Of a stretch of DNA of 64,000 nt, positions 1 through 64,000 are shown piece by piece (positions within the stretch are counted from its first letter, which is position 1; each line of letters starts with the position of its first letter). Location of the stretch: NCBI GenBank assembly GCA_913061095.1, contig CAJXVM010000001.1, positions 124,001 to 188,000 of the forward strand, written 5' to 3'. The position numbers and the translations under genes were made by a program. Source of the DNA: an uncultured Ignavibacteria bacterium (GTDB lineage Bacteria; Bacteroidota; Ignavibacteria; SZUA-365). The notes beneath the pieces are model-generated. The model was given only the letters and a program-made list of their open reading frames with translations. It did not search any database and was not told where the DNA came from.

Positions 1-236
1 CCTCCCCGAACCTTTTTCCGCCCGCTATCTGAAAGACTGACCGCCATTCTGCCCCTCCTTCCTCCCACCATTCTTTATTCCGTCGATGCCACGCCACTGT
101 TGCATTTCACGGCATAAAATCCTATTGTAGGCGCATCTCAAGATAATTACTGAATCGCACAACTCCGGCAACGGAATCCCGTGCGCTGAACCGAAAGCCC
201 ATTTCCCAACCCAACTGACCAAGAGGATTTCCGGAT

Positions 237-1142
237 ATGCGCCGAACCCTACGCACCTGTCTTCATCCACTGCTGATTCTGGGGTGCCTGCTGGCCACAA
301 TCCCCGGAACGGCAGATGCCCATGACCCTGAGAAGCGCATCACGATGACGCTTTTCGGAGATGGCGGTGATGTGCTCCGCCCTGATCGCGACACGGGAGG
401 AGACTACGTCTGGTACCTCGGATTAGACGCGGGCCTGACATACTCGCGTTTTCAGGACGGACCGATTTACTATCTCATTCCGCACCCCTACGTTCCGGAA
501 ATTCCCTGGTTCGGGAATGCGAACGAGGGTTCCGGGATCGGATATGCTGTCGGTGCAACGATTGATTTTCCTCTATCGGACATGTTCGGGATCGTCTTGA
601 AGGGGTCCTATCATACTCGGGCCGGCTCGTTCAAGGAGACGCTCGAGGTTGGAACACCCTGGTTCTCTGAACGCTCCGTGGTCGACAACAGAACGGATAT
701 GACCTTGGACTACCTCAGTTTCGATCTCCTCGGCCGAATCAACTTCGGTGATACGCCGTTTTACGGACTTGTTGGTGTCTCGTATTCATCCCTTTCATCG
801 AACTCCGTCGAACTGGAGCAGACAATTCTCGAGCCGGATAACATGTTCTATTACGAAGACGCGGGCGGAAGCATCATCAACATGCTCCGTTCCGGAACGA
901 CGGACGGTGAGATCCGGGAGTTTCTCGACTCTCGCACCGATCTCAAATTCGGGCTTGGATACTGGCTGGCTCTGACCGGCAGTCTGTCGCTGACTCCCGA
1001 AGTCTCCGTCGCCATCCCTCTTGGCGATCTGATTGACTCGGAAACCGTTGCTGATGGGGCCATCGAGCAGGGACTGGTCAACCCCGATTTCAATGTCATC
1101 ACTTCGTTTGTCACCATCGGCCTTCGCTGGCACATCAGGTAA
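237..1142 (+). CDS. outer-membrane beta-barrel protein
   Basis: 301-residue exported protein. The first ~28 residues form a signal peptide (basic start, hydrophobic core, cleavage near TADA-H). The rest alternates short amphipathic strands rich in aromatic residues and Gly with polar loops, and the chain ends in a strand finishing LRWHIR, as expected for an outer-membrane barrel. AGAGGA lies upstream of the ATG. The next gene, an OmpA/PD40 protein, starts 17 bases after the stop, so the two are probably co-transcribed. A barrel paired with a PorE-like OmpA protein recalls T9SS envelope components, but I see no PorP/SprF signature here. The specific function is unknown; the barrel assignment is an inference from strand pattern. 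Confidence 0.7.
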   Translation: MRRTLRTCLHPLLILGCLLATIPGTADAHDPEKRITMTLFGDGGDVLRPDRDTGGDYVWYLGLDAGLTYSRFQDGPIYYLIPHPYVPEIPWFGNANEGSGIGYAVGATIDFPLSDMFGIVLKGSYHTRAGSFKETLEVGTPWFSERSVVDNRTDMTLDYLSFDLLGRINFGDTPFYGLVGVSYSSLSSNSVELEQTILEPDNMFYYEDAGGSIINMLRSGTTDGEIREFLDSRTDLKFGLGYWLALTGSLSLTPEVSVAIPLGDLIDSETVADGAIEQGLVNPDFNVITSFVTIGLRWHIR

Positions 1143-1159
1143 ATCGAGGAGGAACACGC

Positions 1160-2683
1160 ATGAAATACTTCGCACACATCGCGCGTATGATCCTGCCCCT
1201 GCTTCTTCTCGCCATCGCAGCGCAGGCACAGGATGACGAAACACCCCGGCGGCCCATCATCACGCCGGAACGCTATGACGTTACGATCCGCTCGCTCGGC
1301 GGGGATCTCAACTCATCGGATGACGATTTCGCTCCGCTGCTGCTCGGCAACGGCAAGGTACTCTACTTCACTTCGAACAGAACAGGCGATCAGGACATCT
1401 ATTCCGCCATACAGGGCTACGACGGCTGGGAGCAGGTGCAGGCCGCTGGTCCTCCGTTGAATTCCGGCGGTGACGAAGGCGGCACGACCATCACGCCCGA
1501 CGGACGCACGATGGTGTTCGCCGCCTGCGACCGACCAGACAGCTATGGCGACTGCGATCTTTACATCGCCGAATACATCGGGGGCAGCTGGCGGAACATC
1601 CGGAACCTCGGGGCGAAGGTGAATTCGGAGGCATGGGATTCACAACCGACGATATCCGCCGATGGACTGATGCTGTTTTTTGTTTCCGAGCGTCCCGGTG
1701 GACAGGGCGGCACGGATATCTGGATGTGCGCACGGCCCTACGGCGGTGAATTCGGCAGGGCCGTCAATCTCGGCTCCGTCGTCAATTCCACCGGGGACGA
1801 ATTCGCACCCCATATCGCGGCCGACAACACAACGCTGTATTTCTCGAGTGACACGCATCCCGGCATCGGCGGGCAGGACATCTACCGCGTGAAGAAATCC
1901 GACCGCGGATGGACGTCCCCACAGCATATCGGCACGCCCATCAACAGCGAGTACGACGACTATTTCAGCAGTCTGCGGCTCAACAGCGATGATCTGTACT
2001 TTGCGTCAAACCGTCCGGGTGGCTCCGGTGATCTCGATCTCTTTCTCGCGGTGCCGAATCCCCTGCCGCCTGGCGGTGTGACCACTGTCGTCGGGAAGGT
2101 CACCGACTCACGCTCCGACAACCCGGTTTCCGCGCAGCTCACGGTGCGGGATATCAGTACGAACGAAATCGTCAGCAGCTTCTACAGTGACGCAGTCGAC
2201 GGCAGCTATGTCGTCGTACTCCAGCCCGGGCGCAGCTATGTCATCACCTCCGAAGCTCCAGGGTATCTGTTCTATTCGAGTCGCTTCGATGTGCCAGCAG
2301 TCTCGGTGAATGACATGGTGCGGAAGGACATAAAGATGACCCGTGATATCGTGCGCCTGCTCGTGTATTTCGATTTCGATAAGGCGACACTGCAGCCGGA
2401 ATCGTATGTCGATCTCGATCGTGCCGTTGACTGGCTGAGGGCCAATCCCACCGTACGCGTGGAACTAGCCGGACACACCGACAACGTCGGTGCACATGAA
2501 TACAACAAAAAGCTGTCTCTTGACCGCGCGCAGGCCGTCCTGGACTATCTCGTCCAGAAGGGCATTTCACCGGCGCGTGTCACCGCACACGGGTACGGCT
2601 ATTCCGCACCCGTCGCAACCAATGACACGGATGAAGGCCGCGCCCTCAATCGCCGCGTGGAATTCCGTGTCGTCTCGCGATAA
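1160..2683 (+). CDS. PD40 beta-propeller / carboxypeptidase-regulatory / OmpA C-terminal protein (PorE-like)
   Basis: 507 residues. A signal peptide (to about residue 24) is followed by five PD40/WD40-like repeats (roughly residues 50-310), each with a pattern like LYFTSNR..G..DIY. Then comes a carboxypeptidase-regulatory-like beta-sandwich (about 310-390) and a C-terminal OmpA domain (about 395-507) with the peptidoglycan-binding core ELAGHTDNVG and LNRRVEF. OmpA domains of this kind anchor envelope machinery to peptidoglycan in the periplasm. The order propeller, regulatory domain, OmpA matches the T9SS component PorE except that the N-terminal TPR is missing. A strong GAGGAGG site precedes the ATG. 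It follows a barrel gene in a likely two-gene operon closed by the hairpin at 2711-2738. PorE identity is inference; the domain content is clear. Confidence 0.85.
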   Translation: MKYFAHIARMILPLLLLAIAAQAQDDETPRRPIITPERYDVTIRSLGGDLNSSDDDFAPLLLGNGKVLYFTSNRTGDQDIYSAIQGYDGWEQVQAAGPPLNSGGDEGGTTITPDGRTMVFAACDRPDSYGDCDLYIAEYIGGSWRNIRNLGAKVNSEAWDSQPTISADGLMLFFVSERPGGQGGTDIWMCARPYGGEFGRAVNLGSVVNSTGDEFAPHIAADNTTLYFSSDTHPGIGGQDIYRVKKSDRGWTSPQHIGTPINSEYDDYFSSLRLNSDDLYFASNRPGGSGDLDLFLAVPNPLPPGGVTTVVGKVTDSRSDNPVSAQLTVRDISTNEIVSSFYSDAVDGSYVVVLQPGRSYVITSEAPGYLFYSSRFDVPAVSVNDMVRKDIKMTRDIVRLLVYFDFDKATLQPESYVDLDRAVDWLRANPTVRVELAGHTDNVGAHEYNKKLSLDRAQAVLDYLVQKGISPARVTAHGYGYSAPVATNDTDEGRALNRRVEFRVVSR

Positions 2684-2710
2684 CGATTTTCTCCCCTCTC
2701 TTCACTCCGC

Positions 2711-2738
2711 AGAAAAGGCGTCTCCGGGCGCCTTTTCT
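2711..2738. terminator. bidirectional rho-independent terminator
   Basis: Perfect 10-bp stem (AGAAAAGGCG / CGCCTTTTCT) with an 8-base loop between the convergent OmpA and dCMP deaminase genes. The A-run on one arm and the T-run on the other allow it to work on both strands; it touches the last base of the deaminase gene. Confidence 0.85.
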
Positions 2739-3208
2739 CATGCTTTCTCTTCATCCCCGATCGTGATTTGCACAAGTTCTATCGGAGAGTTCTCCAGAAG
2801 CGGTTTGATACGATCTATCTTGTAGGGCTTCAGGTAACAGATGCGCTTGATGCCTGTATTCATCAGAGTCTTCAGACAGTGATAGCAGGGACTGGCTGTC
2901 ACGTAGATATCGGCACCATTGATTTCGACGCCGTGCTTCGCCGCCTGCGCGATGGCATTGATCTCCGCGTGGATCGTTCGGAAGCAGTTCTCCTCCTCCT
3001 CCCCGTCGGGATTGCGGGAAACATAGAGTAGGCAACCGACATCCGTGCAGTGTGGATGTCCGGCGGGCGAACCGTTATACCCGGTTGCGATGATATTCTT
3101 GTCCTTGACGATGACGGCGCCGATCTTGGCGCGATTGCAGGTTGCGCGTTCCGCGACCATCGTCGCGATGCGCATGAAATACTCGTCCCAGCTCTGCCTG
3201 GTCGACAT
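2738..3208 (-). CDS. dCMP deaminase (ComEB/Dcd family)
   Basis: Zinc-dependent deaminase converting dCMP to dUMP, which feeds dTMP synthesis. 156 residues from the ATG at 3208, chosen because AGGAGG lies 6 bases upstream and homology begins here ([12 protein letters not shown]); the frame stays open further upstream but that stretch has no ribosome site. The zinc and catalytic signature HAEINAI is followed by PCYHC, and an N-terminal segment contains TGYNG, typical of the family. It is a single gene, convergent with the OmpA gene and divergent from phoH. Related cytidine/deoxycytidylate deaminases such as ComEB share this architecture; the dCMP substrate is inferred from similarity to that group. 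Confidence 0.9.
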
Positions 3209-3286
3209 GGAAACCTCCTGAACACTGAACAATGCAATGCGCCAATATACGGTGCGCTGCATGCAGAATGCCAGCATCCCTTTGCC

Positions 3287-3316
3287 TTGTGATTGCGATA
3301 ATTCCGTCTAACTTAG
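3287..3316 (+). promoter_or_regulatory. candidate Bacteroidota-type promoter of phoH
   Basis: TTG at 3287-3289, a 19-base spacer and TAACTTAG at 3309-3316, one base from the Bacteroidota -7 consensus TAnnTTTG. It lies about 40 bases before the phoH ATG. The same spacing recurs before other genes in this window. Confidence 0.45.
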
Positions 3317-3356
3317 CATGGACAACGGAAGAGCAACCCGTACACGAGGACCCTGT

Positions 3357-4688
3357 ATGCCGAGAAAACCCCGGAAGATCTTCGTCATCGACACCAATGT
3401 CATCCTCCACGACAGTTCCTGTATCTACAAATTCGAGGAAAACGACGTATTCATCCCCATCGCCGTGCTCGAGGAACTCGACCAGTTCAAGAAGGGCAAT
3501 GACACGCTGAATTACCACGCCCGCGAGTTCGTGCGTTCACTGGATGCGCTCAGCGGGGACAAGCTGTTCAATGGCGGCGTAAAGATCGGCGAGGGCATGG
3601 GAAACATCAGCATTCGGCTCGATGCCATTGCCGACGAGGAGTTCACACGCAGTTTCCCGGCGGTAACTCCCGACCATCGCATCCTCCGCTGCGCCTACAA
3701 CTTGAATAAGAAGCATCCGCGCCGGCAGGTGATTCTCGTCACGAAGGATGTCAACCTGCGCATGAAAGCGAAGGGCATCGGCCTGATGGCGCAGGATTAC
3801 GTCTCCGACATGGTCGAGGACCTCGACACACTCTACACCGGACGCCGCGTGCTGGAAGACGTGGACGAGGGACTCATCGACGTACTGTATCAGCCGCCCT
3901 TCGAAGTGTCCGCGGAATCTTTCGAGGATCATGAATCCTTCCGTCCCAATGAATATTTCATCGTGCGCTGCGGAAAAAAATCCGCGCTCGGCATGTTCGA
4001 TGCGCGAACGGAGATGATCAAACGGGTAGACAAGTTCCAGTCCTACGGCATCACTCCGCGCAATTCCGAACAGACCTTCGCGCTGAATGCCCTGACGGAT
4101 CCGGATATCCAGCTGGTGTCTCTTTCCGGCAAGGCGGGCACGGGAAAAACGCTCCTTGCGCTCGCGGCGGCGCTCGAGCGGCGCAAGCTCTATCGTCAGA
4201 TCTACCTGGCGCGTCCCGTCGTGCCTCTGAGCAACAAGGATCTCGGGTATCTCCCCGGCGACATCCATTCCAAGCTCGATCCCTACATGCAGCCGCTCTT
4301 CGATAACCTTGGCGTCATCCAGAACCAGTTTTCCGAATCGGATGTCAAGCATCGCCGCATTCAGGAGATGCTCAAGGAGGAGAAACTGGTCATCTCGCCG
4401 CTCGCCTACATCCGCGGAAGAAGCCTGGTCAACATCTACTTCATCGTCGACGAGGCGCAGAATCTCACACCGCATGAGATCAAGACCATTATCACACGCG
4501 CCGGAGAAGGCACGAAATTCGTGTTCACGGGGGACATCTACCAGATCGATCATCCGTATCTCGACAGCCGATCGAACGGTCTCAGCTACCTGATCGACAA
4601 AATGCAGGGACAGAAGCTGTACGCTCACGTCACGCTGGAAAAGGGGGAACGCTCCGATCTCGCGGAACTCGCGAGCGACCTTCTCTGA
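3357..4688 (+). CDS. PIN domain - PhoH ATPase protein (PhoH2 family)
   Basis: 443 residues from the ATG at 3357 (GAGGA upstream; an upstream in-frame start has no such site). Residues ~5-150 form a PIN nuclease domain beginning FVIDTNV with the first acidic metal ligand at D12. The C-terminal half is a PhoH P-loop ATPase with Walker A GKAGTGKT at residues 258-265 and Walker B FIVDEAQN. Such PhoH2 proteins couple ATP-dependent RNA unwinding to PIN RNase activity in the cytoplasm; in mycobacteria they sit with a PhoAT antitoxin, but no small antitoxin-like gene is visible directly upstream here. It appears monocistronic, followed by a hairpin at 4724-4764. Family assignment is firm; physiological role unknown. 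Confidence 0.93.
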
Positions 4689-4723
4689 GCATCCACCTCA
4701 AGGGCACACAAGGTCCGACAAAC

Positions 4724-4764
4724 ACGGCCGTCTCTGCTGCAGGGGCGGCCGTACTCCCTTTTGC
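4724..4764 (+). terminator. probable terminator after phoH
   Basis: A GC-rich hairpin with outer arms ACGGCCG (4724-4730) and CGGCCGT (4746-4752) and a largely pairing interior, followed by ACTCCCTTTT. It separates phoH from the hox operon. Confidence 0.55.
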
Positions 4765-4772
4765 CGATGGTC

Positions 4773-4803
4773 TTGCCTTTCGAAAATTATCCCTCTATCT
4801 TCA
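4773..4803 (+). promoter_or_regulatory. candidate promoter of the hox operon
   Basis: TTG at 4773-4775, 20-base spacer, TATCTTCA at 4796-4803 (TAnnTT core of the Bacteroidota -7 box). It directly follows the phoH terminator and lies about 120 bases before hoxE. No obvious operator was recognised in the leader. Confidence 0.4.
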
Positions 4804-4922
4804 TTTCAGAGAATTTTTTCCCGAATGCTCACAACGCGGATGCGATGTTCCGCTCATTTTCTCAGCTATGACGGGCATATAAGCGAAGGCGTTTGCCGTT
4901 TGTCATCCATACCACGGATTTC

Positions 4923-5558
4923 ATGGCTCAAATAGAGAAAAATCAGGCGATTGAAGCGGAAAACAAGCACAAACAGCTTGATCGCGCGCTGATGCGTCAG
5001 CAGGGACGGCGCGGCGCACTCATCGAAGTACTCCACGAGGCGCAGCATATTTTCGGGTATCTTCCGCGCGACATCCTCGGATACATTGCCGCATCCCTTC
5101 AACTGCCTCCGAGCCATGTGTTCGGTGTCGCGAGTTTCTATCCATCCTTCAGACTCCATCCCCCTGCCGGGCACACCATTACAGTCTGCATGGGCACCGC
5201 CTGCTACGTCAACGGTGCTTCGCGCGTGCTTCGCGCGGCGGAGGAGCGCTGCCATCCCCGCGCGGAATCCGAGCAGCATGACCGCATTCCGTTCGACGTA
5301 CACGCCGTGCACTGCCTCGGATCATGCGGCAGCGGGCCGGTGATGCAGGTCGACGACGATCTGTATCTCCACACCGCAGCAGAAACGGTGGAATCAGCGT
5401 TGGATCAGTGCGTGGAAACGGTGCGTGCCGCGGATCACGCTTCGGACGGTACCACGGAGGCGTCACCCTCAGGGGAGATTTTCCCGGAATCCGACACCTC
5501 GGGAAGACAGGATGCGCGAAATAACGATTCAGCAGCGGGCGAGACCGATGACACTTGA
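4923..5558 (+). CDS. hoxE: bidirectional NiFe hydrogenase, diaphorase subunit HoxE
   Basis: 211 residues from the ATG at 4923; a TTG at 4893 is an alternative start. Thioredoxin-like [2Fe-2S] protein homologous to NuoE of complex I. The Fe-S ligands are in CMGTAC (about residues 80-85) and CLGSCG, and the helical N-terminal half contains the usual LxExQxxFGYLP-type stretch. HoxE links the HoxFU diaphorase to the hydrogenase, and in some systems to ferredoxin, in the cytoplasm. The last ~45 residues after the Fe-S domain are low-complexity and polar, longer than usual. It is the first gene of hoxEFUYH; its end overlaps the start of hoxF. The Fe-S motifs and neighbours make the call firm. Confidence 0.92.
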   Translation: MAQIEKNQAIEAENKHKQLDRALMRQQGRRGALIEVLHEAQHIFGYLPRDILGYIAASLQLPPSHVFGVASFYPSFRLHPPAGHTITVCMGTACYVNGASRVLRAAEERCHPRAESEQHDRIPFDVHAVHCLGSCGSGPVMQVDDDLYLHTAAETVESALDQCVETVRAADHASDGTTEASPSGEIFPESDTSGRQDARNNDSAAGETDDT

Positions 5559-7257
5559 GGAACTCTACCAGATCGGCCGTGCGCACAGGGAGCGGGTGGC
5601 GACGTTCCGGGCGGAGATCCACGTCTGCGGAAGTGGCGGCTGCCGATCGGCGGGCAGTGAGAAACTGCTCGACGCGTTTCGAGCCGCCTGCGAGAAAAAG
5701 AAAATCGCATCGGACGTGAGGATCATTACAACAGGATGCATGGGGCTCTGCGGACAGGGACCGCTCGTCCGTATCCTGCCGCGGGAAACACTGTATGCCG
5801 GTGTCACACCCGAGAAGGCCGAGCGCATCGTTTCAAGCCATATCATCCGGGAGAAGCCGTTCCGCTCGCTTCTTCTCGATGCGGACCATCCGTTCTATGC
5901 TTCACAGACTCCCATCGTCCTGCGCCACATGGGACGTCTCGACCCGGAATCCATCGAGGATTACATCGCCCATGGCGGGTATGAAGCACTCGCTAAAGCC
6001 GTCACGTATTCCGCGCCGGAACATGTCATCCTCGAAATCCGGAACAGCGGACTTCGGGGACGCGGCGGCGGCGGCTATCCCACCGGGCTGAAATGGGATA
6101 TCGTCCGTCGCGGTACTTCAAAAAGCAAGTATGTCGTCTGCAATGCGGACGAAGGCGATCCAGGCGCATTCATGGACCGCGCGCTGCTCGAGGGAAACCC
6201 GCACGCGATTCTCGAAGGCATGGCCATCGCAGGCTATGCCGTTGGAGCACAGCAGGGGTACATCTACACACGCGGTGAGTACCCCCTCGCGGTCGAGCGC
6301 ATGCGACATGCCATCCGCGAAGCCGAACGTCTCCCAGTCATCGGCAACCGGATTTTCGAATCGGGATTCAGCTTCCAGGTGGACCTGCGTATCGGAGCGG
6401 GAGCCTTCGTCTCCGGGGAGGAAACGGCGCTGCTGCGCTCGATCGAGGGCAAGCGCGGTCAGCCGCAGCCGCGCCCTCCCTATCCCTCGGCAAGCGGTCT
6501 GTGGGGCGAACCGACGCTGGTCAACAACACGGAAACACTCGCCAACGTCCCGCCCATCGTCCTCAACGGCGCACGCTGGTTTTCCGGCATGGGCACCGAA
6601 CGGAGCCGCGGAACCAAGGTCATTTCCCTCGCAGGCAACCTCCGCAATACGGGTCTGATCGAAGTGCCGATGGGAACCTCGCTGCGCTCGATCATCTTTG
6701 ATATCGGCGGCGGCGTGCGGGAGAACCGCGCATTCAAGGCAGTGCAGACCGGCGGTCCGTCAGGCGGCTGCATCCCCTCCCAGCACCTTGACGCCGCAGT
6801 AGATTTCGAATCCCTCGCACAGGTCGGCTCGATGATGGGATCGGGCGGGATGATCGTAATGGATGACACCGCCTGCATGGTCGACGTGGCGGCCTATTTC
6901 ATGGCATTCTGCCGGGATGAGTCCTGCGGGAAGTGCATCCCCTGCCGGGTCGGCACCGTGCAGCTGTATCGCATTCTCGATCGCATCCGCCGCGGCGGCG
7001 CCACGCTTCAGGATCTCGACATACTTGAGGAACTCGCCGTCATGGTGAAGGATACGAGTCTGTGCGGACTGGGACGTTCCGCGCCGAATCCCGTCATATC
7101 CATTCTTCACTATTTCCGCAGGGAGTTCGAGGATCACATTACCGGACGCAGATGCCCCGCGGGAGTCTGTCTGATGGACAACGAATCGGAGACCGCAGCG
7201 ACAGCGCCACTTCCTGCCGGCACATCGCCGCAGACGGAGGGAAGCGTGCATGAATGA
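5512..7257 (+). CDS. hoxF: bidirectional NiFe hydrogenase, NADH-binding diaphorase subunit HoxF
   Basis: 581 residues from the ATG at 5512; an ATG at 5548 is an alternative, and both overlap hoxE. N-terminal thioredoxin-like [2Fe-2S] domain (CGSGGCRSAG; GCMGLCGQG), then a NuoF-type domain with the glycine-rich FMN/NADH loop GLRGRGGGGYPTG, the NADEGDPGAFMDR segment, and the C-terminal [4Fe-4S] motif ESCGKCIPCRVGT. It oxidises or reduces NAD(H) and passes electrons via HoxU to the hydrogenase. This N-terminal fusion to NuoF is the standard HoxF architecture. Its stop overlaps hoxU by 8 bases, indicating translational coupling. Confidence 0.95.
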   Translation: MREITIQQRARPMTLEELYQIGRAHRERVATFRAEIHVCGSGGCRSAGSEKLLDAFRAACEKKKIASDVRIITTGCMGLCGQGPLVRILPRETLYAGVTPEKAERIVSSHIIREKPFRSLLLDADHPFYASQTPIVLRHMGRLDPESIEDYIAHGGYEALAKAVTYSAPEHVILEIRNSGLRGRGGGGYPTGLKWDIVRRGTSKSKYVVCNADEGDPGAFMDRALLEGNPHAILEGMAIAGYAVGAQQGYIYTRGEYPLAVERMRHAIREAERLPVIGNRIFESGFSFQVDLRIGAGAFVSGEETALLRSIEGKRGQPQPRPPYPSASGLWGEPTLVNNTETLANVPPIVLNGARWFSGMGTERSRGTKVISLAGNLRNTGLIEVPMGTSLRSIIFDIGGGVRENRAFKAVQTGGPSGGCIPSQHLDAAVDFESLAQVGSMMGSGGMIVMDDTACMVDVAAYFMAFCRDESCGKCIPCRVGTVQLYRILDRIRRGGATLQDLDILEELAVMVKDTSLCGLGRSAPNPVISILHYFRREFEDHITGRRCPAGVCLMDNESETAATAPLPAGTSPQTEGSVHE

Positions 7258-7972
7258 AATCCGCACACTGACTATCGACGGTCAGCTGATCAGCGCCGAC
7301 GCATCCGTGACCATTCTCGAGGCGGCGAAGGAGCATAATATTCACATTCCGACACTCTGTCATCTCGAGGGGCTCAGTGACGTCGGCGCCTGCCGGCTCT
7401 GCCTCGTGGAGATTGAAGGACACAACCGCCTGCAGCCCGCGTGCGTGACGCGTGTGGAGGAAGGGATGGTCGTGCGCACAACATCGTCGCGACTGCAGAA
7501 ATATCGCCGCATGGTGCTGGAGCTGCTGTTCAGCGAAGGCGACCATATCTGTTCGGTATGCGTGGCCAACAATGCCTGCGAGCTGCAGGACCTCGCCTAT
7601 GCGGCAGGGATGGATCACGTCCGTTTTGACTATCTGCATTCCACGCATGCGCTCGACGCGTCGCACGACCGCTTCGTGGTGGATCATCACCGATGCATCC
7701 TCTGCGCGCGCTGTGTGCGCGTGTGCGCGGACGTCGAGGGTGCCCATACCTGGGATATCGCCGGTCGTGGCCACACGGCACATCTCGTCAGTGATCTCGC
7801 GCAGGACTGGGGCGAGGCGCGCTCGTGCACGTCCTGCGGGAAATGCCTGCTTGTCTGTCCCACCGGCGCCCTGTTCGCCAAAGGCTTCGTCGTCTCCGAT
7901 CCGCAGAACAAGCAGGACTTCCTCCGCTACATCGCCAACACGAAATCGAGGAAGGCATGGAAGGACGAATGA
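7250..7972 (+). CDS. hoxU: bidirectional NiFe hydrogenase, diaphorase small subunit HoxU
   Basis: 240 residues, homologous to the N-terminal part of NuoG. In order: a [2Fe-2S] ferredoxin domain ([16 protein letters not shown] ... ACVT), a His/Cys-ligated [4Fe-4S] segment ([15 protein letters not shown]), and a two-cluster ferredoxin domain ([26 protein letters not shown]). It is the electron wire between FMN in HoxF and the proximal cluster in HoxY. The ATG overlaps hoxF by 8 bases and the stop overlaps the hoxY start in an ATGA, so it is translationally coupled on both sides. Length is as expected for HoxU. Confidence 0.95.
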
Positions 7973-8493
7973 GCATCGGCAGTATATGGCTTGGTGGCTG
8001 CAGCGGCTGCCACATGTCCTTTCTCGATCTCGACGAGCGTCTCTTCCAGCTTCTCGAACGGGCGGATATTGTGTTCAGTCCTCTTAGCGACAGGCGCGAG
8101 CTTCCCGATGCGCTGGACGTGCTTCTCGTCGAGGGCGCGGTCGCGCTGTCGGGCCAGGCGGAACTGCTGCGGGATTTTCGTTCGCGCACGCGCACCGTCG
8201 TGGCATTCGGCGACTGCGCGGTCGTCGGCAACGTCACCGCCATGCGCAATCATCTGGATCTCACATCCATGCTGCGACACACCTATGGTGCCGAGGGTGC
8301 ACGGATGGGGCACGATCCCGCACATCACCTGCCGGCCATGCTTGATGAGGTTCTGCCGCTGCACCGGGTGATCGACATCGACATTTTTCTTCCCGGCTGT
8401 CCCCCACCCGCAGATCTTATCTGGTACACAGTGCATGAACTGCTCGAGGGACGACATCCTGTTATCGATGAGAAGAGGCTCCGCTATGGCTGA
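7969..8493 (+). CDS. hoxY: bidirectional NiFe hydrogenase small subunit HoxY
   Basis: 174 residues from the ATG at 7969 that overlaps the hoxU stop (ATGA). Begins almost at once with WLGGCSGCHMSFLD, ligands of the proximal [4Fe-4S] cluster, followed by FGDCAVVGNV and LPGCPPPADLIW carrying the remaining cysteines. There is no Tat signal and no medial or distal cluster domain, which is typical of the short cytosolic group 3d small subunits. It pairs with HoxH to form the H2-activating module. The end overlaps hoxH by 8 bases. Confidence 0.95.
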   Translation: MSIGSIWLGGCSGCHMSFLDLDERLFQLLERADIVFSPLSDRRELPDALDVLLVEGAVALSGQAELLRDFRSRTRTVVAFGDCAVVGNVTAMRNHLDLTSMLRHTYGAEGARMGHDPAHHLPAMLDEVLPLHRVIDIDIFLPGCPPPADLIWYTVHELLEGRHPVIDEKRLRYG

Positions 8494-9940
8494 GAGGAGA
8501 CGGGAGATACTGATTGATCCAGTCTCGCGCGTCGAGGGTCATGCACGGATCAGCATTCTCTTCGACGAGCGGGGCGCTGTTTCCGACGCGCGTCTGCACG
8601 TGACCGAGTACCGCGGCTTCGAGCATTTCTGCCGCGGACGCCTGGTCTGGGAGATGCCGCGGTTGACATCGCGGATCTGCGGCGTCTGTCCCGTGAGTCA
8701 TTCCGTCACGTCCGCCCGCGCCGGTGACGACATCCTCGCCGTGGCCGTGCCGCGCACCGCGGAACAGCTGCGGCGCGTCCTCATCCTCGCCCAGTGGGTG
8801 CAGTCTCACGCACTGAGTTTCTTTCACCTTTCGTCACCCGACCTCCTGCTCGGCAGGGAAACGCGTGCCGCGGAGAGGGATTTCTTCGCCGTCATGCGCG
8901 ACAACGCCGAATTCGCGCGGCGTGGCATTCGTCTGCGGAAGTGGGGACAGGATGTCATCGCGCGCATTGCCGGACGGAGGATCCATTCCGATTACGCCAT
9001 ACCCGGCGGAGTTGCCCGTCCACTTCCGGAGCGCGACCGTGATATCATTCTGGATGGTCTCCCCGAGGCGCACAACACCATGCGTCAGGCCCTGGATATC
9101 ATGAAGGCGCTTCTCGAAACCCGGGACGGTGAGAGCGAGATGGCGGGAAATTTCCCATCGCTCTTCATGGGGCTCGTCGGAGCGGATGGCGGTCTTGAAT
9201 ACTATGACGGTCACCTCCGCATCATGGATGCCGCCGGCAACATCCTTGCCGACGGCGTCGATCCGCGCGGGTACCGCGACATCATCGCCGAGGATACCGA
9301 GCCCTGGTCGTATCTCACATTTCCATATTATGCGCCGCTTGGCAGGGATGCGGGCATGTACCGCGTCGGTCCGCTGGCACGACTCAACGTCTGTGCACAC
9401 ACCGGTTCTCCGAAATCAGACCATGAGCTGGCCGAATTTCGCCAGCGCGGCGGAGGGCGCGGTCCGGAGCACCATTCCCTGCTCTACCACCTCGCCAGGC
9501 TCATCGAAGTGCTGTTCGCACTCGAGCGCATCGAGGAGCTTCTCATCGATCCCGAGACACTGCGTACCGACACGCTTCGCTCGCGCGCGTTTTCGAATCG
9601 CACGCAGGGCATCGGCGTGACCGAGGCGCCGCGGGGCACCCTCTTCCATAATTACTCGGCGGGGAGCGACGGTGTGATCACGCACGTGGACCTGTTGATC
9701 GCCACCGCGCAGAACAATCTCGCGATGAACCGCAGTATCCGTCAGATTGCAGCGCATTGTATTCCGCGCGCCGACACTGACGTCGACGAACGCATCCTCA
9801 ATCGGATCGAGGCGGGCATCCGCAGCTACGATCCCTGCTTTTCCTGTTCGACCCACGCGCTCGGCCGCATGCCGATGCAGATCGAATTCCGCACGGAGGA
9901 GGGCCGTGTGCTCGGCCGTTTCTCACGCACCCCGCGGTGA
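8486..9940 (+). CDS. hoxH: bidirectional NiFe hydrogenase large catalytic subunit HoxH
   Basis: 484 residues from the ATG at 8486 inside the end of hoxY. Both Ni-binding motifs are intact: RICGVCPVSHS near the N terminus and DPCFSCSTH near the C terminus, with the family SRVEGHARI at the start. After the final His there is a 27-residue tail that a HoxW-type endopeptidase would remove after Ni insertion. Cytosolic enzyme catalysing H2 = 2H+ + 2e- coupled to NAD(P) through HoxFU (group 3d). No hypABCDEF or hoxW lies in this window, so maturation must be supplied from elsewhere in the genome. Confidence 0.96.
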   Translation: MAERRREILIDPVSRVEGHARISILFDERGAVSDARLHVTEYRGFEHFCRGRLVWEMPRLTSRICGVCPVSHSVTSARAGDDILAVAVPRTAEQLRRVLILAQWVQSHALSFFHLSSPDLLLGRETRAAERDFFAVMRDNAEFARRGIRLRKWGQDVIARIAGRRIHSDYAIPGGVARPLPERDRDIILDGLPEAHNTMRQALDIMKALLETRDGESEMAGNFPSLFMGLVGADGGLEYYDGHLRIMDAAGNILADGVDPRGYRDIIAEDTEPWSYLTFPYYAPLGRDAGMYRVGPLARLNVCAHTGSPKSDHELAEFRQRGGGRGPEHHSLLYHLARLIEVLFALERIEELLIDPETLRTDTLRSRAFSNRTQGIGVTEAPRGTLFHNYSAGSDGVITHVDLLIATAQNNLAMNRSIRQIAAHCIPRADTDVDERILNRIEAGIRSYDPCFSCSTHALGRMPMQIEFRTEEGRVLGRFSRTPR

Positions 9941-9954
9941 CCGCGCCTGTGATC

Positions 9955-9985
9955 TTTCATCTTCAGGGAGAAAGTCGTACTTTTG
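9955..9985 (+). promoter_or_regulatory. candidate promoter of the barrel gene at 10022
   Basis: TACTTTTG at 9978-9985 is an exact match to the Bacteroidota -7 consensus TAnnTTTG. At the usual 20-base distance upstream is TTT rather than TTG. It lies about 37 bases before the ATG at 10022. Confidence 0.4.
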
Positions 9986-10021
9986 CGCATACAAAATCTG
10001 CACACAGAAAGAGGAGCTTGC

Positions 10022-10819
10022 ATGAGGAAGGCGGTAATTCCCCTGGTCATTCTGTTTCTGATCGGCATGAGCGGTGTTCAGGCCCAGCAGACAACGGTCG
10101 TCTCCGAGCAGGAAGACGAATACGACATGCATTTCAAGATCGGTGCACTTGCCGGGCTGACACTGGCGATGAATACGACCGACTACGTCGTTACGCGTGT
10201 CACGCGCACACTTTCTCTCGGTTCACACTTCGGTGTGCGTGCGAGCATCCCGATCGGAAAGCGAACGCGGGTCGTGACGGGCCTCGGCTACCACACCCTC
10301 ACGTTCAAAGATGAGAACAAGCGGATTTCCTTCAGTGATGCCGCTGTCAATCACAGTACCGACCTGCCCAACGAGGGGACGCTGACGACGGAAGGGACTT
10401 TCCAGTACACCGTGGTGACGGCCATGCTGCAATTCAGTTCGGTTTTCATCGGTGTAAATCTCGGACTGCCCACTTCGGCGGACATGACCAACAGTGCTGA
10501 CGGCTTCGTCATTCCCGACGGCGGTGTGGATCCAACCAGCTGGTACACGCCCGCCAGGCCGGAACTCAACCCCGAAAACAGAAAGATCAAGAAAGACATC
10601 ACTCCCGATGACGAAGACATCAATCCGCTCATCGAATTGCGTCTCGGCGGTGAATTCCCCATCATGAAATCACGTGTCGGCGACCTGAACCTCGGCATCA
10701 GTGTCGGCTACACCTTCCAGAATATCATTTCCGATTCGCGCGACAACCTTCCCAACATGGAAACGAATTTCTGGCTGCCGAACATGCTGTTCCATCTGTC
10801 CTACATGTTCAATCTCTGA
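10022..10819 (+). CDS. outer-membrane beta-barrel protein
   Basis: 265 residues from the ATG at 10022 (AGAGGAG upstream). Signal peptide of ~23 residues ending VQAQQ, then a mature chain of alternating strands and loops (VGLGYHTLTF, LNLGISVGYTF) and a last strand LFHLSYMFNL ending in an aromatic/hydrophobic pattern typical of outer-membrane barrels. One long polar loop (about residues 165-205) is rich in Pro, Asp and Lys. Probably a separate transcription unit from hoxH and glgB: a TAnnTTTG box lies upstream and a strong terminator follows at 10845. No specific family recognised. Confidence 0.65.
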   Translation: MRKAVIPLVILFLIGMSGVQAQQTTVVSEQEDEYDMHFKIGALAGLTLAMNTTDYVVTRVTRTLSLGSHFGVRASIPIGKRTRVVTGLGYHTLTFKDENKRISFSDAAVNHSTDLPNEGTLTTEGTFQYTVVTAMLQFSSVFIGVNLGLPTSADMTNSADGFVIPDGGVDPTSWYTPARPELNPENRKIKKDITPDDEDINPLIELRLGGEFPIMKSRVGDLNLGISVGYTFQNIISDSRDNLPNMETNFWLPNMLFHLSYMFNL

Positions 10820-10844
10820 TTGCAGTCCATTTGAAGTCGAATGA

Positions 10845-10873
10845 AAACGGGTCCACATGGCGGACCCGTTTTT
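10845..10873 (+). terminator. rho-independent terminator
   Basis: AACGGGTCC (10846-10854) pairs perfectly with GGACCCGTT (10862-10870), extended by A:T pairs and followed by a T-run. It separates the barrel gene from glgB. Confidence 0.85.
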
Positions 10874-10967
10874 CTTTGCTTCCCGCCGTCCTCCCTTCCC
10901 TGCTGCTTTTGCTCTGACAGTCATTTTCGTATGTTGCCGTATTGGACCACTTTCACGAGACACCGTC

Positions 10968-13184
10968 ATGATGCGCTCGACTGCAGCCGTTGAAGATATT
11001 TACAAAATCATATACACCGAGCATTACGATCCGTACACGGTGCTGGGTATCCACGAGGTTACGTACAGGAACAAATCCTGCGTCGCAATCCGTGCCTTCA
11101 TGCCGCAGGCCACGCATGCCTGGGTGATCCGTGAATTCGATGACGGCCGTACCGAGGATCATCCCATGCTGCGCATTCACGAGGAGGGTTTCTTCGAGTA
11201 CGTATTCGAAGAGGAGTCGTCTCCCTTCCCCTACAAACTGCGCCGCGAGACCTATGACGGCGACGTGCAAACGTTTTTCGATTCCTATGCCTTTCATCCG
11301 CAGCTCAGTGATTACGACCTGTATCTTTTCGGGGAAGGAAACCATTACCGCGTCTGGGAAAAACTCGGCGCACACTACCGGGAGATCAATGGCGTCGGCG
11401 GAATCGAGTTCGCCGTGTGGGCGCCCAATGCGCGCAGCGTCAGCGTCATCGGTTCGTTCAACGGCTGGGATCGCCGCCGTCATGCCATGCGCGTCCTCGG
11501 CTCCTCCGGGGTCTGGGAAATTTTCATCCCCGGCATCAGTTCGGGTGAGTTGTACAAATACGAAATCAAGACCCGTGACGGACATGTGATCGCCAAGGCC
11601 GATCCGTTCGGACGCGCGATGGAGGAGCGGCCCCGCACAGCCTCCGTCGTGCACGTCCCTCCGCCCTTCGAGTGGTCCGACCGCGACTGGCTGCAAGATC
11701 GCCGGCGCATCGAGCCGCTGCAGGGTCCGATCGCAATCTATGAGATGCATCCGGGTTCCTGGCGCAGCGCCAACGGCAACGACGAGCCGATCAACTACCG
11801 CGACCTCGCCGAGGAGCTCGTACCGTATATCCGTGAAAACGGGTACACGCATGTCGAGTTCATGCCGATCATGGAGCATCCTTTCGATGGTTCATGGGGA
11901 TACCAGGTCACCGGGTATTACGCACCGACGAGCCGCTACGGAAGCCCTGAAGATTTCATGTATCTCGTCGACGCACTGCACGCAGCCGGGATCGGGGTAA
12001 TCCTTGACTGGGTTCCGGCTCATTTTCCGAAAGACACGCATGCGCTCGGATGGTTCGACGGCTCACATCTCTTCGAGCACTCGGATCCGCGCAAGGGCGA
12101 GCACATGGACTGGGGCACGTTGATTTTCAATTACGGACGCAACGAGGTCCGGAATTTCCTCATCGCCAATGCTCTCTTCTGGATCGAGCGCTTTCACATC
12201 GACGGACTTCGCATCGATGCCGTCGCCTCCATGCTCTATCTCGACTACTCTCGCAAGGAAGGCGAGTGGGTGCCGAACGAGTACGGCGGCCGTGAGAATC
12301 TCGAGGCGATCGATTTCATTCGTCAGCTGAACTGGGCAATTCACTCCTACTACCCCGGCGTGATGATCATGGCGGAGGAATCGACATCCTTTACCGGTGT
12401 CACGCATCCCGTAGACAACAACGGACTCGGCTTCGACCTGAAGTGGAACATGGGGTGGATGAACGACACGCTGGAATACTTCGAGAAGGATCCCATTTTC
12501 CGCAAACATCATCACAGGAATCTCACCTTCGGACTGCTGTATGCCTTCAGCGAACGCTTCCTGCTGCCGATCTCCCACGACGAGGTCGTGCACGGGAAGA
12601 AGGCGCTCATCAGCAAGATGCCCGGTGACTACTGGCAAAAATTCGCGAACATGCGCCTGTTCTTCGGGTACCAGTACGGCCATCCCGGAAAGAAGCTGCT
12701 CTTCATGGGACAGGAATTCGGGCAGTGGAACGAGTGGAATCACGACGGCGAGCTGGACTGGGAGCTGCTGAATTTCGATGCGCATCGCCAGCTGCTCACC
12801 TGGGTGCGTGATCTGAACGCGCTCTACCGCAATGAGCCTGCGCTCTACGAAGACGATTTTTCCTGGGAGGGCTTTCAATGGATCGATCTCGACGATGCCG
12901 ACCGCAGTCTTCTCTCATTCGAGCGCATCGCGGTGGAGTCGAAGCAGCGGCTGATCTTCCTCTGCAACTTCACACCGATGGTGCACCACCATTACCGGCT
13001 CGGCGTAACAGAGCCCGGCACCTACCGTGAACTGCTCAACAGCGATTCGGAATTCTATGGCGGCAGTGGCGTCGGAAATATGGGCGCCGTGCAGAGCGAA
13101 CCCACTGAGCATCACAACCGTCCGAACTCGCTGGTGCTGACCGTGCCTCCGCTTGCCGTGCTGATACTCAAGAAATCCGAATAA
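10968..13184 (+). CDS. glgB: 1,4-alpha-glucan branching enzyme GlgB (GH13)
   Basis: 738 residues from the ATG at 10968 (an adjacent ATG at 10971 is equivalent). N-terminal CBM48-like domains (about 20-250, with AVWAPNARSVSVIGSFNGWD) are followed by the GH13 barrel: region I DWVPAHFPKD, nucleophile in GLRIDAVASMLY (D417), acid/base in IMAEEST, and HDEVVHGKK. The C-terminal all-beta domain closes the chain. It transfers alpha-1,4 segments to alpha-1,6 branch points in cytoplasmic glycogen. Length and motifs are normal for two-module bacterial GlgB. It converges on a GH13 debranching enzyme, so synthesis and breakdown of branches are encoded side by side; no glgA/glgC is in the window. Confidence 0.97.
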   Translation: MMRSTAAVEDIYKIIYTEHYDPYTVLGIHEVTYRNKSCVAIRAFMPQATHAWVIREFDDGRTEDHPMLRIHEEGFFEYVFEEESSPFPYKLRRETYDGDVQTFFDSYAFHPQLSDYDLYLFGEGNHYRVWEKLGAHYREINGVGGIEFAVWAPNARSVSVIGSFNGWDRRRHAMRVLGSSGVWEIFIPGISSGELYKYEIKTRDGHVIAKADPFGRAMEERPRTASVVHVPPPFEWSDRDWLQDRRRIEPLQGPIAIYEMHPGSWRSANGNDEPINYRDLAEELVPYIRENGYTHVEFMPIMEHPFDGSWGYQVTGYYAPTSRYGSPEDFMYLVDALHAAGIGVILDWVPAHFPKDTHALGWFDGSHLFEHSDPRKGEHMDWGTLIFNYGRNEVRNFLIANALFWIERFHIDGLRIDAVASMLYLDYSRKEGEWVPNEYGGRENLEAIDFIRQLNWAIHSYYPGVMIMAEESTSFTGVTHPVDNNGLGFDLKWNMGWMNDTLEYFEKDPIFRKHHHRNLTFGLLYAFSERFLLPISHDEVVHGKKALISKMPGDYWQKFANMRLFFGYQYGHPGKKLLFMGQEFGQWNEWNHDGELDWELLNFDAHRQLLTWVRDLNALYRNEPALYEDDFSWEGFQWIDLDDADRSLLSFERIAVESKQRLIFLCNFTPMVHHHYRLGVTEPGTYRELLNSDSEFYGGSGVGNMGAVQSEPTEHHNRPNSLVLTVPPLAVLILKKSE

Positions 13185-13265
13185 CGTCCGCGCATCCCCG
13201 CGCGGCATCAAGACCTGCAATTATTTTCATCCGGGATTCTCGCTTGGAGTGCTCCCGGACACCGG

Positions 13266-15494
13266 TCAGGAATCCCCTCGCAGGAGGACCATGCACTGTG
13301 TTGGCGGCACGGTGATCTGTTCGCCGTCAAAGCGGCCGATCGTCCTCGTCCCCGCCCGTTCTCCGTTCACGAGCACCCGCCATTCTCCTCCTGCCGGCAG
13401 GTGATAATCTGCCGCATCCGCCCTGTTCGGATTCACCAGCACCGCCATTTCCTGTTTTCCCTTTGCATCCCTGACAGTGAAGCCGCTGGCGACGGGCGTC
13501 GCCGGTTCGAGAAAGGTGTACTGTGAGATGGCTGCCCTCCGCAGCAGCGGAAACTTCCGTCGAAGAGCAATCAGTCCGCGGTAATACTCGAACAGCTGGC
13601 GATTGACCTCGCGGTGCCCGTAATTGAGCCAGTTCGTTTCGTCGTCTTTCTCATAGCTGTTGTGATCGATGACGCCGGGCATCGAATCGTGGACCCCGCT
13701 GTCGGCAATCACTTTGCTGCGCGCAAATTCCTGTCCCGCATGCAGCATGACTGTCCCCCGCGCCGTAAGGAGCATCACCGCCGCCAGTTTCGCTATGCGC
13801 AGTTGTTCCTCGGTGAGACGCGCGTGCTTATCGAAATCGCTGATTCGCTGCCCCGGCCGAGCGCCGCCCGTGGCGATGCGGATGAAATCCCCCAGTGTAT
13901 AGCCGTCATGAGATTCAAGGTAATTGACGGCATGCTTCGCGCTGCGAAACGGACCGCCTTTGTCGCGCGGACTCCCCAGCATCCATTTTCCAAAATCCTC
14001 TGGCACGCTGTTTCCCCACGTGCCGAAGATGTAGCCCTGTCCGTCACGCGGCTCATGTCCCTTGACACCGTTACGGAAAATGTCGTTCCAGGCGCCGTAA
14101 TGCAGATCAGAGAAGCGGTCAAGCGCATAGTCACCGCCTCCCCACGGTTCTGCGATCAGGATCACGTCCGGATATATGGCTCGCGCGCGCTCCCGGATTT
14201 CCCGGAAGGTGTCCTCGTCGATGATGGGAGCCAGGTCGAAGCGAAATCCGTCAATGTGGAATTCCTCCAGCCAGAACAGGACGCTGTCGACGATCATCCT
14301 GCGTGTCATGGGCATGGAGGAATCGAGATCGTTGCCGCAGCCGCTGCTCTCGAGAAAATGGCCGTCAGGCGTGGTGCGGTAGTAACAGAATTTGTCGATG
14401 TATTTCAGCGGCTGGTAATCGTACTGAGATGTATGGTTGTAAACGACATCCATGATGACCGCCATGCCTTCCCGGTGCAGGGCCTTGACCATGTCGCGGA
14501 ATTCGGTGATATGGTGCGGCGCCGCGGTATTCCAGTGTCCGGGAGTCTGATCGCCCCGCGTCGCATAGCGCGGTTCGGGGGCGAAAAAATACGAGGTCAT
14601 GTATCCCCAGTGATTCCGCTCATAGGGATTCCAGTCGTTGTAAATATCTCCACCCGCGTGATGCAGGTAAGGCGGTTCGATCCATGCGTAATGCTGTGAC
14701 GGAAGCAGTTCGACGGCATTGACCCCGAGCCGCTTCAGATGCGCGATGCCGCCCTTCGCATCCGGATGCACCAGGCCGCGATAGCTGCCGGCGAGTTCCG
14801 TGGGGACGCCGCTGCTTTCATGCGCCGTCATGTCTTTCACATGCATTTCATAGATGACCAGATCGGCGGGATCGACGCTGACATGGCGATCATCCTCCCA
14901 GTCATATGCCGGGATATGATCCGGCAGCAGGCAGCGTCCGTTATGCCGAAATGTATTCTTGGTGACCACGGCCCGAGCATACGGATCACCGATGAGTATG
15001 CGCGAATTGAAATGCTCGCCCGGCTCACGTGATCCCTCAACGCTGTACGCATAGTATCGGGCGTTCACCGAGCGGTCAATGGAGAGCTGCCATATGCCGT
15101 TTTCCTCTCTGGAGAGGAAGAACTGCGTCCCGATATCATCCTCGATATGCTCGAACAGATGCAATCGCACACGCATTGCCCGTGGCGCGAACAGACGAAA
15201 TACGTAATATGCGTCTTCCACCAGGCAGCCGAGCGGGAGGTCCGACTTCAGTGCTCGCAGAAGTGGCTGAATGTCAAGCGGCACCATTCCCGCTCCCCGC
15301 ACGAGAACCGAGTGCCTGCGGGAGAGATCCACCGGTTCCACGGTCACGACGGCCTCAAAGCCGTCGAGCACGACATTGTGCAACGATACTGACGGCGCAA
15401 GAATAATGTCACCGGGCGAGAGCTCACCGGGGGGATCGGAAAAGAGAAGATGGAGGCGATCCGGCGCCTCGAGTCGCGCGTGCTGAAGCTTCAT
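13266..15494 (-). CDS. GH13 glycogen debranching enzyme (pullulanase/isoamylase type)
   Basis: 742 residues from the ATG at 15494 (other in-frame starts upstream lack homology). An N-terminal beta-sandwich region with a CBM48-like segment (FRLFAPRAMRVRLHLFE) leads into a GH13 barrel: DVVYNHTSQ, nucleophile in GFRFDLAPIID, acid/base in LIAEPWGGGDY, and transition-state stabiliser in ESHDGYTLGD. The SHDGYTLxD form is characteristic of alpha-1,6-cleaving debranching enzymes (GlgX, isoamylase, pullulanase). No signal peptide, so it probably acts on intracellular glycogen. It converges with glgB. Which subfamily it belongs to cannot be decided by eye, hence no symbol. Confidence 0.85.
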   Translation of the reverse strand: MKLQHARLEAPDRLHLLFSDPPGELSPGDIILAPSVSLHNVVLDGFEAVVTVEPVDLSRRHSVLVRGAGMVPLDIQPLLRALKSDLPLGCLVEDAYYVFRLFAPRAMRVRLHLFEHIEDDIGTQFFLSREENGIWQLSIDRSVNARYYAYSVEGSREPGEHFNSRILIGDPYARAVVTKNTFRHNGRCLLPDHIPAYDWEDDRHVSVDPADLVIYEMHVKDMTAHESSGVPTELAGSYRGLVHPDAKGGIAHLKRLGVNAVELLPSQHYAWIEPPYLHHAGGDIYNDWNPYERNHWGYMTSYFFAPEPRYATRGDQTPGHWNTAAPHHITEFRDMVKALHREGMAVIMDVVYNHTSQYDYQPLKYIDKFCYYRTTPDGHFLESSGCGNDLDSSMPMTRRMIVDSVLFWLEEFHIDGFRFDLAPIIDEDTFREIRERARAIYPDVILIAEPWGGGDYALDRFSDLHYGAWNDIFRNGVKGHEPRDGQGYIFGTWGNSVPEDFGKWMLGSPRDKGGPFRSAKHAVNYLESHDGYTLGDFIRIATGGARPGQRISDFDKHARLTEEQLRIAKLAAVMLLTARGTVMLHAGQEFARSKVIADSGVHDSMPGVIDHNSYEKDDETNWLNYGHREVNRQLFEYYRGLIALRRKFPLLRRAAISQYTFLEPATPVASGFTVRDAKGKQEMAVLVNPNRADAADYHLPAGGEWRVLVNGERAGTRTIGRFDGEQITVPPTQCMVLLRGDS

Positions 15495-15630
15495 GGGGTC
15501 GGTGGGACTTTCTCTGCTGGATAGTGAAGACGACCGGCCCATGAGCGTGCCGGATCGGAGCCGCAAGATAGGAAGCGGCGGGCACACGAGGCAATTTGCG
15601 TCCCCTGTGCCGCTGCGGTACATTGCTGCA

Positions 15631-16359
15631 ATGAAACTCGCCGATCACACTGCGCATTACCGCATCGATGCCGAGGAATTCGATTATTTCGAGGAACGCA
15701 GCGGTGCAGATCGTGACGCCGCCCGGAGAATCCAGCAGGCGGTGCTTGCGGAAGCGCGTCTGAAATCCTCCGATCTCGTGCTCGATATCGGGAGCGGCGG
15801 CGGATGGCTGTTTGAGGAGTTCGACGGTACGCCCGCTCCCCGAATCGTCGCAGTGGACCTCGGTGTACGGAACCTCCGCAAGCTGCGGGAGCGGCACGGG
15901 AACGGCGTCATGACTGTCGTCGCGGACGCGGAGCATCTGCCCTTTCGCCCGGGCGCATTTTCGGCGGTGATAGCCTCCGAGGTGCTCGAGCATCTCAATG
16001 ATCCCGCGGCGGCTCTGCGGGAAGCGGCGCGGACGCTCGCATCCGGCGGTCGCTGCGTCATTTCCACGCCATACCGGGAAACGCTGCGGTATTATCTCTG
16101 TATCCACTGCAACAGGCCCACACCGGTCAACGCCCATCTGCACTCCTTTGACGAGCATGTGCTGCGCGACCATTTCAACAATGCCGGCCTGCGCGAGATC
16201 CGACATCAGCCATTTCAGAACAAACTGCTGCTCTATCTTCGCCTGTCACATCTTCTTCGTTTTCTTCCCTGGAATCTTTGGCGTGGAATCGATCGTTTAT
16301 GTAATTTTGTATATCCCCGCTGCCACAGCATCATCGTGAGCGGAAAACAGCAACACTGA
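15631..16359 (+). CDS. class I SAM-dependent methyltransferase
   Basis: 242 residues from the ATG at 15631; the open frame upstream overlaps the divergent debranching gene and is unlikely to be coding. Rossmann methyltransferase motifs are present: motif I VLDIGSGGGWLFEEF, an acidic residue ending strand 2 (IVAVDLG), VVADAEHLPF, and FSAVIASEVLEHL-DP. This is the Methyltransf_11 pattern. A helix-rich C-terminal part contains CIHCNRP and ends PRCHSIIV. The acceptor is unknown. A T9SS metalloprotease gene follows after 27 bases. Confidence 0.8.
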   Translation: MKLADHTAHYRIDAEEFDYFEERSGADRDAARRIQQAVLAEARLKSSDLVLDIGSGGGWLFEEFDGTPAPRIVAVDLGVRNLRKLRERHGNGVMTVVADAEHLPFRPGAFSAVIASEVLEHLNDPAAALREAARTLASGGRCVISTPYRETLRYYLCIHCNRPTPVNAHLHSFDEHVLRDHFNNAGLREIRHQPFQNKLLLYLRLSHLLRFLPWNLWRGIDRLCNFVYPRCHSIIVSGKQQH

Positions 16360-16386
16360 ACAGGAACCCCGGCCATACCCTACCCT

Positions 16387-18144
16387 ATGCAGGCAGAATC
16401 CCTCCCCACCGCGCGCGTTTCATTTTTCTTCGCTGTATTCACATTTCTGGCCCTGGCGCCATCGCTTTCGGCACAGCACTTCACCTGCGGCATGCAGCCC
16501 CGGAGCACCGACCATGCGTTCCTTCCACGCGAGGCAGCCGCGGCATCCGTCTTGAATGGCATCGAACCACACGGAGGCGCGCATCTCCCGTTCGAGGGGT
16601 ATGTGCGCGGACTGGTGGTATACGTTCAGACGCTCAACGATCACAAGGAAGACGCGTCCTGGCCGCTCGGGCAGCTTCCGACGTGGAGTGATGATTTCAT
16701 TAACCGCCTGGAAGAGTACTACACCGACATGTCAAGCGGCAGGATGGAACTCGACATTGACGTGCATCCCGGCACCATGGTGACGCGCAACACGGAAGAC
16801 GGCTACGTGTACTGGGCGCTGAATTACGGCTTCGCCATCAAGGAAATCCTTGACTCGCTCGACATGATCATGGATTTCTCGGAGTACGACCGCTGGAACT
16901 CGGAGTCGAACACGTATCAGCTCAGGGAGGAACCCGACGGAAAGGTCGACCTCCTCATCTTTGTGTTCCGGAGCATTTCGAATTCAATGTTCATGCCGTT
17001 CTCGGGGGTGTCCGATCTCGGATTCGCCGGACATCATTTTCTTGACAGCGGCAGCGACCGGTACGTGTACGGCGGATCCGGGCAGCACAATGACGCGGGC
17101 TCGTCGGGACTGAGCATTTCCTTCCTCCCCGGCCGCTCCACGGTGATGAATCCCGAATACGCCTTCGCCAGCACCATTCACGAACTCGGCCACAAGCTTT
17201 TCGGCGAAGGACACACCAACGAGTTGTATGGCGGACTCGGAACCATGGCGAATGCGGGGAACGGATTCGCCATGAGCAGTTTCGAGCGGCATCTTGCCGG
17301 GTACATCCAGTGCCGCGAACTGCGTCCCGGCACCGATACCGTCATCACGCTGACCGATTACGTCACGACCGGTGACGCTGCACTTCTTCCCATTCCGCAG
17401 CTCGACCGGGCGTACTTCGCCTTCGAATTCCGCGGAAAGAAAAGCAAATGGGATACTGCTCCGATCGAAGGTCTCTACGTGCATCGCATCTACGACAGCT
17501 GGAGCAAGAGTCAGAAGCGCGTGCAGGTCATCAGTGCGGAGGGCGCGTTCGAGTGGGCCGTGGATACGGCAACGGGAGGCGTTCAGCCGGTTCGTTCCGC
17601 ACCGCTGACCGGATATAACCGCCTGCAGAGCATTCCCATCGACGGGCGCACCTACTGGGCCGAAGGATGGTGGGGCGTACCCAGCATCGCTTTCCGGGAG
17701 TACCGCACCGAAATAGCGCCGTGGAAGAATCCGTCAAGTACATTCATGTGGGGATCCGATACCATCGTTTCGAATGTATGGATGCGCCTGATCGATTTGA
17801 CGGACAGTACGGCGACAATCAGTATTTCCTACGACAAACCCGCGATTCTCTCTTTGGAAGAACCGCCCCTTGCTGCCGGGACGCTCGGCATGCCGTATCC
17901 TCATCCGCTTTCTTCGTCTGCGGCAGGTGCGTACGTCCCCTTCTCCACCGCGCGCGCCGGTCACGTGCGTCTCACACTTCATGACGCTCTCGGCCGAGCA
18001 ATCGCAACGCTCAGCGAGGGACAGCGCGCGGAAGGATCGCATCGCGTTTTTCTCCCGGTCCGGAACCTGGCCGCAGGTACGTACCAACTGCTGCTCGAAA
18101 CTCCTGACGGCCGCAGCAGCCGGCTGCTGCTCATCACACGATAA
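16387..18144 (+). CDS. T9SS-exported zinc metalloprotease (M6-like)
   Basis: 585 residues. Signal peptide to about residue 29 (LAPSLSAQ). The central domain holds a zincin motif HELGHKLFGEGH (H265, E266, H269, and a third His at 276), plus features reminiscent of InhA/M6 proteases. The last ~85 residues form a type A T9SS sorting domain (GMPYPHPL ... ARAGHVRLTLHDALGR ... LAAGTYQLLLE ... LLLITR). Predicted to cross the inner membrane by Sec and the outer membrane by T9SS. The third zinc ligand is one residue further along than in classical HExxHxxGxxH metzincins, so the exact family is uncertain. Agmatinase follows after 28 bases. Confidence 0.8.
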   Translation: MQAESLPTARVSFFFAVFTFLALAPSLSAQHFTCGMQPRSTDHAFLPREAAAASVLNGIEPHGGAHLPFEGYVRGLVVYVQTLNDHKEDASWPLGQLPTWSDDFINRLEEYYTDMSSGRMELDIDVHPGTMVTRNTEDGYVYWALNYGFAIKEILDSLDMIMDFSEYDRWNSESNTYQLREEPDGKVDLLIFVFRSISNSMFMPFSGVSDLGFAGHHFLDSGSDRYVYGGSGQHNDAGSSGLSISFLPGRSTVMNPEYAFASTIHELGHKLFGEGHTNELYGGLGTMANAGNGFAMSSFERHLAGYIQCRELRPGTDTVITLTDYVTTGDAALLPIPQLDRAYFAFEFRGKKSKWDTAPIEGLYVHRIYDSWSKSQKRVQVISAEGAFEWAVDTATGGVQPVRSAPLTGYNRLQSIPIDGRTYWAEGWWGVPSIAFREYRTEIAPWKNPSSTFMWGSDTIVSNVWMRLIDLTDSTATISISYDKPAILSLEEPPLAAGTLGMPYPHPLSSSAAGAYVPFSTARAGHVRLTLHDALGRAIATLSEGQRAEGSHRVFLPVRNLAAGTYQLLLETPDGRSSRLLLITR

Positions 18145-18172
18145 GGCCCGCTTTCATTCGACGGATCCCTTC

Positions 18173-19069
18173 ATGAAGACACTCGGCATCACACAGAATT
18201 TCCTCGGCCTGGATGAACATCACAGCAGCCTCGACACCTCGGCTATTGCGATCGTTCAGGCGCCGTATGAGCATACGGTATCCTACGGCGGCGGCACGGG
18301 ACGCGGTCCGGCGGCAATTCTCGAGGCATCGCATTACGTGGAATTCTGGGATGAGGAATTCGGCCGCGAACTGGCAACCGACAGGGGGATCGCAACTATC
18401 GCCGCGCCGGATTTTGCTTCGTCCGTTGACGAGGATGCACTGGACATCATCGAGGAACAGGTCGCCACACTGCTGGAGAGAGACAGATTCGTCGCCACCC
18501 TCGGCGGTGAACACACCGTGTCGCGCGCGCCGATTCGCGCGCATTTCAATCGCTTTCCCGGGATGACCGTCCTGCAGATCGACGCACACTCCGATCTTCG
18601 TGAATCATACGAAGGCTCGCCCTGGAGCCATGCCTGCGTCATGTCGCGCGTGCTGGAATTTCTGCCTCCCGAGCGCCTCGTACAGGCGGGTGTTCGCGCA
18701 CAGTGCCGCGAGGAATACGAACGAATCGAACGCGACGGCATTCAGACCTTTTTCGGATGGGAAATCCGCCAGGGGGTATATGGCCGTTCGTGGAAAGAGC
18801 GCGTGCTGGATGCCTGCGGCGAAGAGGTGTATATCACCTTTGACATCGACGGGCTCGATCCCTCCATCATGCCGGCGACCGGCACACCGGAACCGGGCGG
18901 ACTGTACTGGGACGAGACCATTCAGCTGCTGAAGATGATCGGGAAACATCGCCGCATCATCGGATTCGATCTTGTTGAACTCGCTCCCATCGAGGGAAAC
19001 CCGGGACCGGACTTCCTTGCAGCAAAACTGGTTTCCAAGATGCTGAATGCAGCATTCACCGGACGCTGA
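18173..19069 (+). CDS. speB: agmatinase (ureohydrolase family)
   Basis: 298 residues from the ATG at 18173. Binuclear manganese ureohydrolase with all three metal-binding signatures: GGEHTVS, DAHSDLRE and FDIDGLDPS, plus EPGGLYWDE in the active-site region. The length and motif spacing fit agmatinase (agmatine to putrescine and urea) better than arginase, but related guanidino- or formimidoyl-hydrolases cannot be excluded by eye. Cytoplasmic. It could be read through from the upstream metalloprotease gene; functional linkage is not obvious. Convergent with rluD. Confidence 0.85.
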   Translation: MKTLGITQNFLGLDEHHSSLDTSAIAIVQAPYEHTVSYGGGTGRGPAAILEASHYVEFWDEEFGRELATDRGIATIAAPDFASSVDEDALDIIEEQVATLLERDRFVATLGGEHTVSRAPIRAHFNRFPGMTVLQIDAHSDLRESYEGSPWSHACVMSRVLEFLPPERLVQAGVRAQCREEYERIERDGIQTFFGWEIRQGVYGRSWKERVLDACGEEVYITFDIDGLDPSIMPATGTPEPGGLYWDETIQLLKMIGKHRRIIGFDLVELAPIEGNPGPDFLAAKLVSKMLNAAFTGR

Positions 19070-19197
19070 TCGCTTCGGCCTCCTCCCTCCTCCACCATTC
19101 GCAGCGTTCCGTGGAATTCAGCGGGTCTCCCTACCGGGATCATCGTGCGTTTCCGGAAACAACGCATCCGCCCCCGGTCTTCGGCACGGGGTATGTG

Positions 19198-20232
19198 TTA
19201 CACGGACAGGTATGCACGAATGTTCCTGAGCAGATCCTGCATGTCATCGGGCAGTTCGGAGCTGAAGCGCACCTTCTCGCCGGTTGCGGGATGGATAAAT
19301 CCCAGTGTCCGCGCATGCAGTGCCTGCCGGGGCATCGCCGCCAGCATTTCATTGATAAAGGCTTTGTAGCGTCCGGTCACATTCCCGTAGTGGATGCGTC
19401 TTCCGCCGTAGGTAGGATCCCCGAAAAGCGGGTGTCGTATCGAAGTTAGGTGGACACGAATCTGATGGGTGCGTCCCGTCTGCAGCTGCAATCGCAGAAG
19501 CGAAAAATACGTCAGATCCTCAAGCACCTCATAGTGCGTGACGGCGTGCTTTCCGCCTTCCACCACCGCCATTTTCTTTCTGTCGCTCGGGTGTCGCGCC
19601 AGTGGCGCCTCCACTGTTCCCTGCGACTGCTTCATGCTGCCCCAGACGATGGCCTGATATTCCCGCTCAATGCTGTGGTCGGCGAACTGTCGGGCGATGA
19701 GCTGATGGGCGCGGTCGTTCTTCGCAACCGCCAGCAGGCCCGACGTGTCTTTGTCGAGCCGGTGCAGGATACCGGGACGTTCCTCACCGCGCTTGCTCGA
19801 CAGCTGTTCAGTGTGATACAGAAGGGCGTTGACAAGTGTACCGGTGTAGTTTCCATACGCGGGATGCGTCACCATACCCGCCGGTTTGTTGACGATGAGG
19901 ATATCATCGTCTTCGTACAGGATGTCCAGTGGAATTTTTTCAGGCCGTACTTCGGGCGGGGGCGGTTTCGGCACCGTACACACGACGGTATCGCCTGGAA
20001 GCACAAGGCGACCGGCTTTTTCAACAACGCGTCCATTGACGGTCACGCCTCCCGCTTCGATCAGCGATTTTACTTTTGTCCGTGAAGCGTTTTCGACACT
20101 GCGGGTAATGAACTGGTCGAGCCGGACGCGTCGCGCATTCGGCGCCGAACGCAGTTCGTAGACGGTGACTTCCGGACTGTCCTCCTCCTGCTCGAGTTCA
20201 TCTGAATCCGGAGGCGTGGTATCATCAGTCAT
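19198..20232 (-). CDS. rluD: 23S rRNA pseudouridine synthase, RluD family
   Basis: 344 residues from the ATG at 20232, which overlaps the lspA stop by 8 bases. Acidic N-terminal extension, S4 RNA-binding domain (about residues 30-90, VRLDQFITRSV ... GGVTVNGR), then the RluA/RluD catalytic domain with the signature HRLDKDTSGLL containing the catalytic Asp, and the RTHQIRVH motif. Isomerises uridines in large-subunit rRNA (RluD targets helix 69). Last gene of a long minus-strand operon beginning at yggS. RluC or RluA-type specificity is the alternative; the lspA-rluD pairing is common and supports RluD. Confidence 0.92.
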   Translation of the reverse strand: MTDDTTPPDSDELEQEEDSPEVTVYELRSAPNARRVRLDQFITRSVENASRTKVKSLIEAGGVTVNGRVVEKAGRLVLPGDTVVCTVPKPPPPEVRPEKIPLDILYEDDDILIVNKPAGMVTHPAYGNYTGTLVNALLYHTEQLSSKRGEERPGILHRLDKDTSGLLAVAKNDRAHQLIARQFADHSIEREYQAIVWGSMKQSQGTVEAPLARHPSDRKKMAVVEGGKHAVTHYEVLEDLTYFSLLRLQLQTGRTHQIRVHLTSIRHPLFGDPTYGGRRIHYGNVTGRYKAFINEMLAAMPRQALHARTLGFIHPATGEKVRFSSELPDDMQDLLRNIRAYLSV

Positions 20233-20803
20233 GGGATTCCGGGGTATCCGGTTTTTCCGTACTGTCGTCTCCACTCTGGGGAAGACCGACGATGAGCAGG
20301 ACGACAACGCCAACGGACACTGCTGCATCTGCGATATTGAAGATCGGCCAGAACTTGAACGCTCCCCCACCGATCGTCACCGTGAAAAGATCAAGGTCGA
20401 TAAAATCAACGACGTTGCCGTAGAAGATGGGTGCGGTGTCGTAGAACCAGCCGTAGAATGTGCGATCGATGAGATTGCCGACTGCGCCGGCGAGAATGAG
20501 CGCGAGTGCGACGCGCAGCCAGGGATTGCCGTTGCGATGGCGCCACAGGTAGAAGACAATTCCGATCGATGCGATGAAGGCGACGATGACGAGCAGCAGC
20601 TTGCCACCGATATCCAGCCCGAACGCCATGTTTGGATTCTCGATATAGGTGATCTTCAGCCAGTCGCCCAGAACGGATATCGATTCCCCGTAGTCCATTC
20701 CCTCGATGGAGATACCGATCGCCGGAAGGGACAATCCTTTCACGATAAGCTTGGTCACCTGATCCGCGATCAGGATTCCGAGCGTCAGAAACAGAATGCG
20801 CAT
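20225..20803 (-). CDS. lspA: lipoprotein signal peptidase
   Basis: 192 residues. Inner-membrane aspartyl protease (SPase II) that cleaves prolipoproteins. Four hydrophobic segments are visible, with the conserved elements ADQVTKLIV near the N terminus, NPNMAFG, and the two catalytic aspartates in GNLIDR and FNIADAAV. A short acidic cytoplasmic tail follows the last membrane segment. Its start is 28 bases after the DksA-like gene and its stop overlaps rluD. The window contains at least one clear lipoprotein substrate (34009). Confidence 0.95.
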   Translation of the reverse strand: MRILFLTLGILIADQVTKLIVKGLSLPAIGISIEGMDYGESISVLGDWLKITYIENPNMAFGLDIGGKLLLVIVAFIASIGIVFYLWRHRNGNPWLRVALALILAGAVGNLIDRTFYGWFYDTAPIFYGNVVDFIDLDLFTVTIGGGAFKFWPIFNIADAAVSVGVVVLLIVGLPQSGDDSTEKPDTPESHD

Positions 20804-20830
20804 GTGTCTCGTGCCGTCTCCCGTTCTCTG

Positions 20831-21994
20831 CTAGCGAACCTTTGTTTCCTGTTTACAGCTGACGCACATACGTGCGTGCGGCACGGCTTCGAGACGCCCT
20901 TTCTCGATCAGGTTTCCGCAGACGATGCAGATGCCATAATTCCCGCTCTTGATGCGCTGCAGCGCGTCCGTAAGATGCGAGATGAACTTTCGCTCGCGCG
21001 CCGCGAAGAGATACGCTTTTTCGCGCTCCATCGCATCCGTGCCCTGGTCGGCCATATGCAGCGAATAGGTTGAGTCGTCGGTGAACTCGCCCGTTGAGTT
21101 GTCGTTGAGGCGTTCCTCGATGCTCATCAGCTCTTCGTTGGCATCGTGGATTTTCTGCAGGATGATTTCCTTGAAATAGTCGAGGTCGCCGACGGAATAA
21201 CTTACCGATTCACGAGGCAGAGCCGGCGCTGCAGCCTCGCTCTTCTTCCGCATCAGGTTCCCCTGTTTGCCCTGGAATTTAGGGACGGGCACGGGGGCCT
21301 TTTTACTGCGGCGCGTGTACTTGCGCTTGGGCCTGCTTTCTGCAGCGGCAGTCTCGGCTGCTTCCTTCTCGGCTGATGTTTTCGGCAGCGGTGTCGCGGC
21401 AGTCGGCTTTTTGGAAGTACGTGACGTTGCTTTCGACGCACGCTTCCGGGCCGTCGCCTTTTTCGCAGCAGTTTTTTTCACCGACGCTTTCTTTGTCGTC
21501 TTTTTCGCCGCAGTCTTTTTTGCTGCAGATGTTTTCGCAGAAGTCTTCTTCACGGCGGTTTTCTTCGCTGACTTCTTCGCTGCCGATTTCTTCGTCGCCG
21601 TCGATTTCTTTGCAGCGGTCTTCTTCGCCGCCGTCGACTTCTTCGCGGCAGTCTTCTTCGTGGCCGTCGACTTCTTCGCGGCGGTCTTCTTCGTGGCCGT
21701 CGACTTCTTCGCGGCAGTCTTCTTCGTCGCCTTCTTTGCCGTCGCCTTCTTCGCAGTGGACTTCTTCACCGCTGATTTCTTTGCAGCCGACTTTGCTGAG
21801 GCTGTTTTCTTTGCGGTTGACTTGCGGGTGGCAGTTTTATTCGCGCCGGATTTGCCCGCTGTCGACTTGCGCGCGGAAGTACTCTTCTTCTTGGACGCAG
21901 CTGTTTTCTTCACAGTGGATTTTTTCTTTGCTGTAGAGGACGTGGCCTTTCCGGCCTCCTCATCTTTCTTTTTTTTCGATGTTTTCGCTGCCAT
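20831..21994 (-). CDS. DksA/TraR-type zinc-finger protein with long histone H1-like Lys/Ala tail
   Basis: 387 residues from the ATG at 21994 (GGAG upstream). Residues ~1-205 are almost only Lys, Ala, Ser and Thr in AAKKS/TKKTA repeats like eukaryotic H1 tails or chlamydial/Bordetella H1-like proteins. Residues ~205-265 are a basic Pro-rich linker. The C-terminal ~120 residues carry a coiled-coil hairpin and a C4 zinc finger (CIVCGNLIEKG ... CVSCK) of the DksA/TraR family, which acts at the RNA polymerase secondary channel. I infer a protein that can bind nucleic acid through the tail and polymerase through the DksA part. At the DNA level the tail contains near-identical 33-bp tandem units. 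Sits between ileS and lspA in one operon. Confidence 0.85.
   Translation of the reverse strand: MAAKTSKKKKDEEAGKATSSTAKKKSTVKKTAASKKKSTSARKSTAGKSGANKTATRKSTAKKTASAKSAAKKSAVKKSTAKKATAKKATKKTAAKKSTATKKTAAKKSTATKKTAAKKSTAAKKTAAKKSTATKKSAAKKSAKKTAVKKTSAKTSAAKKTAAKKTTKKASVKKTAAKKATARKRASKATSRTSKKPTAATPLPKTSAEKEAAETAAAESRPKRKYTRRSKKAPVPVPKFQGKQGNLMRKKSEAAAPALPRESVSYSVGDLDYFKEIILQKIHDANEELMSIEERLNDNSTGEFTDDSTYSLHMADQGTDAMEREKAYLFAARERKFISHLTDALQRIKSGNYGICIVCGNLIEKGRLEAVPHARMCVSCKQETKVR
21600..21731 (-). repeat. four tandem 33-bp units in the H1-like tail
   Basis: Four consecutive 33-base units (starting near 21600, 21633, 21666 and 21699) each encode the same 11-residue Lys/Ala/Thr pattern with few base differences. 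The near-identity at third positions points to recent slippage or duplication, so copy number probably varies between strains. Confidence 0.8.
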
Positions 21995-22038
21995 GATGCG
22001 TTCTCCAGTGAAATGGCAAAATATACGGAGCGGCACTC

Positions 22039-25000
22039 TCACTCATCAAGTGCGCTCAAGATGCTGACGCTGCATGTGAGATCGTTGACGCTGAGGTCGG
22101 TACCCTCTTCGAGTGCTTCCTGCGCCAGGACGATATTCTTTGCCAGCGTTTCAGCGCAAATATACGATTCCCGTCGATCAATTGCCTGCTTCAGGCGCTC
22201 TTCTTCAGTGAATATCGTAATCTGAATCCGGTCGGTGACCTCGAAATCCGCATCCTTGCGCATTCCCTGAATCCTGCTGATGAATTCACGGGCGATACCC
22301 TCATCGATCAGTTCCTCAGTCAGTGATGTGTCAAGTGCGACAACGACATCGTCATCCGACCCGATCGTCCATCCTTCAATATCCTCGTGCCTGATTTCAA
22401 TATCCTCGAGTCCGAGTGTGACCTGCTCCCCGTCGATATCGAGTTCGAGCTGTCCCGCGCGTTCAACGTTGTTGATCTCGTCGGCGGTGAGTTGACTGAC
22501 ACGCGCCGCGATGGGCTTGACGAGCTTTCCGTACTTTGGTCCGATCGACTTGAAATTCGGTTTCGCACTCTTGCGCAGCAAATCTGAATCACCCGGGATG
22601 AACTCGATTTCGTGAATGTTTGTCTCTTCGAGTATGACATCACGCATTGCGCGGATGTTCGCGGCGACCGCATCATCACCCGTCGCGATGAGGATGCGTG
22701 CCAGAGGCTGGCGAGTCTTGAGGCGTGTCTGCTCGCGGAGGCCGCGTGTGAGATACACTACGCGCTGCGCGTCATGCATTTTGCGCATGAGAGCATCATC
22801 GATGTGCCCGGGTTCGGGAAGAAGCGCGAGATGCACGGATTCACTGATCGCAGGATCCTCCAATGACGCCGTCAGACGGCGGTAGAGATTCTCGGCCATG
22901 AACGGAGCGATCGGTGACATCAGCTGAGCGATGACCACCAGACAGCGATGCAGCGTCTGGAAGGCCGCGAGCTTGTCATGCGACATTTCTCCCTTCCAGA
23001 AGCGGCGCCTGTTGCGCCGAACATACCAGTTCGACAGCTGGTCGATGGTGAACTCCGAAATCGCGCGTGCAGCCGGCGTCACGTCGTAGCGGTCCATGCT
23101 CCCGCGCACGTCACGGATGAGCGCGTTGAGCTCGGTGAGAATCCACTGATCGATCTCAGGGCGCTTTTCAATCGGCACCTCATCCTCGTTCGCGGTGAAG
23201 CCGTCGATTTCCGCATAGAGCACGAAGAACTGATACGTGTTGATCAGCGCACGGAAGAAATTCTTCTGCACACCTTCAATGTCCTTTTCATTGAACATGG
23301 TCTGCCGCCAGGGCGGACTGTTGACCGTCAGATACCAGCGTGTCGCGTCCGCGCCGTATTCCTCGAGCACGTAAAACGGGTCGACGACGTTGCCGCGGGA
23401 CTTCGACATCTTCTGTCCCTTCTTATCGAGCACCAGTTCGTTGACAATGAGATTTTTATACGCGGGTTTGTCGAACAGTGCAGCTGCGATGGCGTGCAAT
23501 GTGTAAAACCACCCGCGCGTCTGGTCGATGCCCTCGCAGATGAAGTCCGCAGGGAAACTGGATTCGAACAGTTCCCTGTTCTCGAACGGATAGTGATACT
23601 GAGCGAATGGCATCGCACCGGAATCGAACCATACGTCGATGAGCTCCGGCGTGCGCCGGTAGATCTTTCCATCCCGCTCAAAGAGAATATCGTCGACCCA
23701 CGGCTTGTGAAGGTCGATGTCGTCGCGCGTCGGTGAAACCCGTTCGCCGTCAACGATACGGAAGCCTTCGAGCAGATCATCGACGGAGCCGACGAATATC
23801 ATGTCCGATCCGTCTTCCGCCACCCAGATGGGCAGCGGTGTCCCCCAGTAGCGATCGCGCGAGAGCGACCAGTCCTTGTTGTCTTCGAGCCAGTTGCCGA
23901 AGCGGCCGGTGCCGACTTCCGGCGGATACCAGTCGATCTCCCGGTTCAGTTCAATCATGCGCTCGGCGTAGTCCGTCGTGCGAATGTACCAGCTGTCGCG
24001 GGCATAGTAGATCAGTGGATTGTCACAGCGCCAGCAGTGAGGATAACTGTGCAGGTAATCCTTGTTCGCGCTGTATATCTGGCCGTTCTGCTTCAGCAGA
24101 CGAATGATATCGGGATCGACGCCTTCCTCCCTGTGGGTGGCAAACTGAATCGTTTTCACCAAACGCCCCTTGAAGTCACTGATCTCGTCGGTAAACCGTC
24201 CGCTTGTCGTGACGGGAAGAATGAACGGCAGATCATACTTCTTCATCATTTCGTAGTCATCCACGCCGAACGCGGGGGCGATATGCACGATGCCGGAGCC
24301 ATCCTCTGTTGTCACGAAATCGCCCGCGATGAGGTAGAATCCCTTTTCCTCCACGGGCACGTAATCGAACAGGCGCTCGTATTCCATGCCGAGCAGCTGT
24401 TCGCCACGCATCTCCTCGAGAATTTCGTACTCCTCGCTGATCACCGACAGCCGTTCCTTCGCGAGGTAGAGAACCCCGTGCTCTTCAGACCGAATCTTTA
24501 CGTATTCGACGTCAGGATTGACCGCGAGCGCCACGTTGGAAATCAGTGTCCACGGCGTCGTCGTCCACACGAGGATATGCGCGTCTTCGTTCCTGCAGCG
24601 AAATTTCACGTAGACGTTCATGTCCTGCACGTCCTCGTATCCGAGCGCGAGCTCATGCGACGAGAGCGGCGTCTCACAGTGCGGACACTGCGGCACGATT
24701 TTGAATCCCTTGTAAATCAGTCCCTTCTCGTGGAAACGCTTCAGCGCCCACCACACCGACTCGATGTAATCATTCGTGCATGTGATGTAGGCATCTTCAA
24801 GGTTGATCCAGTATCCCATGCGCTCTGTCAGCTTCTGCCAGCCCTCGGGATACTCGATGTGATGATAGACGAACTCCTTGGCTTTCGTATTGAACTTCGC
24901 GACGCCGAATTTCTCAATGTCGGATTTCTGCTCGAATTTGAGTTCACGCTCCAGCGCGACCTCGATGGGAAGACCATGTGTATCCCACCCGGCCTTGCGC

Positions 25001-25245
25001 TGCACCCGGTATCCGGTCACCGTCTTGTAGCGGCAGATCATGTCCTTGAGCGCCCGCGAAACCACGTGATGAATGCCTGGCCGTCCGTTCACCGACGGCG
25101 GTCCTTCGTAGAACGTATACTGGGGCGCATCCGCGCGCTCATCGATGCTTTTCTGGAAAATGCCGCGCTCCTCCCAGAAGGCGAGGATTTCCTTTTCGAG
25201 GTCAGAATAGCGGAAGCGTTCGGGAAAGGGTTCGAAGGTGGCCAT
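22039..25245 (-). CDS. ileS: isoleucyl-tRNA synthetase, IleRS2 type with GxHH signature
   Basis: 1068 residues. Class I synthetase charging tRNA-Ile. The length, the N-terminal start MATFEPFPERF and the absence of a C-terminal zinc-finger motif indicate the eukaryote-like IleRS2 type. The first signature is GIHH at residues 57-60 instead of HxGH, that is, the first and third residues are swapped. The second signature KMSKS is normal at residues 612-616. An editing (CP1) domain lies between, and the anticodon-binding region follows. IleRS2 enzymes are naturally tolerant of mupirocin. The gene overlaps none of its neighbours and lies between DUF2905 and the DksA-like gene in a housekeeping operon, so it is probably the sole ileS, though a second copy elsewhere cannot be excluded. 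Confidence 0.96.
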   Translation of the reverse strand: MATFEPFPERFRYSDLEKEILAFWEERGIFQKSIDERADAPQYTFYEGPPSVNGRPGIHHVVSRALKDMICRYKTVTGYRVQRKAGWDTHGLPIEVALERELKFEQKSDIEKFGVAKFNTKAKEFVYHHIEYPEGWQKLTERMGYWINLEDAYITCTNDYIESVWWALKRFHEKGLIYKGFKIVPQCPHCETPLSSHELALGYEDVQDMNVYVKFRCRNEDAHILVWTTTPWTLISNVALAVNPDVEYVKIRSEEHGVLYLAKERLSVISEEYEILEEMRGEQLLGMEYERLFDYVPVEEKGFYLIAGDFVTTEDGSGIVHIAPAFGVDDYEMMKKYDLPFILPVTTSGRFTDEISDFKGRLVKTIQFATHREEGVDPDIIRLLKQNGQIYSANKDYLHSYPHCWRCDNPLIYYARDSWYIRTTDYAERMIELNREIDWYPPEVGTGRFGNWLEDNKDWSLSRDRYWGTPLPIWVAEDGSDMIFVGSVDDLLEGFRIVDGERVSPTRDDIDLHKPWVDDILFERDGKIYRRTPELIDVWFDSGAMPFAQYHYPFENRELFESSFPADFICEGIDQTRGWFYTLHAIAAALFDKPAYKNLIVNELVLDKKGQKMSKSRGNVVDPFYVLEEYGADATRWYLTVNSPPWRQTMFNEKDIEGVQKNFFRALINTYQFFVLYAEIDGFTANEDEVPIEKRPEIDQWILTELNALIRDVRGSMDRYDVTPAARAISEFTIDQLSNWYVRRNRRRFWKGEMSHDKLAAFQTLHRCLVVIAQLMSPIAPFMAENLYRRLTASLEDPAISESVHLALLPEPGHIDDALMRKMHDAQRVVYLTRGLREQTRLKTRQPLARILIATGDDAVAANIRAMRDVILEETNIHEIEFIPGDSDLLRKSAKPNFKSIGPKYGKLVKPIAARVSQLTADEINNVERAGQLELDIDGEQVTLGLEDIEIRHEDIEGWTIGSDDDVVVALDTSLTEELIDEGIAREFISRIQGMRKDADFEVTDRIQITIFTEEERLKQAIDRRESYICAETLAKNIVLAQEALEEGTDLSVNDLTCSVSILSALDE

Positions 25246-25256
25246 GACGGTGCTGA

Positions 25257-25490
25257 TTACTTCTGTGAATGTCGTTGAATAAAATACGCGATCAGCGTAA
25301 GGACCGCGCTGAGAATGATGCTTGTCGTAAACGGCAGGTACAGTGACACGCCGGGGAGGTCGACTTCAACATCGCCGGGCAGCGCCCCGACAAGCGGAAT
25401 GGTCGGGAGATATACCATCGCGAGCACGACAGCGAGCACCAGAATGAAAAGAATGACGACCAGACGGAGAAATGCGAGCTGCTCTTCCAT
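25257..25490 (-). CDS. DUF2905-like small membrane protein
   Basis: 77 residues with two hydrophobic segments (about 8-30 and 52-70). Between them is LPGDVEVDLPGVSLYLPFTTSIILS, which fits the DUF2905 pattern of a GD-containing loop followed by a PxTTSI-type second membrane segment. The family has no established function; it is often found near recombination or tRNA genes. It starts 8 bases after punA and ends 11 bases before ileS, so it is part of the operon. Confidence 0.75.
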   Translation of the reverse strand: MEEQLAFLRLVVILFILVLAVVLAMVYLPTIPLVGALPGDVEVDLPGVSLYLPFTTSIILSAVLTLIAYFIQRHSQK

Positions 25491-25498
25491 TGTTGCGT

Positions 25499-26326
25499 CT
25501 ACGCCCGCAGGCGCGCGATCACTCCTTTCATCAGTGCACGAAGCTTCGGCTCGGTTTCATTCGCCGTTTTGATGATGGTCGGAACATCCACCGCTTCGAG
25601 CGCATCGGGAAAGCACTCGTCGGTAATGATGGAAAACGCGAGCACGTTCATTCCCATGTGTACCGCGACGATGTTCTCGGGCACAGTAGACATCCCCACG
25701 GCATCGGCACCGATGCCGCGCAGAAAACGGTACTCGGCACGCGTCTCCAGGTTCGGCCCGGCAACGGCGACAAACACGCCTTTGCGAAGAGGGATCTTCT
25801 CCGCGAGGGCAACATCTTCCGCGATGGAGATGTAGGCTTCGCTGTAAGCTTCACTCATGTCGGGAAAGCGGGGACCGAGCGACTCGTCGTTCGGTCCGAT
25901 AAGGGGATTATCGCCAATGAGATTGATGTGGTCCCATATGACCATGATATCACCCCGCCGGAAAACGGGGTTCATCCCTCCCGCGGCGTTTGAAATAAGC
26001 AGATCACGCACTCCCAGCTCGTGCATCACACGCACCGGGAATGTCACCTGCTTGAGCGTGTATCCTTCATAATAGTGGAAACGGCCCTGCATCGCGACGA
26101 CCGGCTTCCCGGCGAGAGTGCCGAATATCAGTTTGCCATGATGCGACTCCACCGTGGAGATCGGGAAATGCGGAATGTCAGCGTAATCGATCACGATTTC
26201 GGTGTCGATTTCCTCAACGAGACCGCCGAGGCCGGTTCCGAGGATGATCCCGACGCGCGGAGTCACCGCCGTTTTCATTCGAATGTAAGACACCGCCTCG
26301 TCAATGGCGGCGCGGAGATCAGTCAT
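25499..26326 (-). CDS. punA: purine-nucleoside phosphorylase (PNP, trimeric PunA type)
   Basis: 275 residues from the ATG at 26326, which overlaps the end of the divIVA-like gene by 8 bases; the long open frame upstream is out of register with homology. Motifs of the trimeric PNP/MTAP family: GIILGTGLGGL (phosphate loop), MQGRFHYYEGY, SNAAGGMN, and TRAEYRFLRGIGADAVGMSTVPE. Phosphorolysis of inosine and guanosine to free base and ribose-1-phosphate in purine salvage. Length is typical. Confidence 0.95.
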   Translation of the reverse strand: MTDLRAAIDEAVSYIRMKTAVTPRVGIILGTGLGGLVEEIDTEIVIDYADIPHFPISTVESHHGKLIFGTLAGKPVVAMQGRFHYYEGYTLKQVTFPVRVMHELGVRDLLISNAAGGMNPVFRRGDIMVIWDHINLIGDNPLIGPNDESLGPRFPDMSEAYSEAYISIAEDVALAEKIPLRKGVFVAVAGPNLETRAEYRFLRGIGADAVGMSTVPENIVAVHMGMNVLAFSIITDECFPDALEAVDVPTIIKTANETEPKLRALMKGVIARLRA

Positions 26327-26948
26327 TGTCGTTCTCCCGTTCGTCAAGTCGTTCAAGAATCTCATCGACGGTATCGGCGTCCAGCCCCTCGCGCGTGCTG
26401 GTCGCATTCCGGAGCGCCGAGCGCAGAGAGCGATTCTTCGGATGTTTCTCCAGGTCCGAGAGAAAATCCACCTGCGCCCGGAGGATGGATTTGATGCGCG
26501 TGATGAGTGCGAGCTTTTTGGTCTCCAGCAGATCGATCTGCTGCTGCAGGGCATCCATCCGTGCGTTGGCTTTCATCATCTGTCGCTCGGCGCGGCGCTC
26601 GGCATCACGAATAATGACCGCTGCCTCGTTCTTCGCGTTTTCGATGATCGCGGTCCGTTCCTTTTCGACCTTGTACGACATGGCAACGGCGCTCGCCTCT
26701 GCCTGTCCGACCATTTTCTGCGATGCGGCCTTCATTTCGCGCAGCATGGCGCGAACCTTCTGCTCGAGTTGCTGCGACTGCTGAAGCTGCTCCTCGAGAT
26801 GGAGCACATCACCTCGTAATGATGAGTTCTCCTCCGAAAGGGCGATGATATCCTCGGCAAGCAGTCGCAGGTACGAGCGCACTTCCTCCGGACTCAGGCC
26901 CTTCCGGACGGTTTTGAAATTTTTTCCGGCTATCGATTCGACGTTCAC
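26319..26948 (-). CDS. DivIVA-like coiled-coil protein
   Basis: 209 residues if started at the GTG at 26948, chosen because GAGGTG lies 6 bases upstream; a GTG at 26957 is an alternative. The N-terminal ~45 residues (IAGKNFKTVRKGLSPEEVRSYLRLLA) match the DivIVA membrane-binding lipid-interaction domain pattern with F-x(n)-G-Y/L-x-x-x-EV. The remainder is a long heptad coiled coil rich in Glu, Lys, Ala and Gln. DivIVA proteins bind curved membrane and recruit division, polarity or wall-growth factors; such proteins also occur next to yggS in many phyla. Overlaps punA and nearly abuts yggS. Confidence 0.85.
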   Translation of the reverse strand: MNVESIAGKNFKTVRKGLSPEEVRSYLRLLAEDIIALSEENSSLRGDVLHLEEQLQQSQQLEQKVRAMLREMKAASQKMVGQAEASAVAMSYKVEKERTAIIENAKNEAAVIIRDAERRAERQMMKANARMDALQQQIDLLETKKLALITRIKSILRAQVDFLSDLEKHPKNRSLRSALRNATSTREGLDADTVDEILERLDERENDND

Positions 26949-26958
26949 TGTCCGCACC

Positions 26959-27636
<678 letters not shown>

Positions 27637-27788
27637 AAACAGATGAATATATTCCCCAAGGGCATAATATCCAAAGTACAGCGCCGTCCGCGCGTTTGCA
27701 TCGATGGGGGTCGCTTCCATGTGCCGTCTGCAACCCGGCACGCGTGCGCAGTGAGGGGCGGATTTTCGAAAAAAGTGCCTCCTGCGTT

Positions 27789-27819
27789 TTGAAAATGTAT
27801 CTATTTATCCATAGATTCA
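27789..27819 (+). promoter_or_regulatory. candidate promoter of the PfkB kinase gene
   Basis: TTG at 27789-27791, 20-base spacer, TAGATTCA at 27812-27819. Same geometry as the other TTG-N20-TAnnTT boxes; about 85 bases before the ATG at 27904. Confidence 0.35.
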
Positions 27820-27903
27820 TCGTGTCCCGCTCATTTCATACATTGACTCCTGTTCCATCGCAGGACCAGCGGAACAGGACACGACTGCACAGGAGAATAA
27901 GGG

Positions 27904-28869
27904 ATGAATGATTTCAAGGTACCTCCCACGGTTATCTATGATTTGACAACGGTCGGTGACGCCTACGTGGAACTCCGTGCCGAGGACACCACGCTTCCGG
28001 AGGCAAAGGATTTCGAACGCCGCATCGCCGGATCGGCTGCCCTGATCGGCATCTACTACAGCATGCTCGGTGGAAAAGTCAACTGCATCGCATCCGTCGG
28101 TGCTGACGCGCTCGGCACATATGTGCAGAACATCCTGCGTCAGTACAAGGTCAACGCGACATCGATGCAGTTCTCGCGCGATCACCCCACCACCCTGCTG
28201 TTCAGCGCCCGCCAGGGCCGCATCGTCCAGTCCACATTCTACCGTCTGGCGGACTGGCAGCTCCACAATACGAAAGATCATGTAACGCTGGCACAGAGCT
28301 CACACATCGTGCATGGCAGCGGTTTCTGTCTGTGGAAACATCCGGGACGCCACAGTATTTTCGAAATTCTGCGCCTGTCGAAAAAGTACGAGAGCATGAC
28401 GGTGCTTCAGCCGTCCTATGAACCTTCGATCTGGCGGAATCGGAACGACGCGCAGACCACGATTAAAAAGACCCTGCAGTTCGCTGACATCATCACTCCG
28501 ACCATCGATGATGCCGAGCATCTGTTCGGCAAGGCTTCACGCGAGGATCATCTGAAGAATTACCACGAAATGGGTGCGAAAACGGTGATCATGACCATGG
28601 GAAAACAGGGAGCCCTGGTATCCGACGGAAGTAAGGTCGTGCGCGTGCCCGCGGTGGAAATGGAGGTTGTCGATCCCGCCGGCGTGCATGACGCCTGGCA
28701 TGCCGGGTTGTACTACGCCATGAACAACGGGAAGCCGCTCGCGAACGCGACATATTTTGCTAACGCGGTTGCAGCGTACGTGCTCGGACAGCAGGGATCA
28801 CTCGTTCCGCTGCCCGCCCCGGGTGAGATTACGCAATCACTGCTTGACAAAGCATTTGAAGACGTCTGA
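27904..28869 (+). CDS. PfkB/ribokinase family sugar or nucleoside kinase with altered GAGD motif
   Basis: 321 residues; AGGAGAATAAGGG precedes the ATG. Overall PfkB fold: VGDAYVEL strand, GSAALIGIYYSMLG (normally GGxxxNxA), GADALG, then DIITPTIDDAEHLFG and TVIMTMGKQGALV. The C-terminal signature is DPAGVHDAWHAG instead of DTTGAGDAF: the catalytic Asp (D263) is kept but the anion-hole GAG is GVH, with a bulky His at 262. The substrate cannot be named; the family covers fructose, ribose, KDG and adenosine kinases. Single gene, closed by the terminator at 28896. Confidence 0.8.
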   Translation: MNDFKVPPTVIYDLTTVGDAYVELRAEDTTLPEAKDFERRIAGSAALIGIYYSMLGGKVNCIASVGADALGTYVQNILRQYKVNATSMQFSRDHPTTLLFSARQGRIVQSTFYRLADWQLHNTKDHVTLAQSSHIVHGSGFCLWKHPGRHSIFEILRLSKKYESMTVLQPSYEPSIWRNRNDAQTTIKKTLQFADIITPTIDDAEHLFGKASREDHLKNYHEMGAKTVIMTMGKQGALVSDGSKVVRVPAVEMEVVDPAGVHDAWHAGLYYAMNNGKPLANATYFANAVAAYVLGQQGSLVPLPAPGEITQSLLDKAFEDV

Positions 28870-28895
28870 CGTCCGCCGCCCATTGTGAATTCCAC

Positions 28896-28932
28896 AGCGT
28901 CACATCGGATCTGAACCGGTGTGACGCTTTTT
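28896..28932. terminator. rho-independent terminator
   Basis: A 13-bp stem (AGCGTCACATCGG / CCGGTGTGACGCT with one G-U pair), 7-base loop and a T-run, between the kinase gene and the convergent aat. Confidence 0.9.
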
Positions 28933-28960
28933 CATTTGAAACGGGTGAGGAAATTCGGAC

Positions 28961-29539
28961 TCAGGTGAAATCCACCGGAAGCTGCAGGGCATCGTCGAGA
29001 AGGCGAAGGTATTCCAGGCGGGGAACCTCGAATGCACCCAGCCGGCTTAGATGCGGCGTGGTGTACTGCACATCGAGCAGCGGCATGCCGCGTTCGGTCA
29101 TGCGGCGGCAGAGTGCGACCAGTGCGACCTTGGAGGCGTCCCGGATTTCGAAAAACATCGACTCCCCGAAAAATGCACCGGCAATCGAAACACCATACAG
29201 TCCACCTGCGAGTGCGTCATCCTGCCAGGCCTCCACACTGTGTGCGGATCCCCGCTCGTGCAGGAGCAGGTACGACTGGACAATACCTTCGGATATCCAG
29301 GTGTCGTCGCGCGCGGCGCAGCGGCGAATCACCTCCTCGAACACCGTATTGATGCGAATCTCGAAACGTCCCGACCGCACGGTTTTCGCCAGTGAATGCG
29401 AGATATGCAGTTCCGCGGGATTGATAATGGTGCGCGGATCCGGACTGTAAAGCATGATCGAACCGTGTCTTCCCTCCGCCATGGGAAAGATCCCCGACGC
29501 ATACATATTCAGCAGGTCATCTGGTGGGATGACTGTCAT
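28961..29539 (-). CDS. aat: leucyl/phenylalanyl-tRNA-protein transferase
   Basis: 192 residues. N-end-rule enzyme that transfers Leu or Phe from tRNA to proteins with N-terminal Arg or Lys, marking them for ClpS/ClpAP. Shows the GNAT-like family pattern: LLxMYASGIFPM, DPRTIINP, SHSLAKTVRSGRFEIRIN, VEAWQDDALAGGLYGVSIAGAFFGESMF, and LLDVQY. It is shorter than the E. coli enzyme (~234 residues), lacking part of the N-terminal extension, which is common in this phylum. The start overlaps the stop of the recombinase-like gene by one base. Confidence 0.94.
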   Translation of the reverse strand: MTVIPPDDLLNMYASGIFPMAEGRHGSIMLYSPDPRTIINPAELHISHSLAKTVRSGRFEIRINTVFEEVIRRCAARDDTWISEGIVQSYLLLHERGSAHSVEAWQDDALAGGLYGVSIAGAFFGESMFFEIRDASKVALVALCRRMTERGMPLLDVQYTTPHLSRLGAFEVPRLEYLRLLDDALQLPVDFT

Positions 29540-30423
29540 CAGCCTGATTCCGTTCCGTCTGTCGAATCATCCTTGAGTTTCTGCAGCGTTTTCAGGGAGG
29601 ATATGCCCATTGCACGCGCGACGGATTCAATGGAGGCACCGCCCTGAAGGGCGCCCGCTGCATAGGTATTCCGCAGCATGGAAGGAGTGATGTCGGGAAG
29701 CCCGGCAAGGCGACCAATGCGTTTGACCAGTTGATCGACGGCCTGCTGCGTCAGAGGATTTCCTTCGTATGTAATGAACAGTGGCTCCTTGCGATGGCGC
29801 TTGGCCATGATGGAAACTCCGCGCCAGCGCATGTACTGGCGCAGCGCGTTCTGTGCGCGCGTGGAGAGATAGACGAAACGCGTCGTTCTGCCCCGCTGTC
29901 CCTTGATGAACAGGCGTCCTTCGCGGGGAGTCAGATGGACGTCACCGACGGTGATGGCACAGATTTCGCTGCTGCGGAGTCCGCTGTGCAGGAGGAGCAG
30001 AATGATCGCCGCTTCCAGCGGGCCGGGATTGCGTTCAGCCGTGCGTGCCAGGAGCAACGCATCTTTTCGCGGAAGCACGGTCGGAGCGCGCGGTTCGGCA
30101 CTGATGCCGGTGATCTCCGCGGCGGGATTCATCTTCATGTACTCGCGCTGAACGGCAAAATCGAAAAACTGCCGCAGTGCGGTTATCTTCCTGTTCACCG
30201 AGGCCGGTGAAGAGTTTCGTGTCAGCAGAAATGTGCGGAAATCCTGTATGTCGCTGCGCGTCAGTTCGCTCAGCACAAAAGAGGCACCGAAAGTCGATCG
30301 ACACCATTGCACGAACTGGCGAAGATCATTCGCGTACGAACGGATCGTGTTGCGATGCTTCCCTTCCGCTTCAAGGAAACGCTGGAAATCATCACGAATA
30401 TCTTTCAGAAAACTCTCTGCCAT
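29539..30423 (-). CDS. Xer-like tyrosine recombinase homologue lacking catalytic His/Tyr
   Basis: 294 residues from the ATG at 30423. N-terminal SAM-like core-binding domain (about 5-95) and C-terminal phage-integrase fold (about 115-285). The first catalytic Arg is present in LLHSGLRSSEI (R150), and the second in PSMLRNTY (R251). Three positions are changed: the HxxR His is S248, the H/W position of GHSS is I274 (GISS), and the nucleophilic Tyr position about 9 residues later is L283. No frameshift in the end of the gene restores a Tyr. By sequence it should be unable to form the covalent DNA intermediate. It may retain DNA binding as a partner or regulator. Divergent from gyrA and next to aat. 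Confidence 0.85.
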   Translation of the reverse strand: MAESFLKDIRDDFQRFLEAEGKHRNTIRSYANDLRQFVQWCRSTFGASFVLSELTRSDIQDFRTFLLTRNSSPASVNRKITALRQFFDFAVQREYMKMNPAAEITGISAEPRAPTVLPRKDALLLARTAERNPGPLEAAIILLLLHSGLRSSEICAITVGDVHLTPREGRLFIKGQRGRTTRFVYLSTRAQNALRQYMRWRGVSIMAKRHRKEPLFITYEGNPLTQQAVDQLVKRIGRLAGLPDITPSMLRNTYAAGALQGGASIESVARAMGISSLKTLQKLKDDSTDGTESG

Positions 30424-30587
30424 AAAATCCGTATTGCCGCCCGTTTTTTCCGCGGAATCATTAATCTCAAAATATGCCGGGATGCGGGCAAAAAAACAAC
30501 CCGGTGGATGGATCAGGAGCAGGAGCACGAGCAGGAGCCTGCCGGGGAGAGGGGGCAATGACAGCGGTTCGAAGTGGTGCGCGCGGC

Positions 30588-30618
30588 TTTCGGGAATGGC
30601 CGGATTTTCGTAAATTTG
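30588..30618 (+). promoter_or_regulatory. candidate gyrA promoter
   Basis: TAAATTTG at 30611-30618 matches the Bacteroidota -7 consensus exactly; TTT occupies the -33 position 20 bases upstream. It lies about 40 bases before the gyrA ATG. Confidence 0.4.
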
Positions 30619-30658
30619 TATGATATATGTATCCCCTTCCCTGATCATACAACGCCGT

Positions 30659-33127
30659 ATGTCCACTCCCGCAGAAAAAATTCTCCGTGTCAGTATCGAA
30701 GACGAACTCAAGAGTTCGTACATCGATTATTCCATGTCCGTCATCGTCTCCCGGGCCATCCCCGATGTGCGCGACGGACTCAAGCCGGTGCACCGCCGCA
30801 TCCTCTATGGTATGAGCGAACTCGGTCTGACACCGAACCGCGCATACAAGAAATCTGCCCGTATCGTTGGTGAGGTGCTCGGGAAGTACCATCCGCACGG
30901 CGACTCCGCGGTGTACGACACCATGGTCCGCATGGCGCAGGATTTCTCACTGCGATATCCACTGGTTCAGGGTCAGGGAAACTTCGGATCCGTCGACGGC
31001 GATTCCGCCGCGGCGATGCGATACACCGAGGCACGGCTGGCTCCCATCGCGATGGAGATGCTGCGCGACCTTGAAAAAGACACCATTGACTTCGCACCGA
31101 ACTTCGACGACTCGCTTCAGGAACCCCGCGTCCTTCCCGCCCTCCTTCCCAATCTGCTCATCAGCGGCGCGGGCGGTATTGCCGTCGGAATGGCGACGAA
31201 CATTCCTCCACACAATCTCGGTGAAACCGTCGACGGACTGCTGGCGATGATCGATAATCCCGACATCGCACCCGAGGAGCTCATGAAGCACGTGACTGCT
31301 CCCGACTTCCCGACCGGCGGTATCATCTTCGGGTATCAGGGTGTGCAGGATGCATATCTGACCGGACGCGGAAAAATCATCGTCCGGGGACGGGCGAACA
31401 TCGAGACGCTCAAGAACGGACGGGAAAACATCATCGTCAGCGAACTCCCGTATCAGGTCAACAAGGCGAACCTGATCGAGAAAATCGCGGATCTGGTCAA
31501 GGTCGGGAAGATCGATGGCATCAGCAACATCCGTGACGAGTCGGACCGCGACGGACTGCGCATCCTGATCGAGATCAAACGGGATGGCAATCCCGAGGTG
31601 GTGCTGAATAATCTCTACAAGCACACGCAGATGCAGGTCACCTTCGGTGCCATCATGCTGGCGCTGGTGGACGGTCGCCCAAAGGTGCTCACGCTTAAGG
31701 AGATCATGCGGCACTTCCTCGACTTCCGCCACGACGTGGTTGTCCGGCGCACGAAATTCGAGCTGGCCGAGGCCGAGCGCCGCGCGCATATCCTCGAAGG
31801 ATACATCATCGCGCTCGACAACATCGATGAGGTGATCGAGACGATCAAGAAATCACGGGACGTGGAAACGGCGCGCAACAATCTCATGCGCAAATTCAAA
31901 CTCAGTGAGATACAGGCCAAGGCGATTCTCGACATGCGCCTGCAGCGTCTGACCGGGCTGGAACGCCGTAAGATCGAGGACGAGTACAAGGAAACGATCA
32001 AGCTCATCGCTCGCCTGCGCGGCATTCTCGACAACGCCCAGCTGCGCTGGCAGCTGATCGGCGACGAGCTTCGCGGGCTCAAGGAGAAGTTCGGTGACGA
32101 TCGTCGGACGGAGATCATTTACGATTACACGGACTTCCGGCTCGAGGACATGATCGCCGAGGAAGACGTTGTCATCACGATCAGCAACAAGGGCTTCATC
32201 AAGCGCACTCCCGTGAGCACCTACAGACGGCAAGGTCGCGGCGGACGCGGCGTTGCGGGATCCGCGAACCGGGATGATGACTTCATCGAGCACATGTTCG
32301 TTGCCTCGACACATCACTACATTCTCTTCTTCACGGACAAGGGACGCTGTTACTGGCTCAAAGTATTCGAGGTGCCTGAGGGCGGGCGCACGGCACGCGG
32401 GCGTGCCATCGTCAACCTCATCAGCAAACAGAAAAACGAAAACATCGCCGCATTCGTCACGGTCAAGGAATTCACGGACGACCATTACATCATGATGGTC
32501 ACCGGCAAGGGCACGGTGAAGAAAACAGTGCTCAGCGCATACGGCAATCCACGATCGAGCGGCATTATCGCCATCACGCTCGGGAAGGGCGACAATCTCA
32601 TTGACGCAAAAATTACCGACGGTAAAAACGACATTCTCATCGCCACGAGCGGGGGTCAGGCTATACGCTTTACCGAGGAAGATGTCCGCGACATGGGACG
32701 CAATGCCACCGGTGTCCGCGGGATCTCTCTCGTAAAGGATGACACCGTCATCGGCATGATTGTCGGCCGACCGAACGGGCAGGTGCTTGTCGTCAGCGAA
32801 AATGGATACGGGAAGCGCAGCGAGATATCGTCGTACCGTCTGACCAAACGCGGCGGCAAAGGTGTGATCACAATGAACGTCACGGAAAAAACGGGTCCGG
32901 TAATCTCCGTCAAGGAAGCTACCGACCAGGATGACATTGTCATCATCACTGAGCGTGGGCTGGTGATCCGCCAGCATGTGCGCAGCATCCGGGTCATGGG
33001 GCGCAACACGCAGGGCGTGCGCCTGATTCACCTTCGTGACGGCGATTCCATTGCAGACGTGGCTCGTGTCAGCGTGGACCAGGATATCGACAACAAGAAC
33101 GCGGAGATGGTAGAGCCGGAGCAATAA
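30659..33127 (+). CDS. gyrA: DNA gyrase subunit A
   Basis: 822 residues from the ATG at 30659; a further upstream in-frame start lacks homology. Breakage-reunion subunit with catalytic Tyr at residue 122 ([10 protein letters not shown]), the same number as in E. coli. The quinolone region is [13 protein letters not shown] with Ser83 and Asp87, the wild-type susceptible residues. A GyrA box QGRGGRG opens the C-terminal beta-pinwheel (from about residue 520), which distinguishes it from ParC. Works with GyrB (not in the window) to introduce negative supercoils. Monocistronic as far as can be seen, divergent from the Xer-like gene. Confidence 0.97.
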
Positions 33128-33212
33128 CGCCGGTTCCGTCTGCTTGCGTCTAGAGCGTGTAAGTTCGAGGAGTGATTGAACGCGAGCCCGCTAAAGTCGC
33201 GATCAGGAACGT

Positions 33213-33274
33213 GCTAGGAAGCGGACATTATAGAGATTTCGGAGCTTAATCCGACCTAGCTATTGACTTTTTTC
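33213..33274 (+). terminator. hairpin after gyrA, possible terminator
   Basis: GCTAGG (33213-33218) pairs with CCTAGC (33255-33260) and the inner CGGA with TCCG, enclosing a 24-base loop; TATTGACTTTTTT follows. Poor spacing to the T-run makes terminator function uncertain. The rest of the 33128-33419 gap shows no gene. Confidence 0.35.
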
Positions 33275-33293
33275 CCCGTCATGACTAGGTTCC
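33263..33293 (+). promoter_or_regulatory. candidate promoter for the 33420 gene
   Basis: TTGACT at 33263 with TAGGTT 17 bases later; read in Bacteroidota form it is TTG-N20-TAGGTTCC. It overlaps the tail of the post-gyrA hairpin and gives a ~125-base leader. Confidence 0.35.
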
Positions 33294-33419
33294 GTGTATT
33301 CCGTGCATAGAGGTCTCCGAATCTGTAGCAACATAACGCCGATACCAGTCCTTCCCGCAGCCGCCGATTTTCGATCGTGCGTTGCAATTCGACGAGAGTC
33401 ATATCCCAGTGAGGTGTCC

Positions 33420-33938
33420 ATGAAACGTATTCGTGTCGCACTCTGCACCGCCCTCCTGAGCCTGTTCCTGATGCCGCTGACGGCCGTATCGCAGACCGAT
33501 GACGGTTCCATCGAAGCGTCGTGGGAACAAGCGGCAGAAACACCAGCGCCGGCTGGAGAGCGTGTCTACCCTCCTCCGCCTCCGCCCAGTGACGAGGGCA
33601 GGGACATGGAATACACGAAAACCGTATGGGACGCCGAGCGTTCCCCTGAATCGCGTCCCTGGCCGAAGCTGACCGAAAGCTCGAGCGCACGGGAATTCTT
33701 CGATGCCAACACCGCAGTCATTGATTCCCTCTCCCACCTGTACTGTCTTTCCTCGAATTACCTCAGCACGCTCCGTATCCGCAACCAGCAGGCCATGCAG
33801 GGGCGGGAGCCGCAGATGGACGAGTTCGCATACGAGGAAGGGGAAAAGCCGGTCCCGACTGCGAGCGCACGAACATCTCTTCACGCGCTGCACAAGGAAC
33901 TGCTGCAGCTGCTCGAACGCTGTCTGATCGGGCGCTGA
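33420..33938 (+). CDS. secreted protein of unknown function
   Basis: 172 residues from the ATG at 33420. A clear signal peptide (KRIRVALCTALLSLFLMPLTAVSQ) precedes an acidic, Pro-rich stretch (VYPPPPPPSDE at about residues 45-56) and a helical C-terminal half with two cysteines. I do not recognise a family. It opens a run of three small exported proteins (33420, 34009, 34468), each with its own gap of 50-70 bases, which may form an operon. Confidence 0.6.
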   Translation: MKRIRVALCTALLSLFLMPLTAVSQTDDGSIEASWEQAAETPAPAGERVYPPPPPPSDEGRDMEYTKTVWDAERSPESRPWPKLTESSSAREFFDANTAVIDSLSHLYCLSSNYLSTLRIRNQQAMQGREPQMDEFAYEEGEKPVPTASARTSLHALHKELLQLLERCLIGR

Positions 33939-34008
33939 ACACGACAGACGCGCTGACGAGTCATCTGACGAGAGAATCAACTTTGCCACACATATCAGGA
34001 GCCTGCAA

Positions 34009-34419
34009 ATGAAACATCTAGTACGTCTATCCTTCGTCGTCCTGCTGCTGCTGCCCTTTGTCAACGGCTGTCAGCCGATCGTCAGCGAGCAGGAGAACAA
34101 CTGGATCACCTACGGCGTGCGCGAAGGACTGAGCTACAGCGAGGCCTGGAGGGTCGTTCAGGATGCCCTGCTTACTCGCGGCTATCAGTTCGAGACCCTC
34201 TCGAAGGACGACGGCTACATGAAGTCGGAGTGGCTGCACGAAACCGTTGAATCCCAGGGTGTGGAGGTGCGCACGCGCGTCTCGGTCAAGTTTACTTACG
34301 GGCGCCGAACGGTGCGCATCAAAGTGGACGAGGACTACATCATTGGCTACAAGGAGCCGGGCGTGGATATTCCCCGCGTGGCCGACCTGAAGGTCGAACT
34401 GCGTGACCGGTTGCTTTGA
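34009..34419 (+). CDS. small lipoprotein
   Basis: 136 residues. The N terminus has the lipoprotein pattern: basic MKHLVR, hydrophobic core, and FVNGC where the Cys (residue 21) would be lipidated and the preceding sequence cleaved by LspA. The mature part is a small alpha/beta domain with paired strands (EVRTRVSVKFTYGRRTVRIKVDEDY). No family recognised. AGGAG is just upstream. Likely inner-leaflet outer-membrane protein. Confidence 0.65.
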   Translation: MKHLVRLSFVVLLLLPFVNGCQPIVSEQENNWITYGVREGLSYSEAWRVVQDALLTRGYQFETLSKDDGYMKSEWLHETVESQGVEVRTRVSVKFTYGRRTVRIKVDEDYIIGYKEPGVDIPRVADLKVELRDRLL

Positions 34420-34467
34420 TGCAACCCATCCACCAGGATTGAATACCTACCAACTCCGGAGGCCTTT

Positions 34468-35418
34468 ATGATCACTCACACTGCAACACATCCCCGCCGC
34501 GCCGGCATTACCGGTCTGGCAAGCTGGGTGATTGTGGCGGTTTTGAGTATTTCGGTGCTCAGTCCCGCGCAGACCCACGCCCAGGGAAGGGCGCTGCTGG
34601 ACATCGCACGCCAGTCCATCGTCCAAATTCCTGACGGGATGACGAGTCTGAACATGTCGATTTACGGTGTCACGCTGGGCATGCCGTGGGGCGAGGCACG
34701 CAACATCCTCGATCGGGGGAACGTCCCGTACATTTTTCAGAAAGGCACCTCCCCGGTCGTGTACGTGCCGCCCACGAATTCCACGTATTATTTCATCCTC
34801 AATCCCAGTTCATACGCAGTCATCGAGATGGGCATCATCGGCACCGGTGACCTGCCGCTCGACAACCAGTATCTGTACGACGGACACCGCTGGCGTCTGA
34901 CGACGGCGCGCACGCAGTTTTTCGGCAATGAGGGTGAATCCGTCGTCAACGAGGAAGGTGAGATGTACAACTTCCCGTACCAGGGATTTGTGCTCAAGTA
35001 TCTTTCTCCCGAAAATTTCCGTTTCGTCATGGTAGCGCCGACAAACGCCCCGCTGACGACGTACGGGAAAAATCTTCGTCCCGGCGGCCCACCCGCCCCA
35101 CCGCAGCCGGCGCCTCAGCCTGTGAAAGTACAGCAGCCCGAGTTGGAGAGGTGGCTGCAGAAATTCCAGATGGCGCGTGACAATTTCGAAGCACGCCGCT
35201 ATGCCACTGCGCTGAGTCTCTTCCGTGAAATCTCCGAGCAGGCTCCGGAGCCGCTGCTGCAGGTGCGCAGTGTATACTGGATGGGCGAAACGTACTACGG
35301 CATGAAGCGCTACCGCGATGCGCGTCAACAGTTCGAACGCGTACTGCAGGAGACGGATATCGAATCCCTGCGCAAGCCGGCCCGCATCATGATTGCGAAC
35401 TGCGACGAGCATCTCTGA
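34468..35418 (+). CDS. exported protein with C-terminal TPR (YbgF-like) region
   Basis: 316 residues. An N-terminal extension and hydrophobic segment (residues ~15-38, ending THAQ) form a signal peptide. A domain of about 160 residues follows (VTLGMPWGEARNILDRG ... SYAVIEMGIIGTG), resembling small periplasmic beta-rich domains. A Pro-rich linker (PPAPPQPAPQP, about 213-224) leads to TPR helices (ARRYATALSLFREI ... MGETYYGMKRYRDARQQFERVL), like the C-terminal part of CpoB/YbgF. GGAGG precedes the ATG. Closed by a terminator at 35445. Confidence 0.6.
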   Translation: MITHTATHPRRAGITGLASWVIVAVLSISVLSPAQTHAQGRALLDIARQSIVQIPDGMTSLNMSIYGVTLGMPWGEARNILDRGNVPYIFQKGTSPVVYVPPTNSTYYFILNPSSYAVIEMGIIGTGDLPLDNQYLYDGHRWRLTTARTQFFGNEGESVVNEEGEMYNFPYQGFVLKYLSPENFRFVMVAPTNAPLTTYGKNLRPGGPPAPPQPAPQPVKVQQPELERWLQKFQMARDNFEARRYATALSLFREISEQAPEPLLQVRSVYWMGETYYGMKRYRDARQQFERVLQETDIESLRKPARIMIANCDEHL

Positions 35419-35444
35419 TCCCTTTCCCGCGATACCAACGCAAC

Positions 35445-35475
35445 AGGCCGTTCCGCATGGAGCGGCCTTTCTTTT
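35445..35475 (+). terminator. rho-independent terminator
   Basis: AGGCCGTTCC (35445-35454) pairs with GGAGCGGCCT (35459-35468) around GCAT with one G-U pair, followed by TTCTTTT. Confidence 0.85.
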
Positions 35476-35536
35476 ATCCGGACTCCTGTTGTACTGCAAT
35501 CAGGCACCCGCTACACGGTACCCGCCATGAATTCCA

Positions 35537-35567
35537 TTGCCCCGCATCCCATGCCTTGCTAACTTGC
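35537..35567 (+). promoter_or_regulatory. candidate promoter of the epimerase-uvrC operon
   Basis: TTG at 35537-35539, 20-base spacer and TAACTTGC at 35560-35567; very similar to the phoH box (TAACTTAG). The ATG at 35618 is 50 bases downstream. Confidence 0.45.
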
Positions 35568-35617
35568 AGGACCTGTCATTGACGGGAAAACATGTCCAAG
35601 AATCTGAAAGAATTTCA

Positions 35618-36022
35618 ATGATCAAACGGATCGCACACATCGGAATTGCCGTCAGGGAACTTGAAAGCGCGCAGGAGGTCTTTCAGACACTCCTGAACCT
35701 GCGTCCGTCCCACGTGGAGCGCGTCGAAGAGCAGAAAGTCGACGTCAGCAGCTTTCACGTGGATGACACGAATCTTGAACTGACCGCCGGGATTTCCGAA
35801 GAATCCCCCATCAGCAAATTCATCGAGAAGCGCGGAGAAGGCATTCATCACATGGCGTTTGAGGTCGATGATATTCACGCGGAGCTTGCGCGGCTCAAGG
35901 AAGCCGGCGTCCGTCTCATCGACGAAGAGCCACGAATGGGTGCGGATAATTTCCTTGTCGCCTTCATCCACCCGAAATCCGCGGGCGGCGTGCTTGTCGA
36001 ACTCTGTCAGAAAGCCGGCTAA
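35618..36022 (+). CDS. mce: methylmalonyl-CoA epimerase
   Basis: 134 residues from the ATG at 35618. Vicinal-oxygen-chelate (glyoxalase) fold enzyme that interconverts (S)- and (R)-methylmalonyl-CoA. Metal ligands are visible in KRIAHIGIAV (His near residue 7), EGIHHMAFEV (His) and VLVELCQ (Glu), with the family DNFLVAFIHPKSAGG near the end. Implies a propionyl-CoA/succinyl-CoA interconversion using the B12-dependent mutase, which is not in the window. Followed 23 bases later by uvrC, an unrelated partner. Confidence 0.9.
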   Translation: MIKRIAHIGIAVRELESAQEVFQTLLNLRPSHVERVEEQKVDVSSFHVDDTNLELTAGISEESPISKFIEKRGEGIHHMAFEVDDIHAELARLKEAGVRLIDEEPRMGADNFLVAFIHPKSAGGVLVELCQKAG

Positions 36023-36045
36023 GCGAGCCCGGCTCCACAAAGCGG

Positions 36046-38061
36046 ATGACTGAGCCCCCACCAACGAACGAACTGCAGCGGAAGCTGGAAAACCTGCCCC
36101 GCTCCCCCGGCGTGTATCAGTTTCGTGACGCCGAGGGACGCATCATTTACGTCGGCAAGGCCAAAAGCCTGCGAAGCCGCGTCCGCTCGTATTTCCAGGC
36201 CAAAGGCAGTGCGGATCCGAAACGCGACATCCTCGTATCCAGGATCACTGATCTCGAGATTGTGGTCACTGATTCCGAGGTGGAGGCACTGCTCCTCGAG
36301 AACAACCTGATCAAGGAACACGCTCCGCGGTACAACATCCGTCTCAAGGACGACAAGAGTTACCCCTACATCGTCGTCACGAATGAGCCATATCCACGGA
36401 TATTCCCGACGCGACGCATCGTGCGCGACGGTTCACGCTATTACGGGCCTTACACGGACGTCAAGGCCATGCATCTGATGCTGCGGACGATCCGCGGCAT
36501 ATTTCCGATCCGCAGCTGCGACTACAAGCTCGATGCCGATGTGATCGCACGCCGCAAGGTGAAGCTCTGCCTGGATTACCATATCCAGAAATGCGAGGGT
36601 CCGTGTGAGGGGCTCGTTGCGCAGGAAGAATACACGGCGATGATCGCCCAGGTGGAACAGCTGCTCAAGGGCAAGACACGCGGTCTGCAGCGACAGCTGG
36701 AGGAGGAGATGCAGGACTGCGCGGAGAACTTGGAATTCGAGAAGGCCGCCAAACTTCGCAATCGTCTGCAGGCTCTGAAGACCTATCAGGATCGTCAGAA
36801 GGTCGCGGCCGCGGACTTCAAGGATCGGGACATCGTGGCAATCGCGAGGAAGGAATCCGACGCCGTAGGCATCGTGTTTCGTGTCCGGGATGGAAAGATC
36901 GTTGGCAAGCAGCATTTTCCGTTCACCGGTGCGGACATCGAATCCGACGAAGCGATACTCGAGCATCTGATGCACAGGTACTACACCAAGACGATGGATA
37001 TTCCATCCGAGATCGTCATTCCCGAAGCTCCGGAGTCCACCGAAGCACTCGAAGAGTGGCTGAGCGACCGTGCGCAGATGCGCGTCGGCTTCACCGTTCC
37101 CCGTATCGGAGACAAGCTGAAGCTTCTTTCGATGTGCCGCGCGAATGCCGGATACATCCTCGATGACATTCTTCTGCAGAAGATGAAGTCGGAGACGGCC
37201 CTTCCGAAATCCGTGGAGTTTCTGCAGAGAGATCTCCATCTTCCCTCCCCTCCCCGCCGCATCGAGTGTTTTGATATCTCGCATTTCCAGGGCGCGGAAA
37301 CCGTCGCTTCAATGGTATCCTTTCTCGACGGGAAACCGCGAAAAAGTGAATACCGGAAATACGGCATTCGCAGTGTGCACGGCGTCGACGATTTTGCATC
37401 GATGCGCGAAGTCATCGAGCGGCGATACACGCGGGTCCTTGAGGAGGAGCAGCCGCTTCCGGATCTCATCGTCGTTGATGGCGGCAAGGGGCAGCTCTCA
37501 TCCGCCGTGGAGATTCTGAAAGAACTCGGTCTCGACCGGCAGCCGATAATCGGTCTCGCCAAGCGGCTAGAGGAAGTCTTTGTCCCGGGCGAAAGTCTGC
37601 CCATGAATCTTCCCAAGACCTCCCCGGGTCTCAAACTGCTTCAGCGCCTGCGAGACGAGGCACATCGCTTCGCGATCACCTATCATCGCGAACGACGTGA
37701 CAGGGCGACACTTCAGACCGAACTCGAAGAAATCGAGGGCGTCGGTCCCAAGCGCGCGCAGACCCTGCTGACCGCTTTCGGCTCGGTGCGCTCCGTCGCC
37801 CAGGCAAGCACCGAACAGCTGGCGGAACATGTCGGATGGTCGCTCGCGCGCCAGATTTTCGAGTACTTCCAGACTTCTGCCGATTCTCCGTCCATCGAAT
37901 CATCATCGTCTGAACAGGTGACATCGTCCGAAAAGGAATTATCGTCCGACACATCGAGTTCATCCACGAGCACATCCTCGGCATCCGACCAAGCGGCATC
38001 CGCGAATGCGCGGTCCGGCAGCACGCAGGATGACGGGAAGGGAGATACAGTTACAGAATGA
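36046..38061 (+). CDS. uvrC: excinuclease ABC subunit C
   Basis: 671 residues. Nucleotide-excision-repair nuclease making both incisions with UvrAB. In order: GIY-YIG domain (GVYQFRDAEGRIIYVGKAK, residues ~18-40), a Cys-containing segment (KLCLDYHIQKCEGPC), UVR motif for UvrB binding (about 205-240), RNase H-like nuclease domain (RIECFDISHFQG; DLIVVDGGKGQLS), and helix-hairpin-helix repeats (EIEGVGPKRAQTLL). After about residue 605 there is a ~60-residue tail of mostly Ser, Thr, Glu and Asp, not a usual part of UvrC. The stop overlaps the following TPR gene in an ATGA. Confidence 0.97.
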   Translation: MTEPPPTNELQRKLENLPRSPGVYQFRDAEGRIIYVGKAKSLRSRVRSYFQAKGSADPKRDILVSRITDLEIVVTDSEVEALLLENNLIKEHAPRYNIRLKDDKSYPYIVVTNEPYPRIFPTRRIVRDGSRYYGPYTDVKAMHLMLRTIRGIFPIRSCDYKLDADVIARRKVKLCLDYHIQKCEGPCEGLVAQEEYTAMIAQVEQLLKGKTRGLQRQLEEEMQDCAENLEFEKAAKLRNRLQALKTYQDRQKVAAADFKDRDIVAIARKESDAVGIVFRVRDGKIVGKQHFPFTGADIESDEAILEHLMHRYYTKTMDIPSEIVIPEAPESTEALEEWLSDRAQMRVGFTVPRIGDKLKLLSMCRANAGYILDDILLQKMKSETALPKSVEFLQRDLHLPSPPRRIECFDISHFQGAETVASMVSFLDGKPRKSEYRKYGIRSVHGVDDFASMREVIERRYTRVLEEEQPLPDLIVVDGGKGQLSSAVEILKELGLDRQPIIGLAKRLEEVFVPGESLPMNLPKTSPGLKLLQRLRDEAHRFAITYHRERRDRATLQTELEEIEGVGPKRAQTLLTAFGSVRSVAQASTEQLAEHVGWSLARQIFEYFQTSADSPSIESSSSEQVTSSEKELSSDTSSSSTSTSSASDQAASANARSGSTQDDGKGDTVTE

Positions 38062-39122
38062 GGGACACGACGTCGAAAACACTGCACGCGTTCATCCTGA
38101 TCCTTTCATGCATCCTCACCGTGGTTCAGCCTGTGGATACACAGGCGCAGCACATTCCGGACGATTCCCTGCACACGATGATCGTGCGCGGCATCCGACT
38201 CTCTGGCAGCCAGGAATACCGCGCTGCACTCAGCGAATTCGATCGGGCGATACAGGCATTTCCCTCCCACCCCGCCGGATATCTCAACAAGGCCATTCTC
38301 CTGCAGGTCATGTCGCTGGATTTCGAATCCCCTGTCCGCATGCCGGCGTATCTCGATCTGCTCGAGCGGTCTGAATCCCTCGGTGAACACATGGCGAAGC
38401 AGCGGGAGACCGAAGCCGAGGGCTGGTATTACGTGGGAATGGCACGCAGCTACATTGCCTACTACAATTTCCGTGACGGCGAAAACTGGATCAGCGGGCT
38501 GTCGCACGGACTGACGGCAACCGGCTACCTTGAGGACTGTCTGGAGCTGAATCCCCGGGCATACGATGCCATGACCGGCATCGGAACCTACAAATACTGG
38601 AAGAGCCAGAACATGTCGTTTCTCACATGGACGCCGCTCGTGGACGATGAGCGGGAAACGGGGATCCGCATGCTCAGGCGCGCCGAGAACCGAGCGGAAT
38701 ACACGGCACAGCAGGCCACGAATTCCCTGATCTGGATTTATATCGAGGAGGAACGCTGGGATGACGCCATCGAATCAGCCCGAAATATCCTGCGTCGTTT
38801 TCCGCATAACCGGCTTTTTCTCTGGGGATTGGCTTCCGCGGCGGAGGGAAAAGAAGACTGGGCGACCGCGCGCCGCGCATATGAGCGCATCCGGGATTCC
38901 ATTGACGACGAAGTCAGCGAGACGCGGTACATCGAACTGCAGTCGCGTGCGAAAATCGCCCTGATGAGTTTCCTCCTTGAGGATTTTACAACTGCGCGGA
39001 AGGAAGGGCAATGGGTGCTCAGCCGCCGAACAGCGTCCCTTGACGGACTGACCGAGGATGCACGCGATCGCATCGGACGGCGTTTCGAAGAAGTCGAAGA
39101 GATGATGGAGGATCTCGACTGA
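38058..39122 (+). CDS. exported tetratricopeptide-repeat protein
   Basis: 354 residues. Signal peptide to about residue 30 (TQAQ), then TPR helices: SGSQEYRAALSEFDRAIQ, PAGYLNKAILL, and at the C-terminal side RWDDAIESARNILRRFP and EDWATARRAYERI. The segment between (about 90-210) is Trp/Tyr-rich and less repeat-like. A periplasmic scaffold role is inferred from the fold only. The ATG overlaps the uvrC stop, so translation is coupled to that gene. A bidirectional terminator follows. Confidence 0.75.
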   Translation: MRDTTSKTLHAFILILSCILTVVQPVDTQAQHIPDDSLHTMIVRGIRLSGSQEYRAALSEFDRAIQAFPSHPAGYLNKAILLQVMSLDFESPVRMPAYLDLLERSESLGEHMAKQRETEAEGWYYVGMARSYIAYYNFRDGENWISGLSHGLTATGYLEDCLELNPRAYDAMTGIGTYKYWKSQNMSFLTWTPLVDDERETGIRMLRRAENRAEYTAQQATNSLIWIYIEEERWDDAIESARNILRRFPHNRLFLWGLASAAEGKEDWATARRAYERIRDSIDDEVSETRYIELQSRAKIALMSFLLEDFTTARKEGQWVLSRRTASLDGLTEDARDRIGRRFEEVEEMMEDLD

Positions 39123-39196
39123 TCCCCCCCGGCGCAATCGCTTTCCCTGCCGGTTACCGGGTGTTCAGGTTGTTGCCTCTCGCTGCGTACACATGT

Positions 39197-39228
39197 GGAA
39201 AAGCCCTCCAGCACGGGAGGGCTTTTCC
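39197..39228. terminator. bidirectional rho-independent terminator
   Basis: Perfect 13-bp stem (GGAAAAGCCCTCC / GGAGGGCTTTTCC) with a 6-base loop between the convergent TPR gene and the T9SS cargo gene. Confidence 0.9.
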
Positions 39229-39251
39229 TGTTTCCGGCGACGCGGGATGCG

Positions 39252-42050
39252 TTACTTGGTCAGCAGCATTTTCCCGGTCTGTGTCTGTGCACCGATGGTC
39301 AGGACGTAGAAATACGTCCCACCGGGAAGATGACCGGCGTCAAAGGGCACGGAAACGCTTTCACCCTTCATGACCGGCGTATCGTATGCAGCCGCCACCT
39401 CTTCACCCAGGGCATTGAAAATACGCAGCCGCGCATTGCCGTCCTCCGCCGCGGTGAACGTGATCACGGTGGAGGGATTGAATGGATTCGGATAATTCCG
39501 CAGCGCGAAGTTCGGTTTCCCTGCCGTCACCTCGACCACGGGTGAAAAGGATTCCTTGCCGTCGCGATCGATCTGGCGGAGCCGATAGAACAGTGTTTTC
39601 TCTGGAGCGGATGCATCGGTGAACATGTATTCCGTCGCCGTGTTTTTCGTTCCCATCCCGTCGACGAAACCAGTGGCCTCGAAGGGTCCTTCCCTGCTCT
39701 CCGACCGTTCGATCTCGAACCCGAAATTATTCAGCTCCGTGGCCGTCTTCCAACGAAGTTCCACTGCCAAATCCTTTCGTCTGCCGGCGAACGCGACGAG
39801 CTCTACAGGCAGCACGGCGTTGAGGTCGGCGAGCGTGTAGCGGTTGTTGAAGTTCATCACACCGTCGAACTGATAGTTGACAATGTTGCTGGTCGTATTC
39901 ACGCTGCTGGTAGTCAGTTTGGAAAACTCATCTTCTCCGGCAGTGTGGAGATCACCGTACGCAAGCAGGAGACCGTTCTCGTCATTGCCGTTCATCTCGG
40001 CGTCGCGATACTCGAGACTGAGCGAGTAGGTCAGCGATGCGGGCGTCACATCGCCGGCCACGCGCTGGATATCATAGTAGCGTGAGACCGCCTGCGCATC
40101 CGGGGCGCTTTTGACGAGCCAGAATTCAAATACTTCGGGACCGCTGAAGCCCGGCACGAGTAGGGAGGCATTCGCTCCGTTGAACGTATACGTACCGGAG
40201 GCTTCCAGCGTGCGCTGCACGCGGCCGATGACCTCCCCGTTCCCCTGAGTACTTTTCTGCGGAGCCGCGGACGCAAACGTCAGCACCGAACTGCCCATGT
40301 CGAGATCCTTGGCGAGATTCAGTGTCCTCCGGATGGTAAACGAGGCGGATGAAGCAGCGGATCCCGAAGGATTACTGAGGCTGAGCGAATAGAAATCCGG
40401 TGTATCCTGGATTGTGACGTTCTCCGCGTTGATGATCGTGGAGGGTGTTCCCGCAGTGCCGACACTGTATGTGCCTCCGATCGTGCAGACCGACCCGATG
40501 GCAGTGCTGCTGTGCGTAAGGCCGCCGTTGAACACATTCGTTCCGGCCGAGAGATTAACGACGGCACCGGTGACAGTCACAAGCTCACTGAAATCATTCT
40601 GTCCGGTTCCGCTCGAGGTGATCCTGAACGCACCGCCGACATCCGTGGCACCGGTCACATCGAACTCATCTTCTATCGAGAGATTTCCGTGCGTGGTGAC
40701 ATCGCCCCCCACGGTTACCGGCGTGCTGACAACGACCCAGTTGCCGGATGTAAGATTGCCTGCAAGGCTGACGCTCCCACCGTCGAAAGACGTGAGCGAA
40801 TTGGATCCGCTGATGGTCAGGGCATTCATGCCGACGGTACCGTTCTTCACTGAGAGTGTGGCATTGTCGCCCGACAGCGAAAGGGTGCCGAACTGCACGG
40901 TGCCCGCATAACCGTCGGCACCGATCGTCACCGCGCTGTTCGTATTCGTGAAATTCACGTTGCCAAACGAAATCGCACCGTCGCCTTCATTGCCGTCACC
41001 GATGATAATCGAACTGCCGCTGAAATTCACGGTAGAACCGGTGAAATCGGTTGTTCCCGTTCCACCGATCGTCGTTCCGGTAAAGGTGTACGTGCCGCCT
41101 CCCAGCGAATGCGACGCGGTACTGTTATTGATGAAGCTGCTGCCGCAGGTGACGCTATTGTTGGAATTAGAAAAGGTTGCAGAACCATCGATCGTAAATA
41201 CATTCGCAACACTCAGATGTGCAGACAGACTCTTCGTTCCGGATCCACCGAGTCTTATTGAATAGTAGTTCTTGCTAGCATCGATAACTTGGTTACCGTT
41301 TGCGATGTATTGAACAAGGCTACCGGTCTGCAGATTTATTGAACCATATACCGTGTAGTTATTGGAGATATTGGATGCTCCAACACTTAATTCCCCACCA
41401 ATGTTCATATTCCCGTTTACAGTAATGATCGAACAGCTGGGGAAACTCCCACTTGGAGCTGGTGAAATGTCCCCTGAAAATGTAGCTGATCCATCAACGT
41501 ATATGTATCCGCCGGGTGAACCACAGGCATATAGGGATGTTCCACTATTGAGAGATATGTTTTTACAGAAAATGTACCCATCTTCATATGTGATGGTCCC
41601 ATTGGAGGTTACCGTAATATTTGAAGCCACAGCATTGATCCCACCTGCTGAGCTGTTGACAAGAACATTTCCAGTTATCGATATCGGGGCACCATTCACC
41701 TCGAGAACACCACCTGTTTCGATCTCTAGATCACCGATGACTTCTACACTTTGCCCTATTCCAATTGATCCCACGGATATTGCTCCAGAATTCTGGATTA
41801 TCAGCGTTCCGTAGATTTTTAAGTTTTGAAGAATCGTTGACGAGTAGTCAAAATCTAAGATAACTGTGTCATTTGCGGATATTGTAACTGGATCTCCATC
41901 TTGTGGAGGAATATACACCCCCCACGTATTGTAAAAGTCTGTCCATTTTCCACTAGCAACACTTGTGAACTGCGTCGTCTGTGAATACACTTGATCTGTC
42001 AGAGTGAACAGACAGAGAATGCCGATTACTAAGGAGATTCCTACTTTCAT
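39252..42050 (-). CDS. large T9SS-secreted beta-rich surface protein
   Basis: 932 residues from the ATG at 42050 (AGGTG upstream). Signal peptide to about residue 24 (DQVYSQ). The body is a long run of short Gly/Ser/Thr/Asn-rich strands with repeating forms such as TISGSNSL and VTVGGDVTTHGNL, as in beta-helix or autotransporter-like adhesins. Near residue 780 is a fibronectin-like segment (ELRWKTATELNNFGFEIERS), and the last ~85 residues form a type A T9SS sorting domain (NYPNPFNPSTVITF ... IFNALGEEV ... LPGGTYFYVLTIG ... KMLLTK). The first ~290 codons are visibly more A+T-rich than the rest. Monocistronic. Confidence 0.85.
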   Translation of the reverse strand: MKVGISLVIGILCLFTLTDQVYSQTTQFTSVASGKWTDFYNTWGVYIPPQDGDPVTISANDTVILDFDYSSTILQNLKIYGTLIIQNSGAISVGSIGIGQSVEVIGDLEIETGGVLEVNGAPISITGNVLVNSSAGGINAVASNITVTSNGTITYEDGYIFCKNISLNSGTSLYACGSPGGYIYVDGSATFSGDISPAPSGSFPSCSIITVNGNMNIGGELSVGASNISNNYTVYGSINLQTGSLVQYIANGNQVIDASKNYYSIRLGGSGTKSLSAHLSVANVFTIDGSATFSNSNNSVTCGSSFINNSTASHSLGGGTYTFTGTTIGGTGTTDFTGSTVNFSGSSIIIGDGNEGDGAISFGNVNFTNTNSAVTIGADGYAGTVQFGTLSLSGDNATLSVKNGTVGMNALTISGSNSLTSFDGGSVSLAGNLTSGNWVVVSTPVTVGGDVTTHGNLSIEDEFDVTGATDVGGAFRITSSGTGQNDFSELVTVTGAVVNLSAGTNVFNGGLTHSSTAIGSVCTIGGTYSVGTAGTPSTIINAENVTIQDTPDFYSLSLSNPSGSAASSASFTIRRTLNLAKDLDMGSSVLTFASAAPQKSTQGNGEVIGRVQRTLEASGTYTFNGANASLLVPGFSGPEVFEFWLVKSAPDAQAVSRYYDIQRVAGDVTPASLTYSLSLEYRDAEMNGNDENGLLLAYGDLHTAGEDEFSKLTTSSVNTTSNIVNYQFDGVMNFNNRYTLADLNAVLPVELVAFAGRRKDLAVELRWKTATELNNFGFEIERSESREGPFEATGFVDGMGTKNTATEYMFTDASAPEKTLFYRLRQIDRDGKESFSPVVEVTAGKPNFALRNYPNPFNPSTVITFTAAEDGNARLRIFNALGEEVAAAYDTPVMKGESVSVPFDAGHLPGGTYFYVLTIGAQTQTGKMLLTK

Positions 42051-42272
42051 GGTCTGCACCTGTGTGATATGACTATTCTGAAGCGATCTCTCGCTGTTTT
42101 CCCGTTGCGATGTGACGTAATTTCATCAATATCAGGGAAGGCGATTCCCGTTTTGGCGGAGCGCAGATAGTTTACGACTACTTACTCCGCATTTGTTGCG
42201 CCTAATGTAGGGAGTTATATCTTAACAGACCATTAACATCTGGAATCTGACAAAAATGTAATGATCAACACG

Positions 42273-42309
42273 GAAAAGCCCCGTCCGCCATCGGCGAACG
42301 GGGCTTTTC
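42273..42309. terminator. rho-independent terminator downstream of trxB
   Basis: 12-bp stem GAAAAGCCCCGT / ACGGGGCTTTTC with a 13-base loop; the T-run favours the minus strand, ending the trxB operon. The rest of 42060-42260 is A+T-rich and should hold the promoter of the T9SS cargo gene, but I could not single out a box. Confidence 0.85.
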
Positions 42310-42332
42310 AAATGCCGTACCCTGTCGATAAA

Positions 42333-43277
42333 CTACTCGATGCCCTGCTCCGCAAGCCAGCGTTCGGCGTCGATCGCAGCCATGCAGCCGGTTCCGGCTG
42401 CCGACACGGCCTGACGGTACACATGATCCTGAACGTCGCCGCAGGCAAAGACACCCTCGATATTCGTGTAGGTGCTCTTTCCCTTTGTCTGCAGGTATCC
42501 TGTTTCGTCCATGTCGATCAGGCCTTCGAACAGCTCGGTATTGGGCTTGTGACCGATGCCGATGAACAGCCCCTGCACCGGAAAATCCTCCAGTTCACCG
42601 GTCTCCGAGTTTTTGAGCACGAGGTGTGTCAGTTTCTTCATGCCCATCTGCTCGGTCCCCTTCACTTCGTCAACGACGGAGTTCCACTTGAACGCAATCT
42701 TCGGATTCTTTTTCGCGCGCTCCCGCATAATCTTTGAAGCACGCAGTTCGTCCCTGCGGTGGATGACGGTAACCTTGCTGGCGTATTTCGTGAGGAACAA
42801 CGCCTCCTCCATGGCGGTGTCTCCACCACCGACAACCGCTACCTCCTGGTCCTTGAAAAAGAAACCGTCACAGGTGGCGCAGGCCGACACGCCGTAGCCC
42901 ATGTACTCGCTTTCGCTCTCCAGACCGAGCAGCTTCGCACTCGCACCGGTGGAGATTACGACACTGTCGGCGGTGTAGACGGTTTCGCCGACGAACACCT
43001 TGAAGGGACGTTCTGAAAAATCCACATTGCTCACATGCTCAAACTTGCTGGCAGCACCGAAGCGCTGCGCCTGCTTGCGCATTTCATCCATGAGCTTCGG
43101 TCCCTGAATCCCCTCCGGGAAACCGGGATAATTTTCCACATCCGTGGTGATGGTGAGCTGACCACCGGGCTGATTTCCCTCGAAAACCAGTGGGTTCAGA
43201 TTCGCCCGTGCAGCATAGAGGGCCGCTGTCAGTCCCGCCGGCCCGGATCCGATGATGATGACTTTACGATGTTCCAT
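42333..43277 (-). CDS. trxB: thioredoxin-disulfide reductase
   Basis: 314 residues. FAD/NADPH flavoenzyme reducing thioredoxin. FAD motif GSGPAGLTAALYAARA at the N terminus, redox-active CATC (in SACATCDGFFF), NADPH motif VVGGGDTAMEEA, and the C-terminal GVFACGDVQDHVYRQAVSAAGTGCMAA. Length is standard. AAAGGA precedes the ATG. Last gene of a minus-strand cluster with queG and the Rieske gene 31 bases upstream. Confidence 0.97.
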   Translation of the reverse strand: MEHRKVIIIGSGPAGLTAALYAARANLNPLVFEGNQPGGQLTITTDVENYPGFPEGIQGPKLMDEMRKQAQRFGAASKFEHVSNVDFSERPFKVFVGETVYTADSVVISTGASAKLLGLESESEYMGYGVSACATCDGFFFKDQEVAVVGGGDTAMEEALFLTKYASKVTVIHRRDELRASKIMRERAKKNPKIAFKWNSVVDEVKGTEQMGMKKLTHLVLKNSETGELEDFPVQGLFIGIGHKPNTELFEGLIDMDETGYLQTKGKSTYTNIEGVFACGDVQDHVYRQAVSAAGTGCMAAIDAERWLAEQGIE

Positions 43278-43308
43278 AATCCTTTTGATGAGAGTTACTG
43301 AAAATCAT

Positions 43309-44265
43309 CTATGTATCATGAGATTCATGTTGCGTCAAAACGGTTCGAGCGTTGCGCCGCATCCCGGACGGCTTGCAGCGCTTGACGGGACTTTTCCGGA
43401 AACGCTCCCGAAACGCCTCATCAGTGATCTCCGTGAGCGCACGAAGACCCGGTCTCAGATTCCCCTCCCGCGGAGAAAAGGCCGGTTCCGTGCTTTCCTC
43501 TGAAAAGGAATTCCACGGACAGACATCCTGACACACATCACAGCCGAAGACCCAGTTCTGGAAATCCCATTGCGTGGCGCCCGGGATGTCCTCACCGCGA
43601 TGCTCGATCGTCAGATATGAGATGCATCGGTTCGCGTCCACGACGTATGGCTCGACGATGGCGCCGGTAGGACAGGCCTCGATGCAGGCCGTGCAGGTGC
43701 CACAAAAATCGGCAATCGGCCTGTCATACTCAAACTCCACCGTTGTGAGAATTTCACCGAGAAATACCCATGATCCGAGGTCCCGCGTTATGACATTGCT
43801 GTGCTTCCCTAGCCAGCCGATCCCGGCCCGCACGGCCCAGGCTTTATCCATCACCGGACCGGTATCCACGTACCGGCGGGTTCGCGCATCCGGAAAGAGC
43901 ACGCGCAGTTCCTCTTCCAGTAGCGCCAGACGCCTTTCGAGGATGTCATGATAATCCTCCCCCCATGCGTACCGCGATATTTTTCCATGTTCCCGAGCGG
44001 ACGAGTGCTGTTCAGGCGAAAAATAATTCATCGCGACGGCAATGACGGATCGCGCACCCGGCATCACCTCCCGGGGATCGCTACGGCGATGAGGATCCCG
44101 CGTCATCCATGCCATCCCGGCGTGATACCCGCGATCGAGCCATTCGCGGAGCAGCGCTCCTTCGGGTTCAAGCCCCTGCGCGCTCGCGATGCCGACATGC
44201 GTGAATCCCAGGTCACGGGCCTTCCGTTTGATGTCTGCCGAACGATCCGACGGCGTGGTCACCAC
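43309..44265 (-). CDS. queG: epoxyqueuosine reductase
   Basis: 318 residues. Cobalamin- and Fe-S-dependent enzyme performing the last step of queuosine synthesis on tRNA. Recognisable family parts: LGFTHVGIASA near the start, RYAWGEDYHDIL, DTGPVMDKAWAVRAGIGWLGKHSN, and two [4Fe-4S] motifs CGTCTACIEACPTGAI and CDVCQDVCPWN. A HEAT-repeat domain found in long QueG versions is absent. Overlaps the Rieske gene by 7 bases. Requires B12, in line with the methylmalonyl-CoA epimerase seen elsewhere in the window. Confidence 0.93.
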   Translation of the reverse strand: MVTTPSDRSADIKRKARDLGFTHVGIASAQGLEPEGALLREWLDRGYHAGMAWMTRDPHRRSDPREVMPGARSVIAVAMNYFSPEQHSSAREHGKISRYAWGEDYHDILERRLALLEEELRVLFPDARTRRYVDTGPVMDKAWAVRAGIGWLGKHSNVITRDLGSWVFLGEILTTVEFEYDRPIADFCGTCTACIEACPTGAIVEPYVVDANRCISYLTIEHRGEDIPGATQWDFQNWVFGCDVCQDVCPWNSFSEESTEPAFSPREGNLRPGLRALTEITDEAFRERFRKSPVKRCKPSGMRRNARTVLTQHESHDT

Positions 44266-44600
44266 CAGGATTCCTCCTCATCGGGGAACGCAATATATAT
44301 CTGTCCGTCTTCGATGCGTACATCGAACTTCCGCAGCCGACAGGATGCGTGAACGCATTTCCCGGTTCTGATATCGAAACTCCATCCGTGCATCGGACAG
44401 GTGAGTACCGTTCCATCGAGCTCGCCCTCGGCGAGAACCGGGATGTGCTGATGCGGACAAAGATTTTCGATCGCGTACACCGTATCGTCACGCAGAAACA
44501 GTGCGATTTCGACGTCCCGCACGCGCACCGACGTTCCTGTGCCCTCACGCAGACGGTTCAGCGCAATGACCGGTTCGTATGTGCCGTCCGAGGTTCGCAT
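44259..44600 (-). CDS. Rieske-type [2Fe-2S] ferredoxin
   Basis: 113 residues. Rieske fold with both ligand boxes intact: CPHQHIP and CPMHGWSFD (Cys-X-His ... Cys-X-X-His form). No signal peptide or membrane anchor, so a soluble electron carrier similar to NirD or dioxygenase ferredoxins. The ATG directly follows the stop of the MBL-fold gene, and the end overlaps queG by 7 bases, suggesting tight co-expression. Its redox partner is unknown. Confidence 0.9.
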   Translation of the reverse strand: MRTSDGTYEPVIALNRLREGTGTSVRVRDVEIALFLRDDTVYAIENLCPHQHIPVLAEGELDGTVLTCPMHGWSFDIRTGKCVHASCRLRKFDVRIEDGQIYIAFPDEEESWW

Positions 44601-45479
44601 TCAGCTTCCCGCAATACGGAGAACATCGGCAAGCCGGCCCGCATCCGCGGCTTCAAAGCCTTTTTTCCCGATTCCCACCAGGGATGCCTCACTGAAGGCA
44701 TCGTGTTCGAAGAAGAGAATATCCCTCTGATCCGCTGCGCGGGATAGCAGTTTCTCTTTCTCGGCCAGCGTGGTCAGCGGCTGAAGGTCATATCCCATAA
44801 TCCACGGTGCGGGAACATGCGAACTCATGGGGACCAGATCGGCGACATATACCAGAGACTGATCGCCGTCATTGACACGAATCAGCTGCTGCCCGAACGT
44901 ATGTCCATCAACGACATGCAGGTGAAGATCCGGGAAGAGTTCTTCCTCCCCGTCGAGAAGGCGGAGCTTCCCCGCATCGGCAATGGGCAGGATGTTGTCG
45001 GGCAGATAGCTTGCACGGTCGCGGTCGGAAGGCGCGTTCGCCCATTCCCACTGACGCCGCTGCACGTAATGCTCTGCGTTCGGAAACATGAGACGCAGTT
45101 CGTCGCCGTGACGGAGCACCGCTCCTCCGACATGATCGAAATGCAGATGCGTGATGATGACGTCGGTTACTTCTTCAGGTTCGACACCGAGTGCGCGAAT
45201 GCCTCTGTCGAGTGTATGGTCGGAAAAATCGATGGCGAAGATGGCGTTGAATTTCCCGCTCTCCTTGTGGCCGACGCCGGCATCGACGAGAATGGTACGC
45301 TCACCGTCCCGCATGAGCAGTGTGCGCATGCGCATGTCAATGCGGTTCTGTTCATCAGCGGGATTCCGTTTTTCCCATAGGTTTTTAGGCACGACGCCGA
45401 ACATGGCACCGCCATCGAGACGGAAGCGGCCCGTCTCCACCGGGGCAATCTCATATCGTCCGAAAGGAATGAAGCTCAT
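44601..45479 (-). CDS. MBL-fold metallohydrolase
   Basis: 292 residues from the ATG at 45479. Metallo-beta-lactamase fold with the dinuclear zinc signature HLHFDHVGG (THLHFDH), DAGVGHK, further ligands HTFGQQ and ADLVP, and FFEHD near the end. Resembles the N-acyl homoserine lactonase/AttM-like subgroup in length and motif order, but many hydrolases share this and no substrate can be assigned. Immediately followed by the Rieske gene. Confidence 0.85.
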   Translation of the reverse strand: MSFIPFGRYEIAPVETGRFRLDGGAMFGVVPKNLWEKRNPADEQNRIDMRMRTLLMRDGERTILVDAGVGHKESGKFNAIFAIDFSDHTLDRGIRALGVEPEEVTDVIITHLHFDHVGGAVLRHGDELRLMFPNAEHYVQRRQWEWANAPSDRDRASYLPDNILPIADAGKLRLLDGEEELFPDLHLHVVDGHTFGQQLIRVNDGDQSLVYVADLVPMSSHVPAPWIMGYDLQPLTTLAEKEKLLSRAADQRDILFFEHDAFSEASLVGIGKKGFEAADAGRLADVLRIAGS

Positions 45480-45506
45480 AGCTGTCCATGGTATGGTGGG
45501 GACCAT

Positions 45507-45538
45507 GAAAAAGAGGTCTGTTCCCAGACCTCCTTTTC
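45507..45538 (-). terminator. terminator after ferredoxin gene
   Basis: AAAAAGAGGTCTG (45508-45520) pairs with CAGACCTCCTTTT (45525-45537) around TTCC; on the minus strand it ends with a T-run between the ferredoxin and MBL genes. Confidence 0.75.
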
Positions 45539-45555
45539 AACGAATTGTAGGTGCG

Positions 45556-45888
45556 TCAGCGGCCGATTTCGTCAAGATACTTAACCTTGGCCTGCAGTTC
45601 CTCCTTGGATTCCACATGCCTGGGATCGGGTAAGCAGCAGTCGACGGGACAGACGGCCGCGCACTGCGGTTCATCATGGAAAGTTTCACACTCGGTGCAT
45701 TTATCCGGAACAATATAAAAGAAATCCGCGGACCAGAATCCCGATGCTCCCGAAGGGGCATCGTCACCTTCGCCATAGGATTTTCCTGCAAGCTCCCACT
45801 CCGCGCCACCTTCGTAGATCGCATTGTTGGGGCATTCCGGCTCACAGGCTCCGCAGTTAATGCACTCATCGGTGATATATATAGCCAT
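45556..45888 (-). CDS. 2[4Fe-4S] ferredoxin
   Basis: 110 residues from the ATG at 45888 (GGAGG upstream). First cluster motif [12 protein letters not shown] near the N terminus. A ~35-residue insertion precedes the second motif ([22 protein letters not shown]), giving the longer AlloFd-type arrangement seen in Chlorobi and proteobacterial ferredoxins. A low-potential cytosolic electron carrier that might serve the hydrogenase or central metabolism. Separated from the MBL gene by a terminator and divergent from bshC. Confidence 0.92.
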
Positions 45889-46182
45889 TGTATCCTCCAA
45901 TTCCAGTAAGTGCTACGGGATTGACGCCCTTGAGAGCGTCTGTACAGCTCATGAAAACGGTGTGATGCGGCCGTCGTCATGCTGATCAGTACAACACGGA
46001 AACAGCCGGGCAGGTTTCCCGAAACGGGGCAGATGCCATTCTCCACGCGTCTGCGCGAACATGACCGCTCCGTTGCGCACACCGGACGGTTCAACGCAGT
46101 CAACATACGAGGATTCAGCGGCTCACGCAATCCGGAGATTTCGCCGATTACTCCACGACCGGCATCCTGCACGATCGACGTC

Positions 46183-46213
46183 TTGCCTCTGCCCCGCCAT
46201 GCTTGTATATTTT
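46183..46213 (+). promoter_or_regulatory. candidate bshC promoter
   Basis: TTG at 46183-46185, 20-base spacer, TATATTTT at 46206-46213 (overlapping TATTTTTG, an exact TAnnTTTG). About 30 bases before the ATG. The 45889-46240 gap otherwise holds only the divergent control regions; I see no gene in it. Confidence 0.45.
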
Positions 46214-46240
46214 TGTTTTGCACGCAATCGACAGGTCCGC

Positions 46241-47869
46241 ATGATCACCCTGCCCTTCTCCGCAATCCCGGGAACTCCGCAGCTCTTCAATGACTACGTG
46301 ACGAATGAATCGGATGCCCGTAATTACTTCATGGGACACTTTTCCGACCTGATGGCCTATGAAACCCATCTGCAGCTGCTTGAGCGCCGCACCTATCTCC
46401 GCGCACAGCTCTACGATGCGCTCGTCGCGCAGAACAAAGGCTTTTTCAGTCCCGCCGCCTCCTTTTCGAATCTTGAGGCATTCAAGGACGAACGAACCTT
46501 CGCCGTTGTCACCGGACAGCAGGTCGGGCTCTTTACCGGTCCGCTGTACACGATTTACAAGGCGCTGACGGCCGTGCAGCTGTCTCGCTGGCTCTCGGAT
46601 CAATTCCCCGCCTACCGTTTCATCCCGATGTTCTGGCTGGAAAGCGAAGACCATGATTTTCTGGAGATCAACAATGCGGGTGTCATCACAAAGGAGAATG
46701 AGTTCGCCCGCGTTCAGTATGCGCAGCCGGACGAAGAGGATGACAGCAGGAACCTCACGCCGATTTCACGACTTGCCATCGACGAACGGATCGAGTCAAC
46801 GCTTCATGCGCTGCGCGAACACCTGCAGGAATCGGATTTCACTGATGAGATGTTCCGCACCCTTCGCAGCATGTACACTCCGGGCAACGGATTGCAGACA
46901 TCTTTCGCCCGGCTGTTCAACGATCTGTATCCGGAGAGCGGACTTGTATTTGTCGATCCGTCCGATCCCACGCTGAAGCAGCTGCTCGCACCGGTGATCC
47001 TCCAGGAGCTAGAGACCTATCCCACCACGGGCGAGGAGGTGATCAAGCGCAGCGCGGAACTCGAAGAGCGATACCATGCACAAATCAAGCCCCGCGCCGT
47101 CAATCTCTTTCTCCTGCACCGGGGCAACCGCTATCCTGTCGAACCGAACGAATACGGTTTTTTCCTGCGCGGTACACGCCAGCGGTTCACGAATGAAGAG
47201 ATGCTCGACATCGCGAACAACGAACCGGAGCGGTTCAGTCCGAACGTGCTCCTGCGTCCCATCATGCAGGACTTCCTGCTACCTACCGCGGCATACGTCG
47301 CCGGTCCATCGGAGGTATCCTACTTCGCGCAGCTGCAGCCGGCGTACGATCACTTCCAGGTTCCCATGCCCGTCATTTTCCCCCGCAGCAGTCTGACGAT
47401 CCTCGAACGGAAGGTCGACAAGGTGTTCAGGAAATTCGACCTCCCGTACGCCGCCATGTTCGCCGACGACGAAGAAGCCTTCCGCATGATCACCGCGGAC
47501 GACAGTACCGACAATGCTCTCGATTTCGATGAATTCAGACAGCTGATGGAGGAATGGTCCGAGCGTTTCCTTAAGGAGGCGGTTCGGGAAAATGCGAATC
47601 TCGAGGGACCCGCTGACACAACGGTTCGGAATATTCGCAAAGCCCTGTCGGTATTCGAAGACAAGCTTTTTCAGCATCGCCGGCAGAAGCATGACGTGCT
47701 GACACGGCAGATCGAGAAAATGCATGTGTACCTCGCCCCGGAAGGCAAGCCGCAGGAGCGTCAGGTCAACGTCACGACATTCCTGAACCGCTACGGTCGC
47801 GACATCCTCCCGCGTCTCGAGGAGGCATCGCTGCCCTTCCCGGCCGAACACCGTCTGCTTTTTCTGTAA
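46241..47869 (+). CDS. bshC: bacillithiol synthase (cysteine-adding enzyme) BshC
   Basis: 542 residues from the ATG at 46241; the frame is open upstream but has no homology. Class I synthetase-like ligase adding Cys to GlcN-malate in the last step of bacillithiol synthesis. Characteristic segments: TGQQVGLFTGPLYTIYKA, FWLESEDHDFLEINN, FLRGTRQRF, and AYVAGPSEVSYFAQLQP. Length is typical (~540). No bshA or bshB gene was recognised in the window, so the pathway must be completed elsewhere. Confidence 0.95.
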   Translation: MITLPFSAIPGTPQLFNDYVTNESDARNYFMGHFSDLMAYETHLQLLERRTYLRAQLYDALVAQNKGFFSPAASFSNLEAFKDERTFAVVTGQQVGLFTGPLYTIYKALTAVQLSRWLSDQFPAYRFIPMFWLESEDHDFLEINNAGVITKENEFARVQYAQPDEEDDSRNLTPISRLAIDERIESTLHALREHLQESDFTDEMFRTLRSMYTPGNGLQTSFARLFNDLYPESGLVFVDPSDPTLKQLLAPVILQELETYPTTGEEVIKRSAELEERYHAQIKPRAVNLFLLHRGNRYPVEPNEYGFFLRGTRQRFTNEEMLDIANNEPERFSPNVLLRPIMQDFLLPTAAYVAGPSEVSYFAQLQPAYDHFQVPMPVIFPRSSLTILERKVDKVFRKFDLPYAAMFADDEEAFRMITADDSTDNALDFDEFRQLMEEWSERFLKEAVRENANLEGPADTTVRNIRKALSVFEDKLFQHRRQKHDVLTRQIEKMHVYLAPEGKPQERQVNVTTFLNRYGRDILPRLEEASLPFPAEHRLLFL

Positions 47870-47881
47870 ACACTTGCCTCT

Positions 47882-47913
47882 GTCCTGATTTCTGCGTAAG
47901 TAGAGATCAGGAC
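47882..47913 (+). terminator. hairpin after bshC
   Basis: GTCCTGATTTCT pairs with AGAGATCAGGAC (one G-U) around an 8-base loop. No T-run follows, so it may be a processing or stabilising structure rather than a terminator. Confidence 0.4.
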
Positions 47914-47944
47914 CCAAACGTATGAATAACGGAGGAGGATTGTC

Positions 47945-48253
47945 ATGTATTTCGTGACCTATCGCAACGTGCTGCGGCCTCGCGTTACCATGGACGATTA
48001 CCGCAAGGGATTGCAGCATGTCTGGCCGACGCTCAATTCATGGGGCGCGCTGTCTGTGGACATGTACCAGGAACTGTATGACGAGTCCGGTGCATTCTAC
48101 ACGCGCTATACGATCGACAGTCTCGATAAGTGGAACGAGCATGTTACCAGCGACGAATTCAACAACATGCTCAAGCATCTCGAAAACATCCTCGACCTGA
48201 GCATGAGCGAAGTCGCCGTCGCCGTCTCAATCCCGACGGGAATAGACAGCTGA
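47945..48253 (+). CDS. small protein, possible dimeric alpha/beta-barrel
   Basis: 102 residues with a strong GGAGGAGG site before the ATG. The pattern MYFVTYRNVLRPRVTMDDYRKGL ... WGALSVDMYQELYD ... FYTRYTIDSLDKWNEHVTSDEFNNMLKHL ... VAVAVSIP suggests a ferredoxin-like dimeric alpha/beta barrel as in monooxygenase-type or NIPSNAP-like proteins. No catalytic residues can be proposed. Stands alone between bshC and the convergent glycosyltransferase gene. Confidence 0.7.
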   Translation: MYFVTYRNVLRPRVTMDDYRKGLQHVWPTLNSWGALSVDMYQELYDESGAFYTRYTIDSLDKWNEHVTSDEFNNMLKHLENILDLSMSEVAVAVSIPTGIDS

Positions 48254-48306
48254 TCCCAGGCAGAGACGCACCCCACAGCAGGCAGCATTGGAAGGATCGG
48301 AGACAC

Positions 48307-49401
48307 TCACAGCTTTCGGTCCTTCCAGACCACACGCCCTCCGAGCATGACGACAAACGGGAGAACGGTTACGTATATCAGGTAGTACAGTTCGAACAGG
48401 GGAAAATATCGGTACAGTGCGCGCTGTCCGAAGCGTTCAAGTGGATAATACAGCAGTGCAGCGTCACCGGCGCTCTTGCCTGCGACACCGATCAGCCAGA
48501 TCCACAGCGGAAGCCCGAGAAAGGGGAGAATCAGAATCGCTGCATTCATGAGAAAACCGACACTCATGATCGCAAAGCCAATCGGATGGATATCGAGTCC
48601 GCCGCGCCCCCACCGCTTCTTTTGACGAAACAGTTCCTTGAGATTCCGGCACGGCTCGCTCCAGACCAGCGTGGACGGATGCACCGGATAGCGAACCGTC
48701 CAGTCTGACCTGTACGCGATTGCCTTGAAGAGTGCGAAGTCTTCCGTCACACTGAAACCGACCGCCTGGTAACCGCCAACATCCTCATAGGCCTGGCGAC
48801 GAAAGGACATGTTGTTGCCGACTGCACTGAGGGCATATCCCCACCCGATGCCCGCGGAGGCGATGGTCATCAGATAGGCCCAGTCGACGGACTGCATCCC
48901 GGAGAAGGCGGAACTCGTTTTAATCATCGTATATCCACACACGCACCCCGTGTGTTCATCGTACTGCGCGACGATCTCCTCAGCCCAGTGAGGCGGCACG
49001 ACACAGTCGGCGTCCGTCGTGATGATGATTTCCCCCCTGCTCTGTTCGATTGCCTGTGCGATGGCATTGGCCTTGCCCTTCAATCCGTGCACGATGCCTT
49101 CCGTGCGGATCACACGCATGTGCGGGACTCGCCGTTCCCAGCCGGCCATGATTTCGCCGGTCGCATCGGTGCTCTGATCGTCGACGACGAGAATCTCCAT
49201 TTGTCCCTCGTCATATCGCAGCGCCGCAAGGCTTGCAAGGCAGCTGTCGATATTGTCTTCTTCGTTTCGCGCGGCTACGATGACTGAGATGAACGGCCTG
49301 CCCGAATGGTTGACCACTGTGGTCGCCCGGCGGGCTCCCGTTGCGAACAGCAGGATCTTGAGCAGATACAGCAGCAGAATGACAAGAAAAACAGTCGCCA
49401 C
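48307..49401 (-). CDS. membrane-bound family 2 glycosyltransferase
   Basis: 364 residues if started at the GTG at 49401, 2 bases after the deacetylase stop; the frame has no ATG start before it other than deep within the deacetylase gene. A membrane segment at the N terminus is followed by the GT-A domain: VIVAARNEEDNIDSCL, VVDDQSTD, DADCVVPP (metal-binding DxD), VTEDFALF and QKKRWGRGG (QxxRW). Two or three membrane segments follow. This layout is that of processive or polyisoprenyl-linked GT2 enzymes. Coupled to the NodB deacetylase upstream, hinting at synthesis and deacetylation of an N-acetylated glycan. Confidence 0.88.
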   Translation of the reverse strand: MATVFLVILLLYLLKILLFATGARRATTVVNHSGRPFISVIVAARNEEDNIDSCLASLAALRYDEGQMEILVVDDQSTDATGEIMAGWERRVPHMRVIRTEGIVHGLKGKANAIAQAIEQSRGEIIITTDADCVVPPHWAEEIVAQYDEHTGCVCGYTMIKTSSAFSGMQSVDWAYLMTIASAGIGWGYALSAVGNNMSFRRQAYEDVGGYQAVGFSVTEDFALFKAIAYRSDWTVRYPVHPSTLVWSEPCRNLKELFRQKKRWGRGGLDIHPIGFAIMSVGFLMNAAILILPFLGLPLWIWLIGVAGKSAGDAALLYYPLERFGQRALYRYFPLFELYYLIYVTVLPFVVMLGGRVVWKDRKL

Positions 49402-49403
49402 GA

Positions 49404-50069
49404 TCAGGTCACCGATTCGAGTGTATGGAATGATAGCCCACGGCGGTCGCAGAGTTCCGCGATGGATGACAGCACATCCAACATTCGGTTCTGCTGACCG
49501 GGACGTTCGTGAAGCACAACAATGTCGCCGCCACGGAGACATTCCAGACGGCGCCGCACGTCCGCAACGGACTCATCGGGATACCAGTCGCCGGGCATGA
49601 GACTCCACAGAACCACTGTACACCCGAGAGCGGCGGCGCGCCGCAGATGCACGGGATGAATGCGGCCGTATGGCGGACGATAGCAGCGGGGACGTCGCCC
49701 CGAGACCTCTTCGATCACATTGATCGAGGAAGTCAGGTCACGGAGGAATTCCGGACCACGGAGTCGCAGGGGGCTGACATGCCGCCACCCGTGGGAGGCG
49801 ATGTCGTGTCCCGCGGCAGCGACTTCCTGCATGGTCTCGGGAAACCGCTTCACCTGCGATCCCGAGAAGAAAAAGGTCGCCTTCAATCCGAGGACTGCAC
49901 AGTGCCGGACAATACCCAGTGTCCCCGTTTCTGTCGGTCCGTCATCAATGGTCACGGCGATACCATCATCGACGGGCAGCCTGCGCACAGCGCCGGGCAG
50001 CAGCCGTGGGAACTGTGAATTAAGCCGCGCGCGGCCGATGCGATAGGATGTTCTTCGAGAGTGTATCAA
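49404..50069 (-). CDS. NodB-type polysaccharide deacetylase
   Basis: 221 residues. Carbohydrate esterase 4 fold with the catalytic and zinc motifs TIDDGPTE (MT1), SHGWRHVSP (MT2 with both His), RPPYGRIH (MT3), WSLMPGDW and IVVLHERP. No clear signal peptide; the N terminus is basic, so it is either cytosolic or attached by other means. Removes N-acetyl groups from GlcNAc-containing glycans. The stop lies 2 bases before the glycosyltransferase start. Confidence 0.9.
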   Translation of the reverse strand: MIHSRRTSYRIGRARLNSQFPRLLPGAVRRLPVDDGIAVTIDDGPTETGTLGIVRHCAVLGLKATFFFSGSQVKRFPETMQEVAAAGHDIASHGWRHVSPLRLRGPEFLRDLTSSINVIEEVSGRRPRCYRPPYGRIHPVHLRRAAALGCTVVLWSLMPGDWYPDESVADVRRRLECLRGGDIVVLHERPGQQNRMLDVLSSIAELCDRRGLSFHTLESVT

Positions 50070-50114
50070 TGAATGATCCTTCCGGGATGAAGGTTCGCAA
50101 ACAACGGCATGTGC

Positions 50115-50963
50115 TCAGAAATCGATATTGAATCCCGGTCCCCAGTATGACCAGGTCTGATCGAAGTATTCACCGTGCTGACTTTTTCCGCGAAACCACG
50201 CGACAAAGAACTGCACGCCTGTCCCCCTCCAGCGACCAACCTTAACTCCCAGCTGTACGTTCACCGCCGCATGCCAGCCGTCGATATCAACGAAACGCAT
50301 ATCCACCGCTCCATACGCGTGAAGCCAGGGCCATCCCGCCTGGCGCCATACGCCTTCCGCGCCGCCCTGGAGGGACCACTGGCCAAGCCAGGCCGGGTCA
50401 ATGTGATAGATCCACGCCGCACCGCCGTACAGACGCATTGCCTCTCGCCACTCGAATGCGGCGATCAGATCCAGAAACTCACGGCTGTAAACGATGGGCA
50501 GCCTCTGATCGCGCCACTGCTCCTGCTGTTTGTCATAACTGCCGTCCACGAGGTGCGCACTGATATGGCTGAGCCTGAAGCGCAGCGATGATACCCAGTC
50601 GCTGGATAGCGGACGCATGTAGGACGCATTCACTCCGAAAAGATAGTCCACGGCATCGACGGGAAAATGAAAATCACGCTCCTGACGGAGCGATGTCCAT
50701 GTGAAAAAATCCGCGCCTACTGCAGCCCGGGCGTCTCCGGGGAGGTTACGCCAGCTGAGAAGATCGATGGAATTTCCGATATCGAGACGCAGGCGTTCCT
50801 CGTCGACCAAACGTGAAAGCCCCACACGCGGCTCGATGTGATGCGCTATCAGCGGCGGGAACAACAGGCGTCCCTCGGGAACGACAGGTCGATCAGACTG
50901 CTGAGAAAAAAGAAAAGAAGGAACGAAGGCGAGGAATGCGAGGAAAGTGGTCAGTGCTTTCAT
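50115..50963 (-). CDS. outer-membrane protein, DUF1207-like
   Basis: 282 residues. Signal peptide to about residue 21 (FLFSQQ). The mature protein begins LLFPPLIAHHIEPRVGLS and continues as Trp- and Arg-rich amphipathic strands (RFRLSHISAHLVDGSY, WLHAYGAVDMRFVD), ending with WGPGFNIDF. The pattern resembles DUF1207 family proteins, probable outer-membrane barrels of unknown function. Preceded by a small Cys-containing protein 6 bases upstream and followed by the deacetylase after 45 bases. Confidence 0.65.
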   Translation of the reverse strand: MKALTTFLAFLAFVPSFLFSQQSDRPVVPEGRLLFPPLIAHHIEPRVGLSRLVDEERLRLDIGNSIDLLSWRNLPGDARAAVGADFFTWTSLRQERDFHFPVDAVDYLFGVNASYMRPLSSDWVSSLRFRLSHISAHLVDGSYDKQQEQWRDQRLPIVYSREFLDLIAAFEWREAMRLYGGAAWIYHIDPAWLGQWSLQGGAEGVWRQAGWPWLHAYGAVDMRFVDIDGWHAAVNVQLGVKVGRWRGTGVQFFVAWFRGKSQHGEYFDQTWSYWGPGFNIDF

Positions 50964-50969
50964 GCTGCT

Positions 50970-51230
50970 CTACGGGAGATCTTCTTCCTCGTCGGTGAAC
51001 AGATCCGCATCGTCGATACGGTCCTCTGCGACAAAGAGACGTGAGCAGATGTCGCCGTCGAAGTTTCCGGTCCTGCTGCAATTCTCGAAACGGTCATGAA
51101 GCCGATCGAGATTCTCAACCTCATCGCTGAGGGCGAGATCATCCATGTCATTGCAATTCAAACAGAACCGGACCTCTTCGGCTTCGGAGCGTCTGCGGAG
51201 ATAATATTTGCGCGTATGTTTTTTATCCAT
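50970..51230 (-). CDS. small acidic protein with CxxC
   Basis: 86 residues. A basic N terminus (DKKHTRKYYLRRRS) changes to a strongly acidic C-terminal half (DDADLFTDEEEDLP). Four Cys: FCLNCND near residue 25, then one in NCSRTG and one in ICSRLF, possibly a zinc-binding arrangement. No family recognised. It ends 6 bases before the DUF1207-like gene, which argues it is translated. No clear promoter seen in the 118 bases between it and the permease gene. Confidence 0.5.
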   Translation of the reverse strand: MDKKHTRKYYLRRRSEAEEVRFCLNCNDMDDLALSDEVENLDRLHDRFENCSRTGNFDGDICSRLFVAEDRIDDADLFTDEEEDLP

Positions 51231-51348
51231 TGGGACTTACCACTCAAATTGCCCGCAACAGTATACGAACAAAACCGCGTTTCGTGCAATGAATTTTCAG
51301 GCGGAAACGGGGACGGATTTGCATCACGGTTGTCGACAGCAGACCCGA

Positions 51349-52578
51349 TCACTCGTATCGGAGCGCTTCGATGGGATCCAGACCTGCAGCTTTCCAGGAG
51401 GGATACGTGCCGAAGGCGACGCCGACAAAACTGCAGGCAGCAAGCCCGGAAACTATCCAGACGATCTCGATGGTCGGAGCAATGTCGAGCGCGAGTGCGA
51501 GCAGATTTCCCGCAAGAAGGCCAAGGAGAATCCCCAGCATTCCGCCCAGAACGGAAATCACGACAGATTCGGAGAGGAACTGTCTGATGATGGACTGCCG
51601 TGTCGCACCGACCGCTTTGCGGATCCCGATTTCTCGTGTCCGTTCCGTCACCGAAACGAGCATGATATTCATGATGCCGATCCCGGCAGCCAGCAGCGCA
51701 ACGGCAGCAATGGCGACCGTGCCAATGCGCACCATTGCCGTGGCCTCGTTGAATTCCCGGATGACGGATTCATTGGAAAATATGGCAAAGTCGTTCTCCT
51801 CCCCGGGCGGCACATTCCGCGCCGCACGGAGAATGCCGATGACCTCATCCTGCACGCTGTCAAAGTTCTCCCGAGACCGTGCCTGCACCATGATATGGAT
51901 GGATCGCTTCTTTCCGAAGCGTTCGAAAAATGTCGTGATGGGGACAATGAAATACCGGTCGCGATTTCCGAACAGTCCACCCTGCGACTTCAGTGTTCCG
52001 ATGACCTTGTAGCGCAGACCGTCAAGTGTTACCGTCTCCCCGACGGGATTGTAGGATGGAGGAAACAGCAATCGGACGAGATCCGAACCGAGAACCACGA
52101 CTTTGCGCGTGAGATCGAGATCCGACTGCATGATCGGCCGACCGAGATCTATCTCCCACTGATTCGTCGGCAGTCCGTCGGGCGTCTCTCCGGCCACCGA
52201 GATCATCGGATCGGTCGTGATATTCCGCCACGAGACTTCGCATCCGAATTTCCACACTTCGAGTCCCACATAGCGTGCACCGCGCGTGCGCTCCGCGACA
52301 GCCTGTCCCTGTGCATATGTCAGATCTGGACGATTGCGCATGCGCGAATGCCATCCCGGCCCGCCTCCCTGATTGACCGGATACTTCTGCACCTGGAATG
52401 TATTGGCACCGAGTGCGCTCAGGCCCCCTTCGATACTGTTTTGCAGGGCGCCAAGTGCGGTCATGACAAAGATGATGGAGAATACGCCGATGGCGATGCT
52501 CAGGAGGGTGAGGACAGAGCGCAGCCTGTTGCCGCGCAAAGCTTCAAACGCCGACGATATAATCTCGGCAGATGGCAT
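51349..52578 (-). CDS. MacB-like ABC transporter permease (second)
   Basis: 409 residues. N-terminal membrane helix (LTLLSIAIGVFSIIFVMTAL), a large periplasmic domain of ~200 residues (MacB_PCD), then three membrane helices carrying the FtsX-type segment GIMNIMLVSVTERTREIGIRKAVGATRQSI. Ends DPIEALRYE, the usual terminus. Starts 3 bases after the first permease and shares its architecture, so the two probably form a heterodimer energised by the single ATPase at 53816. Periplasmic domains differ enough to suggest old duplication. Confidence 0.92.
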   Translation of the reverse strand: MPSAEIISSAFEALRGNRLRSVLTLLSIAIGVFSIIFVMTALGALQNSIEGGLSALGANTFQVQKYPVNQGGGPGWHSRMRNRPDLTYAQGQAVAERTRGARYVGLEVWKFGCEVSWRNITTDPMISVAGETPDGLPTNQWEIDLGRPIMQSDLDLTRKVVVLGSDLVRLLFPPSYNPVGETVTLDGLRYKVIGTLKSQGGLFGNRDRYFIVPITTFFERFGKKRSIHIMVQARSRENFDSVQDEVIGILRAARNVPPGEENDFAIFSNESVIREFNEATAMVRIGTVAIAAVALLAAGIGIMNIMLVSVTERTREIGIRKAVGATRQSIIRQFLSESVVISVLGGMLGILLGLLAGNLLALALDIAPTIEIVWIVSGLAACSFVGVAFGTYPSWKAAGLDPIEALRYE

Positions 52579-52581
52579 GGT

Positions 52582-53808
52582 TTATTCATAGCGCAGTGCG
52601 TCAACCGGATTCATTTTCGCGGCAGTAAAGGCAGGCACAATTCCGGAGATCAGTCCGACGGCTATCGAAATTGAAAGAGAAAGCCCGACCACCCAGAGCG
52701 GCATCTGAGACGGCAGCACTTCGTCAATAATCAGACTCAATGGCCAGGAGATCGCCAGGCCGAGCAGTCCTCCCATGACGCATATGGTCGCCGCCTCGAT
52801 CAGGAACTGGAAAAGAATGGAACTCCGCCGCGCACCGAGTGCTTTCCGCGTGCCGATTTCCTTCGTGCGTTCCTTGACGGAGACGAACATGATGTTCATG
52901 ATGCCCACGCCACCGACCAGCAGAGAGAGAGAGGTTATCAGGAATCCGACGACACCGATCGTGGAGACGACGCTGTCGAAGACCTGCTTGAGGAAATCCT
53001 GCGTGTTAACACCAAAATCATTTTCCTCTCCGGGCGGCACGCCGCGGATTTTCCTGAATGTGCCGATCATCTCGGCTTTCGCATCCTCTTTGTCGAGTCC
53101 CTCATGCATCTTGACGTGGATGTCGATGCTGCGGTTGGTGCCGAATATTTTCAGGAAATTTTCCATCGGGATGAATGCCTGCGTGTCCTTGCTGAACATG
53201 CCCGTCCCAAGAAAATCTCCTTCTTTTTCAAACACGCCGATAACGCGGTAACTGTACCCGGAAATCTTGATGGTCTTGCCGATCGGATCCTCGCGCTCGA
53301 ACAGGTTTTCTGCGACATCATGCCCGATGATGCAGACCGGTCTGCCGGCATTCGACTCGTAGTGATTGAAGAAGCGCCCCTCCTCCGGAACCACGCCGGA
53401 GGTGATTTCGTACTCGGGCACCGTGCCGTTGACATTGCCTTTCACCGAACGATTCTTGTATTTGAACGTCCGCTGCCAGGTGCTGACAACGGGCACGACC
53501 GCTTCCGCGAGCTGGAAGCGTTCTCGCAATTCCTCCGCTTCCTCGACGGTCACATCCTTTCTGTTTCGCGCTTTCCACCACTCTCCACCGAACCAGTCCC
53601 ATTTACTGAGATAATACACGTCCGTCCCCAGCGAGCTGATGCTCTTGTCGAGTGCGGTGCCCAGCCCTTCGATGACCGTGGCCATGAGCGTGACCACAAC
53701 GACACCGATGACGATACCGAGCGTGGTCAGCACCGATCGCATCTTGTTTGCCCTGATCGCGGTGAGTGCGATCTTGACGCCTTCCGAATAGTCGTGCAGG
53801 GACAGCAT
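52582..53808 (-). CDS. MacB-like ABC transporter permease (first)
   Basis: 408 residues, paralogous to the next gene. N-terminal helix VLTTLGIVIGVVVVTLMATVI, MacB-type periplasmic domain (about residues 50-270) and the FtsX segment GIMNIMFVSVKERTKEIGTRKALGARRSSI between the last helices; ends NPVDALRYE. Mechanotransmission-type ABC permease, moving force rather than substrate through the membrane. Its start is 7 bases after the ATPase stop. Confidence 0.93.
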   Translation of the reverse strand: MLSLHDYSEGVKIALTAIRANKMRSVLTTLGIVIGVVVVTLMATVIEGLGTALDKSISSLGTDVYYLSKWDWFGGEWWKARNRKDVTVEEAEELRERFQLAEAVVPVVSTWQRTFKYKNRSVKGNVNGTVPEYEITSGVVPEEGRFFNHYESNAGRPVCIIGHDVAENLFEREDPIGKTIKISGYSYRVIGVFEKEGDFLGTGMFSKDTQAFIPMENFLKIFGTNRSIDIHVKMHEGLDKEDAKAEMIGTFRKIRGVPPGEENDFGVNTQDFLKQVFDSVVSTIGVVGFLITSLSLLVGGVGIMNIMFVSVKERTKEIGTRKALGARRSSILFQFLIEAATICVMGGLLGLAISWPLSLIIDEVLPSQMPLWVVGLSLSISIAVGLISGIVPAFTAAKMNPVDALRYE

Positions 53809-53815
53809 GTCTTCC

Positions 53816-54526
53816 TCAGACAGATTGGGCGTATTTCAGGGGTGATTCCACTTTTTCATCGCTGGCGATTTTTCCGTCGAACAGGCGGAGGACGCGATGC
53901 GCGTGCGCGGCGATGTCTTCTTCATGCGTGACGAGGATAATCGTATTTCCCTGCGTGTGCAGGTCTGAGAACAACTGCATGATCTCCACGCCGGTTTTCG
54001 AATCCAGGTTGCCTGTCGGTTCGTCGGCGAGGATGATGGAAGGATTATTGGCGAGGGCACGCGCGACGGCGACGCGCTGGCGCTGCCCACCGGAAAGCTC
54101 ATTGGGTTTGTGTGTCATGCGATCCCCGAGACCGACGGCAGTAAGCGCTTCCTCCGCCCGTTCCCGCCGCCGGTGCGAAGACATCCCGGCGTAGATCAGC
54201 GGCAGTTCGACGTTATGCAGTGCCGTGGATCGTGGAAGCAGGTTGAAGGTCTGAAATACGAAACCGATTTTCCGGTTTCGTATTTCAGCCAGTTCATTGT
54301 CATCGAGATCGCCGACATTCTGTCCTTCGAACTGGTACAGTCCCGATGTCGGCGTGTCAAGACAGCCGATGACATTCATCAGCGTGGATTTCCCGGATCC
54401 GGAGGGTCCCATGATCGCAACGTACTCGTTTTCCTCGATATCGAGCGACACTCCGGAGAGTGCGTGAACGAGCTCCGCGCCCATGTCATAGGTTTTGACG
54501 ACGTCCTTGATATGAATAAGTGGCAT
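53816..54526 (-). CDS. MacB/LolD-type ABC transporter ATPase
   Basis: 236 residues. Full nucleotide-binding domain: Walker [11 protein letters not shown]-loop [13 protein letters not shown] signature [16 protein letters not shown], Walker [15 protein letters not shown]-loop LVTHEED. The length and the NLLPR Q-loop are those of the MacB/LolD/FtsE group. Sits between the membrane-fusion protein (12 bases) and the two permeases; it powers the tripartite pump. Confidence 0.96.
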
Positions 54527-54538
54527 GGGATGCTTCCG

Positions 54539-55852
54539 TTAGTTGCTGAACCTTCCGCCGCGTCCGATGGTATTATCGACGCGGACCTGTGTGCTGTCGT
54601 TGAGTTCCCTGCTGATTGCGCGGTAACTGCCCTTGACGACCTTCATCCCCTCATCGAGACCTTCGACGATCTCAATGTGGGTGTCGCTGCTGATACCGAT
54701 TTCGACGGGCATTTTGCGCGCGCGTCCATCGCGCACGATGAAGACGACTTCCTGCGGTTTGTCCTTTTCCGTCTCGTCGCGATCGGTCACGCCTTCGATC
54801 TGCACGTCACCATAGTCCTCTTCACCGTCGCCACCGCCGAATTCCTGCTCCCTTCCCTTCTTCTCACGTGTCGTGACACTCTGCAGCGGCACTGCGAGCA
54901 CATCCTTCCGTGTTTCCGTTTCGATTTTCGCGGAGCATGACATTCCCGGTCTGAAGACCTCCCCCTCGGTATTGATGATCAGTCGCACTTCGAAGTTGGT
55001 CACTTCTTCCTGCGTACCGAGACCGGTCGTCGTCGCGGTGTTCGCGATCTGGTAGACGGTGGCATTGAAAAGCCGATCGGGGTATGCATCGACATCGATG
55101 CGTGCGGTGTCGCCGATACTGATCAGAACGACGTCGTTTTCATTTACTTCGACGCGCGCCTCCATGACGGAAAGGTCACTGACCGTCATGATTTCCGTGC
55201 CCTGCGTGAAGCTCGAACCGGAGACTCGTTCACCCATCTTTATGATACGCTGTGTGACGACGCCGTCAATGGGAGAATAGATGGCGGTTTTGTTGAGATC
55301 CTCTTTCGCGCGGGAGAGATTCGCTTCGGCGTTCTGCACGTCGAAACGGGCGGCGTCGACATTCGCTTTGGCGACCTCGTACGTGCTCTTGATCGATTCG
55401 AGGTCCGCTTCGGAAATCAGTCCTTTCTTGAACAGTTCCTGCTGGCGCTTGTATTCACTTTCGACTTTCCGGAAATCCGCCTGCCGCTGCACGAGCATGG
55501 CCTTGGCGCGATTGAGATTCGCGATGCTCTGATCGCGCTGTGCCTCGTATATGTCTGGCTTGATACGCACGAGAAGCTGACCCTTCTGCACCGAATCACC
55601 TTCTTCCACCGGCAGTTCGATGATCTCACCGCTGACCTCGGCATTGATTTTCACCTGTGTCTGCGGCTGGATTTTTCCGGTTGCCTCGACCACCTGCGTA
55701 ATCGTGCGACGTCCGACGTCTTCGGTCTGGACAAGAATGATGTCATCCTTGTTGCTGCCGATGATGACGGCAACAACGACGACGACCAGCAGAAGGCCGA
55801 TCGCCGAGAAGACGATGATTTTTTTCTTTTTGTTTTTGCCGTTCCTGGCCAT
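54539..55852 (-). CDS. periplasmic adaptor (MacA/HlyD family membrane-fusion protein)
   Basis: 437 residues. Short basic N terminus and one membrane helix (IIVFSAIGLLLVVVVVAVIIG), then lipoyl half-motif (TGKIQPQTQVKINAEVSGEI), a coiled-coil hairpin (about residues 100-195), the second lipoyl half (AIYSPIDGVVTQR), and beta-barrel and membrane-proximal domains. Connects the MacB-like inner-membrane complex with TolC. An acidic insertion (about 345-375, GGDGEEDYGDVQ) is unusual. Starts 22 bases after the tolC-like gene. Confidence 0.93.
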   Translation of the reverse strand: MARNGKNKKKKIIVFSAIGLLLVVVVVAVIIGSNKDDIILVQTEDVGRRTITQVVEATGKIQPQTQVKINAEVSGEIIELPVEEGDSVQKGQLLVRIKPDIYEAQRDQSIANLNRAKAMLVQRQADFRKVESEYKRQQELFKKGLISEADLESIKSTYEVAKANVDAARFDVQNAEANLSRAKEDLNKTAIYSPIDGVVTQRIIKMGERVSGSSFTQGTEIMTVSDLSVMEARVEVNENDVVLISIGDTARIDVDAYPDRLFNATVYQIANTATTTGLGTQEEVTNFEVRLIINTEGEVFRPGMSCSAKIETETRKDVLAVPLQSVTTREKKGREQEFGGGDGEEDYGDVQIEGVTDRDETEKDKPQEVVFIVRDGRARKMPVEIGISSDTHIEIVEGLDEGMKVVKGSYRAISRELNDSTQVRVDNTIGRGGRFSN

Positions 55853-55873
55853 GGAATTCCTCTGATCCCTCTG

Positions 55874-57202
55874 TTAGTATTGCGTTCTTCCGAGCTGATA
55901 GTCCATCTGCTTCTGTGCGGTCAGATAGTTGAACGTTGCGTTGACAACATCCGTCTCAGCCATTGTGAGGTTGGCGTTCGCTGCGATCAAATCGAGCAGC
56001 GTTCCGGCACCGAGATTGTAGCGTTCCTGCGCGATACGCTGGTCTTCGCGGGCAGACTGCAATTTACTTGCAGAAATATCGATGTTTTTTTCCGCCATTT
56101 CCAGATCATTCATTGCGCGCATGATCTCCGTCGAAATGGTCCTTCGCAGCTGCTCCGAGACATACTCAGAGTTCTGCAGCATGATCTCAGAGCGCTCGAC
56201 GGCTCCGGAAATCTGAAAGTTGGAGAAAATCGGCAGATTCACGCTGACACCATAGAAAAACCGGTCATACACGTCGAAGTCTGCGAGTTCGAGATTGTTC
56301 CATGTGTACTGCGCAAATGCGGTCACGGAAGGATAGTGCCCGGATGATGCAATCGACACGCCCTTCTCCGCGCTTTCCACGCTGAGCTGTGCTTCACGAT
56401 AATCCGCACGCTGAACGATGGCGGATTCTACCATCTCCGCGAAGGTGCCGAGTTCCGCGCGGTAGGCGACGATCTCCGCACTTTCGATACGTTCCGGTGT
56501 CTCTGTTCCCGCGAGCGTGAACAGTGGATCGGGCTCAATACCGAGTACCGCCTGGAAATCGACGAGTGCGTTGAGATAGTTGTTCTGAGCCTCGATGAGG
56601 GAAAGTTCATCGTTGCCGACAGTGACCTGCTGGCGATAGACATCCGCCTGCGGTACGGAACCGACGGCGTTCATTTCCCTTATGCGCTCAAGCTGTTTGC
56701 GGCTTCGTTCGAGATTGCTCTCCGCGACACGTGTCAGCTGTTTGAGACGCAACGCGTTATAGTACATCTGCTGAATACGGAAGACGATATCTTCACGGGT
56801 ACGGACAAACCCATGCTCCGCCGCCTTGTAATTCAGCAGGCTCTGATCGACGGAATTGAAATTCCGCATGCCGTCGAACAGTGTCAGTCCTGCCTGAACG
56901 TTGTAATTGTAGGAATTGCGGGATGTAAATATTCCGTCCCCGCGAAAGCCAATCTGATCACGATCGTACCGCGTCCAGCTGCCACGGGCGGAAACACTCG
57001 GGAGAAATTCTCCGTAGGATTCGCGGCGGAAGGTGCCGGCACGATCGATGTCGTTGCGTGCCTGCAGAATCTCGATATTGTGTTTCAGTCCGATGTCAAT
57101 GCATTGCTGCAGCGTATAGGGTGCTGCCGTTTCCTGTCCCTTCGCCGGCAGGGCGGCGCCGATAATAAGGATTGCCGCTGATAAGATGTGACGCATCTTC
57201 AT
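55874..57202 (-). CDS. TolC family outer-membrane efflux protein
   Basis: 442 residues from the ATG at 57202 (a second ATG at 57196 is equivalent). Signal peptide of about 22 residues (ALPAKGQ), then two repeats of the outer-membrane efflux protein domain with long coiled coils: YTLQQCIDIGLKHNIEILQARNDI and YNVQAGLTLFDG in the first, and YGVSVNLPIFSNFQISGAVERSEI and RYNLGAGTLLDLIAANANL in the second. Forms the outer-membrane channel of the pump encoded by the next four genes. First gene of the efflux operon, 88 bases after cca. Confidence 0.94.
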   Translation of the reverse strand: MKMRHILSAAILIIGAALPAKGQETAAPYTLQQCIDIGLKHNIEILQARNDIDRAGTFRRESYGEFLPSVSARGSWTRYDRDQIGFRGDGIFTSRNSYNYNVQAGLTLFDGMRNFNSVDQSLLNYKAAEHGFVRTREDIVFRIQQMYYNALRLKQLTRVAESNLERSRKQLERIREMNAVGSVPQADVYRQQVTVGNDELSLIEAQNNYLNALVDFQAVLGIEPDPLFTLAGTETPERIESAEIVAYRAELGTFAEMVESAIVQRADYREAQLSVESAEKGVSIASSGHYPSVTAFAQYTWNNLELADFDVYDRFFYGVSVNLPIFSNFQISGAVERSEIMLQNSEYVSEQLRRTISTEIMRAMNDLEMAEKNIDISASKLQSAREDQRIAQERYNLGAGTLLDLIAANANLTMAETDVVNATFNYLTAQKQMDYQLGRTQY

Positions 57203-57290
57203 GTTGGTGCTGTTCCTCAAAATACTGACGAAACCGGGGGCTTTCGGACTGTGTCCCGATCATCTCAAACGGATTCCGGAGCGGAAAGTT

Positions 57291-58778
57291 TCATTTTTTC
57301 AGATTATCCGGCAGACTGTCGAGTTCACTTTTCCGGGACCGGGGTTTCTTCTGCAGTGGCGCCTTGAGCACGTCATCCTTGATTTCCTCAAGATAGCGAA
57401 GCGCCGCTTCCCGGTCGTTTGGAATTATTCCGTCGAGTACCGCATCCTCGATCCGCGTCTTCAGAATGCCCACGGCAATACCGGGTTTTATGCCACAGAC
57501 CTTCATGATGGTCTCTCCATCCAGCGGCGGCTGCCATTCTCGCAGACGATCACGTTCCTCGACGGCGCGCATGCGCTCTACAAGGCGGTCATAATTTCGC
57601 AGGTAGCGCTTGACCAGTTTGGGATTCTTCGACGTGATGTCGGAACGGCAGAGTTTCAACAGGTCCTCGAGGTCGCTTCCCGCATCGAAGAGCAGACGCC
57701 GGATTGCACTGTCAGTGACCTCCTCGTTGATCAGGGCGATCGGACGCAGGTGCAGCAGTACCATTTTCCGGACAAACGGCATGGGGTCCATCGGAAGCTT
57801 CAGCCGCCGGAAAATGGATTTGACCATGCGGGCACCGATCTCCGGGTGGCCGTGAAAGGTCCACCCTGTTCCTTTGACAAACTCTTTCGTTTTTGGTTTC
57901 GCGATGTCATGGAGCACCGCGGCAAGACGCAGCCAGAGGTTGTCGCTGACCTCGGAGAGGTTGTCAAGCACTTTCAGCGTGTGATAAAATACATCCTTGT
58001 GATGGAAATTACGCACGCCTCCAGGATACTCGACGGATCGCTGATCGACGCCCGCCAGGTTGTGGAATTCGGGGAATACGAATTCCATGAGACCGGCTTC
58101 CTGCATGGGAGCCATTCCCAGAGAGGGCTTCGGTGCTGCGAGCATCTTCAGAAACTCATCCCGTATCCGTTCGGTGGATACGATGGTGATGCGTTCGCGC
58201 ATGTCACGAATGGCCTGAAGCGCATCTTTCGCGATGCGGAAATCCAGCTGTGCGGCAAAACGGAACGCGCGCATCATGCGCAGCGGATCTTCGGAAAACG
58301 TTGCTGCGGGATCAAGCGGCGTGCGAAGCACGCGGCGCTCAATGTCCAGCCGTCCATCAAATGGATCGATGATGCGTCCCGTCTCGGCGGGCATAATCGA
58401 GGCTGCAATCGCGTTGACGGTAAAATCCCTCCGCCGCAGATCGTCATCGACCGTTCCGATACTGACGCGCGGCTTGCGGGATTCCTCATCGTACTCTTCC
58501 CTCCGCGTCCCGACGAATTCAATTTCCATTTCCCCGATGAGGAGGCGCGCAGTGCCGAATTTTTCGAAGACGACCACCTTCGATCCGCCGAGTTCGCCCT
58601 GGACCTCCCTCGCAAACGCAACACCATCGCCCACGACAGCAATGTCGATATCCTTTGTTGGCCTTCCGAGCATACGATCACGCACAAAGCCACCAACAAC
58701 GTGGACGGCGATGCCTCGCTCTGATGCGAGTTGTCCGATGCGTTCAAGAATCGGAGGGATGTCTATCTGGTCTATCAT
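57291..58778 (-). CDS. cca: CCA-adding tRNA nucleotidyltransferase with HD domain
   Basis: 495 residues. Class II nucleotidyltransferase head: VHVVGGFVRDRMLG and the metal-binding DIDIAVVG, then RRRDFTVNAIA and RIIDPFDGRLDI, and the RNA-binding ERIRDEFLKML region. An HD phosphohydrolase domain follows (YHTLKVLDNL ... LAAVLHDIAKPKT ... GHPEIGARM). Adds or repairs the 3' CCA of tRNAs; the HD domain probably gives 2',3'-phosphatase or phosphodiesterase activity as in E. coli CCA. A poly(A) polymerase is the alternative. A basic C-terminal tail ends the chain. Confidence 0.92.
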   Translation of the reverse strand: MIDQIDIPPILERIGQLASERGIAVHVVGGFVRDRMLGRPTKDIDIAVVGDGVAFAREVQGELGGSKVVVFEKFGTARLLIGEMEIEFVGTRREEYDEESRKPRVSIGTVDDDLRRRDFTVNAIAASIMPAETGRIIDPFDGRLDIERRVLRTPLDPAATFSEDPLRMMRAFRFAAQLDFRIAKDALQAIRDMRERITIVSTERIRDEFLKMLAAPKPSLGMAPMQEAGLMEFVFPEFHNLAGVDQRSVEYPGGVRNFHHKDVFYHTLKVLDNLSEVSDNLWLRLAAVLHDIAKPKTKEFVKGTGWTFHGHPEIGARMVKSIFRRLKLPMDPMPFVRKMVLLHLRPIALINEEVTDSAIRRLLFDAGSDLEDLLKLCRSDITSKNPKLVKRYLRNYDRLVERMRAVEERDRLREWQPPLDGETIMKVCGIKPGIAVGILKTRIEDAVLDGIIPNDREAALRYLEEIKDDVLKAPLQKKPRSRKSELDSLPDNLKK

Positions 58779-58954
58779 TCTTCATCATTCTGAATCGAAA
58801 CAGGCGGCCCCGAATCCGGGCGTTTCTTCCGCCCCCTGTGAAGCAGAGAGCGCGTGTCTGCTCTCAATTCACTGAATCTTTCAATGTAGAAAAGTCGTCA
58901 CTACGATACAATGGAATATTCACGTTCACGAAAGTATTCTCTCTGACGTATTGA

Positions 58955-58968
58955 CAGAACACGTTCTG
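58955..58968. promoter_or_regulatory. palindrome upstream of hsp20, possible operator
   Basis: CAGAAC-AC-GTTCTG is a perfect 14-base inverted repeat overlapping TTGACA at 58951-58956. It lies in the 337-base gap between divergent cca and hsp20. No regulator can be named; it is not the HrcA CIRCE element. Confidence 0.3.
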
Positions 58969-59053
58969 CCATTCTGGCATCCCACAGGAAGATTCACGCC
59001 AAATTGTCAGTTCCTGGTATGTCATGAGTTCATAATACGGAGAATTCGCTCTT

Positions 59054-59069
59054 TGGTATGGTTGTTGCA
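59054..59069 (+). promoter_or_regulatory. candidate sigma-54 promoter of hsp20-dnaK
   Basis: TGG at 59054-59056 and TTGCA at 59065-59069 place GG and GC exactly 10 bases apart, as in the sigma-54 -24/-12 consensus (TGGCAC-N5-TTGCW). Transcription would begin about 35 bases before the hsp20 ATG. Confidence 0.35.
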
Positions 59070-59115
59070 GATCAAGAGGATGGTTATGCAGCCACACTAT
59101 TCAAGGAGATGAACA

Positions 59116-59553
59116 ATGCCGCATTACAGATTCGATCCCATGAAGGAACTGGAGTTTTTGTCCCAGCGCATGAGGAAATTCGCCGATGAATTTCCTGAGA
59201 CATTTTCGATTGAGTTCGGAAAGGGTTTCGAGCCGAAAATGGATGTATACCATGATAACAAGGAAATCCGCATCATTGCCGAACTCCCGGGTCTGACGAA
59301 GGATCAGATTTCACTGACCTACACCGACGGCGTACTGACGCTCGAAGGTGAAAAAAAGCCGCCGGAGCAAGCGGAGAACGTGTCCATCCTGCGCACGGAG
59401 CGCTCGTTCGGTGAATTCAAGCGGGAGATTCCGCTCCCGAAGGATATTGATGCCGACTCCATGAGTGCGTCGATGAGCGAAGGACTGCTCACCATTGTCA
59501 TGCAAATCAAGCAGGATGCCAGCAAGCAGGAGCGCACGATTACCATCTCATAG
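59116..59553 (+). CDS. Hsp20/alpha-crystallin small heat-shock protein
   Basis: 145 residues; AAGGAG lies 8 bases before the ATG. Alpha-crystallin domain (about residues 48-140): KMDVYHDNKEIRIIAELPGLTKDQISLTY, GVLTLEGEKK, the arm SFGEFKREIPLP, and the C-terminal GLLTIVMQ. ATP-independent holdase that keeps unfolding proteins soluble for DnaK. The C-terminal IxI motif appears as ITIS. The dnaK gene follows after 57 bases, most likely in the same operon. Confidence 0.94.
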   Translation: MPHYRFDPMKELEFLSQRMRKFADEFPETFSIEFGKGFEPKMDVYHDNKEIRIIAELPGLTKDQISLTYTDGVLTLEGEKKPPEQAENVSILRTERSFGEFKREIPLPKDIDADSMSASMSEGLLTIVMQIKQDASKQERTITIS

Positions 59554-59610
59554 AGAAACGGAAAGAGAAGCAGATTTTTTTCATAGAGCGTAAAGAGGAG
59601 CACGTACATT

Positions 59611-61548
59611 ATGGGTAAAATCATTGGAATTGACCTTGGAACCACGAACTCCGTTGTGGCTGTCATGGAGGGCTCGACGCCGACCGTCATTCCCAATTCA
59701 GACGGCGGCCGGACGACTCCTTCCATGATCGGATTCAAGAAGGACGGAGAACGCGTGGTGGGAAACGCCGCCAAGCGCCAGGCGGTGACCAATCCCACCA
59801 ACACGGTGTATTCCATCAAGCGCTTCATGGGACGGCGCTATGATGAGGTTTCAACGGAGATCGAGGAAGTCCCGTACAAGGTGATCAAGGGCGACAACGA
59901 TTCCGCCCGCATTCAGATCGAAGACCGCATCTACTCTCCGCCCGAATTGAGCGCGGTGGTGCTGCAGGCACTGAAGAAAAGCGCGGAGGACTACATCGGT
60001 GAGAAGGTCACCGAAGCCGTCATCACCGTGCCGGCGTATTTCAATGACGCACAGCGTCAGGCGACCAAGGATGCCGGCGAGATCGCCGGATTGACGGTCA
60101 AGCGCATCATCAATGAGCCCACCGCGGCCGCGCTGTCGTATGGTCTCGACAAGAAGACCGCCCAGCAGAAGATCGCCGTGTACGATCTCGGTGGCGGCAC
60201 GTTTGATATTTCCATTCTCGAGCTCGGAGATGGTGTTTTCGAGGTGAAGTCCACCAACGGCGACACACATCTCGGCGGTGACGATTTCGATCAGCGCCTG
60301 ATCGATTTTCTTGCCGATGAATTCAAGAATGCCGAGGGAGTGGATCTCCGCAAGGATCCGATGGCGCTGCAGCGTCTCCGCGAGGCGTCGGAGAAGGCGA
60401 AGATGGAGCTTTCGACGCTGATGCAGACGGAAGTCAATCTTCCCTTCATCACCGCGACAGCCGAGGGACCGAAGCATCTCAACACGACGATTACGCGCAC
60501 CAAGTTCGAACAGCTAACCGATGATCTGTTCAAGCGCACCGTCGAACCCTGCAAGGCGGCGCTCAAGGACGCCGGTCTGACTCCGAGCGATATCGACGAG
60601 GTTATCCTGGTCGGTGGCTCCACGCGCATCCCGCGCGTCCAGACGCTCGTACAGGAGCTGTTCGGCAGGGAGCCGCACAGGGGCGTGAATCCCGACGAGG
60701 TCGTGGCCGTCGGTGCCGCGATTCAGGGAGGCGTCCTCGCCGGTGACGTCAGCGACGTGCTGCTGCTCGACGTCACTCCCCTCTCGCTGGGTATCGAAAC
60801 ACTCGGCGGCGTCATGACCACGCTCATTCCCGCCAATACAACGATTCCTACGAAAAAGAGCGAGGTGTTTTCGACGGCATCAGACAACCAGACCTCCGTG
60901 GAGATCCATGTGCTGCAGGGTGAACGTCCGATGGCCTCTGACAACCGCACGCTCGGACGCTTCCATCTCGACGGCATCCCGCCCGCACCGCGCGGCGTTC
61001 CGCAGGTCGAAGTCACCTTTGACATCGACGCCAACGGCATCCTCCATGTCCATGCCAAGGACAAGGCCACAAATAAGGAGCAGAGCATTCGAATTACAAG
61101 CTCCAGCGGTCTGTCCGACGATGAAGTTGAGAAGATGAAGCGCGAAGCGCAGGAGCACGCTGCGGAGGACAAGAAGCGCAAGGAGGAAATCGACCTGCGC
61201 AATCAGGCCGACAACCTGCTTTTCCAGACGAAGAAGCAGCTGGAAGATTTCAAGGATCAGCTCGACGCCGAAACAAAGGCCCGTCTCGAGGAGGAAAGCA
61301 AGAAACTCGAGGAAGCGATCAAAGGCGGCGTCGCTGCCGATATCAAGGCAGCCATGGAGCAGCTCAACAAGACCTGGAACGAAGCATCCACGAAGATGTA
61401 CCAGGGCGCTGAGCAGCAGCCCGGCGGTCAGCCCGGTGGTCAGCCCGGCGGTGAATCTGGCAGTCAGCCCGGCGGCGAGGCGCAGTCCGGCGAAGAAGGC
61501 GCCCAGGATGCCGACTACGAAGTCGTGGATGACGACGACAAGAAATAA
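59611..61548 (+). CDS. dnaK: chaperone DnaK (Hsp70)
   Basis: 645 residues. ATPase domain (1-~380) opens with GIDLGTTNS and contains [14 protein letters not shown] and [11 protein letters not shown]; the linker [12 protein letters not shown] leads to the substrate-binding domain and helical lid ([21 protein letters not shown]). The C-terminal tail has repeated GGQP units (four Gly-Gly-Gln/Glu-Pro-like repeats) and ends VVDDDDKK, a normal acidic terminus. Cytosolic protein-folding machine with DnaJ and GrpE, neither in the window; pairing with hsp20 instead of grpE-dnaJ is noteworthy. Followed by a strong terminator. Confidence 0.98.
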
Positions 61549-61571
61549 CTCCCCTCTACAATACCGCAATT

Positions 61572-61612
61572 GCGCGGGATACCTTTCGCGGTGTCCCGCG
61601 CGATTGTTTTTT
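61572..61612 (+). terminator. rho-independent terminator of dnaK
   Basis: GCGCGGGATACC (61572-61583) pairs with GGTGTCCCGCGC (61590-61601, one G-U), then GATTGTTTTTT. Confidence 0.9.
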
Positions 61613-61634
61613 GATCCCCTCCTGCCTAATTTTC
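61604..61634 (+). promoter_or_regulatory. candidate promoter of the Trm112-like gene
   Basis: TTG at 61604-61606, 20-base spacer and TAATTTTC at 61627-61634, one base from TAnnTTTG; it overlaps the T-tract of the dnaK terminator and is 28 bases before the ATG. Confidence 0.45.
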
Positions 61635-61661
61635 GGTATTGCGTTTGACACAGAGGACATC

Positions 61662-61865
61662 ATGATCAGCAACGACCTTCTTGAAATACTCGCCTGTCCC
61701 ATCGGCAAAGCCCCGCTCAAACTCGAGGGCGACAAGCTCGTCTGTACCAGCTGTGGTGCGAAATACCGCATCGAGGACGACATCCCCATCATGCTCATCG
61801 AGGAGGCGGAATTGCCAGAAGGTATCAGCTCACCTGACGAGCTGCAGTGTGCAGAAGGAGCGTAA
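61662..61865 (+). CDS. Trm112/UPF0434-family small protein
   Basis: 67 residues from the ATG at 61662 (AGAGGA upstream). Begins ISNDLLEILACPIGKAPLKLEGDKLVC and continues CTSCGAKYRIEDDIPIMLIEEA, the usual YcaR/Trm112 pattern with three cysteines and the IPIML motif. In eukaryotes and archaea Trm112 activates methyltransferases; the bacterial role is not settled. The stop codon lies inside a 9-bp hairpin at 61857-61878. Confidence 0.9.
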   Translation: MISNDLLEILACPIGKAPLKLEGDKLVCTSCGAKYRIEDDIPIMLIEEAELPEGISSPDELQCAEGA

Positions 61866-61878
61866 CGGATTACGCTCC
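61857..61878 (+). terminator. hairpin overlapping the Trm112-like stop codon
   Basis: Perfect 9-bp stem GGAGCGTAA / TTACGCTCC with a CGGA tetraloop; the gene's TAA is in the left arm. Only GTTTC follows, so termination efficiency is uncertain. Confidence 0.5.
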
Positions 61879-62106
61879 GTTTCGCGCCGCGGCCGACTTT
61901 TTTCCACGCCACTGCCGAACGTGTCCCCTCCGCATTACGCGCATTGAAGCGCCCCCGTTTCTTCGCAGCACGCGGGATAATTTTCATTCTGCGCACATGC
62001 CATTCCCCCCTCCCAAGTTTCTCCAATCAACCATCACCCGCAATCGGGCATACCCCGGTGCTGCAGATCAGCCTTGCACTCCATGCAAGAAATATTCGTG
62101 AAACTC
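61879..62106. other. gene-free spacer
   Basis: No coding region, RNA gene or repeat recognised. Together with the leader at 62138-62483 it makes the longest gene-free stretch of the window (about 620 bases). Confidence 0.6.
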
Positions 62107-62137
62107 TTGACTTTTGCGAACTTTCTATTTAAGATTC
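62107..62137 (+). promoter_or_regulatory. candidate promoter of the right-edge surface protein
   Basis: TTGACT at 62107-62112 with TAAGAT 17 bases later (sigma-70 reading), or TTG-N20-TAAGATTC in the Bacteroidota reading. It would give a leader of about 340 bases before the ATG at 62484. Confidence 0.45.
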
Positions 62138-62412
62138 GAAGGTCCCATCATATTAAATGCATGACGGCTGAAGCGCACCCGGCCGGGCGTGGGAAGGTGG
62201 CCCAATCGGGAGCGTGACATTACGCGATACGCAATCATGCTGGATCTCCTTTCTGATGTTTCGTAGAGGAGCATGGAAAACCGCGATGATCAGCAAATGC
62301 TGACAAGTTCGACGAGATGACTGTCCCTTTCCCCTGCGGCAACGGGTTCTGCAGCATGTAAGTAGGGTGCTGCATGACACTGCTCGCGACGTCCTGCCCC
62401 GGTTATCGGCGC

Positions 62413-62450
62413 GTGTTGCCCGGAAAGCAACGCAGAGAGTTTGTTTTTTT
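62413..62450 (+). terminator. terminator-like hairpin inside the 5' leader (possible attenuator)
   Basis: GTGTTGC (62413-62419) pairs with GCAACGC (62427-62433, one G-U) around CCGGAAA, then AGAGAG and a T-rich run with seven consecutive T (62444-62450). It lies only 33 bases before the ATG of the gene it precedes. A second hairpin, TGCAGCA / TGCTGCA, is at 62350-62374. Confidence 0.45.
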
Positions 62451-62483
62451 GTGAATGCAATTCCACTGTATGAGGAGGAGAAC

Positions 62484-64000
62484 ATGAAGCATGTGATAAC
62501 CGGTCTCACCATCCTGTTGTTGATGGTGATGACAATACCCCTTCAAGGACAAACCGGCTGGGGTGTAGACAGATACGAGGGTTTCCGGGCTTCCGTCAAC
62601 AATCAGGGTAATATCTCCCAGATCGGATGGACCACCGGTAATCTCGGGAACGCCTGGGATGAAGGCGAGTGGGTGCCCTACTGTCTTTCTCTGAAAAACG
62701 TGGATATGACAGTCGGCGCAAGCAATTTCACCCCGATCAGAATCAAATATGATTTCACGAGCGCAAATCCGGCTGTCCGTTTCGTCGACCTGGTGCGCGG
62801 TGTTCAGGTTGGTGTGACAGGTTCGATCTATTTTCCGCTTGGATCGAACACTACCGGCGACTACGGCTGGCCCAGCCCTGCTGGTCCACCACTCAACGGA
62901 GCACCCTGTCCCCTGACAACAGCCTCCGAACTGACCGACGCACAGAACTGTCAGGATGCAAATGTCTGGGGAGGCACGGCAGCAAACGCGTGGAAACTTC
63001 TGACTCTGCCACAAACGCAGATCAACCGTGACCTGACAACCAGTCCGCTGCAATACGGCGGCACCGGCTCCCCCACCGACGCCGAGCATTGCTTTACGAT
63101 CACGTACGGTGATCTCACCGCGGCAGGCATCTCGGCGACCTATCAGGGACCCATGCAGATCTATTTCTGCCTGCACCTTTCCCAGACCTTCATCTGGTCG
63201 CTTTCCCTGCAGGATCAGCTGGATGTCTCTCCCACGGACGACTGGGGAGGATATCTGTACAGCATTTCTCCCTACGATACGGACTCGAGAGACGGATCCG
63301 GTTACGTCCCGGGCGCGTCCGGACATACGACTCTTCTCGGACAGGGCAGCAGGACGGTTCCCATCCCGATCCCTCCTGCTCCGATCGGAGAGATCTCAGG
63401 ACTGAAGTATTTCGACGCGAACGCGAACGGTGTTCGCGATGCCTCGGAATCGATTCTTGAAGGATGGGAGATTTATATTTCAACCAGTGTTGGCGGTACA
63501 CCGATCTCGTATACCCGGGTGACGGACAATACGGGCGCCTACAGTCTTACCGGACTCCCGGGAGCCGTCTACACGGTTTCCGAAAAATCGCAGGGTCTGA
63601 CTCCGCTCGCTTCTCCGCCACCGAATTACCCATATGCGGCATTCAACCAGACGCCGCCTTCCACGTGGGACGAATCGTACCCCACAACTTTTTCAAGTAT
63701 CAACAGTGGAACGGTTCTCGGTACGGCGACTTCGACGGCGGGCATCGCGCTGGGATATGCTGATGTCTCCTGGGCGGTCGATCTCATTTCGACATCGATT
63801 CAGGGCGATGTGAATTTCGGGAATTTCATCCCTCCGCCTGAGTGCATGGTGACAGCATCTGCCACGTCCGTTTGCAACGATGATCCTCCGGTGACATTGA
63901 CAGCCGCACGGATTGCAGAGGGGACGCCCCCGTACACCGTGTCCTGGTCATATTCATATGCAGGATCCGGAACACCGAGCTGGACGCCGCCATCGTCCCC
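62484..64000 (+). CDS. large secreted surface protein with SdrD-B-like domain (partial, runs off right edge)
   Basis: At least 505 codons remain open to the window end. AGGAGG precedes the ATG; signal peptide of about 23 residues (MVMTIPLQGQ). The first ~290 residues are a beta-rich, Trp/Gly-containing domain of unknown family with several Cys. Around residues 300-390 is an SdrD-B/CnaB-like module (GEISGLKYFDANANGVRD ... TDNTGAYSLTGLPG), a calcium-binding beta-sandwich used in stalks of adhesins. The part near the edge (CMVTASATSVCNDDPPVTLTA ... GTPPYTVSWS) looks like an Ig-like/SprB-type repeat. Probably a T9SS cargo whose sorting domain lies beyond the window. Confidence 0.8.
   Translation, partial: MKHVITGLTILLLMVMTIPLQGQTGWGVDRYEGFRASVNNQGNISQIGWTTGNLGNAWDEGEWVPYCLSLKNVDMTVGASNFTPIRIKYDFTSANPAVRFVDLVRGVQVGVTGSIYFPLGSNTTGDYGWPSPAGPPLNGAPCPLTTASELTDAQNCQDANVWGGTAANAWKLLTLPQTQINRDLTTSPLQYGGTGSPTDAEHCFTITYGDLTAAGISATYQGPMQIYFCLHLSQTFIWSLSLQDQLDVSPTDDWGGYLYSISPYDTDSRDGSGYVPGASGHTTLLGQGSRTVPIPIPPAPIGEISGLKYFDANANGVRDASESILEGWEIYISTSVGGTPISYTRVTDNTGAYSLTGLPGAVYTVSEKSQGLTPLASPPPNYPYAAFNQTPPSTWDESYPTTFSSINSGTVLGTATSTAGIALGYADVSWAVDLISTSIQGDVNFGNFIPPPECMVTASATSVCNDDPPVTLTAARIAEGTPPYTVSWSYSYAGSGTPSWTPPSS

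Follow-up and report, generated by a model that had tools for sequence, protein, structure and literature searches.

We found that the ileS gene in the stretch of Ignavibacteria DNA analyzed here (64,000 nucleotides, referred to as the window) encodes a type 2 isoleucyl-tRNA synthetase (IleRS2) in which the near-universal HXGH signature of class I synthetases is replaced by GIHH. We are confident that this is the sole, housekeeping IleRS of the organism and a natural GXHH enzyme, predicted to be active with the third-position histidine (His59) in the catalytic role, to have a high Ki for mupirocin, and to have been inherited vertically in a phylum in which the motif is fixed.

The ileS gene and its signature motif

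The ileS frame is a real gene, since its product scored 933 bits over residues 7-860 against TIGR00392, the isoleucyl-tRNA synthetase profile, for which the cut-off is 621. The Pfam domains recognized in the product were tRNA-synt_1, Anticodon_1 and DUF5915. A preliminary description of this DNA had reported GIHH in place of the class I signature, within positions 25040-25110, together with a normal KMSKS loop. Both were recovered: the translation and the codons read GIHH, the span given encloses the motif, and the loop starts at residue 612 (Table 1). The pattern GPPxxNGxPGxHH had one match in the window and none in 100 shuffled versions. An AlphaFold2 model of the protein, built from a 21-row alignment, had a mean pLDDT of 72.7, with much of the catalytic core (residues 421-473 and 533-620) below 50; it cannot be relied on around the active site, and we drew no structural support from it.

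Table 1. Features of the ileS region, in window coordinates.
Feature	Position	Strand	Basis
ileS, type 2 isoleucyl-tRNA synthetase, 1068 aa	22039..25245	minus	ORF (ATG start); TIGR00392; Pfam domains
GIHH signature, residues 57-60, replacing HXGH	25066..25077	minus	codons GGC ATT CAT CAC
KMSKS loop, residues 612-616, canonical	23398..23412	minus	position derived from the residue numbering
C-terminal DUF5915 domain, residues 869-1062	22060..22641	minus	Pfam
TraR/DksA zinc-finger protein, downstream of ileS	20831..22042	minus	ileS-dksA-lspA order elsewhere
lspA-like lipoprotein signal peptidase, downstream of ileS	20225..20803	minus	sequence and position
Purine nucleoside phosphorylase, upstream of ileS	25499..26554	minus	PF01048
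DivIVA-domain protein, upstream of ileS	26319..27017	minus	PF05103

A single ileS in a housekeeping neighborhood

A profile search of the organism's own genome (4.6 Mb, completeness 100) found one locus above the ileS cut-off. The partial matches that we read were the valyl- (ValRS), leucyl- (LeuRS) and arginyl-tRNA synthetases (ArgRS), as named from their sequences, and one further partial match is probably the methionyl enzyme (MetRS). The view that this is the only ileS, lying in a housekeeping gene context, thus held on both counts: no second ileS was found in the complete genome, and the gene order ileS-dksA-lspA is common to Bacteroides, Parabacteroides and Riemerella. Upstream of ileS are genes for the purine nucleoside phosphorylase, the DivIVA-domain protein and a YggS-like protein; downstream are the TraR/DksA gene and lspA. 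Neither a T-box nor any other leader was recognized in an Rfam scan of positions 20000-29000, and a tRNA search found none in the window.

At the N terminus of the TraR/DksA protein, some 200 residues rich in Lys and Ala form a tail that resembles the histone H1-like protein HC2. In a distant member of the phylum (genome G119), the gene adjoining ileS likewise starts with a Lys/Ala/Pro-rich tail.

Assignment to type IleRS2

The nearest solved structures by sequence were four entries of Priestia megaterium IleRS2, the best being 8c8w, a GVHH mutant. Scores were about 906-917 bits against the P. megaterium IleRS2 structures and about 353-365 bits against those of IleRS1, placing the enzyme closer to IleRS2. 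GIHH aligned without gaps onto GVHH of 8c8w and onto HVGH of 8c8u, 8c8v and Thermus thermophilus 1ile. Eukaryote-like IleRS enzymes are marked by the presence of HYPFE and the absence of NKIL, Tyr59 and a C-terminal zinc cluster (PMC4861432). Here HYPFE is found at residue 551, NKIL is missing, and Ser51 (in GPPS) stands where Tyr59 would be expected. The C terminus lacks the Cys4 zinc cluster of IleRS1, the only cysteines after residue 768 being Cys1030 and Cys1058. Two contacts with mupirocin, Asn70 and Phe586 of P. megaterium IleRS1, are confined to IleRS1 (PMC10485003); from the motif register and the structure alignment, their equivalents here are Ser63 and Leu604. The alignment with both types, along with the structure matches, DUF5915, HYPFE and the lack of NKIL, agrees with the earlier assignment to IleRS2. 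With Gly first and His third in the motif, the enzyme belongs to the GXHH class of IleRS2, which is defined by Gly or Ala at the first position and His at the third. It falls outside MupA/MupB, with scores of 848 bits against NF000257 and 819 bits against NF000258, for which the cut-offs are 1900.

The closest parallel is with the natural G/AXHH enzymes of Deinococcus radiodurans (ALHH) and Streptomyces griseus (PMC10485003), which are also housekeeping enzymes of type 2 with His at the third position and Gly or Ala at the first. The enzyme described here differs from that of D. radiodurans in reading GIHH and in belonging to another phylum. Its motif matches that of 8c8w position by position, but the swap is natural here and laboratory-made in 8c8w, and the remaining sequence is clearly divergent. 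Staphylococcal MupA is likewise a member of the IleRS2 family; it has the canonical HTGH, however, is plasmid-borne and acquired, and is about 40% identical to the IleRS here. IleRS1 (Escherichia coli; Staphylococcus aureus 1ffy) catalyzes the same reaction with the same overall class I fold, but carries HXGH, NKIL and Tyr59, binds zinc at its C terminus, and can neither tolerate nor use GXHH (PMC10485003, PMC4861432).

Distribution of the GXHH motif

We compared 60 relatives from the Ignavibacteria, the Chlorobiaceae and unplaced Bacteroidetes, and wherever the signature was readable it was GIHH, GVHH or GLHH. With further loci added, GXHH was present in 95 of 95 phylum IleRS loci with a readable signature, a few of which are the same gene twice. 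In an even sample of 296 phylum genomes, 295 matched a pattern admitting both forms, and the ileS-like sequences among the matches listed were all GXHH. An HXGH pattern matched none of the 296 genomes; this pattern requires GPPxxNG without mismatch and V, I, L, M or F as the second motif residue, which makes it blind to HAGH and HTGH, and as a control it does recover the IleRS2 of Paenibacillus. Within the sample, GXHH is fixed throughout the phylum and represents its normal condition, rather than a peculiarity of this organism.

GXHH was also found in one Clostridia and one actinomycete IleRS2. HXGH was kept by two Bacilli IleRS2 enzymes (HIGH and HAGH) and by staphylococcal MupA. In a tree of 21 sequences, for which the root was assumed and in which Nonomuraea lies on a long branch, the GXHH enzymes, including those of Acetoanaerobium and Nonomuraea, were separated from the HXGH enzymes of Bacilli and mupA with full support and a single change of state. 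These patterns are consistent with a motif that would have been inherited vertically and become fixed in the phylum.

Three circular-plasmid records (47-105 kb), from Bacteroides, Parabacteroides and Riemerella, carry an ileS with GIHH in the usual ileS-dksA-lspA neighborhood. The records are classed as non-mobilizable and are possibly mislabelled pieces of chromosome or chromids. For these reasons, and because the neighborhood is the normal one, we do not regard these genes as mobile resistance determinants. A candidate second ileS in genome G119 (contig C10, 5580 bases) was rejected, as it is a 205-aa GXHH fragment that is probably contamination or an assembly leftover. On the Sutcliffiella horikoshii plasmid pBH-BAT-167 (168 kb), a gene for an IleRS2 that reads HAGH adjoins one for a CBASS phospholipase.

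ValRS signature in the same genome

The ValRS of the same genome (contig C32, positions 35646-38042, minus strand) has the sequence PPPNITGMLTMGH, in which Thr takes the place of the first His in the class I motif (TMGH). In a ValRS pattern search of the 296 phylum genomes, TMGH was frequent in the class to which the window belongs and in two further families, and HMGH was found elsewhere. Among the matches listed, TMGH was counted by hand in at least 36, mostly from that class, and HMGH was kept by at least seven members of the class, in one case within a single family. In the set of papers searched, no match was found for the TMGH motif together with valyl-tRNA synthetase.

Expected catalysis and mupirocin binding

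In IleRS2 the third-position His has been reported to take over catalysis and to exclude mupirocin sterically, with Ki values in the millimolar range (PMC10485003, published in 2023). The tip of the helix that bears the motif is displaced in IleRS2, and a His at the third position can replace the first without pushing the adenine (PMC10485003). Reversion of the D. radiodurans enzyme lowered the Ki for mupirocin 823-fold, from 6.6 mM to 8.1 μM (PMC10485003), and the link between GXHH and extreme resistance given in the preliminary description is sound. The added claim that activity is not lost applies to the naturally swapped enzymes, D. radiodurans IleRS2 among them, which pay no catalytic cost, but not to swaps engineered into HXGH enzymes, in which Ki rose approximately 200- to 430-fold and kcat or KM suffered by up to 10-fold (PMC10485003).

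By analogy with these enzymes, His59 would stabilize the transition state of isoleucine activation in place of the missing first His. Its bulk, at a position where class I enzymes have Gly, would clash with mupirocin; ATP would be spared, since in IleRS2 the tip of the helix lies in a shifted position. We expect an active enzyme, to which its standing as the only ileS product of a complete genome points indirectly, with a mupirocin Ki in the high micromolar to millimolar range, and hyper-resistance at the level of the enzyme is very likely, judging from its published relatives. Because the swapped GVHH enzyme of T. thermophilus has a Ki of only 35 μM (PMC10485003), the value varies with the enzyme context and could here lie well away from the millimolar range.

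Origin of the motif and resistance of cells

An explanation to which we give an even chance, and which is compatible with a housekeeping natural GXHH enzyme, is that GXHH is ancestral in this IleRS2 subclade, either neutral or driven by structure, and became fixed for causes other than mupirocin, resistance being a by-product. Fixation in the phylum sample is complete, one change of motif suffices on the small tree, and much of the phylum has no known contact with mupirocin producers. The phylum-wide motif may be a historical feature that carries resistance with it. The freedom of natural GXHH enzymes from catalytic cost points the same way (PMC10485003). Against it, no fewer than four nucleotides must change for the swap, for which two or more independent origins have been reported (PMC10485003); this suggests a degree of selection.

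That whole cells are hyper-resistant through this IleRS, under selection by mupirocin-like antibiotics, is possible but doubtful. The published Ki values (PMC10485003) and the presence of GXHH in the sole ileS argue for it, and in an infant-gut culture study mupirocin medium was predicted to raise the diversity of Bacteroidaceae. However, Enterobacteriaceae, which are Gram-negative and have IleRS1, rose as well, so this phenotype is not diagnostic; a paper on Porphyromonas gingivalis and mupirocin, in which the control was Enterococcus faecalis, does not decide it. Nothing indicates selection by mupirocin in this lineage, and whole-cell hyper-resistance cannot be concluded because Gram-negative permeability and efflux also set the MIC. 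The earlier statement that this organism is intrinsically hyper-resistant was correct as to the IleRS2 type, the swapped motif and the sole ileS, but was overstated, as GXHH is phylum-wide and the extension to whole cells was an inference.

A wider reading, which we consider improbable, is that the whole phylum is intrinsically hyper-resistant to mupirocin-like inhibitors at their target because GXHH is fixed there, and that loss of the first His, which in the class of this organism extends to ValRS (TMGH), is a broader adaptation of class I active sites in the group. We give almost no weight to a sequencing, assembly or frameshift artefact, or to a pseudogene with a functional ileS elsewhere, since the 1068-aa frame is intact, the complete genome has no second ileS, and the motif recurs in close relatives (75-84% identity) and in every phylum member whose signature was read, a conservation that refutes this explanation.

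Meaning for the phylum

The GIHH motif is real, but it is the norm in its phylum, belongs to a broadly distributed type and has been accounted for by published work, and by itself it opens no new question. In a little-studied lineage it confirms a striking departure from the class I signature that had been described before. Fixation of GXHH bears on predictions of the spectrum of mupirocin, and in resistome annotation a housekeeping GXHH ileS can be miscalled as acquired mupirocin resistance. The lack of any HXGH match in the 296 genomes shows that an essential enzyme can have the altered motif as its usual form, so that the motif does not have to mark a rare mutation to resistance.
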